DNA of 64,000 nt from Mogibacterium sp. (lineage in GTDB: Bacteria; Bacillota; Clostridia; Peptostreptococcales; Anaerovoracaceae): NCBI GenBank assembly GCA_017433975.1, contig JAFRGD010000033.1, forward strand, positions 1 through 64,000, written 5' to 3'. The translations under genes were made by a program, and so were the position numbers. The notes beneath the pieces were generated by a model. It saw only the letters and a list, made by a program, of their open reading frames with translations. It searched no databases and had not been told where the DNA came from. This document shows positions 1 through 64,000 of the stretch, one piece after another (positions within the stretch are counted from its first letter, which is position 1; each line of letters starts with the position of its first letter).

Positions 1-160
1 TGAATGAGAACTCATCTATTAAAATATGACATGATCGAGCTGTTTGTCACATTCTAAATGGGGTCACCATCTCATGATAACGACCCCATTGGTATGACTG
101 CCCCAAACTTTGCAATAGCGGCATTTGATTACTGACCCCCATTTAAGTTATAGAGCCGAT
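1..160. repeat. Non-coding left edge with inverted TGACCCCATTTA-type repeats; possible end of a mobile element
   Basis: No credible reading frame is seen here and base composition is more AT-rich than the genes that follow. TGACCCCATTTA is present in inverted orientation at 55-66 and again, with one extra C, directly at 133-145; GACCCCATT also occurs at 82-90, making a perfect 9-bp inverted repeat with 57-65. Repeats of this kind near a terminus are typical of several IS families, IS21 among them, but no transposase is visible in the window, so the identity is inference only. Confidence 0.35.
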
Positions 161-174
161 AATGAAACAAACAA

Positions 175-215
175 AAAACGCCGGCAGACGATGCGTCCGC
201 CGGCGTTTTCGTATG
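175..215 (-). terminator. Rho-independent terminator of the leu operon
   Basis: An 11-bp perfect stem (AAAACGCCGGC at 175-185 with GCCGGCGTTTT at 199-209), extended inside by GACG/CGTC, lies just past the leuB stop codon. Read on the minus strand the stem ends in a run of T. It has T runs on both sides and could also stop transcription entering from the left edge. Confidence 0.9.
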
Positions 216-224
216 ATGAGGTTT

Positions 225-1340
225 TTATATAAATTCGCGTATGATCGAGCCGGTCTCCTGAGTCCCGGTGATTTTGTCCGAGTCGGTGTCTTTGCCGGCG
301 ATGTCCGGCGTGCGGTAGCCGGCGGCGAGGAAGCTCCGGACCGCGGCCTCGATGGCGTCCGCCTCAGCCGCGAGACCGAACGTGTACCGCAGCATCATCG
401 CCGCGGAGAGGATCGTCGCGATTGGATTCGCCTTGCCGGTGCCTGCGATGTCCGGTGCGGAGCCGTGGACCGGCTCGTACATCCCGAAGTTCCCGTCCGC
501 GAGGCTCGCCGACGGCAGCATGCCGATGGATCCTGTGATCTGGCTTGCTTCATCCGACAGGATGTCGCCGAACATGTTGCTCGTCACGATGACGTCAAAG
601 TGCTTCGGGTCGCGGATGAGCTGCATCGCGGCGTTGTCGACGTACATGTGATCCAGCGTTACGTCCGGGTAGTCCTTTGCGACGGCTTCGACCGTCCTGC
701 GCCAGAGCCGTGATGTGTCGAGGACGTTCGCCTTGTCGACGCTCGTGACGCGGCCGGACCGCTTCGCGGCGAGGTCGAACGCGGTGCGGGCGATGCGCTC
801 GATTTCGAAGTCCGCGTATTTCTCGACGTCGTACGCGTGGATAACGGCGGTCTCCGGATAATTGTTGATTGTCCGTAGCTCGTCGGTGAGGTCCTCTGTA
901 ACGTGCTCGCCGAAATAGATTCCCCCGGTCAGTTCGCGGACAATGAGAATGTCGAGGCCGCCCTTCAGAATATCGGGCTTGAGAGGGGAGGCGTCGGCGA
1001 GTTCTTCAAAGATCATGGCCGGCCGCAGGTTTGCGTAGAGACCGAGCTCCTTGCGGAGGCCGAGCAGGGCGCGCTCCGGCCGTTGCGGGCCCGGGACGTG
1101 GTCCCATTTCGGGCCGCCGACCGCGCCAAGCAAGACCGCGTCGGCAGCCTTGCAGGCTTCCAGTGTGGAAGCGGGGAGGCACTCTCCGAACGCGTCGATC
1201 GCGGCACCGCCGGCGAGTACGGTATTAAATGTGAAGTCGTGGCCGAACCGGTCTCCGACGGCGCGGAGTACGCTGACGGCTTCGCCGATGACCTCCGGGC
1301 CGATCCCGTCGCCCGGTACGACTGCAATTGTATATTTCAT
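225..1340 (-). CDS. leuB: 3-isopropylmalate dehydrogenase LeuB
   Basis: This gene encodes the NAD-dependent oxidative decarboxylation of 3-isopropylmalate to the precursor of 2-oxoisocaproate, third stage of leucine synthesis, in the cytoplasm. The 371-residue product has the family's length and the isocitrate/isopropylmalate dehydrogenase fold signatures: the N-terminal [10 protein letters not shown] (7-16), [11 protein letters not shown] (134-144) and a late [11 protein letters not shown] stretch that binds metal and substrate. The ATG at 1340 is preceded by a GAGGAAAAG ribosome site. It is the last gene of the leftward leuACDB operon, 41 bases after leuD, and is followed at once by a strong terminator. 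No anomaly seen. Confidence 0.96.
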
Positions 1341-1381
1341 CGTCTTTTCCTCTTAATCGTCATTCTGCAGCTGTCAGGCGG

Positions 1382-1864
1382 TCATCGTGTAATACTGTTC
1401 AGCAGCCCGCCCGCGTCGATGATCCGCTTGATGAAGTCCGGGAACGGAACTGCGGTGTACGTTTCGCCCTTGGTGACGTTGCGGATTTCCCCGGTCGAAA
1501 AGTCGATTTCCACCTCGTCGCCGTCGTCGATGCCGCGGCTCGCTTCCGGGCACTCCAGGATCGGCATGCCGATGTTGATCGCGTTCCTGTAGAAGATCCG
1601 CGCGAACGTCGTCGCGATGACACAGCCGACACCGGACTCCTTGATGACTAGAGGCGCGTGTTCCCGCGAGGAACCGCAGCCGAAGTTGTCGCCGGCGACG
1701 ATGACGTCGCCCTTGGAGACCTTGGCGCGGAAGTCCTTGTCGATGTCTTCCATGCAGTGCTGCGCGAGCTCGGCCGGGTCCGCAATATTGAGGTATCTGG
1801 CCGGGATGATGACGTCGGTGTCGACGTCGTTCCCGTATTTATGTGCTTTTCCTTTTACATCCAT
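1382..1864 (-). CDS. leuD: 3-isopropylmalate dehydratase small subunit LeuD
   Basis: LeuD pairs with LeuC to isomerise 2-isopropylmalate to 3-isopropylmalate. The 160-residue protein is the short, stand-alone swivel domain found in many Clostridia and archaea, not the ~200-residue proteobacterial form. It carries [12 protein letters not shown] near residues 15-26 and [13 protein letters not shown] (58-70), the substrate-binding loop of the aconitase swivel domain. The start at 1864 follows an AGGAGC site. It lies between leuC and leuB in the same orientation. Confidence 0.95.
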
Positions 1865-1916
1865 GGTATTGCTCCTATGAACTGGTAGTCAAAAGTTGCT
1901 GTCGTGGGAGAATCCA

Positions 1917-3167
1917 TCACGGGGCGGCGATGCGGCCGGCGATGGCGCTTGCGGCTGCGACAGCAGGGCTAGCGAGGTAGACTTCAGAGTCGACGTGACC
2001 CATGCGGCCGACGAAGTTCCGGTTGGTCGTCGAGACGCACCGCTCGCCGGCGGCGAGGATCCCCATGTAGCCGCCGAGGCAAGGTCCGCAGGTCGGCGTG
2101 GAGACCACGCAGCCCGCGTTGATGAAAGTCTCAACGTAGCCGCGGCGGATGCACTCCAGATAGACCTCCTGCGTCGCCGGGATGATGATCGTGCGGACGT
2201 CCGGGTGGACGCGCCTGCCTTCGAGGATCTCCGCGGCAGCCTGCATGTCGGAGATTCTGCCGTTGGTGCAGGAGCCGATGACGACCTGGTCGATCGGAAT
2301 GTCTCCCACCGCAGAAATCGGCCGGGCGTTCTCCGGCAGGTGCGGGAAGGCGACCGTCGGCTCGATTGCGGAGAGGTCGATCTCGTAGACCGCCTCGTAT
2401 TCCGCGTCCGGATCTGCCTCGTACACTTTATAATCGCGGTGCACGCGTCCCACCATGTATTCAATCGTCTTGTCGTCCACCGGGAAGATTCCGTTCTTGC
2501 CGCCGGCCTCGATGGCCATGTTCGCAATGGTGAAGCGGTCGTCCATCGAAAGCGCCGCGACGCCCGGGCCGGTGAACTCCATGGATTTGTAAAGCGCGCC
2601 GTCCACTCCGATCATCCCGATGATGTGAAGAATGACGTCCTTACCGCTAACGTACGGCCGGAGTTCGCCAGTCAGATAAAATTGAATGGCGGACGGAACC
2701 TTGAACCAGCCCTGGCCGGTCGCGATTCCTGCGCAGAGGTCGGTCGATCCAACGCCGGTCGAGAACGCGCCGAGCGCACCGTAGGTGCAGGTGTGGGAGT
2801 CCGCGCCGATGACGGCTTCGCCCGCGGCGACCAGGCCTTTTTCCGGCAGCAGCGCGTGCTCGATGCCCATCGTCCCGACGTCATAGAAATGGTCCAGATC
2901 GAACCGCTTCGCGAAGGTCCGGCACTCTTTGCACTGCTCCGCGCTCTTGATGTCCTTGTTCGGGACAAAGTGGTCCATGACGAGGGCGATGCGGCTCTTG
3001 TCAAAGACCTCGGTAAAGCCCGCCTTATCGAACTGCCGCACGGAGACCGGACCGGTGATGTCGTTCGCGAGCACGAGGTCCAGCTTTGCGTTGATCAGCT
3101 GGCCGGCGCGGACCTCATCGAGACCCGCGTGCGCGGCGAGGATCTTTTGCGTCATTGTCATTCCCAT
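1917..3167 (-). CDS. leuC: 3-isopropylmalate dehydratase large subunit LeuC
   Basis: This is the aconitase-family large subunit carrying the [4Fe-4S] cluster. The cluster cysteines are visible as Cys299 in IGSCTNGR and Cys360 and Cys363 in TCGPCLGG (numbering from the start used here). The length of 416 residues fits the short LeuC form that partners the 160-residue LeuD. The ATG at 3167 is chosen because a GTGGAG site lies eight bases upstream; an in-frame TTG at 3182 would add five residues but lies inside that site. The gene sits 41 bases after leuA. Confidence 0.95.
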
Positions 3168-3208
3168 AGTATTACTCCACAAATATTATTGGTTAACTAA
3201 AACGATCT

Positions 3209-4957
3209 CTACAACACTTTGACTCGGGTCCGCTGTGTCCACTTGTTTTTCTTCTCATCGAGGAAGTGGGTGACCTTGTTCATCCGGTTGATCGCGCTGA
3301 CGAGCGCGTTGATCGACGCGAGGATGATGTCAGGCTGGGTTCCGACGCCCCAGTATTTGTTGCCTTTCTTGTCCGCGATGCAGACGTAGGCGGCCGCTTT
3401 GGATTCGGACGTGCCCACGGTCATCGCGTTCTCAAAGTAATTGACGAAGTCGTATTCAAAGTTGAAGTGCGTCTTGTTCAGCGCGTTGGAAACCGCGTCG
3501 AAGCGGCCGTTGCCCTCGCCGAAGAGGTTGAACTCCTCGTTGTCGATCAGGACGTGCATCGTCACGCTGTAGCGGTTTTCTTCTTTGGTCGAGGAGCCGT
3601 GGCTGAAGTATGCGTGCGTGATGTCCATCGGCTTGAAATCGTTGATGTACTCCGCGGCGAATACGTCGTAGATCTCCTGCGGCGACAACTCTTCGTGGTG
3701 CTTGTCGGAGATGTCCTTCATCATGTAACCGACCTCGGAGCGCATGTCCTTCGGGATGTTGAAGCCGAAGTTCTGCTCGAGGATGTACGCGACGCCGCCC
3801 TTGCCGGACTGGCTGTTGATGCGGATGACGTCCCCGTCGTAACGTCTGCCGACATCGTGCGGGTCGATCGGGAGGTACGGGCAGGTCCACTTGTCCGGAT
3901 TCTTCTCCTTGATCCAGTTCATGCCCTTGGCGATCGCGTCCTGATGCGAACCCGAGAAGGCCGCAAAGACGAGCTCGCCTGCGTACGGCTGACGCTGGCC
4001 AACCTGCATTCCTGTGAATTCTTCATAAGATTCGACGATTTCAGGCATGTTGGAGAAGTCGAGGCCCGGGTCGACGCCGTGCGTGTACATGTTCATCGCG
4101 ACCGTAATGATGTCGACGTTGCCGGTGCGCTCGCCGTTGCCGAAGAGCGTCCCTTCGATGCGGTCCGCCCCGGCGAGGAGGCCGAGCTCCGCGTCCGCGA
4201 CACCCGTTCCGCGGTCGTTGTGCGGGTGCAGCGAAACGATGACACTTTCCCGGTTATGGATAGTGTCGCACATATATTCAATCTGGTCTGCAAAGACGTG
4301 CGGGAGGGACATTTCCACCGTCGCCGGCAGGTTGAGGATCATCGGATGGTCCGACGTCGGCTCCCAGATGTCGATCACGGCGTTACTCACCTCAGCCGCG
4401 AACTCCGGCTCGGTGCCCGTGAAGCTTTCCGGGGAGTACTCGAACGTGAAGTCCGTCTCCGGATACCGCGCGGCGTATTCCTTCATCATCGTGGCGCCGT
4501 CCACGGCAATCTGTTTGATCTGATCCTTGCTCATGCGGAAGACCTGCTCACGCTGGGCGAGGGAAGTGGAGTTATAGAGGTGTACGACCGCCTGCTTTGC
4601 CCCGCGGAGGGACTGGAAGGTCTTGTCGATGATGTGCGGACGGGACTGCGTCAGGACCTGAACGCGTACGTCGTCCGGAATGAGATTCTTTTCGATCAAT
4701 GTGCGGAGAAACTCGTATTCGGTCTCCGACGCGGCCGGGAAGCCGACTTCGATCTCCTTGAAGCCGACGTCGACCAGCACTTTGAAAAAGTCAAGCTTTT
4801 CCTGGAGAGACATCGGGACGATGAGCGCCTGATTCCCGTCTCTCAGATCAACGCTGCACCACCGGGGGGCCTTTTCGATTCTTTCTTTGGCGACCCAGCG
4901 GTGCTCACATACGGGCGGGACGAAATACCCTGGACTGTACTTGGTGTAGTTTTTCAT
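3209..4957 (-). CDS. leuA: 2-isopropylmalate synthase LeuA
   Basis: LeuA condenses acetyl-CoA with 2-oxoisovalerate, the committed step to leucine. The 582-residue product is the longer form of the family: an N-terminal TIM barrel of the DRE-TIM group (SVDLRDGNQAL near 35-45, SLHPHNDRGTG near 240-250) and a C-terminal LeuA dimerisation/allosteric domain, the likely site of leucine feedback inhibition. The start at 4957 has an AAAGGAGGTA site at 4961-4970; an upstream in-frame ATG at 4984 lies inside the leader terminator and is rejected. It is the first gene of leuACDB and is preceded by a T-box leader. Confidence 0.95.
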   Translation of the reverse strand: MKNYTKYSPGYFVPPVCEHRWVAKERIEKAPRWCSVDLRDGNQALIVPMSLQEKLDFFKVLVDVGFKEIEVGFPAASETEYEFLRTLIEKNLIPDDVRVQVLTQSRPHIIDKTFQSLRGAKQAVVHLYNSTSLAQREQVFRMSKDQIKQIAVDGATMMKEYAARYPETDFTFEYSPESFTGTEPEFAAEVSNAVIDIWEPTSDHPMILNLPATVEMSLPHVFADQIEYMCDTIHNRESVIVSLHPHNDRGTGVADAELGLLAGADRIEGTLFGNGERTGNVDIITVAMNMYTHGVDPGLDFSNMPEIVESYEEFTGMQVGQRQPYAGELVFAAFSGSHQDAIAKGMNWIKEKNPDKWTCPYLPIDPHDVGRRYDGDVIRINSQSGKGGVAYILEQNFGFNIPKDMRSEVGYMMKDISDKHHEELSPQEIYDVFAAEYINDFKPMDITHAYFSHGSSTKEENRYSVTMHVLIDNEEFNLFGEGNGRFDAVSNALNKTHFNFEYDFVNYFENAMTVGTSESKAAAYVCIADKKGNKYWGVGTQPDIILASINALVSAINRMNKVTHFLDEKKNKWTQRTRVKVL

Positions 4958-4995
4958 AGATACCTCCTTTGATGCTCTGAACACGCAAGAGGTAT

Positions 4996-5038
4996 AAAAA
5001 AACCTCTTCGCTGTTCATCGGACAGATGAAACGAAGAG
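4996..5038 (-). terminator. Regulated terminator of the leuA T-box leader
   Basis: On the minus strand the leader ends in a stem made by CTCTTCG and TTCATC pairing with GATGAA and CGAAGAG, followed by seven T residues and then leuA. The T-box motif lies 19 bases 5' of it, where it would form the competing antiterminator when uncharged tRNA-Leu binds. Confidence 0.88.
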
Positions 5039-5222
5039 ACGAATAAACAATAAATCCGCGGTACCACTCTTCTTGGCCGCGCCGCAATGAGGCAGCCCAC
5101 TCGTAGAATGTCGGCTCAGGGGTGAGACGCCGGACCGGGTCTGCGTCCTCGCACCACCCGGACGCTCTCTGTGAGACCCTGCGAACGGTTTATTCCCGTC
5201 ACAGCCAGTTTATGAAATTGTA
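5000..5222 (-). promoter_or_regulatory. T-box leader (leucine) upstream of leuA
   Basis: The minus strand carries the T-box core AGAGTGGTACCGCG at 5070-5057, a conserved GGGTGGTGCGA element of Stem I around 5158-5148, an AGAGAG-type bulge near 5170 and a terminator hairpin before leuA. T-box leaders sense uncharged tRNA by pairing a specifier codon with the anticodon. CUC at 5126-5124, in GUCUCACC on the 3' side of Stem I, is a good leucine specifier candidate, in line with the gene controlled. The specifier call depends on a fold that was drawn by eye. Confidence 0.9.
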
Positions 5223-5242
5223 TTAAAAAAAACGCATAAGTT

Positions 5243-5271
5243 AATATAACTTATTCCACAACAAGTGTCAA
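5243..5271 (-). promoter_or_regulatory. Promoter of the leuACDB operon
   Basis: Read on the minus strand: TTGACA (5271-5266), a 17-base spacer and TATATT (5248-5243). This would start transcription near 5236, just ahead of the T-box. It is back to back with the ilvB promoter, with seven bases between the two -35 boxes. Confidence 0.8.
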
Positions 5272-5278
5272 TATGATG

Positions 5279-5306
5279 TTGACTTTTATTTTTATTAAAA
5301 TATAAT
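5279..5306 (+). promoter_or_regulatory. Promoter of the ilvBNCDA operon
   Basis: TTGACT (5279-5284), a 16-base spacer and TATAAT (5301-5306). The predicted start near 5313 leaves a leader of only about 54 bases before ilvB, too short for a T-box, so this operon appears to lack the tRNA control that leuA has. Confidence 0.78.
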
Positions 5307-5366
5307 AAAACACGTACACATTTTTTGTTAGAATTCACGATATTATTCACGAAAGTGTAGAACAGC

Positions 5367-7028
5367 ATGAAATTGACAGGGTCTCAAATCGTGGCCGAAG
5401 TTCTGCTGGAACACGGGGTGGACGTCGTCTTCGGCTATCCGGGCGGCACCGCGCTGAACATTTATGACGAACTGTATAAATACAGCGACCGGATCACCCA
5501 CATCCTGACAGCAGACGAGCAGGGCGCAAGCTTTGCGGCGGACGGTTACGCGAGGGCGACCGGCAAGACCGGCGTGGTCTTTTCGACCAGCGGTCCCGGC
5601 GCGACCAACCTCGTGACCGGCATCGCCACGGCCAACCTCGACAGCATTCCAATGGTAGCGATCACCGCGAACGTTCCGGACGCGTTGATTGGCAAGGACG
5701 CGTTCCAGGAGGTCAGTATTACCGGCGTAACGCTTCCGATTACCAAGCACAACTTCTTTGTAAATCGAATTGAGAACCTTGCGGACGCACTACGGAGCGC
5801 GTTTCAGATCGCGAACAGCGGCCGCAAGGGACCTGTACTTGTAGATATTACCAAAGACGTAACCGCGGATACCATCGACTTCGAACACGCGGATCCGCTG
5901 CCGCTTCGGGCCATGCCGGAGATCAGCAAAGATGACATCCAGGCCGCCGCGCGCATGATCAATGTCGCGGAAAAGCCGGTCATGTACATCGGCGGCGGCG
6001 TCGTTTCGTCCCGGGCGAGCGACCTCGTAGTAAAACTCGCGGAGAAGGCCGACATTCCGGTCTGCCACACATTAATGGCTGCCGGTGTCATCGGCTACGA
6101 CCACGAGCTGAACCTCGGACTGGTCGGCATGCACGGATCGGTCGCGTCCAACCGCGCGATCGACCAGGCGGACCTGATCATCGCGATCGGCGCGCGGTTC
6201 TCCGACCGCGTCGCTCTGAATCCGGAGCGGTGGGGCCGCAAGGCCAAGATCCTCCAGATCGACGTCGATAAGAGCGAAATCAACAAGAATGTACTCGTAG
6301 ACAGATACTGTGTTGGCGACGCGCGGGACTTCTTGTCCAGGGCCATCGACCTGGTCGAAGAGACCAGACATGAAGAGTGGCACCAGCGCGTGGTCGGATG
6401 GAAGTTAAAGGTCCGCAGCACCCGCACGACGGAGTGGCCGCTGACGCCGTACGATATCATGACGATCCTGTGCGACACCGCGCCGTCCGATTCGATCTAC
6501 GTGACGGACGTCGGCCAGCACCAGATGTGGGCGGCCCAGTACCTCAAACACCGGAGCGCCAAGCAGTTCATCACGAGCGGCGGCCTCGGCACGATGGGTT
6601 ACGGCTACGGCGCTGCGATCGGCGCGCAGTGCGGCAACCCGGGCAACCGCGTGATCCACATCACCGGCGACGGGTCCTTCCAGATGAACCTCAACGAGGT
6701 CGTTACGGCCGAGACCTACGACCTTCCGATCATCACGGTCATCATGAACAACGGCGTGCTCGGCATGGTCTATCAGTGGCAGACACTCTTCTACGACAAG
6801 CGTTACTCCAACACCGTCATGGGCCGCAAGATCAACTACCAAAAGGTCGCGGAGGGCTTCAATATCAAAGGCTACCGAGCCAAGACACCGGAAGAGTTCC
6901 AGGAAGCCATCGACAAAGCGCTCGCCGACAACTGCCCGGTCTGGATCGAATGCGTCATCTCGCAGGAAGAGCGCGTCCTTCCGATGATCCCGGGCGGCAA
7001 GACCGTCGACGACATGATTATCAACTAG
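5367..7028 (+). CDS. ilvB: Acetolactate synthase large (catalytic) subunit IlvB
   Basis: This thiamine-diphosphate enzyme joins two pyruvates, or pyruvate and 2-oxobutyrate, to give the acetohydroxy acids of valine/leucine and isoleucine synthesis. The 553-residue protein has the three ThDP-enzyme domains: the PYR domain with the catalytic glutamate at position 51 (TADEQGAS), a central FAD-binding domain, and the PP domain with the metal motif starting GDGSFQMN near residue 434. The ribosome site before ATG 5367 is weak. It is first in the rightward ilv operon and is followed after 16 bases by its regulatory subunit gene. Confidence 0.96.
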   Translation: MKLTGSQIVAEVLLEHGVDVVFGYPGGTALNIYDELYKYSDRITHILTADEQGASFAADGYARATGKTGVVFSTSGPGATNLVTGIATANLDSIPMVAITANVPDALIGKDAFQEVSITGVTLPITKHNFFVNRIENLADALRSAFQIANSGRKGPVLVDITKDVTADTIDFEHADPLPLRAMPEISKDDIQAAARMINVAEKPVMYIGGGVVSSRASDLVVKLAEKADIPVCHTLMAAGVIGYDHELNLGLVGMHGSVASNRAIDQADLIIAIGARFSDRVALNPERWGRKAKILQIDVDKSEINKNVLVDRYCVGDARDFLSRAIDLVEETRHEEWHQRVVGWKLKVRSTRTTEWPLTPYDIMTILCDTAPSDSIYVTDVGQHQMWAAQYLKHRSAKQFITSGGLGTMGYGYGAAIGAQCGNPGNRVIHITGDGSFQMNLNEVVTAETYDLPIITVIMNNGVLGMVYQWQTLFYDKRYSNTVMGRKINYQKVAEGFNIKGYRAKTPEEFQEAIDKALADNCPVWIECVISQEERVLPMIPGGKTVDDMIIN

Positions 7029-7044
7029 GAAGGAGGCTGATGAG

Positions 7045-7557
7045 ATGTATAAACCATTAAGAGAAGAAATCGTCAGCGTCCTCGTACTCAACCAGGCCAA
7101 CGTCCTGACGCGCGTCGTCAGCATGTTCGGCCGGAGAGGATTCAACATCGACTCCCTCACGGTATCGCCGACCGCCGATCCGTCGCTTTCGCGGATTACG
7201 ATCGTGTTCTCGGCGACCGAACAGTCGATGCAGCAGATCATTACACAGACCGAAAAACTGGAGGTCGTCAAGGAGGTCGTCGTCCTCAGCCGCGAGAACA
7301 GTATCTATAGAGAACTGGTTCTGATGCGGATCGAGTGCGGCCTCGACAAACTGACGACTCTCAAGGCAATCGTCGAGACGTTCCGCGGCAAGATCGTCGA
7401 CCTTTCGCGGGACGGCATCGTCGTCGAGCTCACGGGAACGCCGCACAAGATCAACGGCTTCCTCGATGCGATCAGCGAGTACAGTATCACTCACATGACA
7501 AGAACCGGTATTACCGCGATTGAAGGAATCAATGATGACAAAGGAGAACAGGAATGA
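7045..7557 (+). CDS. ilvN: Acetolactate synthase small (regulatory) subunit IlvN
   Basis: The regulatory partner of IlvB confers valine feedback inhibition and raises catalytic activity. At 170 residues it matches the two-domain form: an N-terminal ACT domain ([20 protein letters not shown] near 14-33) and a C-terminal ALS_ss_C domain ending in a short acidic tail. The start seems to be the TTG or ATG cluster at 7045, preceded by GGAAGGAGG. Its TGA stop overlaps the ilvC ATG by four bases, so the two are probably translationally coupled. Confidence 0.94.
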
Positions 7558-8549
7558 TTAAGAAGTATTACGACCAGGATTGCAATTTGGGTATGCTGGA
7601 CGGCAAGACCATCGCCGTCATCGGTTTCGGCAGCCAGGGCCACGCCCACGCGATGAACCTCCACGAGAGCGGATGCGACGTCGTCGTCGGCCTGAGACCG
7701 GGCTCCGCGAGCGTCGCAAAGGCAGAGGCGGCCGGCCTCAAGGTCCTCAGCATCGAGGACGCGGCAGAGGCGGGCGACATCGTCATGATGCTCACTCCGG
7801 ACGAACTCCAGTCCAAGATCTATAAATCACAGATCGAGCCGCACATGAAGGAAGGAGACGTCCTCATGTTCGCGCACGGCTTTAACATCCACTTCCAGCA
7901 GATCGTCCCGCAAAAGGATATCGACGTCATCATGGTTGCGCCAAAGGGCCCGGGCCACACAGTCCGCAGCCAGTACGTGGAGGGCAAGGGCGTTCCTTCG
8001 CTGATCGCGATCTTCCAGAATGCGTCCGGCAAGGCCAAGGACTACGCGCTCGCGTATGCCAGCGGCATCGGCGCGGGCCGGGCCGGCATCCTCGAGACGA
8101 CGTTCAAAGAAGAGACCGAGACCGACCTCTTCGGCGAGCAGTGCGTCCTCTGCGGCGGCGTGACCGAACTGATGAAGGCCGGCTTCGACACGCTCGTCGA
8201 CGCGGGTTATGAGCCGGAAATGGCGTACTTCGAGTGCATCCACGAGATGAAGCTGATCGTCGACCTGATCAACTCCGGCGGCTTCGACATGATGAGATAC
8301 TCCATCTCCAACACCGCCGAGTACGGCGATTACCGCACCGGCAAGCGCATCATCACCGAGGCGACCAGAGCCGAGATGAGAAAAGTCCTGTCCGAGATCC
8401 AGGACGGTTCGTTCGCGAGCGAATTCATCCAGGAGTTCAACGCGGGCGGCAAGGCGCGGTTCCTCGCGTCCCGCGCAAAGGAAGCGGCGCATCCGCTCTG
8501 CAAGGTCGGCAAGGACCTCCGCGCGATGATGAGCTGGCTCAAAGAATAA
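7554..8549 (+). CDS. ilvC: Ketol-acid reductoisomerase IlvC
   Basis: IlvC performs the Mg-dependent alkyl shift and NAD(P)H reduction of acetohydroxy acids. The 331-residue protein is a class I KARI. The Rossmann motif GFGSQGHA lies at 24-31, and the beta2-alphaB loop that decides cofactor preference reads GLRPGSAS just after residue 45. The C-terminal knotted domain has [11 protein letters not shown], where the metal-binding acids sit. It overlaps ilvN by four bases and ends three bases before ilvD. Confidence 0.96.
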
Positions 8550-8552
8550 ACA

Positions 8553-10235
8553 ATGGAGGGTAATCGAATGACACGAATCAGTGACAACGTTACCCAGGGT
8601 GTAGAAAGGGCTCCGATGCGGAGCCTGTTCTACGCTATGGGATATACCAAGGAAGAACTCGACCGGCCGCTGATCGGCGTGGTCTCGGCGCACAGCGAGA
8701 TCGTTCCGGGGCACATGCACCTGGATAAGATCACGGAAGCGGTCAAGGCGGGCGTCCGCATGGCGGGCGGCACACCAATCATGGTACCGGTCATCGGCGT
8801 CTGCGACGGCATCGCCATGGGCCACGAAGGTATGAAGTACTCTCTGCCGAGCCGGGAGCTCATCGCGGACAGCGTCGAGACGATGGCCAAGGCGCACCAG
8901 TTCGACGGACTCGTTCTCGTCCCGAACTGCGACAAGATCGTGCCGGGCATGATTCTCGGCGCACTCCGGATCAACGTCCCGTCCATCGTCTGCTCCGGCG
9001 GACCGATGATGAGCGGCATCGTTAACTGCGAGGAAACGTCGCTTTCCAAGATGTTCGAAGCGGTCGGCGCCCGCAAAGCCGGTCTGATCGACGACGACGG
9101 CCTGAGAGAATTCGAAGAAAACGTCTGCCCGGGCTGCGGCTCCTGCTCCGGCATGTACACGGCCAACAGTATGAACTGCCTTTCTGAGGCAATCGGTCTT
9201 GCGCTCCCGGGGAACGGGACGATTCCGGCGGTCGAATCCCGCCGTATCATGCTTGCAAAGCATGCGGGCATGGCGATCATGGACCTGGTCGAAAAGGACG
9301 TCAAGCCGAGAGACATCGTGACCATGGCCTCGGTACAGAACGCGCTGACCTGTGACATGGCGCTCGGCTGCTCGAGCAATACGGTCCTGCACCTCCTCGC
9401 CATCGCGCACGAGGCGGGGCTGGCGGTCGACCTGAACATGTTCAACGAGATCAGTGAACGCACGCCGAACCTCTGCCACCTGGCGCCGGCGGGCGGAACG
9501 CACATGCACGACCTCGACCGCGCGGGCGGCATTCAGGCGGTTCTCGCGGAGCTGAACAAAAAGAACCTGATCAAAACCGACTGCATCACCGCGAACTGAA
9601 AGACCGTCGGGGAGAACATCGAAGGCAAGTTCATCCGGACGGAAGGCGCGATCCGGCATATCGAGAATCCGTTCAGTGAGAACGGCGGCATCGCGATCCT
9701 GTGGGGCAACATCGCGCAGGATGGCTGCGTCGTCAAGCGGAGCGCGGTCGCGCCGGAGATGCTCGTGCATCAGGGGCCAGCCAGGGTCTTTGACAGCGAG
9801 GACGACGCGATTCAGGCCATCTACGACGGAAAGATCGTCGACGGCGACGTCGTCGTAATTCGTTATGAAGGACCGAAGGGCGGTCCGGGCATGCGTGAAA
9901 TGCTCAACCCGACCAGCGCGCTCGCGGGCATGAAGCTCGACAAGACCGTCGCGCTGATCACGGACGGCCGCTTCAGCGGCGCGAGCCGCGGCGCGTCCAT
10001 CGGACACGTCTGCCCGGAGGCTGCTTCCGGCGGCAACATCGGCCTGATTCACGAGGGCGACATCATCTCCATCGACATTCCGAGGGCTTCGGTCAATGTT
10101 CTGGTGAGCGATGAAGTCCTGGCCGAACGGCGCGCGGCGTTTGAACTCCCTGCACCAAAGGTCACGTCCGGCTGGCTCGCGCGGTACGCGTATTTCGTCG
10201 GCCCGGCGAGCAAGGGCGCGGCGATGGAATTATAG
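8553..10235 (+). pseudogene. ilvD: Dihydroxy-acid dehydratase IlvD, interrupted by an in-frame TGA
   Basis: IlvD makes 2-oxo acids from dihydroxy acids in valine and isoleucine synthesis. The frame reads as a full family-length protein of 560 codons but contains TGA at 9597-9599 (codon 349). The 5' part has the Fe-S cysteines ([18 protein letters not shown] near 190-198). The 3' part (9600-10235) continues in the same frame with KTVGEN and later [12 protein letters not shown], which holds the catalytic serine. The TGA sits where the family has the glycine of GKT and is one base from GGA. No ribosome site favours restart; the next in-frame ATG is 9759. TGA is the normal stop of many neighbours, so recoding to glycine is unlikely. 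A nonsense mutation or a sequence error fits best. Confidence 0.9.
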
Positions 10236-10254
10236 AATTGGAGAATCAAGGAAC

Positions 10255-11469
10255 ATGTTTGAACTGAAGGATTTTGAAAAAGCGACCGAGGTCGTCAGCC
10301 GGGTCGCACGACATACAAATTTAGTCTATAGTGAATATCTGAGTGAGCAGTGTGGGAACAAGGTTTATCTCAAACCGGAGAACATGCAGCTCACCGGCGC
10401 GTACAAGATTCGTGGCGCATATTATAAGACAAGTACGCTGACGGACGAGGAACGCGCGCGGGGCATCATCACCGCGAGCGCGGGAAATCACGCCCAGGGC
10501 GTCGCGTACGCCGCAAAGGCGTATGGATGCAAGGCGACCATCGTCATGCCGACCACGACCCCGCTCATCAAGGTTAACCGCACGCAGAGCTACGGTGCGG
10601 AGGTCGTGCTTTACGGTGACGTGTATGACGAAGCCTGCCAATACGCGCTGGAACTGGCCGAAAAAGAAGGCATGACGTTCATCCACCCGTTCGACGACCC
10701 GGATGTCGCGACCGGGCAGGGGACGATCGGCATGGAGATCATCAAGGACCAGCCGATCGTTGACATCATCCTCGTACCGGTCGGCGGCGGTGGCCTTGCG
10801 ACCGGCATTTCGACGCTCATTAAACTGCTGAACCCGAACATCAAAGTCATCGGCGTGGAGCCGTCCGGCGCGAACTGCCTGCAGCGGTCGCTGGAGGCCG
10901 GCCACGTTGTGACCATGGAGACCATCCACACGACGGCCGACGGCACCGCGGTCAAGACCCCGGGCACAAAGATCTTCCCGTACTTACAGAAGAACCTCGA
11001 CGGAATCATCACGGTCGACGACTCCGAGCTCGTCGTCGCGTTCCTCGACATGGTAGAGAACCACAAGATGATCGTCGAGAACTCCGGCCTGCTCACGGTC
11101 GCAGCGCTCAAACACCTCGACTGCAAGGACAAGAAGATCGTTTCGGTCCTCTCCGGCGGCAACATCGACATCATAACGATGTCCAACGTCGTCCAGCACG
11201 GCCTGATCATGCGCGACCGGATCTTTACCGTATCCGTCATGCTGCCGGATAAACCGGGCGAACTCGTCCGCGTCGCGCAGTCAATCGCGCAGAACCAGGG
11301 CAACGTCATCCGCCTCGAACACAACCAGTTCGTCAGCGTCGACCGGAACCACAAGGTGGAGCTCAAGCTGACGATTGAAGCGCAGGGCACCGCGCACAAG
11401 AATAAAATTATCAACGCGCTTAAAGACGTCGGCTACGACAGCGCGTGCGAGACCGACGTCATGATGTAA
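10255..11469 (+). CDS. ilvA: Threonine ammonia-lyase (threonine dehydratase) IlvA
   Basis: This PLP enzyme deaminates threonine to 2-oxobutyrate, feeding isoleucine synthesis through the IlvB product. The 404-residue form has the fold-type II PLP domain, with the PLP lysine at position 51 in TGAYKIRGA and the phosphate-binding GGGGLATG loop near 176-183, then a C-terminal ACT domain (about 330-400) that probably gives allosteric control. The ATG at 10255 has an AAGGAAC site; the frame is open further upstream inside ilvD but those codons are not family-like. Position in the ilv operon points to the biosynthetic role. Confidence 0.93.
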   Translation: MFELKDFEKATEVVSRVARHTNLVYSEYLSEQCGNKVYLKPENMQLTGAYKIRGAYYKTSTLTDEERARGIITASAGNHAQGVAYAAKAYGCKATIVMPTTTPLIKVNRTQSYGAEVVLYGDVYDEACQYALELAEKEGMTFIHPFDDPDVATGQGTIGMEIIKDQPIVDIILVPVGGGGLATGISTLIKLLNPNIKVIGVEPSGANCLQRSLEAGHVVTMETIHTTADGTAVKTPGTKIFPYLQKNLDGIITVDDSELVVAFLDMVENHKMIVENSGLLTVAALKHLDCKDKKIVSVLSGGNIDIITMSNVVQHGLIMRDRIFTVSVMLPDKPGELVRVAQSIAQNQGNVIRLEHNQFVSVDRNHKVELKLTIEAQGTAHKNKIINALKDVGYDSACETDVMM

Positions 11470-11481
11470 CGTAATACCCAA

Positions 11482-12726
11482 TTGATGGAACGGCAGGACA
11501 ACATGAACGATGCACTGACCACCTTATATTATAAACTCAGGACACTGAGCGTTTTTCAGACGAAGCTGTATGAAGAACCGCTCTATTCTGTAATGGAGTT
11601 TCTGTCTGCCGCGAGTTCGGGGGACCCGGCCGCTGCGCTGACGCAGTATAGCGCGCTCGCGCGGACATTGTACCAGAGCGGGGGAGACCTCGGCCTTGCG
11701 ATGCGCGCCCTCGCGCTGAACGGCAGCGAAGACGTCTACCTGGACGAAGTGGTCTCGGGGGATGAGCCGTCGGAACAGACCAAAGCTGCCTTGGACCGCG
11801 ACCTCCGGATCCTGAACGAAGTTGCAAGTCTGACGCCTGCGGTTCTGCAGAGCTGGATTCCGGCGGACGACTTCTGCGACTTCGGTTCGCTCGACCTTCC
11901 GGTCTGGGAGAACACGCTGGTCGACCTCGCAAAGGATTACGCGGATATGATCGGTACCGTCGGCACAAGGGGCTATGGAATCTTCCGGGATTACATCATG
12001 TTCCAGGTCATCGATGGCGAAGTCGTTCCGGTCGCGGACCCGTCGTACAAACCGCTTGAACGGTTCTACGGCTACCGGAGAGAGCGGGCGGAGGTACTGC
12101 GCAACACGGAGGTCCTCGCGAACGGCGGAAACGCGAGCAACGTGCTCCTCTATGGGGACGCCGGCACCGGCAAGTCTTCGACCGTCAAGGCCTCCGCCGC
12201 GGCGTTTGCAGACCGAGGATTGCGCCTGATCGAGTTCAATAAATCCCAAGCGGCCGACATCCCGGGCATCGCGGCATCCCTCAAGCGCAGCCCGCTGAAA
12301 TTTATCTTCTACATCGACGACCTCAGCTTCACCGACAGCGACGATAACTTCTACTGCATCAAGGGAATCCTCGAGGGCAACGTGACCGGCCAGCCGTCCA
12401 ACATCGTCATCTACGCGACGAGCAACCGTAGACACCTGGTTCGCGAATCCATGGAAGACCGCCAGGGGGACGACATCCACCTGAACGATACGCTCCAGGA
12501 AATCATGAGCGTATCCGCGCGGTTCGGCCTGCTCATCACGTTCCAGAAGCCGGCCAAGGACCTCTACCTCGAGATCGTAAAGGAAATGGCCGAGGAGTAC
12601 GGCGTCACTTACGACGACGAAGCGGACTTCTTCCGCCGGGCCGAGACGTTCGCCATCCGCGCGAACGGCAGGAGCCCGCGGACGGCAAAACAGTTCGTAA
12701 CGCTCGCGTCCGAGGGGATGCGCTGA
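11482..12726 (+). CDS. AAA-type ATPase of the DUF815 family
   Basis: The 414-residue product has a Walker A loop GDAGTGKSS near residue 226 and a Walker B FIFYIDDLSF near 273-282, followed by a sensor-like IYATSNRRHLV stretch; this pattern matches the DUF815 ATPases, whose cellular job is unknown to me. The N-terminal ~200 residues are helical and unrelated to the ATPase core. The start is unsure: TTG 11482, ATG 11485 or ATG 11503; the last has a GGCAGGA stretch upstream. It begins 12 bases after ilvA, so it is likely co-transcribed with the ilv genes, although no metabolic link is evident. Confidence 0.82.
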   Translation: MMERQDNMNDALTTLYYKLRTLSVFQTKLYEEPLYSVMEFLSAASSGDPAAALTQYSALARTLYQSGGDLGLAMRALALNGSEDVYLDEVVSGDEPSEQTKAALDRDLRILNEVASLTPAVLQSWIPADDFCDFGSLDLPVWENTLVDLAKDYADMIGTVGTRGYGIFRDYIMFQVIDGEVVPVADPSYKPLERFYGYRRERAEVLRNTEVLANGGNASNVLLYGDAGTGKSSTVKASAAAFADRGLRLIEFNKSQAADIPGIAASLKRSPLKFIFYIDDLSFTDSDDNFYCIKGILEGNVTGQPSNIVIYATSNRRHLVRESMEDRQGDDIHLNDTLQEIMSVSARFGLLITFQKPAKDLYLEIVKEMAEEYGVTYDDEADFFRRAETFAIRANGRSPRTAKQFVTLASEGMR

Positions 12727-12780
12727 GGAAAACGTACGTACGCTGGCAGATTCGGATTGTACGGCGGAAAAAGCAATCAT

Positions 12781-12849
12781 TTACAGCTTAAAAGAGCATG
12801 AAACAGTTGACATGACTTTATTTCATGTGATATGATTCATAAGCTGTAA
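12781..12849. repeat. Nested inverted repeats enclosing the secG promoter
   Basis: TTACAGCTTA at 12781-12790 is the exact reverse complement of TAAGCTGTAA at 12840-12849. Inside it CATGAAA (12797-12803) pairs with TTTCATG (12821-12827). The promoter -35 and -10 boxes both fall within this 69-base dyad. No T run follows, so it does not look like a terminator. Confidence 0.7.
12807..12836 (+). promoter_or_regulatory. Promoter of secG
   Basis: TTGACA (12807-12812), an 18-base spacer and TATGAT (12831-12836), 53 bases ahead of the secG start codon. The spacer holds half of each inner inverted repeat. Confidence 0.72.
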
Positions 12850-12888
12850 TGAATTTTGTGTTCATTCAATATTTTTTTGGAGGAATAT

Positions 12889-13122
12889 ATGCATAATTTT
12901 CTGATGGTTGTTTTGCTCCTTTCGAGCATCGTCCTTATTGCGAGCATCCTGCTCCAGTCCGGTAACTCCAGCGGACTGTCCGGGTCGATCGCCGGCGGAG
13001 CGGAGCAGCTCTTCGGCAAAAAGAAAAGCCGCGGGTACGACGCACTTCTCAGCAAGATTACAACCGTTTGCGCTGTAATCTACATTTTGTCGGCGTTAAT
13101 CATCGTCGCCGTGTTCAACTAA
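12889..13122 (+). CDS. secG: Preprotein translocase subunit SecG
   Basis: SecG is the small accessory subunit of the SecYEG channel in the cytoplasmic membrane. The 77-residue protein has two hydrophobic helices (about 3-22 and 53-75) joined by the family's glycine/serine-rich cytoplasmic loop ending in AEQLFGKKKSRG. ATG 12889 is chosen because GGAGG precedes it; a longer frame from 12856 lacks a site. It is a single-gene unit with its own promoter and a hairpin 14 bases after the stop. The Sec partner genes yajC and secDF are elsewhere in this window. Confidence 0.92.
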   Translation: MHNFLMVVLLLSSIVLIASILLQSGNSSGLSGSIAGGAEQLFGKKKSRGYDALLSKITTVCAVIYILSALIIVAVFN

Positions 13123-13135
13123 GGGGAAGTGTTCG

Positions 13136-13166
13136 GAGGTACTGTAACAGTACCTCTTTATGATTT
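13136..13166 (+). terminator. Hairpin terminator after secG
   Basis: GAGGTACTG (13136-13144) pairs perfectly with CAGTACCTC (13148-13156) around a three-base loop, followed by TTTATGATTTT. The T run is broken, so termination may be partial and some transcripts may continue into hppA, for which I see no clear promoter. Confidence 0.65.
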
Positions 13167-13213
13167 TGTCATTCTTTATAGTTTATATATCATCAAGGAG
13201 GTAATTTAGAATT

Positions 13214-15223
13214 ATGGTTAGTTGGATTGCTCCTATCTGCGCCGCCATCGGACTCTGCGTCGCGTTCGCGCTCGCATCCTGGGTTTCGAAATGTGACGCC
13301 GGCAATGATAGGATGAGAGAGATCTCCGGCTTTATCAGAGAGGGTGCGATGGCATTCCTCAAGAGAGAGTATCGCACGATGATCATCGTCGTCGTCGTTC
13401 TCTTCGCGCTGATCGGTTTTGCGATCAGCTGGACTTCCGCAGTTCTTTATGTATTCGGCGCGGGCTTCTCCGTACTCGCCGGATATTTCGGCATGAATGT
13501 CGCGACCAAGGGCAACGTCAGAACGGCTGCTGCCGCGATGGACTCCGGCATGCCAAAGGCGCTCAAGGTCGCGGTCCGCAGCGGTGCTGTCATGGGTCTC
13601 TGCGTTTCCGGCCTCGGCCTTCTCGGCGTCGGCCTGGTCTTCTGCATCCTGGACCTCGCGACCGTCATGCAGTGCGTTACGAGCTTCAGCCTGGGCGCGT
13701 CCTCGATGGCGCTCTTCGGCCGTGTCGGCGGCGGTATCTACACCAAGGCTGCTGACGTCGGCGCTGACCTCGTCGGCAAGGTTGAGGCAGGGATCCCAGA
13801 GGATGACCCGCGTAACCCTGCAGTTATCGCAGACAACGTCGGTGACAACGTCGGCGACGTTGCGGGCATGGGCTCCGACCTGTTCGAGTCTTACGTCGGT
13901 TCGATCGTTTCCGCCATCACGCTCGCTGCGGTTGCAGCCAGCACGTCCGGCGGCGCGTTCAACGAGCTGACCGCTGCTGCGTTCCCGCTGGTCATCTCCG
14001 CGGTCGGTATCATCGCTTCCGTCATCGGTATCATGGCGGTCAGAGGCAGCAACACGGTTGACCCTGCGAAGTCCCTCAACATGGGTACTTACGTCAGCGG
14101 TGCGATCGTCATCGTCGCGACGGTCTTCCTCAGCAAGAGCATGCTCGGTTCTTACTCCTATGCGTTCGGCATCATCGCCGGCCTCATCGTAGGAATCCTG
14201 ATCGGCCAGCTGACCGAGATCTACACCTCCGATTCTTATAAATCCGTCAAGAAGATCGCCGAGCAGTCCCAGACAGGTGCTGCGACCACGATCATCTCCG
14301 GCTTCTCCGTCGGCATGATGTCCACCGTATGGCCGATCCTGCTGATCGGTGTAGGCGTCATCGTTGCTTACAGCTTCGCAGGCCTCTATGGTATCGCGCT
14401 CGCTGCGGTCGGCATGCTCTCTACGACGGGCATGACCGTTGCGGTCGACGCTTACGGCCCGGTCTCCGACAACGCCGGCGGTATCGCCGAGATGTCCGAG
14501 CTTCCGCATGACGTCCGCAACATCACCGACAAACTCGACTCCGTCGGCAACACCACGGCTGCGATCGGCAAGGGCTTCGCGATCGGCTCCGCTGCTCTGA
14601 CAGCGCTCGCTCTGTTCGCTTCCTTCTCCCAGGCGGCCGGCCTGAGCACGATTTCGCTGCTCAACCCGATGGTCATCGTCGGCCTCTTCATCGGCGGCAT
14701 GCTGCCATTCCTGTTCTCCGCGCTCACGATGAGCTCGGTCGGCAAGGCAGCCAACCAGATGATTGAGGAAGTCCGCAGACAGTTTAGAGAGGATCCGGGC
14801 ATCATGGAGGGAACCTCCAAGCCGGATTATGCGAGATGCGTTGAGATCTCCACGGGCGCTGCCCTCAAGGAGATGGTCATGCCTGGCCTCCTCGCGATCA
14901 TCGCTCCTCTTCTGGTCGGCTTCGCGCTCGGTACCGAGGCGCTCGGCGGCATGCTCGCCGGTGCTGTGGTTGCCGGCGTCCTGCTCGCGATCATGATGTC
15001 CAACGCCGGCGGTGCGTGGGACAACGCCAAGAAATATATTGAGAGCGGTGTTTACGGTGGTAAGGGCAGCGAGACGCACAAGGCTGCCGTCGTCGGCGAC
15101 ACCGTCGGCGATCCGTTCAAGGATACGTCCGGCCCGTCGATCAACATCCTGATCAAGCTGATGACCATCGTAGCTCTCGTCTTTGCTCCTCTGTTTGCAC
15201 AGTTTGGCGGCTTTATTGGCTAG
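13214..15223 (+). CDS. hppA: Membrane-bound K+-dependent pyrophosphatase, probable Na+ pump
   Basis: This integral membrane enzyme couples pyrophosphate hydrolysis to ion export. The 669-residue protein has about 16 membrane segments and the family's catalytic loops: [16 protein letters not shown] and [19 protein letters not shown] (about 178-215), and DNAGGIAEM in the middle. The stretch [16 protein letters not shown] has alanine where K+-independent enzymes have lysine, so it is assigned to the K+-dependent class, which includes Na+-pumping and H+-pumping members; Na+ is inferred from likeness to the Thermotoga-type sequence. An AAGGAGG site at 13196-13202 precedes the ATG. A strong terminator follows. 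Confidence 0.95.
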
Positions 15224-15274
15224 CCCAACTTAACATGGCACCGACGAGCAAGTGACAAACCTTATAAGCAACCA

Positions 15275-15312
15275 AGAGTCGGGGCGAAAAACCCCGGCTC
15301 TTTCATTTTATT
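15275..15312 (+). terminator. Terminator of hppA
   Basis: AGAGTCGGGG (15275-15284) pairs with CCCCGGCTCT (15292-15301) around a seven-base loop; TTTCATTTTATT follows. Confidence 0.9.
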
Positions 15313-15347
15313 AACTTTTCAACACGGTATCGCTCTCAAAACGACTG

Positions 15348-15376
15348 TTGTAACAGTCCACAGAGAATGATATAAT
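15348..15376 (+). promoter_or_regulatory. Promoter of pheST
   Basis: TTGTAA (15348-15353), a 17-base spacer and a consensus TATAAT (15371-15376). The expected start near 15383 falls inside the palindrome annotated next. Confidence 0.75.
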
Positions 15377-15379
15377 AAA

Positions 15380-15393
15380 TGTCAAATTTGACA
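15380..15393. promoter_or_regulatory. Perfect 14-bp palindrome at the pheST start; candidate operator
   Basis: TGTCAAATTTGACA is a perfect palindrome four bases after the -10 box. Its place and symmetry suit a repressor dimer. No T-box is present ahead of pheS, so this could be the control point of the operon. The binding protein is unknown. Confidence 0.5.
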
Positions 15394-15422
15394 ATTTCCA
15401 AAGCTAAGGAGGGGAACAAATC

Positions 15423-16460
15423 ATGTTAAAGAGACTAGAGGAAATCCTGCAGAACGGTCTGGACAAGATCGAGCAGACGGACGACCTGAACGTCCTGCAG
15501 GACATCAGGAGAGAGCTCACCGGCAAAAAAGGTGAACTGACCGAGGTTTTAAAGAGCCTCGGAACACTCGATCCTGAGATGAGAAAGTCTGTCGGTATGA
15601 AAGCGAATGAGATCAAACAGATCTTTGCCGACAGAATCAAAGAGAGAGAAGTCGAAATCGCGGCCAACGCCAGCGTCATCGACGAGGAACTCGACCTTAC
15701 GTTACCGGGAAAAGCGATTGAAGAGGGTGCGCTGCATCCGATCACGCAGATGTGCGACGATCTGAACGACGCCTTCCTCTCCATGGGCTTTGAGATCTTT
15801 AACGAAGACGACATCAGCAGTGAACAGTTCGCGTTTGACAACCTCAACTTCCCGCCGGACCACCCGGCCCGCCAGTCCATGGACACGTACTGGCTCGAGG
15901 GAACCGAGGATAAGAGAGGCAACGACCGCCTCTGCCTCCGCCCGCACCTGACCGGCGGCTCCGTACGCTACCTGCTCAAATACGGCGCACCGGCGCGCTT
16001 CGTCTATCCGGGCAGAGTTTACCGGAACGAGACGACGGACGCGAGACACGAGCGCGCGTTCTACCAGTATGAAGCGCTGATCGTCGACCGCGACGTGACG
16101 TTTGCCTCCGGCAAGGTCATGATCAACACGATCCTCGAGAAGGTCTTCGGACGCAAGATCCGCACGAGAATGCGCGAGGGCTTCTTCCCGTTTACCGAAC
16201 CTGGCTATGAGATCGACATGGAATGCCAGGTCTGCGGCGGCAAGGGCTGCAGAGTCTGCGGCCACAGCGGCTGGATCGAGGTCATGCCGGGCGGCGTCAT
16301 CCACCCGAACGTCCTTCGTTCCGCCAACCTGGACCCTGAGGAATGGACCGGCTTTTACGTTAACATCGGTCTCGACAGACTGGTCATGATGAGATACGGC
16401 GTAGACGACGTCAGACTGTTCCACAGCGCTGACCTCAGATTCCTCAAGCAGTTCAAGTAG
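15423..16460 (+). CDS. pheS: Phenylalanine--tRNA ligase alpha subunit PheS
   Basis: PheS is the catalytic subunit of the (alpha-beta)2 enzyme that charges tRNA-Phe. The 345-residue protein has an N-terminal coiled coil (about 1-90) that contacts tRNA, and a class II catalytic core with motif 2 around TDARHERAFYQYEAL and motif 3 GLDRLVMMRYG near the C-terminus. A CQVCGGKGCRVCG cysteine stretch typical of bacterial PheS is present. AAGGAGGGG precedes the ATG. It leads the pheST operon. Confidence 0.96.
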   Translation: MLKRLEEILQNGLDKIEQTDDLNVLQDIRRELTGKKGELTEVLKSLGTLDPEMRKSVGMKANEIKQIFADRIKEREVEIAANASVIDEELDLTLPGKAIEEGALHPITQMCDDLNDAFLSMGFEIFNEDDISSEQFAFDNLNFPPDHPARQSMDTYWLEGTEDKRGNDRLCLRPHLTGGSVRYLLKYGAPARFVYPGRVYRNETTDARHERAFYQYEALIVDRDVTFASGKVMINTILEKVFGRKIRTRMREGFFPFTEPGYEIDMECQVCGGKGCRVCGHSGWIEVMPGGVIHPNVLRSANLDPEEWTGFYVNIGLDRLVMMRYGVDDVRLFHSADLRFLKQFK

Positions 16461-16475
16461 GGGAGGTGTACAGAG

Positions 16476-18905
16476 ATGAAAGTATCACTGAATTGGTTAA
16501 AGAAATACATCGATCTGCCGGTAGACCTTACGCCGGAGCAGATCGCGTACGACCTTACGATGAGAACCGTCGAGGTCGACAACATTGAATACACGGCGGC
16601 CAAATACCACGACATCATCGTCGGCAAGGTCGTCAACATGTGGAAACACCCGAATGCGGATACGCTGAACATCTGCATCACGGACATCGGCGACGGCGAG
16701 CCAAAGCAGATCATCTGCGGCGGTTCCAACCTCTACGAGGGTGAGAAGGTCGTCGTCTGCAAACCGGGCGCCGAGGTCTACTGGCACGGCGAGGACAAGA
16801 TGGTCGAGATCAAGGAGACCAAGATGCGCGGCCAGTACTCCTACGGCATGATCTGCGCGCCGTCCGAAGTCTTCCTCGAGGATTTCTTCCCGGTCGAAGA
16901 CAAGGAGAGAGGCATCTGTGACCTGTCCGACGTGGACTGCTACGTCGGTCAGCCAATCGCGGAGCTGATCGGAATGGACGACGTCGTCCTCGAGATCGAG
17001 AATAAGTCTCTGACCAACCGTCCGGACATGTGGGGTCACTACGGAATCGCGAGAGAGCTCGCGGCGATCTATGACCTCGAGGTCAAGCCGCTGCCTGAGT
17101 GCGACCTCGACGTCAAGTCGCTCAAGGAATACCCGGTTGAGATCCTCAGCCCTGACAGATGCCCGCGGTACATGGCGCTCGAGATCGGCAACGTATACGT
17201 CAAGGATTCCCCGACCTGGATGAAGGCGGCTCTGTACAATGGCGGCATGCGTCCGATCAACGCCATCGTCGACATCACCAACTACGTCATGATGGCCGTC
17301 GGCCAGCCGGAGCACGCGTTTGACCGCACCCACGTCGAGGGTGAGAAGATCGTCGTCCGCACAGCCAAGCAGGGCGAGAAGCTCCTTCTCCTGAACGACG
17401 ACTTCCTCGAACTCACCGACGACGACCTCGTCATCTGCGACGCGGTCGACGCGATGGCGCTCGCCGGCATTCGCGGCGGCAAGAAAGACTCCATCCTGCC
17501 GGAGACGACAGGCGTGCTCCTCGAGATCGCGAACTTTACGGCGCCTGGCCTGAGACGCACCGAAAACCGCTACGGCGAGAAGACCGACGCTTCGATGCGT
17601 TATGAGAAGGGCGTCGACACCGAGCGCGTTAACCTCGGCCTAGCGATGTCCGTCCAGCTCTTCAAGGAGTTCTATCCGGAGTGCGAATTCGTCGCGTACG
17701 GTGACAATTACGTAGAGAAGACAGAGAGAGCCGTTATCAAGGTTCCGCAGCAGTTCCTCGACGACCGCCTCGGCAAGGTCATCCCGCGCGAGACGATCGA
17801 ACAGATCCTGCGCAAGCTCGAGTACGACGTGACGTTCGAAGACGGCGTTTACACCTGCGTCGCTCCGATCGACCGTTCCACCGGCGACGTTTCCATGAAG
17901 GACGACGTCCTCGGCGACCTCGCGAGAATCCTGAGCTACGACAGCTTTGAACCGACCCCGATGAAGATGCGCTTCGAGCACGCGGTCAACCAGCCTGACT
18001 GGAACCTCCAGCGCGGCCTCCGCGAGTACCTCGCGTTCCGCTGCGGCTTCAACGAGATCTTCACGTATCCGTGGATCGATGAAAAATTCATCAACGCCGC
18101 CGAGATCGACAAGACTGACGCGGTCAAGCTTGCGACACCACCGGCACCGGAACTGGCCTACGTCAGACAGTCGCTGGTCCCGGGCTGCATCGAGGCTGTC
18201 GCAAAGAACCTTAGATACTTCGACACGTTCAAGATCTTCGAGATGGCGCAGTGCTTCGAGGTCGGCGAATATCACCCGTCGACACAGGCAGAGTGCCTGC
18301 CGGCGCACCGCATGATGCTCACCGGCGCTGTCGTCAGCAAGGACGCGAGAGACGCGTTCTTCACCGTAAAGGGCGCTGCCGAGGGCATGGTCCGCACCTG
18401 CCAGATGGAAGGCTACGAGTTCAAGCAGGTTCAGAAGCCGAGCTGGGCGGACAGCAAAGTCTGGCTCAACCTCGTCCTGAACGGCGAGATCGTCGGCTCC
18501 ATCGGACTGCTCAAGGTCTCCGCGATGAACGCGGCCGGCATCAAGAGAGTCCAGGTCGGCGTCTTCGAGATCAACGTTGACATGCTGAAACCGCTGCCGT
18601 CCAGAGACAACGTGTTCCAGCACCTGCCACTGTATCCGCTGGTTGAGCAGGACCTCTCCGTCCTCGTCGACGAGTCCGTCAAGTGGGGCGACATCAAGGA
18701 GAGCCTCAAATACATGGTCAAGGACATCGAGTTCATCGAGGAGTACCGCGGCAAGCAGATCCCTGCCGGCAAGAAATCCCTCATGTTCCGCGTCTGGATC
18801 GGCGACGACAAGGGCACGATGAACGCCAAGCAGATCGACAAGAAAATGGGCGGCATCATCAAAATTCTACAAAAGCAACACCGTGCTTCCCTCAGAGAGG
18901 AGTAG
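16476..18905 (+). CDS. pheT: Phenylalanine--tRNA ligase beta subunit PheT
   Basis: PheT is the large non-catalytic subunit, with editing of mischarged Tyr-tRNA-Phe. At 809 residues it has the full set of modules: an N-terminal EMAP/OB tRNA-binding domain (about 38-150), the B3/B4 editing domain (about 205-380), B5 (about 410-480), a catalytic-like domain, and the C-terminal ferredoxin-fold anticodon-binding (FDX-ACB) domain beginning near HLPLYPLVEQDLSVL. It starts 15 bases after pheS behind GGGGAGGTG. Confidence 0.96.
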   Translation: MKVSLNWLKKYIDLPVDLTPEQIAYDLTMRTVEVDNIEYTAAKYHDIIVGKVVNMWKHPNADTLNICITDIGDGEPKQIICGGSNLYEGEKVVVCKPGAEVYWHGEDKMVEIKETKMRGQYSYGMICAPSEVFLEDFFPVEDKERGICDLSDVDCYVGQPIAELIGMDDVVLEIENKSLTNRPDMWGHYGIARELAAIYDLEVKPLPECDLDVKSLKEYPVEILSPDRCPRYMALEIGNVYVKDSPTWMKAALYNGGMRPINAIVDITNYVMMAVGQPEHAFDRTHVEGEKIVVRTAKQGEKLLLLNDDFLELTDDDLVICDAVDAMALAGIRGGKKDSILPETTGVLLEIANFTAPGLRRTENRYGEKTDASMRYEKGVDTERVNLGLAMSVQLFKEFYPECEFVAYGDNYVEKTERAVIKVPQQFLDDRLGKVIPRETIEQILRKLEYDVTFEDGVYTCVAPIDRSTGDVSMKDDVLGDLARILSYDSFEPTPMKMRFEHAVNQPDWNLQRGLREYLAFRCGFNEIFTYPWIDEKFINAAEIDKTDAVKLATPPAPELAYVRQSLVPGCIEAVAKNLRYFDTFKIFEMAQCFEVGEYHPSTQAECLPAHRMMLTGAVVSKDARDAFFTVKGAAEGMVRTCQMEGYEFKQVQKPSWADSKVWLNLVLNGEIVGSIGLLKVSAMNAAGIKRVQVGVFEINVDMLKPLPSRDNVFQHLPLYPLVEQDLSVLVDESVKWGDIKESLKYMVKDIEFIEEYRGKQIPAGKKSLMFRVWIGDDKGTMNAKQIDKKMGGIIKILQKQHRASLREE

Positions 18906-18981
18906 AATACAGTTACAAAATAGGTATTTATATCAGTTAACACATATATTATTATTGTAACATTGAGAAGGAGATTCTAAG

Positions 18982-19557
18982 ATGAGCGAAGAGAAAAAAG
19001 TAAGTCTGCAGGGCCTTTTACAGAAGATTTCGGACGCGCTGGACAAGACCGACGTCGATGACAAGCTGGAGGCGGCTATTTACAATCTGTACGACAAGAT
19101 CGAGGCTTCCGGCTTCAAAGAAAAAGCGACGGAAAAAGTCACCGAAGCTTATGACAAGGCGGTCGACAAGATCAACGACCTCGAGCTGGACGAGAAGGCC
19201 AAGGACGCATTTGATAAGCTGAAAGTTAAGGCCGGCGATACCTTTGAAAAGGGTTCCGCCGCTGCCAAGGAAAGCTTCGAGAAGGGCGTCGATGTCGTCA
19301 AGGACAGCATTGAGAAAGGCACGAAGCAGTTCAAGGCGGATCAGGCTGCCGTCAAGGACGCCGCTGACGAAGCGTTTGACCAGGCTGTCGCTGAGGCAGA
19401 CGCCAGAGTTCAGGTCGTCCAGGACAATGTCGTAGAAAAGCTCGATGAGGCGGGCGATTTCCTCGACAAGGTCGACGACAAGATCGAACTCAAGTTTGAA
19501 GAAGCGGTCGACGCTGCGGAAGAGCTCAAAGAGAAAGTCGAAGACGTCGTAGAATAA
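18982..19557 (+). CDS. Unrecognised all-helical, highly charged protein
   Basis: I do not recognise a family. The 191-residue product lacks Pro, Cys, Trp and His, is rich in Lys, Asp, Glu and Ala, and from about residue 45 reads as amphipathic helical repeats with K-A-x-D and F-E-K-G type periodicity (FEKGSAAAKESFEKGVDVVK near 90-109). It has no signal peptide or membrane segment. This resembles LEA-like or apolipoprotein-like helical proteins by composition only. AGAAGGAGA precedes the ATG. The 76-base gap from pheT contains GTTACAA and TTGTAAC as an inverted repeat (18912-18918, 18955-18961), and a terminator follows, so it may be its own unit. Confidence 0.8.
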   Translation: MSEEKKVSLQGLLQKISDALDKTDVDDKLEAAIYNLYDKIEASGFKEKATEKVTEAYDKAVDKINDLELDEKAKDAFDKLKVKAGDTFEKGSAAAKESFEKGVDVVKDSIEKGTKQFKADQAAVKDAADEAFDQAVAEADARVQVVQDNVVEKLDEAGDFLDKVDDKIELKFEEAVDAAEELKEKVEDVVE

Positions 19558-19577
19558 TCGAATATTTAAAGTAATGC

Positions 19578-19615
19578 GGGCGGAAATGAGCGGTTTCATT
19601 TCCGCCCGGTTTCTA
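19578..19615 (+). terminator. Terminator after the helical-repeat protein gene
   Basis: GGGCGGAAATGA (19578-19589) pairs perfectly with TCATTTCCGCCC (19596-19607); GGTTTCT follows. The -35 box of the next promoter starts one base later. Confidence 0.85.
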
Positions 19616-19643
19616 TTGACTTTTTCCTACCGCATAGTATAAT
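19616..19643 (+). promoter_or_regulatory. Promoter of the TPP riboswitch-thiT unit
   Basis: TTGACT (19616-19621), a 16-base spacer and TATAAT (19638-19643). The start near 19650 is about ten bases before the riboswitch. Confidence 0.78.
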
Positions 19644-19658
19644 TGCTTTGACAATTTA

Positions 19659-19740
19659 TAGCAGGGGAGCTTGTGTGCTGAGAAATCCGTGAGGATGACC
19701 CTTTAACCTGATTCGGGTAATGCCGACGTAGGGAGCGAAA
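19659..19740 (+). promoter_or_regulatory. TPP riboswitch (THI element) controlling thiT
   Basis: The conserved blocks of the THI element are present in order: GCAGGGGAGC, GCTGAGA at 19678, GACCCTTTAACCTGAT from 19697, GGGTAATGCC and GTAGGGAG ending near 19734. It senses thiamine pyrophosphate. The gene downstream imports thiamine, as expected for this class. Confidence 0.95.
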
Positions 19741-19757
19741 GCGTTTTTACACAAGTA

Positions 19758-19784
19758 CTCCTTTATTTCAAAGGAGGTTTTTTT
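19758..19784 (+). terminator. Expression-platform hairpin containing the thiT ribosome site
   Basis: CTCCTTT (19758-19764) pairs with AAAGGAG (19770-19776); GTTTTTTT follows directly and then the ATG at 19785. The 3' arm is the thiT Shine-Dalgarno sequence, so the same hairpin could act both as an intrinsic terminator and as a block to ribosome binding. Confidence 0.78.
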
Positions 19785-20432
19785 ATGGGTGAACAATTAC
19801 AGGGCTTTTTTGAATCGACTGCCGGCGTAGTCACGACCATCGTCGTCATCGTCGTGTTGCTTCTGCTGATCATGCGGGGCGGCAGCAAGGACACAAAGAA
19901 GACGGACATCAAGGCGCTGACCGTTTCCGCGCTGATGATCGCGCTCTCGACGATCCTCGGGAACGTCAAGATCTTTGAGATGCCGCAGGGCGGTTCGGTT
20001 ACGCTGCTGAGCATCCTGCCGATCGTCTTTGTTGCATATCTCTACGGTACGCGGCGCGGCGTCATCGCCGGGTTCTGCGTCGGGCTGCTCAATCTGATCT
20101 TCGGACCGTACATCATCCATCCGATCCAGCTTCTGATGGATTATCCGATTCCATACGGTGCGCTCGGTCTGGCGGGCCTCTGCCGGAATTCCAAGCTCGG
20201 CCTTACTAAGGGCTTCATCGTCGGCGTCATCGCGCGCGGCATCTGCCATACGCTGAGCGGTGTCATCTTCTTCGCGTCGTACGCGCCGGAGGGCATGAAC
20301 CCGTGGGTTTATTCCGCAGGATACAACTTCTCGTTCCTCGCGGTCGAGGCGGTCATCACACTGATCATCATCAACATCCCGCCGGTCCGCAAGGCCCTCG
20401 AGAATATCAAGAACTCTGTTGTTAATAGTTAA
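19785..20432 (+). CDS. thiT: Thiamine ECF transporter substrate-binding component ThiT
   Basis: ThiT is the membrane S-component that binds thiamine and docks on a shared ECF energising module, which is not in this window. The 215-residue protein has the six-helix S-component core from about residue 42 on, with GLLNLIFGPYIIHPIQLLMD, the thiamine-site region. Ahead of it lies an extra hydrophobic helix (about 13-31, VVTTIVVIVVLLLLI) and a short Lys-rich linker not usual for the family. A TPP riboswitch controls it, which agrees with the call. Confidence 0.93.
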   Translation: MGEQLQGFFESTAGVVTTIVVIVVLLLLIMRGGSKDTKKTDIKALTVSALMIALSTILGNVKIFEMPQGGSVTLLSILPIVFVAYLYGTRRGVIAGFCVGLLNLIFGPYIIHPIQLLMDYPIPYGALGLAGLCRNSKLGLTKGFIVGVIARGICHTLSGVIFFASYAPEGMNPWVYSAGYNFSFLAVEAVITLIIINIPPVRKALENIKNSVVNS

Positions 20433-20461
20433 ATATTTCAACAAAATATCATCAAATCACC

Positions 20462-20484
20462 ACGGCGCTGCGGCGCCGTTTTTC
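20462..20484 (+). terminator. Terminator of thiT
   Basis: ACGGCGC (20462-20468) pairs with GCGCCGT (20473-20479) around a four-base loop, followed by TTTTCTT. Confidence 0.85.
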
Positions 20485-20513
20485 TTGACGCGATAAATCT
20501 TTCAGAGTATAAT
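20485..20513 (+). promoter_or_regulatory. Promoter of the xpaC-telA operon
   Basis: TTGACG (20485-20490), a 17-base spacer and TATAAT (20508-20513). The 5' leader of about 50 bases shows no obvious structure. Confidence 0.75.
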
Positions 20514-20569
20514 ATTCTCGATATTTTGTGGAGATTCCAACAGGTTTCATTCTTTGACGGGAGGAAACG

Positions 20570-21931
20570 ATGAATTATATAGATCAGATGTTTATCGACA
20601 TGATGAAACAGGTCGATCGTGCGGTGAACAGCAACAACTATAATGACCTCAACAAGAACCTGAACATTCAGGTCATCGATTTGAACAAGGAGATGCAGAA
20701 ATACAACGACGCGCGCCGCAGACAGCAGCAGGCCATCCTGCTCGGGCAGAACTACGCCTATCAGAAACCGCGTCCATCCCAGCCGGGGCTCTATCAGCAG
20801 CAGATCCGCCAGTCCAAGGGTACGCCGTTCCAGCGCGTGACGCCGCGGTATTCCAACGCGATCTTCAAGATGTTCTTCGGCATCTTCGGCTTCTTCATGT
20901 TTGTTCCGCTGCTGCTCAGCGTGTTGATGTTTGCGACGTCGATCACCGTCGGCTCGCTCGTCTTCAACCTGCTTCTGGCTGTGGCTGGCCTCGCCGCATG
21001 TTACTTCCTCATCAAGAGCGGCCGTGCGCAGAAATCTTTGATCGATAAGTTCAACAAATACAGCAGACTCTGCGGTTCTGAGGACTACATCTCGATCGCC
21101 AAACTGGCCAAGGTCGCCGGTGAGCCGGAGGAGGAGGTCGTCAAGGCCCTCGAGGACATGATCAAGGCCGGATATCTCCCGTACGCCAAGATGGACGATC
21201 AGAAAAAGACCTTGATGCTCAGCGAGCAGGTTTATAAGGAGTACCTCGATAAGCTGAACGCCAAGATGGCCAAGGAGAAGGAAGAAGCCGACAAGAAGGC
21301 CGGCATCGAGAACCTCAACGTCCCGGAGAGCGTCAAGAAGACCATCCGCGAAGGGCAGGACTTCATCGACTACATCAAAGCCGCCAATGCGCGCATCCCT
21401 GATGTGGAGATGACATCCAAACTGAACAAGCTCGAGTTCATCGTCAACCGGATCTTCGAGCAGGTCAAAAAGGATCCTTCAACGGCAAATGACCTCAACA
21501 AGCTGATGACGTACTACCTGCCGACGACCAAGAAGTTGGTGGAGGCGTACATCGACCTCGACAACCAGTCAATGTCGAGCAAGAACATCGATGAGACCAA
21601 GCGCGAGATCAGCAGCGCGATGGACACCATCAACGAGGCCTTCGCGAACCTGTTCGACAGCATGTTCCAGGACGTCGCCTGGGATATCTCCTCCGAGGTA
21701 TCTGCGATGAAGACGATGATGGCCCAGGACGGCCTCGCAGACCCGACGTACAACAATATGCATTCGTCTATTAAACAAGACGCTGCTCAGATGATCAGCG
21801 AGATGGACAAAAACGCGCAGATCGAGCAGACAGTCAACAAGATAGAAACGGGTACCACCCCTGCGTACACACCAAACCTGTCGTTCGACGATGTCGAGAC
21901 GGAGGAAGGTACGCTGCGGCAGACCCATTAA
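20570..21931 (+). CDS. xpaC: XpaC-family (5-bromo-4-chloroindolyl phosphate hydrolysis) protein
   Basis: The 453-residue protein has a polar, Gln-rich N-terminus, two adjacent membrane segments (about 99-122 and 124-145), then a winged-helix-like and coiled region ending in the XpaC domain, whose signature is the LNKLMTYYLPTTKKLVEAYI stretch near 305-325. The name comes from a Bacillus phenotype; the biochemical role is not known. The ATG has GGGAGGAAAC before it. It lies 32 bases ahead of a TelA-family gene, a pairing seen widely in Firmicutes, and the two probably act together at the membrane. Confidence 0.86.
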   Translation: MNYIDQMFIDMMKQVDRAVNSNNYNDLNKNLNIQVIDLNKEMQKYNDARRRQQQAILLGQNYAYQKPRPSQPGLYQQQIRQSKGTPFQRVTPRYSNAIFKMFFGIFGFFMFVPLLLSVLMFATSITVGSLVFNLLLAVAGLAACYFLIKSGRAQKSLIDKFNKYSRLCGSEDYISIAKLAKVAGEPEEEVVKALEDMIKAGYLPYAKMDDQKKTLMLSEQVYKEYLDKLNAKMAKEKEEADKKAGIENLNVPESVKKTIREGQDFIDYIKAANARIPDVEMTSKLNKLEFIVNRIFEQVKKDPSTANDLNKLMTYYLPTTKKLVEAYIDLDNQSMSSKNIDETKREISSAMDTINEAFANLFDSMFQDVAWDISSEVSAMKTMMAQDGLADPTYNNMHSSIKQDAAQMISEMDKNAQIEQTVNKIETGTTPAYTPNLSFDDVETEEGTLRQTH

Positions 21932-21963
21932 GTTATAACTCAATTTTAAACTAGGAGAGTACC

Positions 21964-23232
21964 ATGGAAGACAAATTTGAAGGAATGGAAAAAGTTGAAA
22001 TCAAAGCGCCGGAACTGACCTTTGACGACGTCCTGTCCGACAGCGCGGAATCCGCCGCAAACGTCGCCGAGGCGATTGATTCGCTCGACAGCGCCCTCCA
22101 GCAGCATGCGGAAGAGACCAAGGTCGCCGTACAGGAAGCCGCCCCTCCAAAGGACTATGTGAAAGACTCGCTCGAGCAGACCAATCTGACCAGCGAGGAG
22201 CTGCGCATGGTCGAGGCCTTTGTCGACAAGATCGACATCGAGAATTCCCAGGCGATCATGAACTACGGTGTCAGCACGCAAAAGAAGATCGCGGACTTCT
22301 CCGAGAAGGCTCTCGAGAACGTCAAGGCCAAGGACCTCGGCGAGGTCGGCAACATGATTTCTTCGCTCGTCACCGAGCTCAAGCACGTTGACGACGAGGA
22401 GGAGAAGGGCATCTTCGGGTTCTTCAAGAAGAAAGCGAACAACCTTGAGACCATGAAGGCCAAGTACTCCAAGATCGAGACCAACGTCAACGACATCAAG
22501 ACCGAGCTCGAGAAGCGCCAGGTCCAGCTGATGAAGGACTCCGCTCTGCTCGACAGAATGTACGAGATGAACATGAATTACTTCAAAGAGCTCACCATGT
22601 ACATTCTCGCCGGCAAGAAGAAACTCGACCAGGTCCGCCAGAACGAGCTGAGAGAGCTCCAGGAGAAGGCCGAGAGAACCGGCCTCGCGGAGGACGCGCA
22701 GGCTGCCAAGGATCTCGCGAACCAGTGCGAGAGATTCGAGAAGAAACTGCATGACCTCGAACTGACCAGAACGGTCAGCATGCAGACCGCACCGCAGATC
22801 AGAATGGTCCAGGCGTCCGACAACGTCATGGCGGAAAAGATTCAGTCGACGATCGTCAACACGATTCCGCTCTGGAAGAACCAGATGGTCATCGCGATGG
22901 GAATCGAGCACTCCACGCAGGCCGCCAAGGCGCAGCGTGAGGTCACCGACATGACCAACCAGCTCCTCAAGAAGAACGCCGAGCAGCTCCACACCGCGAC
23001 GGTCGAGACCGCCAAGGAATCCGAGCGCGGCATCATCGACATGGAGACGCTGCGTTACACCAACGAGCAGCTCATCACGACCCTGGACGAGGTTCTGAGC
23101 ATCCAGACCGAGGGCAGAGAGAAGAGAAGAGCCGCCGAGGCCGAGCTCGCTGCCATCGAGGATCAGCTCAAGGCCAAACTGCTCGAGGCTTCGAGAGCGC
23201 AGAGCAACTCCGTTTCCAGCGTAGCCCGTTAA
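21964..23232 (+). CDS. telA: TelA-family (toxic anion resistance) protein
   Basis: The 422-residue product is acidic at the N-terminus and then almost wholly helical, with long coiled-coil stretches. The TelA signature lies around LLDRMYEMNMNYFKELTMYI (about 196-215) and GIEHSTQAAKAQREVTDM further on. Family members were linked to tellurite and other stress resistance, and in Firmicutes occur beside XpaC; the mechanism is unclear. It follows xpaC by 32 bases with an AGGAGAGT site, and both share one promoter and one terminator. Confidence 0.88.
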   Translation: MEDKFEGMEKVEIKAPELTFDDVLSDSAESAANVAEAIDSLDSALQQHAEETKVAVQEAAPPKDYVKDSLEQTNLTSEELRMVEAFVDKIDIENSQAIMNYGVSTQKKIADFSEKALENVKAKDLGEVGNMISSLVTELKHVDDEEEKGIFGFFKKKANNLETMKAKYSKIETNVNDIKTELEKRQVQLMKDSALLDRMYEMNMNYFKELTMYILAGKKKLDQVRQNELRELQEKAERTGLAEDAQAAKDLANQCERFEKKLHDLELTRTVSMQTAPQIRMVQASDNVMAEKIQSTIVNTIPLWKNQMVIAMGIEHSTQAAKAQREVTDMTNQLLKKNAEQLHTATVETAKESERGIIDMETLRYTNEQLITTLDEVLSIQTEGREKRRAAEAELAAIEDQLKAKLLEASRAQSNSVSSVAR

Positions 23233-23264
23233 TCGCTGACCGGAAACTTTAGCTACAAAGAATA

Positions 23265-23298
23265 AAAACGACCCCGCGCTGCGGGGTCGTTTTGTTTT
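23265..23298. terminator. Bidirectional terminator between telA and thiN
   Basis: AAAACGACCCCGC (23265-23277) pairs perfectly with GCGGGGTCGTTTT (23281-23293) around three bases; T runs exist on both strands. The stop codons of the convergent genes are on either side. Confidence 0.93.
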
Positions 23299-23307
23299 TA
23301 AATCGGT

Positions 23308-23943
23308 TTACCGGTGGTCTCGCGACCGCATGACCAGGACGGTACCGTCCCGGACGATAATGTGCGCTGCGCTGCCGGTGATTTCGTTGCTGATTCCGAG
23401 TGTCGTGTCACGCGGCAGAACCGCATTTGCGAGCGGGTACTTTGCGCCGGTGATGGTGACACCCGTAGCGACCGGGTCAATCGACCAAAGGCCAAAATAT
23501 TTATAATCATCGGAAGGATGAAGCATCGCCTCGCCGTTGGTAAGCAGGAACATGGCGTTGTTCCCGTCGCGGAATTCCAGATGATCTACGTCTTTTGCGA
23601 ATTTCAGGAGCATCGCGATGTTCCCGACCGTATGGTCCAATCGGCCGCCGATGCCGCCGATGACGGTGATGTCGCGGCAGCCGCGTTCCACGGCGTGGAG
23701 GAGGGCGGCTTCGCTGTCGGTGAGGTCTTTTTCGGCCGGGTAGGTGATGTAAAGGCAGTCGAAACGCTCCGTCGTACGGTCGGAGTCGAAGTCGCCGACG
23801 ACGCAGTCCGGCTGGAGCCCGAGCTGTGCTGCGATCATTTCGCCGCCGTCGGCGCAGATGAGATAGTCGTACCCGGCGGCTGCGCTGCGGACGAAGTCAG
23901 GCGTCCAGGCTTCGATGAAGGATAAAAGGATGACGCATTTCAT
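23308..23943 (-). CDS. thiN: Thiamine pyrophosphokinase ThiN
   Basis: This enzyme transfers pyrophosphate from ATP to thiamine, making TPP from the thiamine imported by ThiT. The 211-residue protein has the family motifs CADGG (31-35), VGDFDS (49-54), EKDLTDSEAAL (70-80) and IGGRLDHTVGN (98-108) that bind nucleotide and thiamine. It is transcribed leftward, converging on telA. A GAGG site lies upstream of the ATG at a rather long spacing. It does not share the riboswitch of thiT. Confidence 0.93.
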   Translation of the reverse strand: MKCVILLSFIEAWTPDFVRSAAAGYDYLICADGGEMIAAQLGLQPDCVVGDFDSDRTTERFDCLYITYPAEKDLTDSEAALLHAVERGCRDITVIGGIGGRLDHTVGNIAMLLKFAKDVDHLEFRDGNNAMFLLTNGEAMLHPSDDYKYFGLWSIDPVATGVTITGAKYPLANAVLPRDTTLGISNEITGSAAHIIVRDGTVLVMRSRDHR

Positions 23944-23959
23944 ATGGCGGAAACCTCAC

Positions 23960-24012
23960 TTGAATTGTGGATGCACTTATTATAAAATATCCTTTAAGTT
24001 CGTGAAAGGATA
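23960..24012 (+). promoter_or_regulatory. Promoter of the DUF975 gene with an inverted repeat over its ribosome site
   Basis: TTGAAT (23960-23965), a 17-base spacer and TAAAAT (23983-23988). TATCCTTT (23988-23995) pairs with AAAGGATA (24005-24012); the second arm is the Shine-Dalgarno sequence of the gene. The repeat could be an operator or, if in the transcript, a ribosome-site hairpin. Confidence 0.5.
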
Positions 24013-24017
24013 CCGGT

Positions 24018-24863
24018 ATGGAGCAAAAGCCGAACTATATCGTTACAGAGAACCCTGCGCTGGTCCGCCTGCTTGCGACCCGTCACCTGAACGGGATCAG
24101 CGGCAAGTACGTCCTTGGGTTTGTAATATATTACCTCATCGAAGAGTGGGTGCCGAACCTGCTCAGTTTGGTGTTCCCGGGTGTTCTGCCGCTGGAGTCG
24201 ATGCTCGGGTCAACCGCGGAACTGGTGGGGCAGATCCCGCAAATCCCGGTGGTTTACATGGTGTACATGACTCTGCTCGGCGGCGCACTCTGCCTCGGTC
24301 GGACATTATACGTGATGACGGTCCTTCGGAACCGGCAAGTTGAGTACGGAGTCCTGCTCGAAGGCATGCCGTTCTATTTCAAGGCAACCCTCATCTATCT
24401 GATTCAGATGATCCTGTTCGGACTCGGGCTTGGACTGTTCATCGTGCCGGGCGTGTACCTGTTCTACACATTCTCGCAGGCGCTGTTCATCTTTGCGGAT
24501 GATCCGAATCTGTCCGTCATCGATTGCCTCAGGAAGAGCCGGCAGATGATGCGCGGCAACGTCTTCAGCATGATCAAAGTGGATCTGATGTATGTATCGC
24601 TGATCCTCTTCGGGTACATTCCGATGATCGTGGTGAACTATATCGAACCGGTTCAGGTCAATACGCTGCTCGGGATGCTGACATGGCTCATCCTGCGGAT
24701 CACCGTCTACGCCGGGCTCAGTAACCTGTACCTCGGCAGGGCGACGTTCTATGAACTCATGAAGTGCGGCGGGTTCCGGAATTTCAGATTTGCGGGCGAG
24801 AAGGACTTTCGCGAAGCGATGAAAGCGCAGTCCGGATATCCTCCGGCAAACCGCAGGAAATGA
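24018..24863 (+). CDS. DUF975-family integral membrane protein
   Basis: The 281-residue protein has about five to six membrane segments and ends in a basic cytoplasmic tail. The central part, with a FSQALFIFADDPNLSVIDCL stretch (about 150-170) followed by RKSRQMMRGN, is characteristic of DUF975 proteins. Function unknown. Its last 80 bases lie on the opposite strand of the end of the pseudouridine synthase gene, an unusually long convergent overlap; the tail after about residue 255 may therefore be dispensable. Confidence 0.82.
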   Translation: MEQKPNYIVTENPALVRLLATRHLNGISGKYVLGFVIYYLIEEWVPNLLSLVFPGVLPLESMLGSTAELVGQIPQIPVVYMVYMTLLGGALCLGRTLYVMTVLRNRQVEYGVLLEGMPFYFKATLIYLIQMILFGLGLGLFIVPGVYLFYTFSQALFIFADDPNLSVIDCLRKSRQMMRGNVFSMIKVDLMYVSLILFGYIPMIVVNYIEPVQVNTLLGMLTWLILRITVYAGLSNLYLGRATFYELMKCGGFRNFRFAGEKDFREAMKAQSGYPPANRRK

Positions 24864-25701
24864 CCAGCGGTTCCCCGGTCATCGGGTGCTTGAAAGCGAT
24901 ATGACAGGCGTGTAGCGCCTGTCTTTTCATTAGGTCTGGTGCGGCGCCGCCGTAAAGCGTATCGCCGACGATCGGGTGGCCGATGTGGGAGAGGTGTACG
25001 CGGATCTGGTGCGTACGGCCAGTGTGCAGCGTGAGTTCGACGAGCGTATAGTCATCGCCGAAGTGCTCGAGGACGTGGACGCCGGTTCTGGCCTCCTTGC
25101 CGCCGACCGGCATGACGGCGCGCTCCACGCGTTCATCCACCGGCCTGCCGATCGGCAGATCGATCTCGAAGTCGTCCGGCGTGATGTTGCCGTGCGCGAG
25201 GGCAATGTATTTCTTTTGGATGGAATGGCGGCGCATCTGCGCGGAGATGTCGTTCTGGACGTTCCCGCTCTTTGCGACGATGACGATTCCGGACGTATCG
25301 GTGTCGAGGCGGTTCGCGAACCGCACTTTAAAATGCTTGCCGGTATCGAGCATGTACTTGGTAATGCCGTTGGCAAGCGTATTGTCCGGGTGGCCTTTGG
25401 TCGGATGGACGGTGATACCCGGCTGTTTGTTCAGAATAAGCAGGTCGTCGTCCTCGTAAAGGATGTCGATCGGGATGTCCTGCGGCGGAAAATCGCTCGA
25501 CTCGTCCGGCAACCGCACCTCGATGACGCTGCCCGGCGCGGGTTTGAGATAGCCGGGCGAAGGAACGCCGTCCAGGTCGACCAGTCCCTGGTATTTCATT
25601 TTTGTCTTGAACCGGGAAGAAAACCGGTAGTTCGCCTTGAGAATCTGATTGACCGTCAAGCCGGCTTCTTCCTCGGTCACTACATGTCTGTATTTCGCCA
25701 T
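24784..25701 (-). CDS. RluA/RluD-family 23S/tRNA pseudouridine synthase
   Basis: The enzyme isomerises uridine to pseudouridine in RNA. The 305-residue protein has an N-terminal S4-like RNA-binding segment (about 13-75) and the catalytic domain with the family motif RFANRLDTDTSGIV (about 128-141), in which the aspartate of RLDTDTSG is the nucleophile. HTGRTHQIRVHL follows near 223-234. The rRNA or tRNA target cannot be told from sequence. Its ATG shares one base with the nadK stop (TAATG), so it is coupled to nadK; its 3' end overlaps the DUF975 gene by 80 bases. Confidence 0.92.
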   Translation of the reverse strand: MAKYRHVVTEEEAGLTVNQILKANYRFSSRFKTKMKYQGLVDLDGVPSPGYLKPAPGSVIEVRLPDESSDFPPQDIPIDILYEDDDLLILNKQPGITVHPTKGHPDNTLANGITKYMLDTGKHFKVRFANRLDTDTSGIVIVAKSGNVQNDISAQMRRHSIQKKYIALAHGNITPDDFEIDLPIGRPVDERVERAVMPVGGKEARTGVHVLEHFGDDYTLVELTLHTGRTHQIRVHLSHIGHPIVGDTLYGGAAPDLMKRQALHACHIAFKHPMTGEPLVISCGLPEDIRTALSSLRESPSRPQI

Positions 25702-26519
25702 TACAAAAGTTTGGACGTCAGTTTTTCCCAGTAATCGTATTTTGAAAACCGGATGATGCGGATGGATTTGTTGGACTTGGTGATCTCCGCTTTGTCGATG
25801 TGGTCGTATATGACGTCAAGACCGTCATACGACAGGAGAATCGGGTCGCTCACCGTCCGGCGGATCGGTACGATCGTGACTTTGTGGTCGTCACTGTACA
25901 TGATGCTCGACGGGAAGCAGCGGTACGCGTTCGTGTTGGATGGCGCGACCGGCGTCATCTGAAGCGCGTGCAGGTCCGGCGAGATGATCGCGCCGCCGAG
26001 CGCGTAGTTGTATGCAGTGGAACCGACTGGTGTGGAGAACAGAATTCCGTCACCGCTGAAGTCTTGGATCTTGGTATCTCCGATATAAACGGTGAAGTGG
26101 GTGACGTGCGTATACGGTCCGCGGATGAGGACTTCGTTCAGTCCGAGGTGGGTCTTGACGGTGCCGCCGGTGTAGATGGTGGCCTTGACCGGACTGATGT
26201 CCTGCAGCTGGTAATCGCCGGCGAGCAGCGGCGTCATGAAGCGCGGGATGTCCGCCGGTTCGAGTTCCTGGAAGAAGCCCAGATGGCCGGTATTGACGCC
26301 AAGAATCGGGCATTCCGGAAAGTTGCACTCCTGGATGAAGTGTAGGAACGTACCGTCGCCGCCGACGCAGGCGATCAGGTCGGCCTGATCCGAATCATCG
26401 GTCACCTGGTAACCTGCAGCAATAAGCTCTTCGGCGAGCATCTTGCTAACCGGGCCGGAGGTCTCGTTATTTCCGGTATAAATGAATATTTTGCCGGCAT
26501 TTGACGCTTGGGTATTCAT
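25701..26519 (-). CDS. nadK: NAD kinase
   Basis: NadK phosphorylates NAD to NADP. The 272-residue product has the GGDGTF motif (about 53-58), NTGHLGFF (about 77-84), a conserved NE pair (LNEVLIRG) and the glycine-rich DGILFSTPVGSTAYNYALGG region (about 158-177) typical of the family. The start at 26519 is preferred because GGAG sits six bases ahead; an ATG at 26531 has no site. It is the first gene of a leftward pair with the pseudouridine synthase. Confidence 0.94.
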   Translation of the reverse strand: MNTQASNAGKIFIYTGNNETSGPVSKMLAEELIAAGYQVTDDSDQADLIACVGGDGTFLHFIQECNFPECPILGVNTGHLGFFQELEPADIPRFMTPLLAGDYQLQDISPVKATIYTGGTVKTHLGLNEVLIRGPYTHVTHFTVYIGDTKIQDFSGDGILFSTPVGSTAYNYALGGAIISPDLHALQMTPVAPSNTNAYRCFPSSIMYSDDHKVTIVPIRRTVSDPILLSYDGLDVIYDHIDKAEITKSNKSIRIIRFSKYDYWEKLTSKLL

Positions 26520-26623
26520 TTTGTTCTCCATTTGTGGTATAATATATTGCTGTATTATGCGGTAATATCGACTTTTATCATATAACGGATTTAGTATATC
26601 ACATCCAGGCGGAAAGGGGAACG

Positions 26624-27184
26624 ATGGACCTGCAGGAATTCTTCGAAATTATCGATATCTGTGATCCGGAGGAGTTTAAATATTTCGAGAATCTGGCCGC
26701 GCTCCTCGAGGCGGACGGTTACATTCCGACAGAGCATATTCAGACGCTCCTGTCCGGTATCGATTCCGAACTGTACGGGGAGTTTCTCGAGACGTATTTT
26801 GACGAGTTCCTCGAGGAGATTCCGGACGAAGAGACCGATTTTTACGTCGCGGTCGAGAACATCAAACGGACGCTCCTCGGCGCGTTTCCGATGGACCACA
26901 ACGCGGACAACATGTATGAGTACGCGGAACTCCTGAACCGGTTCCGCAAGTGGTATCTGGAGGACCGGGATGTGATCCGCCTGACGGACGGTGCAGACGT
27001 GTCGGTGCGCGATGCGCGGTACGATCTCCGGGCGGCAGAGCTCCTGGGAGAAGATGTAAGGTATGACTTCCGCGCTGCGACGACGTTCGACGCCGGCGGT
27101 TATGATGTCCTGGTATCCGACATGATCTTGAATGATGAATACGACGGAGGTGACGACGGTGAAGGTCCGGATGATTTCTCTTAG
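26624..27184 (+). CDS. Unrecognised acidic protein ahead of dut
   Basis: I do not recognise a family. The 186-residue product is strongly acidic, lacks a signal peptide or membrane helix, and appears helical from 1 to 125 with clusters of Asp/Glu ([17 protein letters not shown] near 57-73). The C-terminal third is Asp/Gly-rich and likely disordered ([16 protein letters not shown]). A GGAAAGGGG site precedes the ATG, and codon use resembles its neighbours, so it is a real gene. Its last 26 bases overlap the start of dut, suggesting coupled translation with the nucleotide-pool and replication genes downstream. Confidence 0.78.
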
Positions 27185-27593
27185 CGGCGCAGCACCGCAA
27201 TATGCGACGCCGGGCGCAGCCGGGATGGACCTCCGGGCTTACACGGAGGAACCGATCGTTCTCCGGCCGATGGAACGCAGACTCATCCCGACGGGGCTTT
27301 TCATCGAGATTCCTGTTGGATACGAAGGCCAGGTCCGCGCACGGTCCGGCCTAGCGATCAAACACGGAATTGGGCTGGTGAACAGCGTCGGAACGATCGA
27401 CGCGGACTACCGCGGCGAGGTCAAGGTTCCGATGATCAACTTCGGGTCGGAGGACTTCGTGATCAATAACGGAGACCGCATCGCGCAGCTCGTCATCGCA
27501 AAGTGCGAGCAGGTCGAGATCGAACTCACGGAGGAACTCTCTGAGAGCGACCGCGGCGCCGGCGGCTTTGGCCACACGGGTGTGCAGGGCTGA
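27159..27593 (+). CDS. dut: dUTP diphosphatase
   Basis: Dut removes dUTP and supplies dUMP. The 144-residue trimeric-type protein shows the five motifs: AAGMDLRAY (I), [10 protein letters not shown] (II), [13 protein letters not shown] (III), [10 protein letters not shown] (IV) and [10 protein letters not shown] (V). GTG at 27159 is chosen because GGAGG lies eight bases upstream; ATG codons at 27132 and 27135 would place the site inside the gene. It overlaps the acidic protein gene by 26 bases. Confidence 0.94.
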
Positions 27594-27650
27594 TCGCATT
27601 TAATAAACTGATTTGATTATATTGCAACACTTGTAGCATAAAGGAGTACT

Positions 27651-28652
27651 GTGTTACTTAGAACGGACCTGGAACGGCTGGAATATGAGAGGCTGTCTCC
27701 GCGTGCGGCAAAGGCCGCAGAGACGCGCGGGCGGGCGGTGCCGGAGGAGCAATGCGAATTCCGCACGGATTTTCAGCGCGACCGCGACCGGATCATCCAC
27801 TCCAAGGCGTTCCGCCGCCTGATGCACAAGACCCAGGTCTTTCTCGCGCATGAGGGAGATCACTACCGGACGCGCCTGACGCATACGCTCGAAGTAGCGC
27901 AGGTCGCGCGGACCATCGCGCGGGCGCTCGCTTACAACGAAGACCTCACGGAGGCCATCGCGCTCGGCCACGACATCGGCCATACACCGTTCGGCCACAG
28001 CGGGGAATCCATCCTCAATCTGCTCCACCCGGAGGGCTTCCGACACAACGAGCAGTCACTCCGCGTCGTCGATGAGCTCGAGATGACGTCCCGGCGCCGC
28101 GGCCTGAACCTGACCATGGAAGTCCGCGACGGGATCCGCAACCACAGCGGTCCGGACGTTCCGTTCACACTGGAGGGACAGATCGTCCGCATCAGTGACC
28201 GGATCGCATATGTCAACCACGATATCGATGATGCGCTTCGGAGCGGCGTGCTTTCGATGAGCGACATTCCAAAGCGGGACCTCGACGTCCTTGGCATGAC
28301 GCACAGCGAGCGGATCAATAACCTCATCGTCGACCTCGTCCGGTCGAGCGACGGGCAGGATTCCATCCGCCTGAGTGATACGTTCAGCGAGGCGCTGCTG
28401 GACCTCCGCGCGTTCATGTTTGAACATGTTTACTATAGTCCCGAGGTCAAGCGCATCGAGGATCTGAGCCGCATCGAGACCGTCCTGACTTCGCTTTACC
28501 GCTATTATTGCGAGAACCCGCAGGAGATGCCTACATTGTACGTTGACCTGATCGCGCAGGACGGCGTGCAGTGTGCGGTCAAGGATTATATCTCCTGCAT
28601 GACCGACCGCTTTGCGATGTCAAAGTATAAGGAGCTCGAACATGTCTTTTGA
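27651..28652 (+). CDS. dgt: dGTP triphosphohydrolase-like HD protein
   Basis: This HD-domain phosphohydrolase splits dNTPs, typically dGTP, to deoxynucleoside and triphosphate. The 333-residue protein has the HD signature: RLTHTLEVAQVARTIARALAY region with His at about 76, then GHDIGHTPFGHSGE (about 103-116) and a later DRIAYVNHDIDDA. It is of the short, non-E. coli type. The GTG start at 27651 follows AAGGAG. It overlaps the dnaG start by 11 bases, an arrangement (dgt-dnaG-rpoD) common in Clostridia. Confidence 0.92.
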   Translation: MLLRTDLERLEYERLSPRAAKAAETRGRAVPEEQCEFRTDFQRDRDRIIHSKAFRRLMHKTQVFLAHEGDHYRTRLTHTLEVAQVARTIARALAYNEDLTEAIALGHDIGHTPFGHSGESILNLLHPEGFRHNEQSLRVVDELEMTSRRRGLNLTMEVRDGIRNHSGPDVPFTLEGQIVRISDRIAYVNHDIDDALRSGVLSMSDIPKRDLDVLGMTHSERINNLIVDLVRSSDGQDSIRLSDTFSEALLDLRAFMFEHVYYSPEVKRIEDLSRIETVLTSLYRYYCENPQEMPTLYVDLIAQDGVQCAVKDYISCMTDRFAMSKYKELEHVF

Positions 28653-30408
28653 CAATTCTTTCATCGACAATCTCAAAGCGGGAATCAACATCGTCGACGT
28701 CATCGGGCGCGACGTGCGGCTGACCAAGGCGGGGAGCAATTACAAAGGCCTCTGTCCGTTCCATAACGAGAAGACGCCGTCGTTCATGGTGTCTGAGCAG
28801 AAACAAATTTTTACCTGCTTCGGCTGCGGCGAGAAGGGCGACGTCATCGAGTACGTTAAACGGCGGAACAACATGACGTTCATGGAGGCGGTCGAGAAAC
28901 TGTGTGAAGACTACAACATCGAAATGCCGCGGACGAGCGCCCCGCGAGTCGATTACAACAAATACTATGAAATCAACCGACTTGCCGCGCGGTTCTTTTA
29001 TCAGAAGCTGACCGGCGACAAGAATCCGGGCTACGCATACATCCGAAAGCGTGGCATCACCGACGAGACGATCACCAAATTCGGCCTCGGCTTCGCGCCG
29101 AACGCCTGGCACGAGCTGTACGACCACCTCAAGGAGCAAGGCGTCTCCGACGAGGACATGCTCAAACTCGGGCTGATCAATAAGGGGAAAGAAGGCTTTT
29201 ACGATAAATTCCGCAACCGCGTGATCTTCCCGATTTTCAACACGCAAGGCAAGGTCATCGGCTTCGGCGGCCGCGCGATCGGCGACGCAAATCCAAAGTA
29301 TTTGAACTCGTCCGAGAGCGACGTCTTCCTCAAGAAGAACAACCTGTTCGCGCTGAACTTCACCAAAGGGGACATCGCGAAAGCGGACCTGGCACTGATC
29401 GTCGAAGGGTATATGGACGCGATTTCGCTCTACCAGAATGGGGTAAAGAACGTCGCGGCGTCGCTCGGAACCGCGCTGACCGAGAACCAGGGGCGGCTGC
29501 TTTCACGGTTCACAAAGAATGTCGTACTGTCGTACGACGCGGACGCGGCGGGCATCGCGGCTGCGGTGCGCGGAATCGACGTCATGCGGGCGGCGGGCTG
29601 CAACGTCAGGATCCTCCGGATCAACGACGGGAAGGACCCGGACGACTACATCCGCAAGAATGGCCGCGAGGCGTTTGAACGGTTGGTCCGCGAGGCAGTA
29701 CCGGCGACGGACTTCCGGCTCCAGGTGCTGCAGACCGGGTATGACCTGACGGACGACATGCAGGTGCTCGATTACATCAGACGATGCGTTCCGGTGCTCC
29801 GGTCCCTCGGGGCGGTGGAACAGGACATCTATATCAAGCGGCTCGCTTCGCAGTTCGGCCTGTCCGAGACCGCGATCGCGACTGAAGTCCGGACGGACAA
29901 CAACGCAGCGTCCACCCGTCCGCGGTTTGACCCCGCGCGGCAGGGGCCGCGGCGGCGGCAGCCGGACGACAGTGAGCGGCGGCTGGAATATTCGTTTTTA
30001 ATCCTTGGAATATATAACGCAGCATATCTGCAGCGGTTACAGGCGGATCACATTGAATTCCGGACGCCGGCCGCCAACAGGATCTACGGCATTTTGCGCG
30101 GCATAGCTGCAAAGTCAGGCTACCGCGGTATGGAACTGGACCGCCGGGAGATCTCGATGGCGCTCGACCCCGAAGAAGAGGCTGAATTGAACCGCATGCT
30201 GGATATCATCAAAGTCGGCCCGGACGACGAGGCGTTTTATCAGGAATGCCGGGCGAGATATACCCTGAACGGGTATCATCTCCGGCGGACGGAGCTGCTC
30301 AACGAGCTCCAGGTCGCCGAACAATTCGGTAATGCGCAGGAAATGGAGAAGATCGTTTCGGAGTTGACCGAGCTCGACGAGGCGATCAGAAAGGTAAGGA
30401 ACAACTGA
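28642..30408 (+). CDS. dnaG: DNA primase DnaG
   Basis: DnaG makes the RNA primers for replication. The 588-residue protein has the CHC2 zinc-binding domain (CPFHNEKTPSF near 39-49, then CFGCGEKGD), the RNA polymerase/TOPRIM core with LIVEGYMDAISLY and SYDADAAG metal motifs (about 253-300), and a C-terminal helicase-binding region after an Arg-rich linker near 430. The ATG at 28642 has an AAGGAGCT site; codons upstream lie in dgt. Its TGA is directly followed by the rpoD ATG. Confidence 0.96.
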   Translation: MSFDNSFIDNLKAGINIVDVIGRDVRLTKAGSNYKGLCPFHNEKTPSFMVSEQKQIFTCFGCGEKGDVIEYVKRRNNMTFMEAVEKLCEDYNIEMPRTSAPRVDYNKYYEINRLAARFFYQKLTGDKNPGYAYIRKRGITDETITKFGLGFAPNAWHELYDHLKEQGVSDEDMLKLGLINKGKEGFYDKFRNRVIFPIFNTQGKVIGFGGRAIGDANPKYLNSSESDVFLKKNNLFALNFTKGDIAKADLALIVEGYMDAISLYQNGVKNVAASLGTALTENQGRLLSRFTKNVVLSYDADAAGIAAAVRGIDVMRAAGCNVRILRINDGKDPDDYIRKNGREAFERLVREAVPATDFRLQVLQTGYDLTDDMQVLDYIRRCVPVLRSLGAVEQDIYIKRLASQFGLSETAIATEVRTDNNAASTRPRFDPARQGPRRRQPDDSERRLEYSFLILGIYNAAYLQRLQADHIEFRTPAANRIYGILRGIAAKSGYRGMELDRREISMALDPEEEAELNRMLDIIKVGPDDEAFYQECRARYTLNGYHLRRTELLNELQVAEQFGNAQEMEKIVSELTELDEAIRKVRNN

Positions 30409-31572
30409 ATGCCAAAGAAGAAAACATCCGATGCAGTGAATGACAGCAATCTGACGGAAGAAGAAAAGCGCGAGAAGTCCGTAGCAGAACTGATCGACCT
30501 GGCAAAGAAATCCGGCGGCGAGATCACGATCTCCGAGGTGGGGGACCACCTCGCCGAGGTCAATCTGACCAAGGACGAGATCGATGACACGTTTGACCTG
30601 CTGGAGCGCGAAGGCGTGAGCGTCATCAGCGCGCGCGAGCCGCTCGCGGACGACCTGACGGACGACGACCTCGACGACGATGACGGCGTGATCCTCAAGA
30701 GCAACGGCGAGATCGACGTCGACGCGACGGTGCCAAAGACGCTGCCGACGGACGACCCGGTCCGCATGTACCTCAAGGAGATCGGCAAGGTGCCGCTGCT
30801 CACCGCGGAGGAGGAAAAAGACCTCGCGATCCGCATCGAGCACGGCGACGAAGAGGCCAAAAAGAAACTCTGCGAGAGCAACCTCCGCCTCGTTGTCAGC
30901 ATCGCAAAGAAATACCTGAACCGCGGTCTGAGCTTCCTCGACCTGATCCAGGAGGGCAACCTCGGACTGATCAAGGCCGTCGACAAGTTCGACTATACCA
31001 AGGGCTATAAGTTCTCCACGTATGCGACGTGGTGGATCCGCCAGGCGATCACCCGTTCCATCGCGGACCAGGCGCGGACCATCCGCATCCCGGTTCACAT
31101 GGTCGAGACGATCAACAAGCTGATCCGCGTGTCCAGACAGCTCCTGCAGGAGTACGGGCGTGAGCCGACGTCGGAGGAGATCGCGGCTGAGATGGGCATC
31201 TCCGTCGAAAAGGTCCGCGAGATCAAGAAGATCTCCCAGGATCCGGTATCGCTCGAGACCCCGATCGGCGAGGAGGAGGACAGCCACCTCGGCGACTTCA
31301 TCCCGGACGACGAGGTCCAGGCGCCGATCGACGCCGCCGCGATGTCGATGCTCAAGGAGCAGCTCATGGAGGTTCTCGATACGCTTTCCGAACGCGAGAA
31401 GAAAGTCCTCATGCTCCGCTTCGGCCTCGAGGACGGACGGTCCCGCACCCTCGAAGAAGTCGGCCGTGAGTTCAACGTCACGCGTGAGCGCATCCGGCAG
31501 ATCGAGGCGAAGGCGCTCCGCAAACTGAGACATCCGAGCCGCAGCAAGAAACTGAAAGATTATCTGGAGTAG
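30409..31572 (+). CDS. rpoD: RNA polymerase primary sigma factor RpoD (SigA)
   Basis: This is the housekeeping sigma factor. The 387-residue product has an acidic N-terminal region 1.1 (to about 110), region 1.2 at [16 protein letters not shown], region 2 with the -10 recognition helix ([17 protein letters not shown]), region 3 and region 4 with the helix-turn-helix ending [17 protein letters not shown]. These recognise TTGACA/TATAAT promoters, and many such sites occur in this window. It begins immediately after dnaG without a gap. Confidence 0.97.
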
Positions 31573-31573
31573 T

Positions 31574-32275
31574 ATGAGAATTTCAGACAGACTGACGGCG
31601 ATCTGCCGCGCGGCGGAGCCGGGGGAATCGGTGGCTGACATCGGCACGGACCACGGATACGTCCCGTACATGCTTTACCGCGACGGGACGGCGCCCAAGG
31701 TCATCATGAGCGACGTCAGCGCGGGGTCGCTCGCGAAGGCGAAGCAGACCTTTGCAGAACATGAGACAAAGGTTCCGGAGGACTGGTTCCGCGTGGGCGA
31801 CGGCCTCGACACGATCGGGCCGGGCGAAGTCGATACCGTGATCATCGCCGGCCTCGGCGGGAGGACCATCATCGATATCCTCTCGGCGGATCCGGACAAA
31901 ACGCGCACGGTTCATCGACTCATACTGCAACCGCGGAATGCCGCAGGAACGGTCCGATTTTGGCTTTTTACGCACGGTTTTCGCATATGTGAGGAAATCC
32001 TCGCGAAGGAAGGAAAATTCGTCTGTGAGGTCATTTCTGCGGTTTCCGGGGCATCTGAGCCGACGGCTCCTCCTTATCCGGAGGACGACATCCGCTGGGC
32101 TTACCCGGAGATGTTCCGCTCGTGCGATGCGGCGCTGCTCCGCGAACGGATCGGTTGGAAACTGAGCAGCATCGAGGAGGAAGTCACAAATCTCAGACAG
32201 AGCAGTACAGACCAATCGGAGCGGATCCGCAGGCTCTCGGCCGACGCGGACTACCTCCGGAGATTCATCGAATAA
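31574..32275 (+). CDS. trmK: tRNA (adenine(22)-N1)-methyltransferase TrmK
   Basis: TrmK methylates N1 of A22 in tRNA using S-adenosylmethionine. The 233-residue protein has the SAM motif VADIGTDHGYVP (about 21-32), an IIAGLGGRTI stretch (about 91-100) and a C-terminal coiled coil, all typical of the COG2384 family found beside rpoD in Firmicutes. It starts one base after the rpoD stop; no separate ribosome site is needed if translation is coupled. The gene is followed by rnpB. Confidence 0.9.
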   Translation: MRISDRLTAICRAAEPGESVADIGTDHGYVPYMLYRDGTAPKVIMSDVSAGSLAKAKQTFAEHETKVPEDWFRVGDGLDTIGPGEVDTVIIAGLGGRTIIDILSADPDKTRTVHRLILQPRNAAGTVRFWLFTHGFRICEEILAKEGKFVCEVISAVSGASEPTAPPYPEDDIRWAYPEMFRSCDAALLRERIGWKLSSIEEEVTNLRQSSTDQSERIRRLSADADYLRRFIE

Positions 32276-32304
32276 TTCGCTATTTCATTTGTTGTAACAA
32301 TACG

Positions 32305-32652
32305 CGGGTAAACCAGACGGTTGCGCCTGCCAACCAGAGCAGGTGAGGAAAGTCCGGGCTCCACAGGGCAAGGATGCCGGATAACGTCCGGCGTAGGTAA
32401 CTATAGGGAAAGTGCAACAGAAACATACCGCCGAAACGGGTCATGCCGTGGTAAGGTTGAAATGGTGAGGTAAGAGCTCACCGGCGTCTTGGAGACAAGG
32501 CGGCCGTGTAAACCCCATCCGGAGCAAGACTAAGCAGGGCCTCGCAAGGGGGCGGCCCGTCCCCGCCCGAAGGTAAGTCGCTGGAGGCCGTCAGCAATGG
32601 CGGTCCAAGATGGATGACCGTCCAACACAGAACCCGGCTTATGGTTTACCCG
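32305..32652 (+). ncRNA. rnpB: RNase P RNA (bacterial class A)
   Basis: The RNA subunit of RNase P matures tRNA 5' ends. P1 forms between CGGGTAAACCA (32305-32315) and TGGTTTACCCG (32642-32652). Conserved core blocks are present in order: GAGGAAAGTCCGGGCTCC with ACAGGGCAAGGATGCC (P4 5' side, J3/4), GAAACGGGTC, a GTAAACCCCATCCGGAGCAAG-type segment, and the CR V block ACAGAACCCGGCTTA. The length of about 348 bases and layout fit the ancestral class A. Confidence 0.96.
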
Positions 32653-32667
32653 TTTTTTGTTTTTTTA
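32642..32667 (+). terminator. rnpB 3' end and T run
   Basis: The 3' arm of P1 is followed by TTTTTTGTTTTTTT, so the closing helix of the RNA may double as its terminator. The large activase gene starts 12 bases further on. Confidence 0.65.
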
Positions 32668-32678
32668 CGAAGGTGAAA

Positions 32679-35600
32679 ATGTTCAGATTAGGGATCGATG
32701 TCGGTTCAACAACTGTTAAATTAATATTATTGGATGACGAGGGGCAGATCCTCTACGACCGGTATGAGCGGCACATGTCCAATGTGTTCGAAAAGGTCGA
32801 AGAGCTCCTCAAGGACCTCATGAACGAACGGGGAGACCTTGAACTCAAAGCAGTCATCACCGGGTCCGGCGGTTTATCGCTGGCGAATTTGTTTGGAATC
32901 AAATTCGAGCAGGAGGTCATCGCCTGCAGCAAAGCGGTTGAGACGCTGATTCCGGAGACGGACGTCGCGATCGAGCTCGGCGGCGAAGACGCAAAGATCA
33001 CGTTCTACGGCTCCACGGTGGAGCAGCGGATGAACGGGACCTGCGCGGGCGGAACCGGGGCTTTCATCGATCAAATGGCGGTTCTCCTGAACACGGACCT
33101 GGACGGCCTGAACGAAGCCGCAAAGGATTATCAGATTATCTATCCGATCGCGTCGCGGTGCGGTGTTTTTGCAAAGACGGACATCCAGCCGCTGATCAAC
33201 GACGGGGCGCGGACGGCTGACATCGCGGCGTCCATCTTTCAGGCGGTCGCAAACCAGACCATTTCAGGCCTCGCATGCGGGCATCCGATCCGCGGACACG
33301 TCGCGTTCCTCGGCGGGCCGCTGCAGTACAGGTCTGAGCTCCGCCGGCGGTTCATCGAGACGCTCGGCCTGACGGACGAGGAAGTGATTTTCCCGGAGAA
33401 TGCGAAGTACTTTGTCGCAATCGGCGCGGCGTATCTCGCGGACAAGGAGAAAACAGTCGTCCTGTCAGACCTGATTTCAGCCATCGAGACCGCTGACCCG
33501 AACGCGATTTCCGGCACCAAGTATCTGGAGCCGCTATTCGCCAATGAGCAGGAGTACCTGGAATTCAAGGAGCGGCACGCGCGGGCCAAAATGGAACGCG
33601 GCGACCTTTCGGACGCCATGGGACCGCTGTTCCTCGGCATCGACGCGGGGTCAACGACGACCAAAGCGGCGATCATTGACCGCGACAAGCGGTTGCTTTT
33701 TGACCACTATCAGAACAACGAAGGAGACCCGATCGAGGTCGTCCGCAACATTCTGAAAGAATTATATTCGAAGCTGCCGGAACAGGCATACATCGGGCGT
33801 GCCGTCGTCACCGGATACGGGGAAGGACTCATCCAGGCCGCGTTCAAGATCGACGCGGGCGAGATCGAGACGATGGCGCATTACAAAGCCGCGAGCCAGT
33901 TCCTGCCGGGCGTGACGTTCATCCTCGACATCGGCGGCCAGGACATGAAGTGCATGAAAATTAAGGACGGCGCGGTGTCCAGCATCATGTTGAACGAAGC
34001 CTGTTCGTCCGGCTGCGGTTCGTTTATCGAAACCTACGCGAAATCCGTCGACATGACGGTTCCGGACTTCGCGTACGAGGCGCTCCGGTCGCAGAATCCG
34101 GTTGACCTCGGGACGCGCTGCACGGTTTTCATGAACTCCAAGGTGAAACAGGCGCAGAAGGAAGGCGCATCGATCGCGGACATCTCCGCGGGACTTTCGT
34201 ATTCCGTCATAAAAAACGCTTTATATAAAGTCATCAAACTCCGGAATCCGGAGGAAACCGGGGACAAGGTCGTCGTACAGGGCGGTACGTTCCTGAACGA
34301 AGCGGTTCTGCGCAGCATCGAGCTCATCCTCGGAAAGAACGTCATCCGGCCGGAGACGTCCGGCCTCATGGGCGCGTACGGTGCGGCCATCGACGCGTGC
34401 GAGAACTACGTCAGCGGACAACGCTCCGGCATCCTGACCAGGGACGCGCTTGACACGTTCAGCGTCCGCACGACCAACGCGCGCTGCGGCAGGTGCGGCA
34501 ACAACTGCATCCTGACGATCTCCCGGTTTTCCGACGGGAGCCGGTACGTGACCGGAAACCGCTGCGAGAAAGGCGCCGGGGAGTCCGCGGTATACAATGA
34601 CCTTCCGAACCTGTATAAAACGAAACGGGACGTCCTCTTTGAACGGCCGGTGCTGGCACCGGAAGAAGCGCGCCGCGGGGAGATCGGAATCCCGCGCGTG
34701 CTTAACATGTACGAGGACTACCCGTTCTGGCACGCATTCTTTACCGAACTCGGCTTCCGCATCGTATTGAGCCCGTTCAGCAATAAGGCGATTTATGAGA
34801 GCGGGATGGACACCATCTCTTCGGATACCGCATGCTACCCGGCGAAGCTCGTCCACGGGCACATCAAATGGCTCGTCGAGCACGGTGTCAAGCGGATTTT
34901 CTATCCGTGCATTAATTTCGAGACCGTCGAGGACCGGACTGCGCCGAACCATTACAACTGCCCGGTGGTCGCGTCGTATCCGGAAGTCATCGACAAGAAC
35001 ATGGCGGAATACCTCTGCGAAAACGGCGTGGAGTACTATCATCCGTTCGTTCCGTTCGACAACGACGAGCGCCTAACGGAAGAGTTTGTCAAGTTCTTCA
35101 GCGGAACGCGCCAGATCGACAACGCCAGCGTTAAGAACATAATTAAGACCTATGGACTGGAAGACACCCGGGAATACGGGCTCTTTCAGATGAACATTTC
35201 GAAAAGCGAAGTCTCCGCCGCAATCAAAGCCGGCAGGAGGGCGCATGCGGACTTCAAGGGCGAAATGCGGCGCCAGGGCGACGCGGCACTCGCGTTCATG
35301 GCGGACAACGAGAAGAAAGGCGTCGTTCTTTCCGGCAGACCGTATCACCTCGACCCGGAGGTCAACCACGGGCTGGACAATATCATCAACCAGCAGGACA
35401 TGGTCGTCCTGACCGAGGACTCGATCAGCTGGAAAATCGACACCGCGCGGCCGATCCGCGTCTTAGACCAGTGGATGTATCATTCCAGACTGTATAAGGC
35501 TGCGCTGTTCGCCGGCCAGAGGAAGGACGTGGAGCTGATCCAGCTGAATTCCTTCGGCTGCGGCCTCGACGCCGTGACGACCGACGAGGTCGATGAGCTT

Positions 35601-37022
35601 CTGAGTAATAACAATAAACTATATACCGTACTGAAAATCGACGAGGGAACCAATCTCGGCGCAGCGCGGATCCGGATTCGTTCGCTCAAGGCGGCGCTCG
35701 AGGAGCGAGACAAGGCCGGCACCCTCCCGGAGGCGACCAACGAACCGTATGAGCGGAAGGTCTTCACCAAGGAGATGAAGCGCGAGGGCTATACGCTGCT
35801 CGTGCCGCAGATGTCGCCGATCCATTTCCAGTACTTTGAAGCGATCCTGCGGGCCGAAGGTTACCATGCGGAACTCCTACCGGAAGCGACCAAGAATTCC
35901 GAGGAAGAAGGCTTGCGGTACATCAATAACGACGCCTGCTATCCGACCATCGTTACGCTGGGGCAGATCATCTCCGCACTCAAATCCGGCAAATACGACC
36001 TGAACAAAGTTGGCGTCTTCATGTCGCAGACGGGCGGCGGATGCCGGGCGAGCAACTACGTTTCACTGCTCCGAAAGGCCCTCAAGGACCTCGGCATGGA
36101 GCAGGTTCCGGTCATTTCGTTCAACATGGCCGGGCTTGAGACCAACCCGGGCTTCAAGATCACGCCGCGGATGGCGATCCGCCTTATCTATGCGGTCCTT
36201 TACGGCGACCTCATCATGAAGTGCCTGTACCGCACCAGACCGTACGAAGTGGAGCCGGGGAGCGCCAACGCGCTGATGGACAGCTGGTACGACCGGATCA
36301 TCGACAACATCCTGACGCTCCGGATCGGTGAGTTCAAGCAGAACATTCAGGCGATCGTCAGGGAGTTTGATGCGCTACCGCTTCACGAGAACCTGCGCAA
36401 GCCGCGCGTCGGCATCGTCGGCGAGATCCTGGTGAAATACCACCCGAACGCGAACGACAATCTGGTCGACCTGATCGAGCGGGAAGGGGGAGAGGCGGTC
36501 GTACCGTCGCTGATCGACTTCTTCGAATACGGCATGGTGAATAAAGTCTTTAACTACAGATATCTGGCCGGCAGCCGTAAGGACATGATGTTCAACAAGG
36601 CCGCACTCCGGACGATCGAATATTTCCGCAAGACCGTCCGCGCCGCGTGCATGGAGAGCCGCCGCTTTACCGCGGACGAGTACATCGAGCACACCGCGTG
36701 GAAGGCGGAGGAGATCATTTCGGTCGGAAATCAGTGTGGCGAGGGGTGGCTCCTGACCGGCGAGATGGTCGATCTGATCGACGCGGGGGTGAAAAACATC
36801 CTTTGCCTGCAGCCGTTCGCTTGTTTACCAAATCATGTTACCGGTAAAGGCATGATCAAAGCGTTGCGGAACTACGATAAGGACGCGAATATCGTCGCCA
36901 TCGACTACGATCCGGGCGCGTCCAATGTCAATCAACTCAACCGAATCAAGATGATGATGGCCACAGCATTCAAGAATCTCGAAAAAGAGATGCAATCGGA
37001 GGAAGGAGAGAGAGCCGTATGA
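32679..37022 (+). CDS. Large 2-hydroxyacyl-CoA dehydratase activase-type ATPase with DUF2229
   Basis: The 1447-residue protein joins two BadF/BadG/BcrA/BcrD ATPase domains (LGIDVGSTTVKLILL at 4-18; FLGIDAGSTTTKAAII near 317-332), a DUF2229 region from about 665 (GIPRVLNMYEDYPFWHAFF) and a long C-terminal part like HgdB-type dehydratase subunits. Domain 2 keeps cysteines like those that hold the [4Fe-4S] cluster in HgdC activators (EACSSGCGSF and RCTVFMNSKV); domain 1 has TCAGGTGAF and RCGVFAKTD. Such fused proteins are common in Clostridia, but their substrate is unknown; electron donation for radical dehydration is an inference from HgdC. ATG 32679 has AAGGTGA. The stop overlaps ackA by four bases (ATGA). 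Confidence 0.88.
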   Translation: MFRLGIDVGSTTVKLILLDDEGQILYDRYERHMSNVFEKVEELLKDLMNERGDLELKAVITGSGGLSLANLFGIKFEQEVIACSKAVETLIPETDVAIELGGEDAKITFYGSTVEQRMNGTCAGGTGAFIDQMAVLLNTDLDGLNEAAKDYQIIYPIASRCGVFAKTDIQPLINDGARTADIAASIFQAVANQTISGLACGHPIRGHVAFLGGPLQYRSELRRRFIETLGLTDEEVIFPENAKYFVAIGAAYLADKEKTVVLSDLISAIETADPNAISGTKYLEPLFANEQEYLEFKERHARAKMERGDLSDAMGPLFLGIDAGSTTTKAAIIDRDKRLLFDHYQNNEGDPIEVVRNILKELYSKLPEQAYIGRAVVTGYGEGLIQAAFKIDAGEIETMAHYKAASQFLPGVTFILDIGGQDMKCMKIKDGAVSSIMLNEACSSGCGSFIETYAKSVDMTVPDFAYEALRSQNPVDLGTRCTVFMNSKVKQAQKEGASIADISAGLSYSVIKNALYKVIKLRNPEETGDKVVVQGGTFLNEAVLRSIELILGKNVIRPETSGLMGAYGAAIDACENYVSGQRSGILTRDALDTFSVRTTNARCGRCGNNCILTISRFSDGSRYVTGNRCEKGAGESAVYNDLPNLYKTKRDVLFERPVLAPEEARRGEIGIPRVLNMYEDYPFWHAFFTELGFRIVLSPFSNKAIYESGMDTISSDTACYPAKLVHGHIKWLVEHGVKRIFYPCINFETVEDRTAPNHYNCPVVASYPEVIDKNMAEYLCENGVEYYHPFVPFDNDERLTEEFVKFFSGTRQIDNASVKNIIKTYGLEDTREYGLFQMNISKSEVSAAIKAGRRAHADFKGEMRRQGDAALAFMADNEKKGVVLSGRPYHLDPEVNHGLDNIINQQDMVVLTEDSISWKIDTARPIRVLDQWMYHSRLYKAALFAGQRKDVELIQLNSFGCGLDAVTTDEVDELLSNNNKLYTVLKIDEGTNLGAARIRIRSLKAALEERDKAGTLPEATNEPYERKVFTKEMKREGYTLLVPQMSPIHFQYFEAILRAEGYHAELLPEATKNSEEEGLRYINNDACYPTIVTLGQIISALKSGKYDLNKVGVFMSQTGGGCRASNYVSLLRKALKDLGMEQVPVISFNMAGLETNPGFKITPRMAIRLIYAVLYGDLIMKCLYRTRPYEVEPGSANALMDSWYDRIIDNILTLRIGEFKQNIQAIVREFDALPLHENLRKPRVGIVGEILVKYHPNANDNLVDLIEREGGEAVVPSLIDFFEYGMVNKVFNYRYLAGSRKDMMFNKAALRTIEYFRKTVRAACMESRRFTADEYIEHTAWKAEEIISVGNQCGEGWLLTGEMVDLIDAGVKNILCLQPFACLPNHVTGKGMIKALRNYDKDANIVAIDYDPGASNVNQLNRIKMMMATAFKNLEKEMQSEEGERAV

Positions 37023-38251
37023 TCGTACTGGTCCTGAACTGCGGCAGTTCTTCGCTGAAATACCAACTGCTCGACATGGATACCGAGACCGTCCTCGCCA
37101 GAGGCCTGGTCGAACGGATCGGCCTGGAGGGTACCCGCATAAAATACGCCCGCGAAACCGACGGTTCGAACTATGAGAGTGAGATTCCGGCCAAAAGTCA
37201 CCGGGAGGCGATCGAGACCGTCCTCGAAATTTTGACGCGCGAAGACATCGGCGTTCTTTACGACCTCACCGAGATCGACGCGATCGGCCACCGGATCGTC
37301 AACGCCGGCGAGCATTATTCCGACAGCGTTATTATTGATGACGAAGTGCTTCATACGCTCGAGGGACTGACCGACCTCGCGCCGCTCCACAACCCGGCGG
37401 CGGTCAGCGGAATTAAGGCCTGCAGGGAACTGATGCCGGAAAAACCGATGACGGCGGTGTTCGACACGGCCTTTCATCAGACGATGCCGGCCGAGTCGTA
37501 TATCTACTCAATACCGTATGAGTACTACGAGAAGTATGGCATCCGTAAATACGGGTTTCACGGGACCAGCCACAAATACGTCGCGCAGCGCGCCGCGACC
37601 ATTCTCGGACGGCCGCTGGACGATCTGAAGCTGATCACCTGCCACCTCGGGAACGGCGCGTCCATCACGGCGATCCGGAACGGCAGGGTCTTCGAAACCA
37701 CGATGGGCTTCACGCCGCTCGCCGGCCTCGCGATGGGGACCCGCTGCGGCAACATCGACCCGTCCATCATCTTTTACATCGCCGAGAAAGAAGGGCGGTC
37801 CCTTAGTGAGATCGAAGAGATTCTGAACACAAAGTCCGGAATCCTCGGAATTTCCGGGATTTCTTCGGACTTCCGCGACGTCGAAAAGGCCGCGGAAGAG
37901 GGGAACGAACGAGCGGGCCTTGCGATCAAGGTTTATTCGCACCGCGTCCGCGCTTATATCGGGTCGTTCATCGCGCTGATGAACGGCGTCGACGCGATCG
38001 TCTTTACCGCGGGCGTCGGCGAGAACGACGCGAAAATGCGTTCCATCATCTGCCGGAACCTCGACAATCTCGGCGTCAATCTGGACGAGGTCAAGAACCT
38101 GATTCATACCAAGGCGGCAATCATCTCGGAGGATTATTCCCGGGTCAAGGTTCTTTACGTTCCGACCAACGAAGAACTCATGATTGCGCGCGACACAGTT
38201 GAGCTGCTGCACGGGGACGACGGCCTGCCACTGGAGTGGAAACCGGTTTGA
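37019..38251 (+). CDS. ackA: Acetate kinase
   Basis: AckA interconverts acetyl phosphate plus ADP with acetate plus ATP, the energy-yielding end of fermentation. The 410-residue protein has the ASKHA-fold signatures: N-terminal VLNCGSSSLKYQL (4-16), a FHGTSHKYV stretch near 180, HLGNGASITAI (about 207-217) and a C-terminal FTAGVGEND. No phosphotransacetylase gene is adjacent; instead it is coupled by a four-base overlap to the large activase. Confidence 0.96.
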   Translation: MIVLVLNCGSSSLKYQLLDMDTETVLARGLVERIGLEGTRIKYARETDGSNYESEIPAKSHREAIETVLEILTREDIGVLYDLTEIDAIGHRIVNAGEHYSDSVIIDDEVLHTLEGLTDLAPLHNPAAVSGIKACRELMPEKPMTAVFDTAFHQTMPAESYIYSIPYEYYEKYGIRKYGFHGTSHKYVAQRAATILGRPLDDLKLITCHLGNGASITAIRNGRVFETTMGFTPLAGLAMGTRCGNIDPSIIFYIAEKEGRSLSEIEEILNTKSGILGISGISSDFRDVEKAAEEGNERAGLAIKVYSHRVRAYIGSFIALMNGVDAIVFTAGVGENDAKMRSIICRNLDNLGVNLDEVKNLIHTKAAIISEDYSRVKVLYVPTNEELMIARDTVELLHGDDGLPLEWKPV

Positions 38252-38287
38252 TGGGAACGAGGCATCTGCAGGGCGATTCCGCGGGTG

Positions 38288-38316
38288 TTGAATTCATCAT
38301 TTACATGATGTATAAT
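38288..38316 (+). promoter_or_regulatory. Promoter of the yebC-family gene
   Basis: TTGAAT (38288-38293), a 17-base spacer and TATAAT (38311-38316). The spacer contains CATCAT (38295-38300) and ATGATG (38305-38310) as an inverted repeat around TTAC, a possible operator. Confidence 0.75.
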
Positions 38317-38354
38317 GTGACTGAGATTAATGATTAACAAGGAGGTACGTACCC

Positions 38355-39074
38355 ATGGGCAGACATGGTACCATTGCAGGCAGAAAATCAGCGCAGGACG
38401 CGAGACGTGCTGCGATGTTCACAAAATATACGCGGCAGATCATCGTCGCGGCCAAGGACGGCGGCGATCCGGACTTTAACCCTTCGCTCCGCGTGGCGAT
38501 CGACAAGGCCAAGGGCATCGGTATGCCGAACGACAACATCAACCGCGCGATCAAAAAGGGCACCGGCGAGCTCGCCGGCGAGTCCTACGAAGAGCTTTCG
38601 TTTGAAGGATACGGCACGTCCGGCGTCGCGATCATCGTCGAGGCGCTGACGGACAACAAGAACCGTACTGCAGCGTTCGTCCGGTCCATCTTCGATAAGA
38701 ACGGTGGTAACCTCGGTACGCCGGGCTGCGTCTCCTACATGTTCGATCGCAAGGGCGTCATCGTCGTAGAGAAAACTGACGATATCGACGAGGACACTAT
38801 CACGATGGACGCGCTGGACGCCGGCGCGGAAGACCTGATCGTCAACGAGGACAACTACGAGATCCGTACCGAGCCTTCTGACTATACGACTGTACTCGAG
38901 GCTGTCAAGGCGGCCGGCTATGAAGTCGTCGAGTCCGAGATCGAGTTCATCCCGTCCATGGAGGCCAACGTCACCGACGAGAGCGCGATCAAGTCGCTCA
39001 ACAAGCTGATCAACGCCCTCGAGGACAACGACGACGTGCAGAACGTACACTATAACTGCACACTGCCGGAATAA
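38355..39074 (+). CDS. yebC: YebC/PmpR/TACO1-family protein
   Basis: The 239-residue protein is full length for the family. It has the N-terminal MGRHGTIAGRKSAQDARRAA signature, IVAAKDGGDPDFNPSLRVAI and the NDNINRAIKKGTGE stretch (about 56-69). Some members act as DNA-binding regulators; the mitochondrial TACO1 and recent work on bacterial members point to translation, so the exact role is open. An AAGGAGGTACG site precedes the ATG. It has its own promoter and is followed by a structured RNA. Confidence 0.9.
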   Translation: MGRHGTIAGRKSAQDARRAAMFTKYTRQIIVAAKDGGDPDFNPSLRVAIDKAKGIGMPNDNINRAIKKGTGELAGESYEELSFEGYGTSGVAIIVEALTDNKNRTAAFVRSIFDKNGGNLGTPGCVSYMFDRKGVIVVEKTDDIDEDTITMDALDAGAEDLIVNEDNYEIRTEPSDYTTVLEAVKAAGYEVVESEIEFIPSMEANVTDESAIKSLNKLINALEDNDDVQNVHYNCTLPE

Positions 39075-39089
39075 AACTGATTTCACCTG

Positions 39090-39280
39090 TAGATGGTGAG
39101 ACAAACAGTGCACCGCACTCATAACACGAACGTATTCCTGGAATATGCGTTGGGTCTGTTTAATTGAACCTACACATACGCATCGGGATCCCGGGTTCGC
39201 GGCGGATGAAATGCCTCCATCGAGTGGACTTCAGCAAACCGAGACAGGGAGTACCCACCCTTATCTATTGATAGGGCGTC
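39090..39280 (+). ncRNA. ssrS: Structured non-coding RNA, probable 6S RNA
   Basis: The 343-base gap after yebC has no gene but folds by eye into one long rod. CACTC (39116-39120) pairs with GAGTG (39222-39226); CGAAC (39127-39131) with GTTCG (39195-39199); ATGCGT (39145-39150) with ACGCAT (39178-39183) under an apical loop. Between the first two helices is an asymmetric bubble: ATAACA on the 5' side and 22 bases with a small internal hairpin on the 3' side. That is the layout of 6S RNA, which binds sigma-70-type RNA polymerase. Sequence blocks are not certain, ends are approximate and no promoter is clear. Confidence 0.5.
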
Positions 39281-39313
39281 AATTAAAGACCTGACGGTAT
39301 TCCGGGTTTTTTT
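39259..39313 (+). terminator. Tandem hairpins and T run after the structured RNA
   Basis: CCTTATC (39259-39265) pairs with GATAGGG (39270-39276, one G-U). A second weak stem, ACCTG (39289-39293) with CGGGT (39303-39307), is followed by seven T residues to 39313. Confidence 0.65.
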
Positions 39314-39329
39314 GCGCCATTTCTTCTTA

Positions 39330-39359
39330 TTGACAGTTAAAAGACGCGTAAACTATAAT
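39330..39359 (+). promoter_or_regulatory. Promoter of the OPT transporter gene
   Basis: TTGACA (39330-39335), an 18-base spacer and TATAAT (39354-39359), about 59 bases ahead of the start codon. Confidence 0.78.
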
Positions 39360-39417
39360 TAACGCAGATGTGATTTCCCAACGGTTACACATACTATTTA
39401 CAAAGGATGGTACAGAA

Positions 39418-41031
39418 ATGAATAACAAGAGCAAATCTGATGGCAGATCACTGACCGTAAGGGGCCTCATCATCGGCAGCATCGGATCCGTGATCATCAC
39501 CATGAGCTCGATGTTCATCGCGCTCAAAATGAGTTCTCTGCCGTGGCCGATCATCTTCGTGGCCCTGGCGTCCATGTTCTCGCTCAAGGCTCTGGGCAAC
39601 ACCAATCTGCATGAGATCAACGTCACGCACACCGCGATGTCTGCCGGCGCCATGGTGTCCGGCGGCCTGGCGTTTACGATCCCGGGCATGTGGGTTGCAG
39701 CGGACCACCAGGAGCTGAACATTCCGGTCCTTCTCGCGATCTCGCTCGGCGGAACGGTTCTCGGACTGATCTTCACCGCGATGATCCGCAAGTATTTCAT
39801 TGAGACCAAGGACCTGAACTACCCGATGGGGCAGGCGGCGGCCGATACCCTCGTCGCGGGAGACGAGGGCGGCACCAAGGCAAAGATTCTCTTCGGGTCG
39901 ATGGGCGTCGTAGCGGTCTATACCGTGCTGCGCGACTGGTTCCAAAAGATCCCGGCGGTCTGGTTCAGTAAACGCATGGGGGCGTACGGTTCGTCAGCCG
40001 GCCTGTATTTCTCGCCGATGCTGATTGGAATCGGTTACATTCTGGGTCCGGTCATGATTGGCGTCTGGTTCATCGGCGCGCTGATCGGCGACGTCGGAAT
40101 CCTCCTGATCGGCCAGAAGTCCGGCCTGTTGGATCTTGTTACTGCAACAAATATTAAAGCTTCTCTCGGCATTGGCCTGATGGTCGGATCCGGTATCGGC
40201 ATCCTGATCAAAGGCATCCTGCCGAACCTCAAAGAGATCATCAAGGGTTCCCTCAGTAAAGACGGGAACGATGAACTCGTGGTCGGCGTCCGCCCGATGG
40301 CGGTCATCGCAGTTATCATAGCAGTCATCTTCTCGACGGTCTGCCACCTCGGCCCGATTGCTTCGATCATCACGATCCTCGGCGCGTGGCTCGCGACGTC
40401 GATGTCCGCGGAGTGTGTCGGCCAGACTGGCGTCAATCCGATGGAGATCTTCGGCATCCTCGTTCTGCTGCTCGTCCGCGCGATCACGTCGCTCGGCGGC
40501 CAGGAGATGTTCTACGTCGCTGCGATCGTGGCAGTTGCTGCAGGACTTGTTGGCGACGTCATGAACGACTTCAAGGCCGGGCACATCCTCGGAACCAACC
40601 ATCGCGACATGTGGATCAGCGAAGCCGTCGGCGGCATCCTCGGTGCGGTTGCGGCGGTCTTCACACTTGTCATTATCTATAAAGGGTACGGCGCGGGCGC
40701 AATCGGCGGCGAGCAGTTCCCGGCGGCGCAGGCCATGGCCGTCGCTTCGATGGTCAACGGGATCTCGCACATTCCGGCGTTCGTCATCGGCGTCATCGCA
40801 GCGGTAGTATTATATCTGCTGAACTTCCCGGTCATGACCCTCGGCCTCGGCGTCTACCTCCCGATGTACATGTCCTGCACGGCATTCCTCGGCGGCGCGC
40901 TCCGGTTCGTCCTGGACAAGGTCAAACCGGGTTCGGACGGGACCGGCAACATCATCGCTTCCGGCTGCCTCGGCGGCGAAGCGATCATCGGCGTCATCAT
41001 TTCCAGTATCCTGGCAATTCAGGCGATTTAG
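39418..41031 (+). CDS. OPT-family oligopeptide transporter
   Basis: This 537-residue integral membrane protein has about 13-14 hydrophobic segments from residue 17 on and fits the short bacterial branch of the OPT superfamily (EIN-VTHTAMSAGAMVSGGLAF region near 66-90; DLNYPMGQAAADTLVAG near 130-146). OPT proteins import small peptides or metal chelates by cation symport. The ATG at 39418 has AAAGGATGG before it; codons upstream to 39370 are not family-like. The P1-family peptidase gene follows after 52 bases, which favours a peptide substrate, but this is context only. Confidence 0.87.
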   Translation: MNNKSKSDGRSLTVRGLIIGSIGSVIITMSSMFIALKMSSLPWPIIFVALASMFSLKALGNTNLHEINVTHTAMSAGAMVSGGLAFTIPGMWVAADHQELNIPVLLAISLGGTVLGLIFTAMIRKYFIETKDLNYPMGQAAADTLVAGDEGGTKAKILFGSMGVVAVYTVLRDWFQKIPAVWFSKRMGAYGSSAGLYFSPMLIGIGYILGPVMIGVWFIGALIGDVGILLIGQKSGLLDLVTATNIKASLGIGLMVGSGIGILIKGILPNLKEIIKGSLSKDGNDELVVGVRPMAVIAVIIAVIFSTVCHLGPIASIITILGAWLATSMSAECVGQTGVNPMEIFGILVLLLVRAITSLGGQEMFYVAAIVAVAAGLVGDVMNDFKAGHILGTNHRDMWISEAVGGILGAVAAVFTLVIIYKGYGAGAIGGEQFPAAQAMAVASMVNGISHIPAFVIGVIAAVVLYLLNFPVMTLGLGVYLPMYMSCTAFLGGALRFVLDKVKPGSDGTGNIIASGCLGGEAIIGVIISSILAIQAI

Positions 41032-41083
41032 TCAGTCATTGTAAATAAACCATAGCGGTTGCAATAGAAAAGAGGATTATTTT

Positions 41084-42127
41084 ATGTTTCAAAAGATCGA
41101 AGTAACGGAGATCGGCGGGTTCCGGATCGGGAACGCGGACGACAGGCGCGCGGCTACTGGATGCACTGTCATTGTTTGTGAAAACGGTGCGGTCGCCGGT
41201 GTTGATGTCAGGGGCGGCGGACCTGCGACGCGCGAGACGGACCTTCTGCGGTCAGAGAATACCGTAGAGAGGATCAACGCGGTCGTCCTGAGCGGCGGCA
41301 GTGCCTTCGGCCTCGACGCGGCGTCAGGCGTCATGACGGAGCTTGAAAAGAGAGGCGCCGGCTTCCATCTCGGCGATATCACCGTACCGATCGTCTGCCA
41401 GGCGTCGCTCTTCGACCTCGCCGTCGGGGTTGCTGACGTCCGCCCGGACAAACTGATGGGTGCAAAGGCCGTCGAGAACGCTTACAAAGGCATCTTCAGC
41501 CACGGGAACTACGGCGCTGGCACCGGCGCTTCGGTCGGCAAATATTACGGAATGGACCGCGCGATGAAGACCGGTCTCGGTACCTACGCGTGCTCTGACG
41601 GGGAACTCGAGATCGGCGCGGTAACCGCTGTGAACGCGTATGCAGACGTTTACGACGTCAACGGACGGATCATCGCAGGCCTCCTGAACGAAGACCGCAC
41701 CGCCATCATGGGCTCGGTCGGACCGCTCAAGAACAGCGTCAAATACGTTCCGGTCCGCGAAGTCAATACGTTTGATTATCACGACGATCTCGCGGAGCTG
41801 TCCCACGAGCTCGGTTACAACGATGTATTCAACACGACGATCTGCTGCCTCGTAACGAACGCAAAGATGACCAAGTCGCAGTGCAACAAACTCGCGTCCA
41901 TTCTCCACGACGGGTATGCCCGCGCGATCAAGCCAGTCCACAGCACGGTCGACGGCGACACCATTTTCGTCATGACGACCGCCGAAGTCGACGTGAACTT
42001 CGACGCGTTTGCGGCGCTCGCGACCGACATCGTCCAGTACAGTATCATCGACGCGGCGCTCTCCGCGGAGGACGCGTTCGGTCTCTTATCGGCTTCCCAC
42101 TTTATCCGCAATGAGGTGAACAAATGA
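41084..42127 (+). CDS. P1-family (DmpA-like) peptidase/aminopeptidase
   Basis: The 347-residue protein belongs to the N-terminal-nucleophile P1 peptidase family that includes DmpA and beta-aminopeptidases. Visible blocks are RRAATGCTVIVCENGAVAGV (about 19-38), VVLSGGSAFGLDAASGV (about 66-82), HGNYGAGTGASVGK (about 141-154) and NTTICCLVTNAKMT near 246-259, where related enzymes cleave themselves to expose the nucleophile. No signal peptide is seen, so it should be cytoplasmic and could process peptides imported by the OPT protein. It overlaps polA by four bases. Confidence 0.88.
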   Translation: MFQKIEVTEIGGFRIGNADDRRAATGCTVIVCENGAVAGVDVRGGGPATRETDLLRSENTVERINAVVLSGGSAFGLDAASGVMTELEKRGAGFHLGDITVPIVCQASLFDLAVGVADVRPDKLMGAKAVENAYKGIFSHGNYGAGTGASVGKYYGMDRAMKTGLGTYACSDGELEIGAVTAVNAYADVYDVNGRIIAGLLNEDRTAIMGSVGPLKNSVKYVPVREVNTFDYHDDLAELSHELGYNDVFNTTICCLVTNAKMTKSQCNKLASILHDGYARAIKPVHSTVDGDTIFVMTTAEVDVNFDAFAALATDIVQYSIIDAALSAEDAFGLLSASHFIRNEVNK

Positions 42128-44730
42128 GCAAACTCGTTCTGATCGACGGGAACAGCCTGCTATTTCGTGCATATTTTGCCATGCGTGACATGGTGACAAA
42201 GGACGGCATCCATACACAGGGTGCCTTTGCCTTTATTAATATGCTGCAAAAGATCATGCAGGACCACGCGCCGGACAGCATGGCGGTCGCTTTTGACATG
42301 AAGGGCAAGACGTTCCGCCACGACATGTATGACGACTACAAAGCCGGCCGCATGAAGACGCCGGTCGAGCTGCTGCAACAGGTCCCGATCATGCATCGAA
42401 TTCTCCAAGCGATGAACATCGCCGTGCTGGAACTGCCGACCTACGAGGCAGACGACATCATCGGAACGGTTTCCCGCGACGCGTCCGAGGCTGGTTACGA
42501 TGTCCTGATTATCACGGGTGACAAGGATGAGCTCCAGCTGATCGATGAGAATGTCAGGGTAATGATCAACCGCAAGGGTGTGACGGACTTCGATTTGTAC
42601 GATGAGGCGGCGATGATGGAGCGCTACGGAATCACGCCGACGCAGTTCATTGACCTCAAGGGGCTGATGGGGGACAGTTCGGACAACATTCCGGGCATTC
42701 CGGGCGTCGGAGAGAAGAAGGGGCTCCAGCTACTGAAACAGTACGGTTCCGTAGAAGGAGTCATCGAACACGCGGATGAGATTCCGGGCAAACTCGGTGA
42801 GACCGTCCGGAACAACCTCGACTCCGCGAGCATGTCCAAGACGCTCGCGACCATCATCCGCAACGCGCCGATCGAATACAATCTGGAAGATCTCAAGATC
42901 ACCGAACCGAATTACGACGAGCTGATCGAGATTTATAAAGAGCTTGAATTCAATACATTCCTCAAGCGTCTGAACGAGGGACACGTCCAGGAGGAACCGC
43001 CTGCCGCTGAACCGACCGATCTGTCGGGCGTTTCTGTGGTGAAGCCGGAAGTCTTCCTGTCCAAGGTCGCGGTTGGCTCTTCCGTTGTGATTGAACTGAT
43101 AAATGATAACAACCACCGCGGCGTACCGACTGCCAGCGCAGTCGCTTTGTACAGTCCGGCAGCGGGGCTCTTCGCGTCCAAAGACCTGACAGGTTTCGAC
43201 GCGGAGCCGTTCCTGCGCGACCTATGTAACCGTAAATACAAATGGACCGGTTATTCGCTGAAATCTGCGGTTTACACGCTGCTTTCCTATGGCGTGCAGG
43301 ACTTTGCCCTTGCGCACGATACGGAGATCGCGGAGTATCTCCTCGATCCGAACCGCAGCAAATACGAGCTCGAGAAAATGGCCCTGCGGCACAGCAATTG
43401 CGTCTGGACGCTTCCGGAGGGAACGGAAGCGCAGGCGATGTACCGGCTTTTCATGATCGATTCCATCGCCGCGTCGCAGCGCGCCGAGATGGACCGCATG
43501 GGACTGAGCAAGCTTTTCGATACGTGTGAGATGCCGCTGATCGAGACGATCGCCGCCATGGAGGCTGAAGGAATCCGCCTCGACGCGGAGGTCCTCCGAA
43601 AGGCCGGAGAGGAACTGGATCAGGAAATCAACCGCCTCGAGCAGCAGATTTATGATACAGCAGGGCAGAAGTTCAATATCAACTCACCGAAGCAGCTTGG
43701 ACAGGTTCTGTTTGAGGACCTCGGCCTGCCATATCCGAAGACCGCAAAGAAGAATAACGGGTATTCCACCGCTGCCGACATCCTCGAGAAGGTCGCCGGC
43801 GAGAGCAGTATCGTCCGCGATGTCCTGGAGTACCGCAAATACGCAAAGCTCAAGAGCACTTATGTAGAAGGCCTGCTTGCTTTGGTCGGCGAGGACGGCA
43901 AGATCCACCCGCACTTCAACCAGACCGTCGCTGCGACAGGCCGGCTGAGCTGCACCGAACCGAACCTCCAGAACATCCCGGTACGCGATGAGTACGGCCG
44001 GAGCATCCGCAAGGCGTTTACCGTCGACGACAGCGACCGGGTCTTCATCGGCTCGGACTATTCGCAGATCGAGCTCCGCATCCTCGCTGCACTGAGCGGT
44101 GACGAGACCCTGATCCGCGCGTTCAACGAGGGGCAGGACATCCACCGCCTGACCGCATCGAGAGTCTTTGACATCCCGTTCGACAAGGTCACCGTGCTCG
44201 ACAGAAGCCGCGCCAAGGCGGTCAACTTCGGCGTGATCTACGGGATGAGCGGCTTCGGCCTGAGCGAGGAGCTCGGGATCAGCCGTGCAGACGCGCAGCG
44301 GTATATCGACGAATACTTTGCAAAACACGAGGCGGTAAAGAAGTTCCTTGACGAACAGATCAAGAAGGGCGAAGTGGACCGCGAAGTCCGTACGTTATTC
44401 GGCCGCGTCCGTCAGATCCCTGAGTTTGCGTCGCGCAAATACATGGACCGCCAGCTCGCAAACCGCCTCGCGATGAACACCCCGATCCAGGGAACCGCGG
44501 CGGACATCATCAAAATGGCGATGAACAAGGTGTATTACGAGCTGAAAGACCGCGGATTGAAGTCAAAACTCGTACTGCAGATCCACGACGAACTGATCAT
44601 CGAAGCGTACAAAGACGAAGCCGAGGTTGTCAGTGAACTGCTTCTGCGCGACATGCAGGACGCGGTCAAGCTCGACGTCGAGCTGGTCTGCGACATGCAT
44701 TCCGCGGACACCTGGTACGACCTGAAGTAA
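42124..44730 (+). CDS. polA: DNA polymerase I
   Basis: PolA fills gaps and removes RNA primers. The 868-residue protein has an N-terminal 5'-3' exonuclease (LIDGNSLLFRAYFA at 5-18, ITGDKDELQL near 130), a middle domain and a C-terminal polymerase with motifs DYSQIELRILAALSG (A), RSRAKAVNFGVIYGMSG (B) and QIHDELIIE (C). The middle domain reads VVIELINDNNHRG where proofreading enzymes have the metal-binding DxE motif, so 3'-5' proofreading is probably lost, as in the Bacillus and Thermus enzymes. It overlaps the P1 peptidase gene by four bases; coaE follows after 11. Confidence 0.96.
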   Translation: MSKLVLIDGNSLLFRAYFAMRDMVTKDGIHTQGAFAFINMLQKIMQDHAPDSMAVAFDMKGKTFRHDMYDDYKAGRMKTPVELLQQVPIMHRILQAMNIAVLELPTYEADDIIGTVSRDASEAGYDVLIITGDKDELQLIDENVRVMINRKGVTDFDLYDEAAMMERYGITPTQFIDLKGLMGDSSDNIPGIPGVGEKKGLQLLKQYGSVEGVIEHADEIPGKLGETVRNNLDSASMSKTLATIIRNAPIEYNLEDLKITEPNYDELIEIYKELEFNTFLKRLNEGHVQEEPPAAEPTDLSGVSVVKPEVFLSKVAVGSSVVIELINDNNHRGVPTASAVALYSPAAGLFASKDLTGFDAEPFLRDLCNRKYKWTGYSLKSAVYTLLSYGVQDFALAHDTEIAEYLLDPNRSKYELEKMALRHSNCVWTLPEGTEAQAMYRLFMIDSIAASQRAEMDRMGLSKLFDTCEMPLIETIAAMEAEGIRLDAEVLRKAGEELDQEINRLEQQIYDTAGQKFNINSPKQLGQVLFEDLGLPYPKTAKKNNGYSTAADILEKVAGESSIVRDVLEYRKYAKLKSTYVEGLLALVGEDGKIHPHFNQTVAATGRLSCTEPNLQNIPVRDEYGRSIRKAFTVDDSDRVFIGSDYSQIELRILAALSGDETLIRAFNEGQDIHRLTASRVFDIPFDKVTVLDRSRAKAVNFGVIYGMSGFGLSEELGISRADAQRYIDEYFAKHEAVKKFLDEQIKKGEVDREVRTLFGRVRQIPEFASRKYMDRQLANRLAMNTPIQGTAADIIKMAMNKVYYELKDRGLKSKLVLQIHDELIIEAYKDEAEVVSELLLRDMQDAVKLDVELVCDMHSADTWYDLK

Positions 44731-44741
44731 AGGAGGACTCC

Positions 44742-45380
44742 GTGATTCGGATCGCCATCACCGGGGGAATCGGCTCCGGCAAGACAACAGCGACAGACTA
44801 TCTTGAACAGCTTGGCTACTCCGTGGTCGACGCGGACGTGATTTCGCGCGGCCTGACAGCTGCAGGCGGCGCTGCGATTCCGTTCATCCGCGAGAACTTC
44901 GGAGATGAGTACATCCTCCCGGACGGCAGCCTGGACCGGCCAAAGATGCGGGAGCTCGTATTTAACGACCCGGCGATGAAGGAACTCCTCGAATCCGGAA
45001 CCACCGCAGTTGTAGTCAATGAGCTCGCGGCAGCGATGGAGTCCTGCGAACAGGCAGGGGAGGCGGTTGCGTTTGCATCAATACCGCTGCTCTTTGAGTC
45101 CGGGATGGAAGCCGCGTTTGATGAGTCGTGGCTCGTGACGGCGGACATGGACGTCCGGATCCGGCGGCTCCGCGAGAGGGACGGCCTTACTGACGAGATG
45201 ATATATAAGATCATCGCGAATCAGATGCCGGAGGAGGAGAAACTCGCCCGTGCGACCCGTATCATCGACAACTCGGGATCGCTTGACGAATTGTATCAGG
45301 CACTCGACGACGAACTCGCCCGGCTGACTTCTGAAATAATCGAAAAAAATAGTTGCAATTCAAATTTCGTGGAGATATAA
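44742..45380 (+). CDS. coaE: Dephospho-CoA kinase
   Basis: CoaE phosphorylates dephospho-CoA, the last step of coenzyme A synthesis. The 212-residue protein has the P-loop GGIGSGKTTATDYL (8-21), DADVISRGL (about 33-41) and the lid-region arginines in RIRRLRERDGL (about 138-148). The GTG start at 44742 follows AAAGGAGGACTC. The polA-coaE pairing is common. The two tRNA-Leu genes follow. Confidence 0.94.
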   Translation: MIRIAITGGIGSGKTTATDYLEQLGYSVVDADVISRGLTAAGGAAIPFIRENFGDEYILPDGSLDRPKMRELVFNDPAMKELLESGTTAVVVNELAAAMESCEQAGEAVAFASIPLLFESGMEAAFDESWLVTADMDVRIRRLRERDGLTDEMIYKIIANQMPEEEKLARATRIIDNSGSLDELYQALDDELARLTSEIIEKNSCNSNFVEI

Positions 45381-45392
45381 TAGGGAAGCGAT

Positions 45393-45474
45393 GTGGCTGT
45401 GGCGGAATGGCAGACGCGCATGCTTGAGGGGCATGTGGGAGACCGTGCTGGTTCGAGTCCAGTCAGCCACACCA
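45393..45474 (+). tRNA. tRNA-Leu (anticodon GAG)
   Basis: The acceptor stem GTGGCTG/CAGCCAC, a long variable arm (class II tRNA), T-loop GGTTCGAGTCC and encoded CCA are all present. The anticodon stem CATGC/GCATG holds the loop TTGAGGG, anticodon GAG, reading CUC and CUU. CUC is a common leucine codon in this window and is the candidate specifier of the leuA T-box. Confidence 0.96.
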
Positions 45475-45505
45475 TTTTTTTTTACCATAACAACCTCAAA
45501 TTTGC

Positions 45506-45592
45506 GCCGGCGTGGTGGAATTGGCAGACGCGCGGGACTCAAAATCCCGTGGTAGGGATACCGTGTGGGTTCGAGCCCCACCGCCGGCACCA
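45506..45592 (+). tRNA. tRNA-Leu (anticodon CAA)
   Basis: The acceptor stem is GCCGGCG/CGCCGGC, with a long variable arm, T-loop GGTTCGAGCCC and encoded CCA. The anticodon stem CGGGA/TCCCG encloses CTCAAAA, anticodon CAA, which reads UUG. It lies 31 bases after tRNA-Leu(GAG), and the two differ throughout, so this is not a recent duplication. Confidence 0.96.
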
Positions 45593-45623
45593 TGGTCAAA
45601 ATCAATATCCAAGGAGGATTATT

Positions 45624-46097
45624 ATGAACAGCGCATTACTTACACAGGTCGGCTTGCTCGCGGTATTCGTACTGATGATGTATTTCATGCTCATCCGTCC
45701 GCAGAAGAAACGCGAGAAGGAGACCCAGCAGATGAGAGACGCCCTCAAGAAGGGTGATAAGGTCGTCACGATCGGCGGAATCGTCGGCCGCATCAGCTCG
45801 GTCGGTCCGGAGACCGTCGTCATCGAAGTCGGCAAGGACCGCGTCAAACTGGAGATGCTCAAGTCCGCGATCGGCAACGTCGTGAACGGCAACGCGCCAC
45901 TGTCGGACGAGAAGCCTTCCAAGCCAGCGAAGTCTGAAAAGGATGAGGAAGAAGACGACGCCAAGGACGCGACTGTCAACAGAGACCGCAAGATTTCTCC
46001 AAAGAAACTGACCGGCAAAAAAGGCGGTAAGAAGGAATCGGCTGAGGAAGCCGTCGCTGACGTCGCCGCAGAGGTCAAGGAAGAGGTCCAGGAGTAA
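45624..46097 (+). CDS. yajC: Preprotein translocase subunit YajC with long charged tail
   Basis: YajC associates with SecDF at the translocon. The 157-residue protein has one N-terminal membrane helix (about 4-23) followed by the family signature MLIRPQKKREKE and the GDKVVTIGGIVGRI fold. Residues from about 95 on form an extra, low-complexity tail: an acidic run, then KISPKKLTGKKGGKK, then an Ala/Val/Glu-rich helix. Standard YajC is about 90-110 residues. ATG 45624 has AAGGAGG. It follows the tRNA-Leu pair and precedes secDF. Confidence 0.92.
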   Translation: MNSALLTQVGLLAVFVLMMYFMLIRPQKKREKETQQMRDALKKGDKVVTIGGIVGRISSVGPETVVIEVGKDRVKLEMLKSAIGNVVNGNAPLSDEKPSKPAKSEKDEEEDDAKDATVNRDRKISPKKLTGKKGGKKESAEEAVADVAAEVKEEVQE

Positions 46098-46142
46098 TCC
46101 GGAACGAGGCTCTCTCCGAAAGTACGAAAACAAGTGCAAAAG

Positions 46143-46180
46143 AAATGCAGCTGACTCCGGTTGCATTTTTTGCGTTTTTT
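46143..46180 (+). terminator. Terminator of yajC
   Basis: AAATGCA (46143-46149) pairs with TGCATTT (46162-46168), followed by TTTGCGTTTTTT. Two more A/T-rich hairpins, GGAAAAA/TTTTTCC and AGCC/GGCT, follow before the secDF promoter. Confidence 0.75.
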
Positions 46181-46240
46181 GATTCAGGAAAAAGGGCGCT
46201 TTTTTCCACTAAAAAAACAGCCAAAAAAAGGCTAAAATCC

Positions 46241-46269
46241 TTGAAATATAAACGAATTTAGTTTAAAAT
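46241..46269 (+). promoter_or_regulatory. Promoter of secDF
   Basis: TTGAAA (46241-46246), a 17-base spacer and TAAAAT (46264-46269). The leader to the start codon is about 73 bases. Confidence 0.68.
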
Positions 46270-46348
46270 ATTATGAATGCTATCCTGCGAAAGTATGCGC
46301 AAATGGCATCTCAGAAACAACAATTATTACGAAAGGCATTACATAATT

Positions 46349-48658
46349 ATGAAGAGCGGAACAAGAAAGTTTTTTGCAGTACTCATCGCGGTCGTCATGA
46401 TCGGTGGGTGGATCATTTCCATTTTTGGCGCAGGTTCGTTCCAGAAACTGTCCAAACAATTGAAATACGGTCTCGACATCAACGGCGGCGTTTACGTTCT
46501 CCTCGAGGCGGACACCGAGCTGACCGGAACCGACCGGCAGGCTCTGATGGAACAGACCCGTGCGGTCATCGAGCGCAGAGTTGACGCGCTCGGCGTGGCG
46601 AACGCGTCGGTCTCCATCGAGGGAACCAACCGGATCCGTGTTGAGATGCCGGGTGTCGAGGACGCGGACGAAGCCATCAAGCAGATCGGCAAAACCGCCC
46701 AGCTCCGGTTCCTCCTCGCGGACGGAACGGAGGTCATGACCGGTGACGCCGTCACCAACGCGTCCTTCACGACAGACTCCGAGAACGGCCGATACAAGAT
46801 TACAATGGAATTCACCAAGGAAGGCTCCGAGAAATTCACGCAGGCGACTGCGACGGCGCTTTCCGGTTCGGTCGTCCCGTCGATTCAGTATGAAGACGGG
46901 ACCTACGTCGCTTCCAATGCAATCGTCATCATGCTCGACGACGAGATCGTCTCCGCACCGTCGGTCAAACAGATCATCACATCGACGAGCTGCGAGATCA
47001 CCCGGCCGAACGGCTTCTCTCAGACCGAGGCGTCCTCTACGTCCGCGCTGATCCGCGGCGGTGCGCTGCCGGCTTCATTGTCCGAAATCAACTCTTCCGT
47101 TGAGACCGCGACCATCGGTGCGGACGCGCTCACCAAGAGCGCCAAGGCCGGCGTCATCGGACTGTTCCTCGTGTTCATCCTGATGATTATTGTCTATGGT
47201 GTGCTGGGCTTTGTCGCGGATATCGCGCTCGCGCTTTACGTTGAGATGGTACTCTGGATCATGGTTGCGTTCGGCTCCGTCCTGACGCTGCCTGGCATCG
47301 CGGGTCTCATCCTCTCCATCGGCATGGCCGTTGACGCGAACGTCATCATCTTCACCGGAATCCGCGAAGAGATCGCCAAGGGCAAGTCCGTCCGCGTCGC
47401 GGTGGACCAGGGCTTCCGCTCCGCACTCTCAACAGTCATTGACTCGCAGACGACCACGTTGATCGCGGCCATCGTTCTGTACCTGCTCGGTACCGCTCAG
47501 GTCAAGGGCTTCGCGCTCACACTGATGATCGGTACTGTTTGCAGTATTTTCACGGCGGTCTTCGTCACACAAATCTTCGTCACGCTGATGGCGGACAGCA
47601 AGAAATTCGGTACGCCGGCGATGTTCGGCATGAAGGCGGACGGTACGCCAAAGGGCGCGTTCCGCGGACACATCAACTTCATCAAAAACAGCAAGAAATA
47701 CTTCGCTGCCAGTGCGATCGTCCTCGTCATCGGACTCTGCATGGCGCTCTTCAAAGGGTTCAATTATGGGATTGACTTCACCGGCGGCACTATGATGCAG
47801 ATCGACATGGGCACCAAGGTCGACATCACCGAGGTCAAGGAGACCATCGCTTCTTACGAACTCGACCCGATCATCGTCTATGCCGGCGACGAAAACGAGC
47901 AGATCATCATCCGTACGATCAAAGACCTCAAGGCGGACGAGCGGACACAGGTCTTCGAAACGCTCAAGGCGAAATACAACCTGGAGGACGACGCTGTGCT
48001 CGCGTCCGAGGAGTTCGGACCGACGGTCGGCCGGGAGCTCCGGAGCAACGCGATCCGCGCGATCATCATCGCGGGCCTCTGCATGCTGGTATATATCCGA
48101 TTCCGGTTCAAGACGTGGAAATACGGCTTTGCGGCGGTCTCCGGCCTGACGCACGACGTGCTGATGACGCTCGCGTTATATGCGATCTTCCGCTTCACGA
48201 TCAACAACCCGTTCATCGCCGGTATCCTGACCGTCGTCGGATATTCGATCAATAACACGATCGTCGTCTTCGACCGCATCCGCAGCAACGCAAAGTTCTA
48301 TAAGCGCAAGGATATCAAGACCTTGATCGACGACAGCATCAACCAGACCCTGACACGGTCCATCATGACGTCCCTGACCACATTCATCGTCATGATTCCG
48401 CTGTTCGTCCTGGTATCGAGCGAACTCAGGCAATTCCTGATTCCGCTGATCATCGGCGTATTGGTCGGTACTTATTCGTCGGTCTTCCTCTGCGGTCCGC
48501 TGCTTTACCAGCTGTCCCGCAAGGACAACCTCTCGAAATATGTTGAACAAAAGGAGCGGGACGACAGGGAGCGTGCCCGCCGGAACAAAATGACAGACAA
48601 AAACGGTCGCAGATTACGGAGCAACGACCCGGACAATAACGACGGCGCTGTCGTATGA
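46349..48658 (+). CDS. secDF: Fused protein-export membrane protein SecDF
   Basis: SecDF uses the ion gradient to pull exported proteins through the Sec channel. The 769-residue protein is a SecD-SecF fusion with 12 expected membrane helices. The SecD half has YGLDINGGVYVLLEAD (about 31-46), a periplasmic domain and GMAVDANVIIFTGIREEI; the SecF half starts near residue 445 with NYGIDFTGGTMMQID and has VVGYSINNTIVVFDRIR. ATG 46349 begins MKSGTRKFF, as usual for the family; the ribosome site GAAAGG is rather distant. Fusion is common in Firmicutes. Confidence 0.95.
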   Translation: MKSGTRKFFAVLIAVVMIGGWIISIFGAGSFQKLSKQLKYGLDINGGVYVLLEADTELTGTDRQALMEQTRAVIERRVDALGVANASVSIEGTNRIRVEMPGVEDADEAIKQIGKTAQLRFLLADGTEVMTGDAVTNASFTTDSENGRYKITMEFTKEGSEKFTQATATALSGSVVPSIQYEDGTYVASNAIVIMLDDEIVSAPSVKQIITSTSCEITRPNGFSQTEASSTSALIRGGALPASLSEINSSVETATIGADALTKSAKAGVIGLFLVFILMIIVYGVLGFVADIALALYVEMVLWIMVAFGSVLTLPGIAGLILSIGMAVDANVIIFTGIREEIAKGKSVRVAVDQGFRSALSTVIDSQTTTLIAAIVLYLLGTAQVKGFALTLMIGTVCSIFTAVFVTQIFVTLMADSKKFGTPAMFGMKADGTPKGAFRGHINFIKNSKKYFAASAIVLVIGLCMALFKGFNYGIDFTGGTMMQIDMGTKVDITEVKETIASYELDPIIVYAGDENEQIIIRTIKDLKADERTQVFETLKAKYNLEDDAVLASEEFGPTVGRELRSNAIRAIIIAGLCMLVYIRFRFKTWKYGFAAVSGLTHDVLMTLALYAIFRFTINNPFIAGILTVVGYSINNTIVVFDRIRSNAKFYKRKDIKTLIDDSINQTLTRSIMTSLTTFIVMIPLFVLVSSELRQFLIPLIIGVLVGTYSSVFLCGPLLYQLSRKDNLSKYVEQKERDDRERARRNKMTDKNGRRLRSNDPDNNDGAVV

Positions 48659-48683
48659 GTAATGACTTCACAGGAGGAATCCT

Positions 48684-50891
48684 TTGGAACGCAAGCCTTT
48701 AGTGCTTACAACTGAACAATTCCTCAGAGAGATCAGCGATATCAACCCAAAGTATAATGATCCAATCATTGCAAAGGCGTTTGAAGTCGCAAACGATCTC
48801 CACCAGGGTCAGTTCCGCAAGAGCGGCGAGCCATACGTGATCCACCCGGTCGCCGTGGCAAAGATACTGGCCAACTTTGGCATGGACAACGAGACCATCG
48901 TCGCAGGCCTCCTGCACGACGTCGTCGAGGACACGCCGTACACCCGCGACCAGCTGGTCAATGACTTCAACGAAGAAATCGCCACACTGGTCGACGGTGT
49001 CACCAAACTCGGTAATATCAAATACGATTCCAAGGAGGAGCTCCAGGCGGAGAACTTCCGCAAGATGTTCCTCGCGATGTCCAAGGACATCCGCGTTCTC
49101 CTGATCAAACTGGCGGACCGCCTGCACAACATGCGGACGCTGGAATATATGTCCACAGCAAAGAGGGAGGAGAAGGCGGTCGAGACCCTCGAGATTTACG
49201 CACCGCTCGCCGGACGCCTCGGAATCTACAGTATCAAATTCGAGCTCGAGGACCTCGCGCTCAAATACCTTTATCCGCAGGAATACAAGACCCTCGCGGC
49301 GGAGGTCAATAAGAAGAAAGAAGAGCGGGAGAAGGCCGTCCAGATCGTCATCAAGCAGATCAGCGAAGGCCTCGACGCGATGGGCATCAAATACGATGTC
49401 ATGGGCCGCTCCAAGCACCTGTACAGTATTTATAAGAAAATGGTCATCCAGCACAAACAGCTGGACGAGATTTTCGACCTGACGGCGGTCCGCGTCATCG
49501 TGCAGACCGTCCGCGACTGCTATGCGGTCCTAGGCCTTGTACATACCAAGTGGATGCCGATTCCGGGCCGTTTCAAGGACTACATCGCGATGCCAAAGCC
49601 GAACATGTACCAGTCGCTGCACACGACGGTCATCGGCGACAACGGCGACCCGTTTGAGATTCAGATCCGGACCTACGAGATGCATCACATCGCGGAATAC
49701 GGTATCGCAGCGCACTGGAAATACAAAGAAGGCAAGATTCACGGCACGGCGGACGAGAGCGAGCAGAAGCTCGCGTGGCTGCGGCAGGCGCTTGAGTGGC
49801 AGAAGGACGCCGACGACTCGCTCGAGTTCCTCGAGACGTTAAAAATGGACCTCTTCGACAACCAGGTCTTCGTCTTTACGCCGCAGGGCGACGTTCTCGA
49901 ACTGCCGGCGGAGTCCACGCCGATCGACTTCGCGTTCAAGATCCATACGGACGTCGGAATCAAGTGCGTCGGCGCAAAGGTCAACGGCAAGATGGTCACG
50001 ATCGACCACAAGCTTCACAACGGTGACATCGTCGAGATCATCACGTCGGCTAACTCCTCCGGTCCGAGCATGGACTGGATCAACATCGCAAAGAGCTCGC
50101 ACGCCAAGAACAAAATCCGAAACTGGCTCCGCAACGCGACCAAGGACACCGCGGTCGATAAGGGCAAATCCAGCATCGCTTCTTACATCAAGAAGAAAGG
50201 CTACGACCCGCATCTGGTCGCAAAGAACGCATATCTACTGCGCGCAGCCAAGGACATGAACTTCGCCAACGTCAACGAGATGTACCTCAACATCTCGCGC
50301 GGCGGAACGCCGGCGTCCAAACTGGGGCAGCGGCTGATCGATTACTACATCGAGGAGAACGAGGCCGCCGAGCGCAAACTCGAGGAGGAAATCCGCGACA
50401 AGCGGCCGACGCGCCGTGACAACGGCGACGGCCCGGCCATCATCGTCAAGGGCGCAGAGGACATGGACGGCCTCAAGATCAACGTCGCGCGGTGCTGCTC
50501 GCCGGTACCGGGGGACGACATCATCGGCTTCATCTCCAAAGGAAAGGGGATCACGGTCCACCGGTCGGACTGCAGCAACATCCGCAACCTGCCTGAGCAG
50601 GACCGCGGCCGGCTGATCGACGTCATCTGGGAGTCGCCAAAACAAGGTCAGATGTACTACGCGGACATCTCGATCCAGGGCATCGACCGCAAGGGACTCT
50701 TCAGCGACATTTCCAAGGTCTGTGAGGACATGGACGTCAAGCTCGCCGGCGTCAACATCATGCCGGGCGACAACGAGACCTCCAACATCCTCGTAACCGT
50801 TGCAATTACCGGGACGCACCAGATTCAGCGGCTTTTGATCCAGCTCCGCAACATCGAAGGAATCTACAAAGTCTTCCGCGCGAAGGCATAG
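48684..50891 (+). CDS. relA: Bifunctional (p)ppGpp synthetase/hydrolase (Rel)
   Basis: This long RSH enzyme makes and degrades (p)ppGpp in the stringent response. The 735-residue protein has the HD hydrolase domain (HDVVEDTPYT near 75-84, the EDTP motif intact), the synthetase domain (about 230-360, with YQSLHTTVIG), a TGS domain (about 395-455), a zinc-finger-like CCSPVPGDDI stretch near 605 and a C-terminal ACT domain. Intact HD residues suggest both activities. The start is TTG at 48684 with AGGAGG upstream. Confidence 0.95.
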   Translation: MERKPLVLTTEQFLREISDINPKYNDPIIAKAFEVANDLHQGQFRKSGEPYVIHPVAVAKILANFGMDNETIVAGLLHDVVEDTPYTRDQLVNDFNEEIATLVDGVTKLGNIKYDSKEELQAENFRKMFLAMSKDIRVLLIKLADRLHNMRTLEYMSTAKREEKAVETLEIYAPLAGRLGIYSIKFELEDLALKYLYPQEYKTLAAEVNKKKEEREKAVQIVIKQISEGLDAMGIKYDVMGRSKHLYSIYKKMVIQHKQLDEIFDLTAVRVIVQTVRDCYAVLGLVHTKWMPIPGRFKDYIAMPKPNMYQSLHTTVIGDNGDPFEIQIRTYEMHHIAEYGIAAHWKYKEGKIHGTADESEQKLAWLRQALEWQKDADDSLEFLETLKMDLFDNQVFVFTPQGDVLELPAESTPIDFAFKIHTDVGIKCVGAKVNGKMVTIDHKLHNGDIVEIITSANSSGPSMDWINIAKSSHAKNKIRNWLRNATKDTAVDKGKSSIASYIKKKGYDPHLVAKNAYLLRAAKDMNFANVNEMYLNISRGGTPASKLGQRLIDYYIEENEAAERKLEEEIRDKRPTRRDNGDGPAIIVKGAEDMDGLKINVARCCSPVPGDDIIGFISKGKGITVHRSDCSNIRNLPEQDRGRLIDVIWESPKQGQMYYADISIQGIDRKGLFSDISKVCEDMDVKLAGVNIMPGDNETSNILVTVAITGTHQIQRLLIQLRNIEGIYKVFRAKA

Positions 50892-50902
50892 AGAGGTAAC
50901 AC

Positions 50903-51526
50903 ATGAACCTGAAAATAACAAGCTTTCTCTGCGAAACGAGAATCCGGGAACTGACCTACGTCGTCGTCGACACTGATTCCAATGAGGCGTTCATCGTTGA
51001 CCCGGGAACGCGTTATTCCGAAGTCATGCCGGCGCTCGACGGAATGGCGGTAAGATACATCATCCTGACACACGCGCATCCAGACCACATCATCAGACTT
51101 CCGGAGTTCCGTGCGGCGCTTCCTGGCGTTCCGCTTGTCATGCATCCCGAAGATCAGGACATGCTCGGTTCAGCTGATATCAACGATACGCAAAAGATAT
51201 ACGGCTATACGGTTGAAGACAAGGCGGATATCTACGTGAACGACGGGGATACGTTACCGTTCGGTGACGATAAGATCACGTTCATTCACACACCGGGCCA
51301 TACAAAGGGCGGCATGTGCATCCTCGTTGGAAAGGACATGTTCAGCGGTGACACGCTGTTTTACCGCACGGTCGGACGGACCGACCTCTACGGCGGAGAC
51401 TGGGAGACCCTCAAAGCTTCCATCCGCGACAAACTGTTCTGCTTGGACGACGACATCGACGTCTACCCGGGACACGGCCGGCCGACCACCATCGGATCTG
51501 AGAAACGAGCGAACCCGTTTGTATAG
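50903..51526 (+). CDS. MBL-fold metallo-hydrolase
   Basis: The 207-residue protein has the metallo-beta-lactamase fold in glyoxalase II-like form. The first metal motif is THAHPDH (about 54-60), with later metal ligands at HTPGHTKGGM (about 131-140), SGDTLF (about 150-155) and YPGHGRPT near the end. The substrate is unknown; such genes often sit beside rel in Firmicutes. GAGAGGTAACAC precedes the ATG. Its end overlaps the hemZ start by eight bases. Confidence 0.88.
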   Translation: MNLKITSFLCETRIRELTYVVVDTDSNEAFIVDPGTRYSEVMPALDGMAVRYIILTHAHPDHIIRLPEFRAALPGVPLVMHPEDQDMLGSADINDTQKIYGYTVEDKADIYVNDGDTLPFGDDKITFIHTPGHTKGGMCILVGKDMFSGDTLFYRTVGRTDLYGGDWETLKASIRDKLFCLDDDIDVYPGHGRPTTIGSEKRANPFV

Positions 51527-52913
51527 GTTTTACATAAACAAAGTTAAGAATATCAATCCGTTCGCGGAGCTGATCCGGGTTTTCCTGGACGATGACGCGT
51601 TCGAAACCATCGCAATCGACTGGAATGACGCGGATTCACTGCAGTTGACCGATAATAGTTATCTATTAAACGGTGAACACGCATCGGACCAGGACGAACT
51701 GAAGCGGAAACTATACCACCTTCTCGTCGAACTGACCGGAAAAACGTCAAAATGGGGGACGCTGACGGGCGTCCGCCCGCTCAAACCGCTTTATCAGCTG
51801 TATCTGGACAACGGCAGGGACATCGAAAAGGCGGCTTCCGCCATGGCGGAGCGCTATCTGATCTCCGACGACAAGCTGAATATGCTGCAGGAAATCCTGC
51901 AATACCAGGTGAAGCATGTGAACGGGACGGCTTCGGACCGGGTCAGCATCTACGTCGGGATCCCGTTCTGCCCGTCACGGTGCTCGTACTGCGCGTTTGC
52001 CGCGGACGTGGCACCGTCGCACGATGTGGTTCGCAAATACCTGAATCTGTTGCTCGAGGAGGTCCGGTACGTCGGTGCGCATCTCCCGGAGACTCCGGTG
52101 GAGAGCTTGTACTTCGGCGGTGGAACGCCGACATCTCTCAAACCGGAGGAGCTCGGTCTGTTGATCGATACGGTGTGTGCGTCCTTCCACATCGATCTGA
52201 ACGAGATCGAATGCACCGTCGAGGCGGGACGGCCGGATACCATCAATCATAAGACGCTTTCGATGCTCCGTGACCGGGGTGTGCGGCGCATCAGCGTGAA
52301 CCCGCAGTCCCTCAAGGACCGAACGATGGAGCTGATCGGGCGACACCACACGGCAGAGCAGACGATACAAGCGATCCGGCTCGCGCACGAATTCGGGTTT
52401 GAGGTTATCAACTCGGACGTTATCGCCGGGCTCCCGGAGGAATCGCTCGATGACTTCCGACATACGCTGGATACGCTGATCGGCCTCAAGGTGCAGAACA
52501 TCACGGTACACACGCTCTCCGTCAAGCGCGGCTCCAGGCTTCGCGAAGCGGACCCGGAGTACTACAGGCGCTACGGGGCGCTGGTCACGGACATGCTCGA
52601 CCACGCGGCCGGTACGCTCCGTGCGAACGGCTACCATCCGTACTACATTTACCGGCAGAAGCACCAGATCGGTGCGCTCGAGAACATCGGCTGGTGCCTG
52701 GACAGGACGCATTCGCTGTACAACATCCGGACGATGGAAGACAAACAGACCATCCTCGGCCTCGGCGCCGGCGCGATCGGCAAGCTGTACTTTCCTGCGG
52801 AGGACCGCATCGAACGCGTCGCCAATATTGCAAATTATACGGTCTACATGGACCGTTTTGATGAAATATTAGAACGAAAGAAAGAATATTTTGGAGGAAA
52901 ACATGGCTATTAA
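51519..52913 (+). CDS. hemZ: HemZ-like radical SAM protein (coproporphyrinogen dehydrogenase family)
   Basis: The 464-residue protein is a HemN-type radical SAM enzyme with the cluster motif CPSRCSYC (about 152-159) and YFGGGTPTSL (about 202-211). The N-terminal 140-residue extension is typical of Clostridial HemZ. Whether it truly oxidises coproporphyrinogen is doubtful, since no other heme genes are here. The start is uncertain: TTG at 51519 gives MYRFYINKV, similar to family starts, and no better codon with a ribosome site was found. It overlaps hisS by 11 bases. Confidence 0.84.
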   Translation: MYRFYINKVKNINPFAELIRVFLDDDAFETIAIDWNDADSLQLTDNSYLLNGEHASDQDELKRKLYHLLVELTGKTSKWGTLTGVRPLKPLYQLYLDNGRDIEKAASAMAERYLISDDKLNMLQEILQYQVKHVNGTASDRVSIYVGIPFCPSRCSYCAFAADVAPSHDVVRKYLNLLLEEVRYVGAHLPETPVESLYFGGGTPTSLKPEELGLLIDTVCASFHIDLNEIECTVEAGRPDTINHKTLSMLRDRGVRRISVNPQSLKDRTMELIGRHHTAEQTIQAIRLAHEFGFEVINSDVIAGLPEESLDDFRHTLDTLIGLKVQNITVHTLSVKRGSRLREADPEYYRRYGALVTDMLDHAAGTLRANGYHPYYIYRQKHQIGALENIGWCLDRTHSLYNIRTMEDKQTILGLGAGAIGKLYFPAEDRIERVANIANYTVYMDRFDEILERKKEYFGGKHGY

Positions 52914-54159
52914 CGCACCAAAAGGAACCAAGGACGTCATGCCGAAGGATGCCTACAAATGGCACTACATCGAGAGCGAGTGGCGCAAGATCTGTGCAGA
53001 GTACGGCTTCGGCGAGGTCAGGACGCCGGTCTTTGAGGCGACCGAGCTCTTCAACCGCGGCGTCGGCGAGACGACGGACATCGTGCAGAAAGAAATGTAC
53101 ACGTTCAAGGACCTCGGCGGCCGCAGCATCACGCTCAAGCCGGAGGGAACGTCCCCGGCGGTCCGCGCCTTCATCGACAGCAAGCAGTTCGCGGAGATCC
53201 AGCCGACCAAGGTTTATTACGACACCGGCTGCTACCGTTACGAGAAACCTCAGGAGGGCAGACTGCGCGAGTTCCACCAGTTCGGTATTGAGAACTTCGG
53301 TGCGTCCAACATGCTCGCGGATGCGGAGATCATCGATCTCGGCGCGGAGTTCCTCCGCAGGATGGGGATAACGGACATCGAGCTCCACATCAACAGCGTC
53401 GGCTGCCGCAAATGCCGGCCGCTGTACCGCAAGGCGCTGCAGGACTTCCTGCGTCCGAAATACGACTGCCTCTGCGACACCTGCAAATCAAGATTCACGA
53501 CCAACCCGATGAGAATCCTCGACTGTAAGTCGCAGGAGGACCAGGACCTGGTCAAGGACGCCCCGCTCATGATCGACTACCTCTGCGACGAGTGCAGAAC
53601 CGCTTTTGAAGCGCTTCAGAAACACCTCGACGCGCTCGGCATCGATTACATCGTCGACCCGCGGATCGTCCGCGGCCTCGACTACTATACCAAGACCGCG
53701 TTCGAATTCGTCACGACCAAGATCGGCGCGCAGGGTACGGTCTGCGGCGGCGGCCGTTACGACCACCTGATTGAGGAGGTCGGCGGACCGGACATGCCGG
53801 GCGTCGGCTTCGGCCTCGGCAAAGAGCGGCTGCTCCTTCTGATGGACAAGTGCGGCTCGTTCATGGGAACCAAGGAGAATCCGCAGGTCTTCGTCGCCTT
53901 CGTCGGTGACGCGGCGCAGGAATACGCGCTCGCACTGACCAAGGAGCTCCGCACGGCAGGCGTCCGCGCGGAAATGGATACGCAAGGCCGCAAGCTCAAA
54001 GGACAGCTTAAACTGGCCAACAGCCTTGACGCAGTTTATAGTGTCGTCATCGGTGACGACGAGATCGCGAACGGCGAGCTCACTGTACGTAACATGGCGG
54101 AATCCACGCAGGAAAAGGTCCAGCGCGGCAGCTTGATTGAATATATCAGGAGTAAATGA
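52903..54159 (+). CDS. hisS: Histidine--tRNA ligase
   Basis: HisS charges tRNA-His. The 418-residue class II synthetase has motif 1 near the N-terminus, motif 2 around YRYEKPQEGRLREFHQFGIE (about 110-129), the histidine-specific RGLDYYTKTAFEF (about 259-271) and motif 3 with GVGFGLGKERL, then the C-terminal anticodon domain. Two cysteine pairs in the middle (CRKCRPL and CLCDTC) form a likely zinc insert seen in some Clostridial enzymes. ATG 52903 follows GGAGG. Its TGA overlaps the first possible aspS ATG. Confidence 0.95.
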   Translation: MAINAPKGTKDVMPKDAYKWHYIESEWRKICAEYGFGEVRTPVFEATELFNRGVGETTDIVQKEMYTFKDLGGRSITLKPEGTSPAVRAFIDSKQFAEIQPTKVYYDTGCYRYEKPQEGRLREFHQFGIENFGASNMLADAEIIDLGAEFLRRMGITDIELHINSVGCRKCRPLYRKALQDFLRPKYDCLCDTCKSRFTTNPMRILDCKSQEDQDLVKDAPLMIDYLCDECRTAFEALQKHLDALGIDYIVDPRIVRGLDYYTKTAFEFVTTKIGAQGTVCGGGRYDHLIEEVGGPDMPGVGFGLGKERLLLLMDKCGSFMGTKENPQVFVAFVGDAAQEYALALTKELRTAGVRAEMDTQGRKLKGQLKLANSLDAVYSVVIGDDEIANGELTVRNMAESTQEKVQRGSLIEYIRSK

Positions 54160-55931
54160 TGGCAGAATTATTTAGAAGAACAAACATGTGCGGCGAGCTC
54201 CGGCTTGCCGATGAGGGGAAGGCAGTCGTTCTGAACGGCTGGGTACAGAAGGCGCGGAGCCTCGGCTCCCTCGTATTTATCGACCTTCGTGACAAGACCG
54301 GCATCACGCAGATCACGTTCAACGAGGACGCGCCGGCCGAACTTCTTGAGCGCGCGAAATCCCTCCGGAGCGAGTACGTCGTCGGCGTCAAGGGCGTCGT
54401 TCACGAGCGCTCCGCCAAGAATCCAAACCTCCCGACCGGCGACATCGAAGTCTTCGCGACCGACCTCGTGATCTATTCCGAGGCCGAAACGCCGCCGATC
54501 TACATCAAGGACGACGACAACGTCGACGATAACCTGCGGCTCAAATACCGGTACCTCGACCTGCGCAAGCTGAAAATGCAGCGCAACCTGACGTTCCGGC
54601 ACAACGTCGTCAAGGTCACGCGCGACTATTTCAACGAGAACGGCTTCACCGAGGTCGAGACCCCGATCCTGATCAAGCCGACGCCGGAAGGCGCCAGAGA
54701 CTACCTGGTCCCGAGCCGCGTCAAGAACGGATCGTTTTACGCGCTTCCGCAGTCCCCGCAGATGTTCAAACAGCTGCTGATGGTCGGCGGAACCGACCGC
54801 TACATGCAGATCGCAAAGTGCTTCCGCGACGAGGACCTCCGCGCAGACCGGCAGCCGGAATTCACGCAGATCGACCTCGAGATGTCCTTCGCGGGCGTCG
54901 ACGACGTCATCGAGGTGCAGGAGGGCTTCCTCAAGCGCCTCATGCACGACGTCATGGGAATCGACGTCCAGACGCCGTTCCCGCGGCTGACTTACGACGA
55001 AGCCATGTCACGGTACGGCTCGGACAAGCCGGACACCCGGTTCGGAATCGAGCTCATGGACCTTACAGAGACGTTCCGCGACTGCTCGTTCGAAGTCTTC
55101 ACCGACGCGATCAAGGACGGCGGTGCGGTCCGGGCGATCACGGTGCCTGGCGGCGCCGCGGAGTTCACGCGCAAGAAAATTGACAAGCTGACCAACGAAG
55201 TGCGGCAGTACGGCGCGCGCGGGCTGTTCTGGATCAAGTTCGAGCAGGAAGGAATCAGTTCCTCCATCAGCAAGTTCTTCACAACCGAGGAACTGCAGCA
55301 CATCCTCCACGTCTGCGAAGCAAGCGTAGGAGACGTTGTCTTCATGGTCTGCGGCAAGCCAAAGGTTACCTTTGACGCGCTCGGTTATCTCCGCAAGCGC
55401 ACCGCGGACGCGCTCGGCCTGATCGATAAGAGCAAATTCAACTTCCTCTGGGTCGTGGACTTCCCGATGTTCGAGCAGGACGACGACGGCCGCATCAAGG
55501 CGATGCACCATCCGTTCACCAAGCCGAAACTCGAGGACCTCGACAAGCTGGACACCGACATGCTGTCCATCAAGGCCGACGCATACGATATCGTCCTGAA
55601 CGGTATCGAGCTCGGCGGCGGCAGCGTGCGAATCCACGACCGCAAGCTCCAGGCTTTGATGTTCAAGGCGCTCGGGCTGACCGACGAGGAGTGCCAGCAG
55701 AAGTTCGGCTTCCTCATCGAAGCGTTCAAATACGGTGCGCCGCCGCACGCGGGCCTCGCGTACGGCCTCGACCGCCTGGTCATGCTCCTGCTCGGCGAGA
55801 GCAGCATCCGTGAGACCATCGCGTTCCCAAAGAACCAGAACGCGGAGTGCCCGGTCTGCGAAGCGCCGGGACCGGCGGACGACGAGCAGCTGAAAGAGCT
55901 CGGCATCCGTCTCGCGGACGACGTGGAATAA
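54159..55931 (+). CDS. aspS: Aspartate--tRNA ligase
   Basis: AspS charges tRNA-Asp. The 590-residue bacterial form has an N-terminal OB-fold anticodon domain (about 10-105), the class II core with motif 2 FRDEDLRADRQPEFTQIDLE (about 215-234), a GAD insertion (about 285-410) and motif 3 GLAYGLDRLVMLL near 528. ATG 54159 sits six bases from AGGAG; ATG 54156, three bases from it, is an alternative that adds one Met. No histidine-to-asparagine clue was sought to tell discriminating from non-discriminating enzymes. Confidence 0.95.
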   Translation: MAELFRRTNMCGELRLADEGKAVVLNGWVQKARSLGSLVFIDLRDKTGITQITFNEDAPAELLERAKSLRSEYVVGVKGVVHERSAKNPNLPTGDIEVFATDLVIYSEAETPPIYIKDDDNVDDNLRLKYRYLDLRKLKMQRNLTFRHNVVKVTRDYFNENGFTEVETPILIKPTPEGARDYLVPSRVKNGSFYALPQSPQMFKQLLMVGGTDRYMQIAKCFRDEDLRADRQPEFTQIDLEMSFAGVDDVIEVQEGFLKRLMHDVMGIDVQTPFPRLTYDEAMSRYGSDKPDTRFGIELMDLTETFRDCSFEVFTDAIKDGGAVRAITVPGGAAEFTRKKIDKLTNEVRQYGARGLFWIKFEQEGISSSISKFFTTEELQHILHVCEASVGDVVFMVCGKPKVTFDALGYLRKRTADALGLIDKSKFNFLWVVDFPMFEQDDDGRIKAMHHPFTKPKLEDLDKLDTDMLSIKADAYDIVLNGIELGGGSVRIHDRKLQALMFKALGLTDEECQQKFGFLIEAFKYGAPPHAGLAYGLDRLVMLLLGESSIRETIAFPKNQNAECPVCEAPGPADDEQLKELGIRLADDVE

Positions 55932-55940
55932 ATCACAGTC

Positions 55941-56540
55941 ATGGAAAGAGTCGCGGTTTTCGGCGGAACGTTTGACCCGCTGCATATCGGACACGTCCGC
56001 CTCGCGATCGGCGCCGCGGACGAGTGCGAGCTGGACCGGCTCATCTTCATGCCAAACTACATCTCCCCGTTCAAGACGGACAAACACGTCACGCCGGGCG
56101 AGATGCGGTGCGAAATGATCGAGCGGATCCTGCACTATCATCCTGCGTTTGACGTCACGCGGTACGAGATTGAACGCGACATGCCTTCGTATACGTATGA
56201 GACGCTCGACTACTTCAGCCGAACGCTCGACGCGGACATGTCGTTCGTCCTCGGCTTCGACTCCGTCATGACGATTGAGACGTGGTACCGCGGCCCGGAA
56301 CTGCTTCAGAGATTCTCGTTTATCACCGCGCGGCGGCCGGACACCCCGTCGGAAGAAGGCTTCGCGAAGATCCGGGAGTACGAGGAGCGATACGGTGCCC
56401 GGATCTACGTTCTGGAAATCGAACCGTTTGACGCGTCTTCTTCGGACATCCGGCAGCGCGTCGCCGCGGGCGAAGACATCAGTGCTCTGGTTCTGCCGGA
56501 GACAGCGGAGTACATCTATGAACACAATTTATACAGATAA
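55941..56540 (+). CDS. nadD: Nicotinate-nucleotide adenylyltransferase NadD
   Basis: NadD makes deamido-NAD from nicotinate mononucleotide and ATP. The 199-residue protein has the nucleotidyltransferase motifs FGGTFDPLHIGHVRLA (7-22) and SSSDIRQRV (about 168-176), and MPNYISPFK (about 37-45). The ribosome site is weak; the gene begins nine bases after aspS. It overlaps yqeK by 23 bases. The nadD-yqeK-rsfS order is conserved in Firmicutes. Confidence 0.94.
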   Translation: MERVAVFGGTFDPLHIGHVRLAIGAADECELDRLIFMPNYISPFKTDKHVTPGEMRCEMIERILHYHPAFDVTRYEIERDMPSYTYETLDYFSRTLDADMSFVLGFDSVMTIETWYRGPELLQRFSFITARRPDTPSEEGFAKIREYEERYGARIYVLEIEPFDASSSDIRQRVAAGEDISALVLPETAEYIYEHNLYR

Positions 56541-57108
56541 ACAGAAAGCGCTCGACCGACTTATCGAGAGCCGCCTGCCCGACAAGCGCCGCAGGCACTC
56601 TCTCGGCGTTGCGCGCATGGCCGTGGACCTCGCCAGGCATTATGGCCTCGACGAGGGCAAAGCGGACTTTGCGGGCCGGTATCACGATATCGCCAAGGCG
56701 TTTACCGTGGAGGAATCCGACGAACTGGTCCGCAAATACGGTCTTCCGGACAAGCTGCTCGGAAACAGGTCCATCGCGCATTCCAAGGTCGGGGCGGCTC
56801 TTTTGGAGCATGAATTCGGCGTAACGGACCCGGACATCCTGGCCGGCGTCGCAAACCACACGACCGGACGGGCGGGGATGTCGCTCTTCGAGGAGATCAT
56901 CTTTGTCGCGGACGCGGTCGACGAGACGCGCGACTACCATGATGTGCAGTACTACCGTGACCTGGCCTTCGAGGACATCGACCGGGCCTGTCTCGAGATC
57001 ATGGACTTCAACATCGAACACGTTAAGAGCAGGGGGAAGGTCCTCGACGAGGACACCCTGAGCGCCAGAGAATATATCATTGAAAAAATAAGGAGTAGAA
57101 AGACTTGA
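56518..57108 (+). CDS. yqeK: YqeK-family HD-domain Ap4A hydrolase
   Basis: YqeK proteins are symmetrical bis(5'-nucleosyl)-tetraphosphate hydrolases. The 196-residue protein has an HD domain: RRRHSLGVARMAVDLA (about 24-39) with the first His, then YHDIAK (about 60-65) and IAHSKVGA (about 89-96). ATG 56518, inside the end of nadD, gives the usual family N-terminus. The frame stays open upstream within nadD but in a different, non-family sequence. It overlaps rsfS by four bases (TTGA). Confidence 0.92.
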   Translation: MNTIYTDKQKALDRLIESRLPDKRRRHSLGVARMAVDLARHYGLDEGKADFAGRYHDIAKAFTVEESDELVRKYGLPDKLLGNRSIAHSKVGAALLEHEFGVTDPDILAGVANHTTGRAGMSLFEEIIFVADAVDETRDYHDVQYYRDLAFEDIDRACLEIMDFNIEHVKSRGKVLDEDTLSAREYIIEKIRSRKT

Positions 57109-57452
57109 TTCAAACACACGAAATTGCGGCTGCGGTTGCGCACAAACTATCCGAACGGAAAGCCCGGGACATCGTCATCATCAACATCGGCGAGAAGTCT
57201 TCGTTTGCGGATTATTTCGTGAACGCGACGGCTTCCTCCGAGCGGCAGCTCGGAGCGCTGATGGACGACGTTTACACCTTGGTGACAGAGCAGGGGATCG
57301 AGCCAAAGAGCGTCGAAGGGCGCCCGGGGACCGGTTGGATACTTATTGACTGTGGAGATGTTATTGTCAACTTATTCACCAAGGACACAAGAGAACGTTA
57401 TTCGCTCGATAAGATCTGGAGCGACTGCGAGATAGAGTATATTGAGGATTAG
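57105..57452 (+). CDS. rsfS: Ribosomal silencing factor RsfS
   Basis: RsfS binds ribosomal protein L14 and blocks subunit joining when nutrients are short. The 115-residue protein is of usual length, with [20 protein letters not shown] (about 20-39), [20 protein letters not shown] (about 66-85) and the C-terminal RYSLDKIW. The start is TTG at 57105 with AGGAG ten bases upstream. It ends ten bases before leuS. Confidence 0.93.
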
Positions 57453-57462
57453 GAGAGAAACA

Positions 57463-59967
<2,505 letters not shown>

Positions 59968-59971
59968 CGAT

Positions 59972-61753
59972 ATGAAAGAAAGTACGAACAAGAATAACAA
60001 AAGCAAAGGAAACTATGTAAAAAAGAAAAATATCAAACGCGTCTCCAAATCCTACGGCCGGAACCGCCGGAACAGCAGCCGCAAGGCTGCCCCTGTCAAG
60101 GACAGGAAGTTCCGCGTGATTCCGCTCGGCGGCATGAAAGAGATCGGCAAGAACATGACGCTGATCGAGTACGAGAACGAGATTCTGATCGTCGACTGCG
60201 GCTTCTCCTTCCCGGCGGACGAGATGTTCGGCATCGACGTCGTCATTCCGGACTTCTCATATCTCAAGGAGAACATGGAGAAGATCAAAGGCCTCGTGAT
60301 CACGCACGGCCACGAGGATCACATCGGCGGTATCCCGTTCCTGCTGCAGGAGATCAACGTACCGATCTACGGATCGCCGCTCTCGCTCGGGCTGATCGAG
60401 CACAAGCTCGAGGAGCACAGCCTCTCCGCAAAGATGCACGTGATGAACGCGGGCGACGTCCTGCGGGTCGGGAGCTTCTCCATCGAGGCCATCCGGACGA
60501 ACCACAGCATCGCGGACTCGTACGCGTTCTCCATCAAATGCCCGGCGGGGCACGTCCTACACACGGGGGACTTCAAGGTCGACTTCTCGCCGCTCGACGG
60601 TAAGCGCATCGACCTGCACCGCTTCGCCAGACTGGGGGAGGAGGGCGTCGATGTCATGCTCTGCGACAGTACCAACGTGCTGCGGCCGGGCTACACGCCG
60701 TCGGAGCGGATCGTCGTCGATTCGATGAACCGGATTTTCGAAAAGACCGACAAGCGGATCATCATCGCGACGTTCTCATCCAACATCTACCGGATCAAGT
60801 ATTTCATGGAGGCGTCGATCAACCACGGCCGCAAGATCGCGATTTCGGGCCGCTCCATGGAGTACGTACTTGGCCTCGCGCGGGAGCTAGGCTATCTCGA
60901 CCTTCCGGAGTCGGCCTTCGTCGACATCCGCCGCATCGGGAACATCCCGGACGGCAACCTCACGATCGTCACGACGGGCAGCCAGGGCGAGCCTATGTCC
61001 GCGCTGACGCGGATGGTGAACGACAGCCACAAGGCCGTCAAACTGAAGAAGGGCGACGTCGTAGTCTTCTCATCGTCACCGATTCCAGGCAACGAGAAGA
61101 CGATCACCAACGTCGTCAACAAGCTGTACGAGAAGGGCGTGAACGTTTATCTGTCGGACTTCGTGGATATCCACGTTTCCGGCCACGCCTGCCAGGAGGA
61201 GCTCAAGATCATCCACAGCCTGGTCAAGCCGCGGTACTTCATCCCGGCGCACGGCGAATACCGCCACCTGATGGAACACGCGCGCCTTGCGGAGTCGCTC
61301 GGCATGAGCCGCAGCAACATCTTCGTCATGAGCAACGGCGATTCGCTGTTGGTGGAGGAGAAACGCGCGACGCTCGAGCCGGGGTACGCCTCGGGCGAAG
61401 GCGTCCTGGTGGACGGCTACGGCGTCGGTGACGTCGTCGAGGTCGTCTTGCGGGACCGCAAGCAGCTGTCGGAGGCGGGGCTGGTCGTCATCGCCCTCTG
61501 CATCGACCGCGCGACTGGCGAACTCATGGCGAAGCCGGAGCTCATCACGAGAGGCTTCATCTACGTCAAGGAGAACGGTCCGCTGATCGACGAGGCGACG
61601 GACGTCGTCATGGAGACGCTCGGGAACCTTTCACCGCGGGCGCTCCGCGACGTCGCAGCCATCAAGACCGCGGTCCGTGACGCGATGCGGACTTACATCT
61701 ATAAGAAGACCAAACGGAGTCCGGTGATCCTGCCGGTCATCCTGTACGTTTAG
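59972..61753 (+). CDS. rnj: Ribonuclease J
   Basis: RNase J is a 5'-3' exonuclease and endonuclease in RNA decay. The 593-residue protein has the metallo-beta-lactamase core with THGHEDHIGG (about 110-119), a beta-CASP domain (about 225-370) and the C-terminal HVSGHACQEELK and PAHGEYRHL motifs. A basic, Lys/Arg/Asn-rich N-terminal extension of about 45 residues precedes the core at FRVIPLGGMKEIG; it may bind RNA. The start at 59972 has a poor ribosome site and lies four bases after leuS. Confidence 0.94.
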   Translation: MKESTNKNNKSKGNYVKKKNIKRVSKSYGRNRRNSSRKAAPVKDRKFRVIPLGGMKEIGKNMTLIEYENEILIVDCGFSFPADEMFGIDVVIPDFSYLKENMEKIKGLVITHGHEDHIGGIPFLLQEINVPIYGSPLSLGLIEHKLEEHSLSAKMHVMNAGDVLRVGSFSIEAIRTNHSIADSYAFSIKCPAGHVLHTGDFKVDFSPLDGKRIDLHRFARLGEEGVDVMLCDSTNVLRPGYTPSERIVVDSMNRIFEKTDKRIIIATFSSNIYRIKYFMEASINHGRKIAISGRSMEYVLGLARELGYLDLPESAFVDIRRIGNIPDGNLTIVTTGSQGEPMSALTRMVNDSHKAVKLKKGDVVVFSSSPIPGNEKTITNVVNKLYEKGVNVYLSDFVDIHVSGHACQEELKIIHSLVKPRYFIPAHGEYRHLMEHARLAESLGMSRSNIFVMSNGDSLLVEEKRATLEPGYASGEGVLVDGYGVGDVVEVVLRDRKQLSEAGLVVIALCIDRATGELMAKPELITRGFIYVKENGPLIDEATDVVMETLGNLSPRALRDVAAIKTAVRDAMRTYIYKKTKRSPVILPVILYV

Positions 61754-61768
61754 AAAGGAGCAGACCAT

Positions 61769-62101
61769 ATGAATGTCTACGAAGAAGCCCACAACCTCGC
61801 GCGGGCGATCAAGGAATCCAACGAGTTCAAGGACTTCGAGCAGAAACAGCTCGCAGCGCAGGACGACCCGGACACCTTGAGCATGATCCGGGAGATGCAG
61901 TCCATCCAGCTGCAGGCGCAGTCCCTCCAGATCGCCGGGCAGCAGCCGGACGCGGAGATGATGCAGCGCATCCAGTCGCTTTACACCATGGTCATGACCA
62001 AACCAAAGGCCGCAGAGTATCTCCAGGCCGAGGCGCGGTTCAGCATCATGATCAAGGACGTCTTCGAAATCCTTTCAGACGTAATCAATATCAAATTCTA
62101 A
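61769..62101 (+). CDS. YlbF/YmcA-family protein
   Basis: The 110-residue all-helical protein starts MNVYEEAHNLARAIKESNEF, the usual opening of YlbF/YmcA (RicA-F) proteins. In Bacillus these form a complex with YaaT that affects RNase Y and differentiation; here the role can only be inferred. It directly follows RNase J, 15 bases away, with AGAAAGGAG before the ATG, in keeping with a role in RNA turnover. It lacks the cysteine cluster of the Bacillus YlbF/YmcA pair. Confidence 0.85.
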   Translation: MNVYEEAHNLARAIKESNEFKDFEQKQLAAQDDPDTLSMIREMQSIQLQAQSLQIAGQQPDAEMMQRIQSLYTMVMTKPKAAEYLQAEARFSIMIKDVFEILSDVINIKF

Positions 62102-62143
62102 AGTAACCGTTATTGCAACCCGTTAAAGAAAGAGAGACCACAC

Positions 62144-62710
62144 ATGATTACTGCAGGCGAATTCAGAAAAGGCATCACTTTTGAAATGAACGGCGAGCCG
62201 CACGTCGTGCTCGACTTCCAGCACGTCAAACCTGGCAAGGGCGCTGCGTTCGTAAGAACCAAGTACAGAAACATCCTCACCGGAGCGACCAGAGAAGAAG
62301 CGTTCAATCCGAACGACAAATTCCCAAAGGCGCACATCGAGACCAAACAGATGCAGTATCTGTACAACGACGGCGAGCTGTACTACTTCATGGACCAGGA
62401 TACGTATGACCAGGTCGCGCTGCCGCAGGACCTCGTCGAGGACGCCGTCAAGTTCATCCGTGAGAACGACATCGCCACCGTCAAGTTTTACAAAGACAAC
62501 GCGTTCATCGTCGAGCCGCCGAACTTCGTCTACCTCAAGGTCATCGAGACCGAGCCGGGCGTCAAGGGCAACACCGCGACCAACGTCACCAAGGCAGCCG
62601 TCGTCGAGACCGGCGCCGTGATCCAGGTTCCGATCTTCATCGAAGAGGGCGAAGTCATTCAGATCGACACCAGGGAAGGCAACGGCATCTATCTCGGCCG
62701 CTCCAAATAA
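62144..62710 (+). CDS. efp: Elongation factor P
   Basis: EF-P relieves ribosome stalling at polyproline. The 188-residue protein has the three OB-like domains. The domain I loop reads [10 protein letters not shown] (about 27-36), with lysine at the site that is modified in many bacteria. The C-terminal signature [19 protein letters not shown] is intact. The ribosome site GAGAG is moderate. It lies between the YlbF-like gene and a methyltransferase gene. Confidence 0.95.
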
Positions 62711-62713
62711 TCC

Positions 62714-63379
62714 ATGGGATACATTGATGACAAGGTAGCCGGCTACATGGATGACTGCTACCGGCCTCTCGACGCGGAACTCTCCGCGCTGCGGGAACGG
62801 TGTGAGCGGGAGTACATTCCGCTCATCCTGCGCGAGACGGAGACCTTCCTGCGGGTATATCTCGAGGCGCTCCGCCCGGGTTCCATCCTGGAGATCGGCA
62901 CCGCCTATGGGTACTCCGCGATGTTTTTCGCGAAATTACTTCCCGCGGCGCGTATCACGACGATCGAGCGCGAGCCGGACATCTGCGCGATCGCCAGAGG
63001 ATACATCGATGCGGCGGTGCTTTCCGGCCGGATCGAAGTCCTCTGCGGAGACGCGCTGGACGTCCTCGAGGGACTCGCAGCCGACGGAGAGCGGGGGAGA
63101 CGGTATGACTTCGTCTTCATCGACGCGGGCAAGAGCCACTATTCCGACTACCTGAACAGTGTCCTCCGCCTCTGCGCGGACGGCGCGGTCATCATATGCG
63201 ACAACATATTCATGCGGGGCCTGCTCGTCAACGAGGAGCTCGACCCGCGCGGCAAGCACAGGACGAACGTCCGCCGGATGAACGGCTTTCTCGATGAGAT
63301 CGTCGCGGATCCGGCGCTCGACGTTTCCATCCTGAGCGCCGGCGACGGCCTTGCGATCATCAAGAGGATACGGAAGTGA
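62714..63379 (+). CDS. trmR: O-methyltransferase, probable tRNA 5-hydroxyuridine methyltransferase TrmR
   Basis: The 221-residue protein is a SAM-dependent class I methyltransferase of the O-methyltransferase (YrrM) family: SILEIGTAYGYSAMFFAK (about 57-74) binds SAM, and FVFIDAGKSHYSDYL (about 135-149) holds the metal/catalytic Asp. In Bacillus TrmR methylates ho5U34 of tRNA to mo5U, while U32 peptidase-like proteins make ho5U. Here a U32 gene follows with a four-base overlap, which supports this role by context. Confidence 0.85.
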   Translation: MGYIDDKVAGYMDDCYRPLDAELSALRERCEREYIPLILRETETFLRVYLEALRPGSILEIGTAYGYSAMFFAKLLPAARITTIEREPDICAIARGYIDAAVLSGRIEVLCGDALDVLEGLAADGERGRRYDFVFIDAGKSHYSDYLNSVLRLCADGAVIICDNIFMRGLLVNEELDPRGKHRTNVRRMNGFLDEIVADPALDVSILSAGDGLAIIKRIRK

Positions 63380-64000
63380 CGACGGAACGACTGGAACTGC
63401 TCGCTCCGGCGGGCGATCTGGAGAAATTCAAAACGGCTGTGACGTACGGCGCGGACGCGGTCTACTTCGGCGGCGAGATCGGCGGCCTCCGGGCGGGGGC
63501 GGGCAATCTCACCATCGACGAAATCGCGGAAGCGCTGGACTTTGCGCACGCGCGGAACGTCCGCGGATACCTCACCGTCAATATATATCCGCACAACGAG
63601 GACATCGAGCCGCTCACTTCGTATCTAAAAAGAATTCGTTCCTTACCGGTCGACGGCTTTATCGTCTCGGACCCGGGGGTGATCCTGCTGCTCCGCGATA
63701 TCATCCCGGATGCGGAGATCCACCTGAGCACGCAGGCGAACACGACCAACGCGCTGTCGGCGCGCTTCTGGGCAGAACAGGGCGTCAAACGGATCGTCGC
63801 GGCCCGCGAGATGAGCCTCGCCGAAATCCGCCAGATGCGGGACGCGCTCGACCCGTCCGTTGAGATCGAAGCGTTCGTTCACGGCGCGATGTGCATCTCG
63901 TATTCCGGGCGGTGCCTGCTCAGCAACTTCATGGCGGGCAGGGACGCGAACCGCGGCGCCTGCACGCACCCGTGCCGCTGGAAATACAGCCTCGTGGAAG
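63376..64000 (+). CDS. U32-family peptidase-like protein (TrhP type), 5' part only
   Basis: The first 208 codons are present; the gene runs off the right edge. The sequence starts with LELLAPAGDLEKFKTAVTYG (6-25) and has ADAVYFGG, IEAFVHGAMCISYSGRCLLS (about 164-183) and GACTHPCRW, the cysteine-bearing hallmark of U32 proteins. In Bacillus and E. coli U32 members hydroxylate tRNA U34. GTG 63376 overlaps the methyltransferase stop (GTGA), so the two are coupled. It cannot be told whether the full protein has the C-terminal extension. Confidence 0.9.
   Translation, partial: MTTERLELLAPAGDLEKFKTAVTYGADAVYFGGEIGGLRAGAGNLTIDEIAEALDFAHARNVRGYLTVNIYPHNEDIEPLTSYLKRIRSLPVDGFIVSDPGVILLLRDIIPDAEIHLSTQANTTNALSARFWAEQGVKRIVAAREMSLAEIRQMRDALDPSVEIEAFVHGAMCISYSGRCLLSNFMAGRDANRGACTHPCRWKYSLVE

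Follow-up and report, generated by a model that had tools for sequence, protein, structure and literature searches.

The structured RNA encoded downstream of yebC in the 64,000-nucleotide stretch of Mogibacterium sp. DNA analyzed here (the window) is almost certainly the 6S RNA of this organism, and of the ordinary type. 6S RNA is a widespread small RNA believed to imitate an open promoter and to keep RNA polymerase bound. Its identification here rests on a match to the Rfam 6S family, conserved and covarying helices, a pRNA-template core that was invariant in the loci examined, and one genomic copy. By analogy with the family, it would act as an open-promoter mimic that sequesters the holoenzyme and releases it via pRNA synthesis. 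The RNA is thus a new 6S member of an already known RNA family, and only its possible co-transcription with yebC exceeds the ordinary.

Identity and fold of the RNA

The Rfam search matched RF00013 (6S) to positions 39132-39312 of the plus strand with 49.5 bits, over model positions 1-187 of 187, supporting the 6S reading of the original prediction. The score is low for the family and exceeds the gathering score of 46.4 by a narrow margin of ~3 bits, which would fit an RNA other than 6S: either another one that binds RNA polymerase, for example Ms1, or an unnamed structured RNA with a mere resemblance to 6S. Such an RNA is very unlikely: within 39050-39450, RF00013 was alone among the 4227 Rfam families in matching at E up to 10, on which ground assignment to another family was rejected; relatives with the RNA beside yebC reached 89.7 bits on RF00013 (L043) and aligned with the window over the whole length; and the hallmarks of a pRNA template are present (see below). 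A clade model, R1, built from 17 sequences with the window's own included, gave 154.3 bits for the window copy, a score to be read with this training set in mind. A minus-strand match of R1 in the window (19.6 bits) was read as the mirror of the long stem. Both RF00013 and R1 detected a single 6S copy in the window's genome, and neither found a second paralogue in this assembly, which is 83% complete.

The original prediction had placed the RNA at 39075-39417. Its core of 181 nt (39132-39312) stands, with limits set by RF00013 from which the true ends may differ by some nucleotides, but the interval extended 57 nt too far in the 5′ direction and 105 nt too far in the 3′ direction. The spacer between yebC and 6S (39075-39131) contains two small hairpins that lie upstream of 6S and do not belong to it. 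The closing stem pairs 39137-39150 with 39293-39306, and compensatory changes occurred in this helix 1. Inside it, UAAUUGA (39161-39167) pairs with UCAAUUA (39279-39285) to form the bubble-proximal stem, helix 2, with 100% of cells paired and both-side changes in three of seven pairs in alignment A1, described below. The 5′ strand of the central bubble spans 39168-39184 according to the RF00013 alignment and A1, its borders being drawn by inspection; the apical arm follows at 39185-39256, where the entry GGG (39185-39187) is paired with CCC (39254-39256). The predicted rod shape was recovered, with a closing stem in three segments, a bubble and an apical arm. The bubble is asymmetric, as predicted, and its 3′ strand carries a hairpin (39259-39276), which has 7 bp in the window. 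After the rod, a T run preceded by two further hairpins had been expected; instead, the 3′ strand of the closing stem runs straight into the T run (39307-39313), and 39313-39417 (105 nt, −15.3 kcal/mol) folds weakly and is not 6S. Judged from the sequence, closing stem and T run would together set the 3′ end of 6S, although the T run was not listed by the short-loop terminator scan.

When 39132-39312 was folded as a single sequence, the energy was −62.3 kcal/mol against −50.38 for shuffles (sd 4.27; z −2.79), with 1 of 200 shuffles as good, and the minimum-energy fold lacked the canonical apical arm. This modest z is what a chance fold in the spacer between yebC and the downstream OPT-type transporter gene, with no functional RNA, would have in its favor. 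The covariation contradicts it. In A1, which comprises the window and 16 relatives (17 sequences), RNAalifold with no imposed structure predicted 42 pairs, 19 of them with compensatory changes. A 6S-type structure of 44 pairs, hand-written on A1 starting from this result, had 95.2% of cells paired and both-side changes in 20 of 44 pairs, and its covariation score was 0.309 versus 0.151 for shuffles, with 0 of 500 as high. The covariation sought to corroborate the original prediction was thus found. Sliding the partners lowered pairing to 36.9-45.7%, a control that favors the 44-pair structure because that structure was derived from the same sequences, so that the compensatory counts are the stronger point. 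Covariation is a much stronger support for the RNA than the single-sequence z, and with 6S also detected in 135 of 148 family genomes (see below), a chance fold is extremely improbable.

Not all elements were equally firm in A1. The short apical helix 4 was weak (70.6% paired). For the 3′ bubble-strand hairpin, a stem of 6-8 bp is possible in 17 of 17 sequences, and in L042 and L043 the pairing was kept despite altered letters. RNAalifold preferred an alternative to this hairpin in which CCUA of the 5′ bubble strand pairs with UAGG of the 3′ strand; both pairings may occur, each at its own stage of a 6S cycle.

Flanked in the same orientation by yebC and an OPT-type transporter gene (ATG 39418), and terminated by a T run, the RNA could also be taken for a cis-acting leader (riboswitch or attenuator) of the transporter gene. 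An OPT gene was found downstream in 5 of 30 family loci and was the next gene in L004, L016 and L030. However, the segment 39313-39417 contains the leader of the window's OPT gene together with a sigma-70 promoter match: TTGACA-18-TATAAT (39330-39359, plus strand, 12/12) stands after the T run, outside 6S, and is most simply taken as the promoter of that gene. Moreover, the remaining 25 of the 30 loci showed no OPT gene within the ~1.5 kb available on either side, or less where a contig ended, polA was the next gene in L002 and lay within 1 kb in L031, and the Rfam assignment is 6S. The leader reading was rejected on the grounds of the OPT gene's separate promoter match past the RNA and of neighbors that vary among relatives; we give it practically no chance.

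The OPT-type transporter itself (39418-41031) scored 88.1 bits against an NCBIfam cut-off of 182.5 and, being below the NCBIfam cut-offs, is a divergent member. Elsewhere in the window, a bacterial RNase P RNA of class A was matched at 32305-32656 (290.2 bits); since the ORF 32610-37022 starts inside it, the true start of that ORF is probably later. A TPP riboswitch (67 bits) was located at 19653-19751 and two consecutive tRNA genes at 45393-45589.

Predicted pRNA template and proposed polymerase release

The pRNA start was placed at approximately C39173 via the RF00013 alignment, the exact base being picked partly with the published hallmarks in view. The predicted template (39158-39173, plus strand) would be read from C39173 toward lower coordinates, giving the pRNA 5′-GUAGGUUCAAUUAAAC, which has GG at positions 4/5, AA at 9/10 and an A upstream of the start. 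PMC8414754 gives GG at 4/5 or 5/6, AA at 9/10 and an upstream adenine as pRNA hallmarks, and all of these are found in the window. Among the sequences of A1, L041 lacks AA at 9/10, and L039 and L052 carry G in place of the upstream A. The template core AACCUAC (39167-39173) was present in 48 of 48 loci, 47 of which are distinct (L039 and L011 are identical), and the base following it was A in 42 and G in 6. Compared with RF00013 6S/SsrS in general, the window RNA shares the length (181 nt), the closing stem, the asymmetric bubble, the apical arm and the 3′ bubble-strand hairpin, but differs in its low score and in having the core AACCUAC throughout the loci examined.

The predicted pRNA starts with G, like that of Bacillus subtilis 6S-1 RNA (bsrA), and has GG and AA near the same positions. 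The B. subtilis 6S-1 pRNA is given as GUUCGGUCAAAACU in PMC8876501, to be compared with GUAGGUUCAAUUAA here; GG is at 4/5 here and at 5/6 there. According to PMC8414754, GG is located at 4/5 in E. coli, A. aeolicus and R. spheroides and at 5/6 in lactic acid bacteria, so that on this source the window has GG at the Gram-negative-like place and not at that of lactic acid bacteria. The same source describes two 6S paralogues in B. subtilis, whereas one copy was found here in an assembly that is 83% complete.

On this basis, a release cycle may be proposed. When NTPs return, the polymerase would start at C39173 and use the bubble's 5′ strand and the bubble-proximal stem as template for the short pRNA predicted above; if started with GTP, it would begin GUAGGUUC. 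Its synthesis would open the bubble-proximal stem, the 3′ strand would refold, and the polymerase would be released.

Occurrence of 6S RNA in relatives

Relatives were fetched via YebC, and 80 of 582 loci were kept. The closest came from assemblies of uncultured Clostridiales, Clostridia and Bacillota, several of which were labelled goat, sheep or buffalo gut. Among the 20 closest yebC loci, 16 had an Rfam 6S match, located directly after yebC in 14 and ~2 kb further on in L039 and L052. No Rfam 6S match was found in the remaining four of these 20 (L037, L046, L048 and L040), and the contig of L040 ends 16 nt past the yebC match.

In the family of the window more broadly, RF00013 gave a match at E up to 0.1 in 104 of 148 genomes, and in 96 the score exceeded the cut-off. 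This search was run with stricter filters, and the window's own copy was missed in it. R1 at E up to 0.01 recovered 6S from 135 of the 148, including 82 of the 84 near-complete (good-quality) genomes, leaving 13 of 148 without an R1 match. At least two R1 training sequences come from the genomes searched, namely that of the window and L039 (identical to L011 of G126). A single 6S match was obtained in 134 of the 135 positive genomes; the family genome G145 had two partial 6S matches on different contigs, possibly an assembly effect. 6S RNA is thus close to universal in the family of the window.

yebC linkage and transcription of 6S RNA

The gene upstream of 6S is yebC (YebC/PmpR family; 38355-39074, plus strand; NCBIfam NF001030, 299.5 bits against a cut-off of 243), a recurrent upstream neighbor of 6S. 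We compiled 48 loci: the window and 17 others reached via yebC (18 together, 16 of them with yebC within 200 nt), and 30 reached via Rfam. yebC was upstream of 6S on the same strand in 38 of the 48, with a gap of 0-200 nt in 35. In the 30 family loci reached via Rfam, yebC lay within 200 nt upstream of 6S in 19, and some gaps were 5-13 nt. When R1 was run on the window and on 64 yebC loci (the four of the closest 20 without an Rfam 6S match and 60 more distant ones), 6S was found just after yebC in only L055 and L067, both among the 60 more distant loci; L071 gave a partial match at the locus end (E 0.82). These results hint that the linkage is clade-specific, but the evidence is weak, because the 60 distant loci were scored with R1 alone, many loci are truncated where a contig ends, and distant 6S RNAs may escape R1.

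In the window, a promoter-like site, TTGAAT-17-TATAAT (38288-38316, plus strand), precedes yebC with 10/12 consensus positions, as a consensus match only. From there to the promoter match before the OPT gene (38317-39329, plus strand), the scan returned no match of 9/12 or better, and no terminator-like site was detected on the plus strand between yebC and 6S. By eye, a weak 8/12 site below the scan threshold, GAGACA-16-CATAAC, was recognized at 39098-39125 (plus strand). It ends 6 nt before 39132, the right distance for a promoter, which favors a possible own promoter for 6S. The best match in the 90 nt upstream of 6S was 7/12 when the −10 element must end in T, and a 160-nt upstream scan gave an 8/12 match within the end of yebC. 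The one slightly unusual point about this 6S is its place at the tail of yebC with no strong own promoter evident. Its source may be the weak spacer promoter or 5′ processing of a yebC-6S transcript.

As a test for own promoters, the 90 nt upstream of 6S were scanned in the 48 loci for a match of at least 9/12, with a T demanded at the −10 end. Such a match was found in 0 of 9 loci when the yebC gap was 15 nt or less (5-13 nt), in 3 of 9 at 16-40 nt, in 11 of 17 at 41-200 nt, and in 12 of 13 (counted by hand) when 6S was away from yebC or yebC was absent from the stretch. Fisher tests gave p 2e-5 for 0/9 versus 12/13 and p 0.002 for 0/9 versus 11/17; without the duplicate L011, 0/9 versus 11/12 gave p 3.4e-5. 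Mann-Whitney tests on the per-locus mononucleotide-shuffle fractions gave p 0.001 and 0.006. The test is confounded, as the loci share ancestry (several of those with short gaps especially closely) and short gaps put the 90 nt into GC-rich coding sequence. The averaged profile of the 48 loci had a modest −10-like peak ending 5 nt upstream (z 4.4 for −10 alone), which is in favor of own promoters in part of the loci.

The promoter gradient, though confounded by relatedness and base composition, would fit a yebC transcript that in some lineages also carries 6S. Tentatively, then, the yebC transcription unit of some lineages of the family may have come to include a 6S that lacks an own promoter and is cleaved from the 3′ end of the yebC mRNA, a reading that we regard as rather doubtful. 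The window is not a short-gap locus: its gap of 57 nt and the 8/12 match ending 6 nt before 39132 weaken the shared-transcript reading, and release of 6S from the yebC transcript is only a possibility here.

Known 6S systems offer partial parallels. In Clostridioides difficile, 6S (RCd3) was experimentally detected in forms of ~200 and ~175 nt, possibly primary and processed, and consensus −35/−10 elements lie before its start, as reported in PMC3649979; the spacer of the window, in contrast, has an 8/12 match and none of 9/12 or better. 6S is cut from a longer transcript in the Bacillus thuringiensis ssrSA-ssrSB operon and from the ssrS precursor in E. coli, as described in PMC7726162. The precursor in those cases holds a second 6S or is a longer 6S precursor, whereas here it would be the yebC mRNA. 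In the open-licence literature, we found no paper that brings '6S RNA' together with 'yebC', and none of the titles listed dealt with the clade of the window.

The analysis adds a lineage whose 6S RNAs obtain low scores with the general Rfam model or escape it when fast filters are applied. If some lineages indeed express 6S within the yebC transcription unit, the supply of this global RNA polymerase inhibitor would be tied to YebC expression, and a shared transcript would illustrate in simple form how a global regulator of transcription can arise as the 3′ product of an mRNA.
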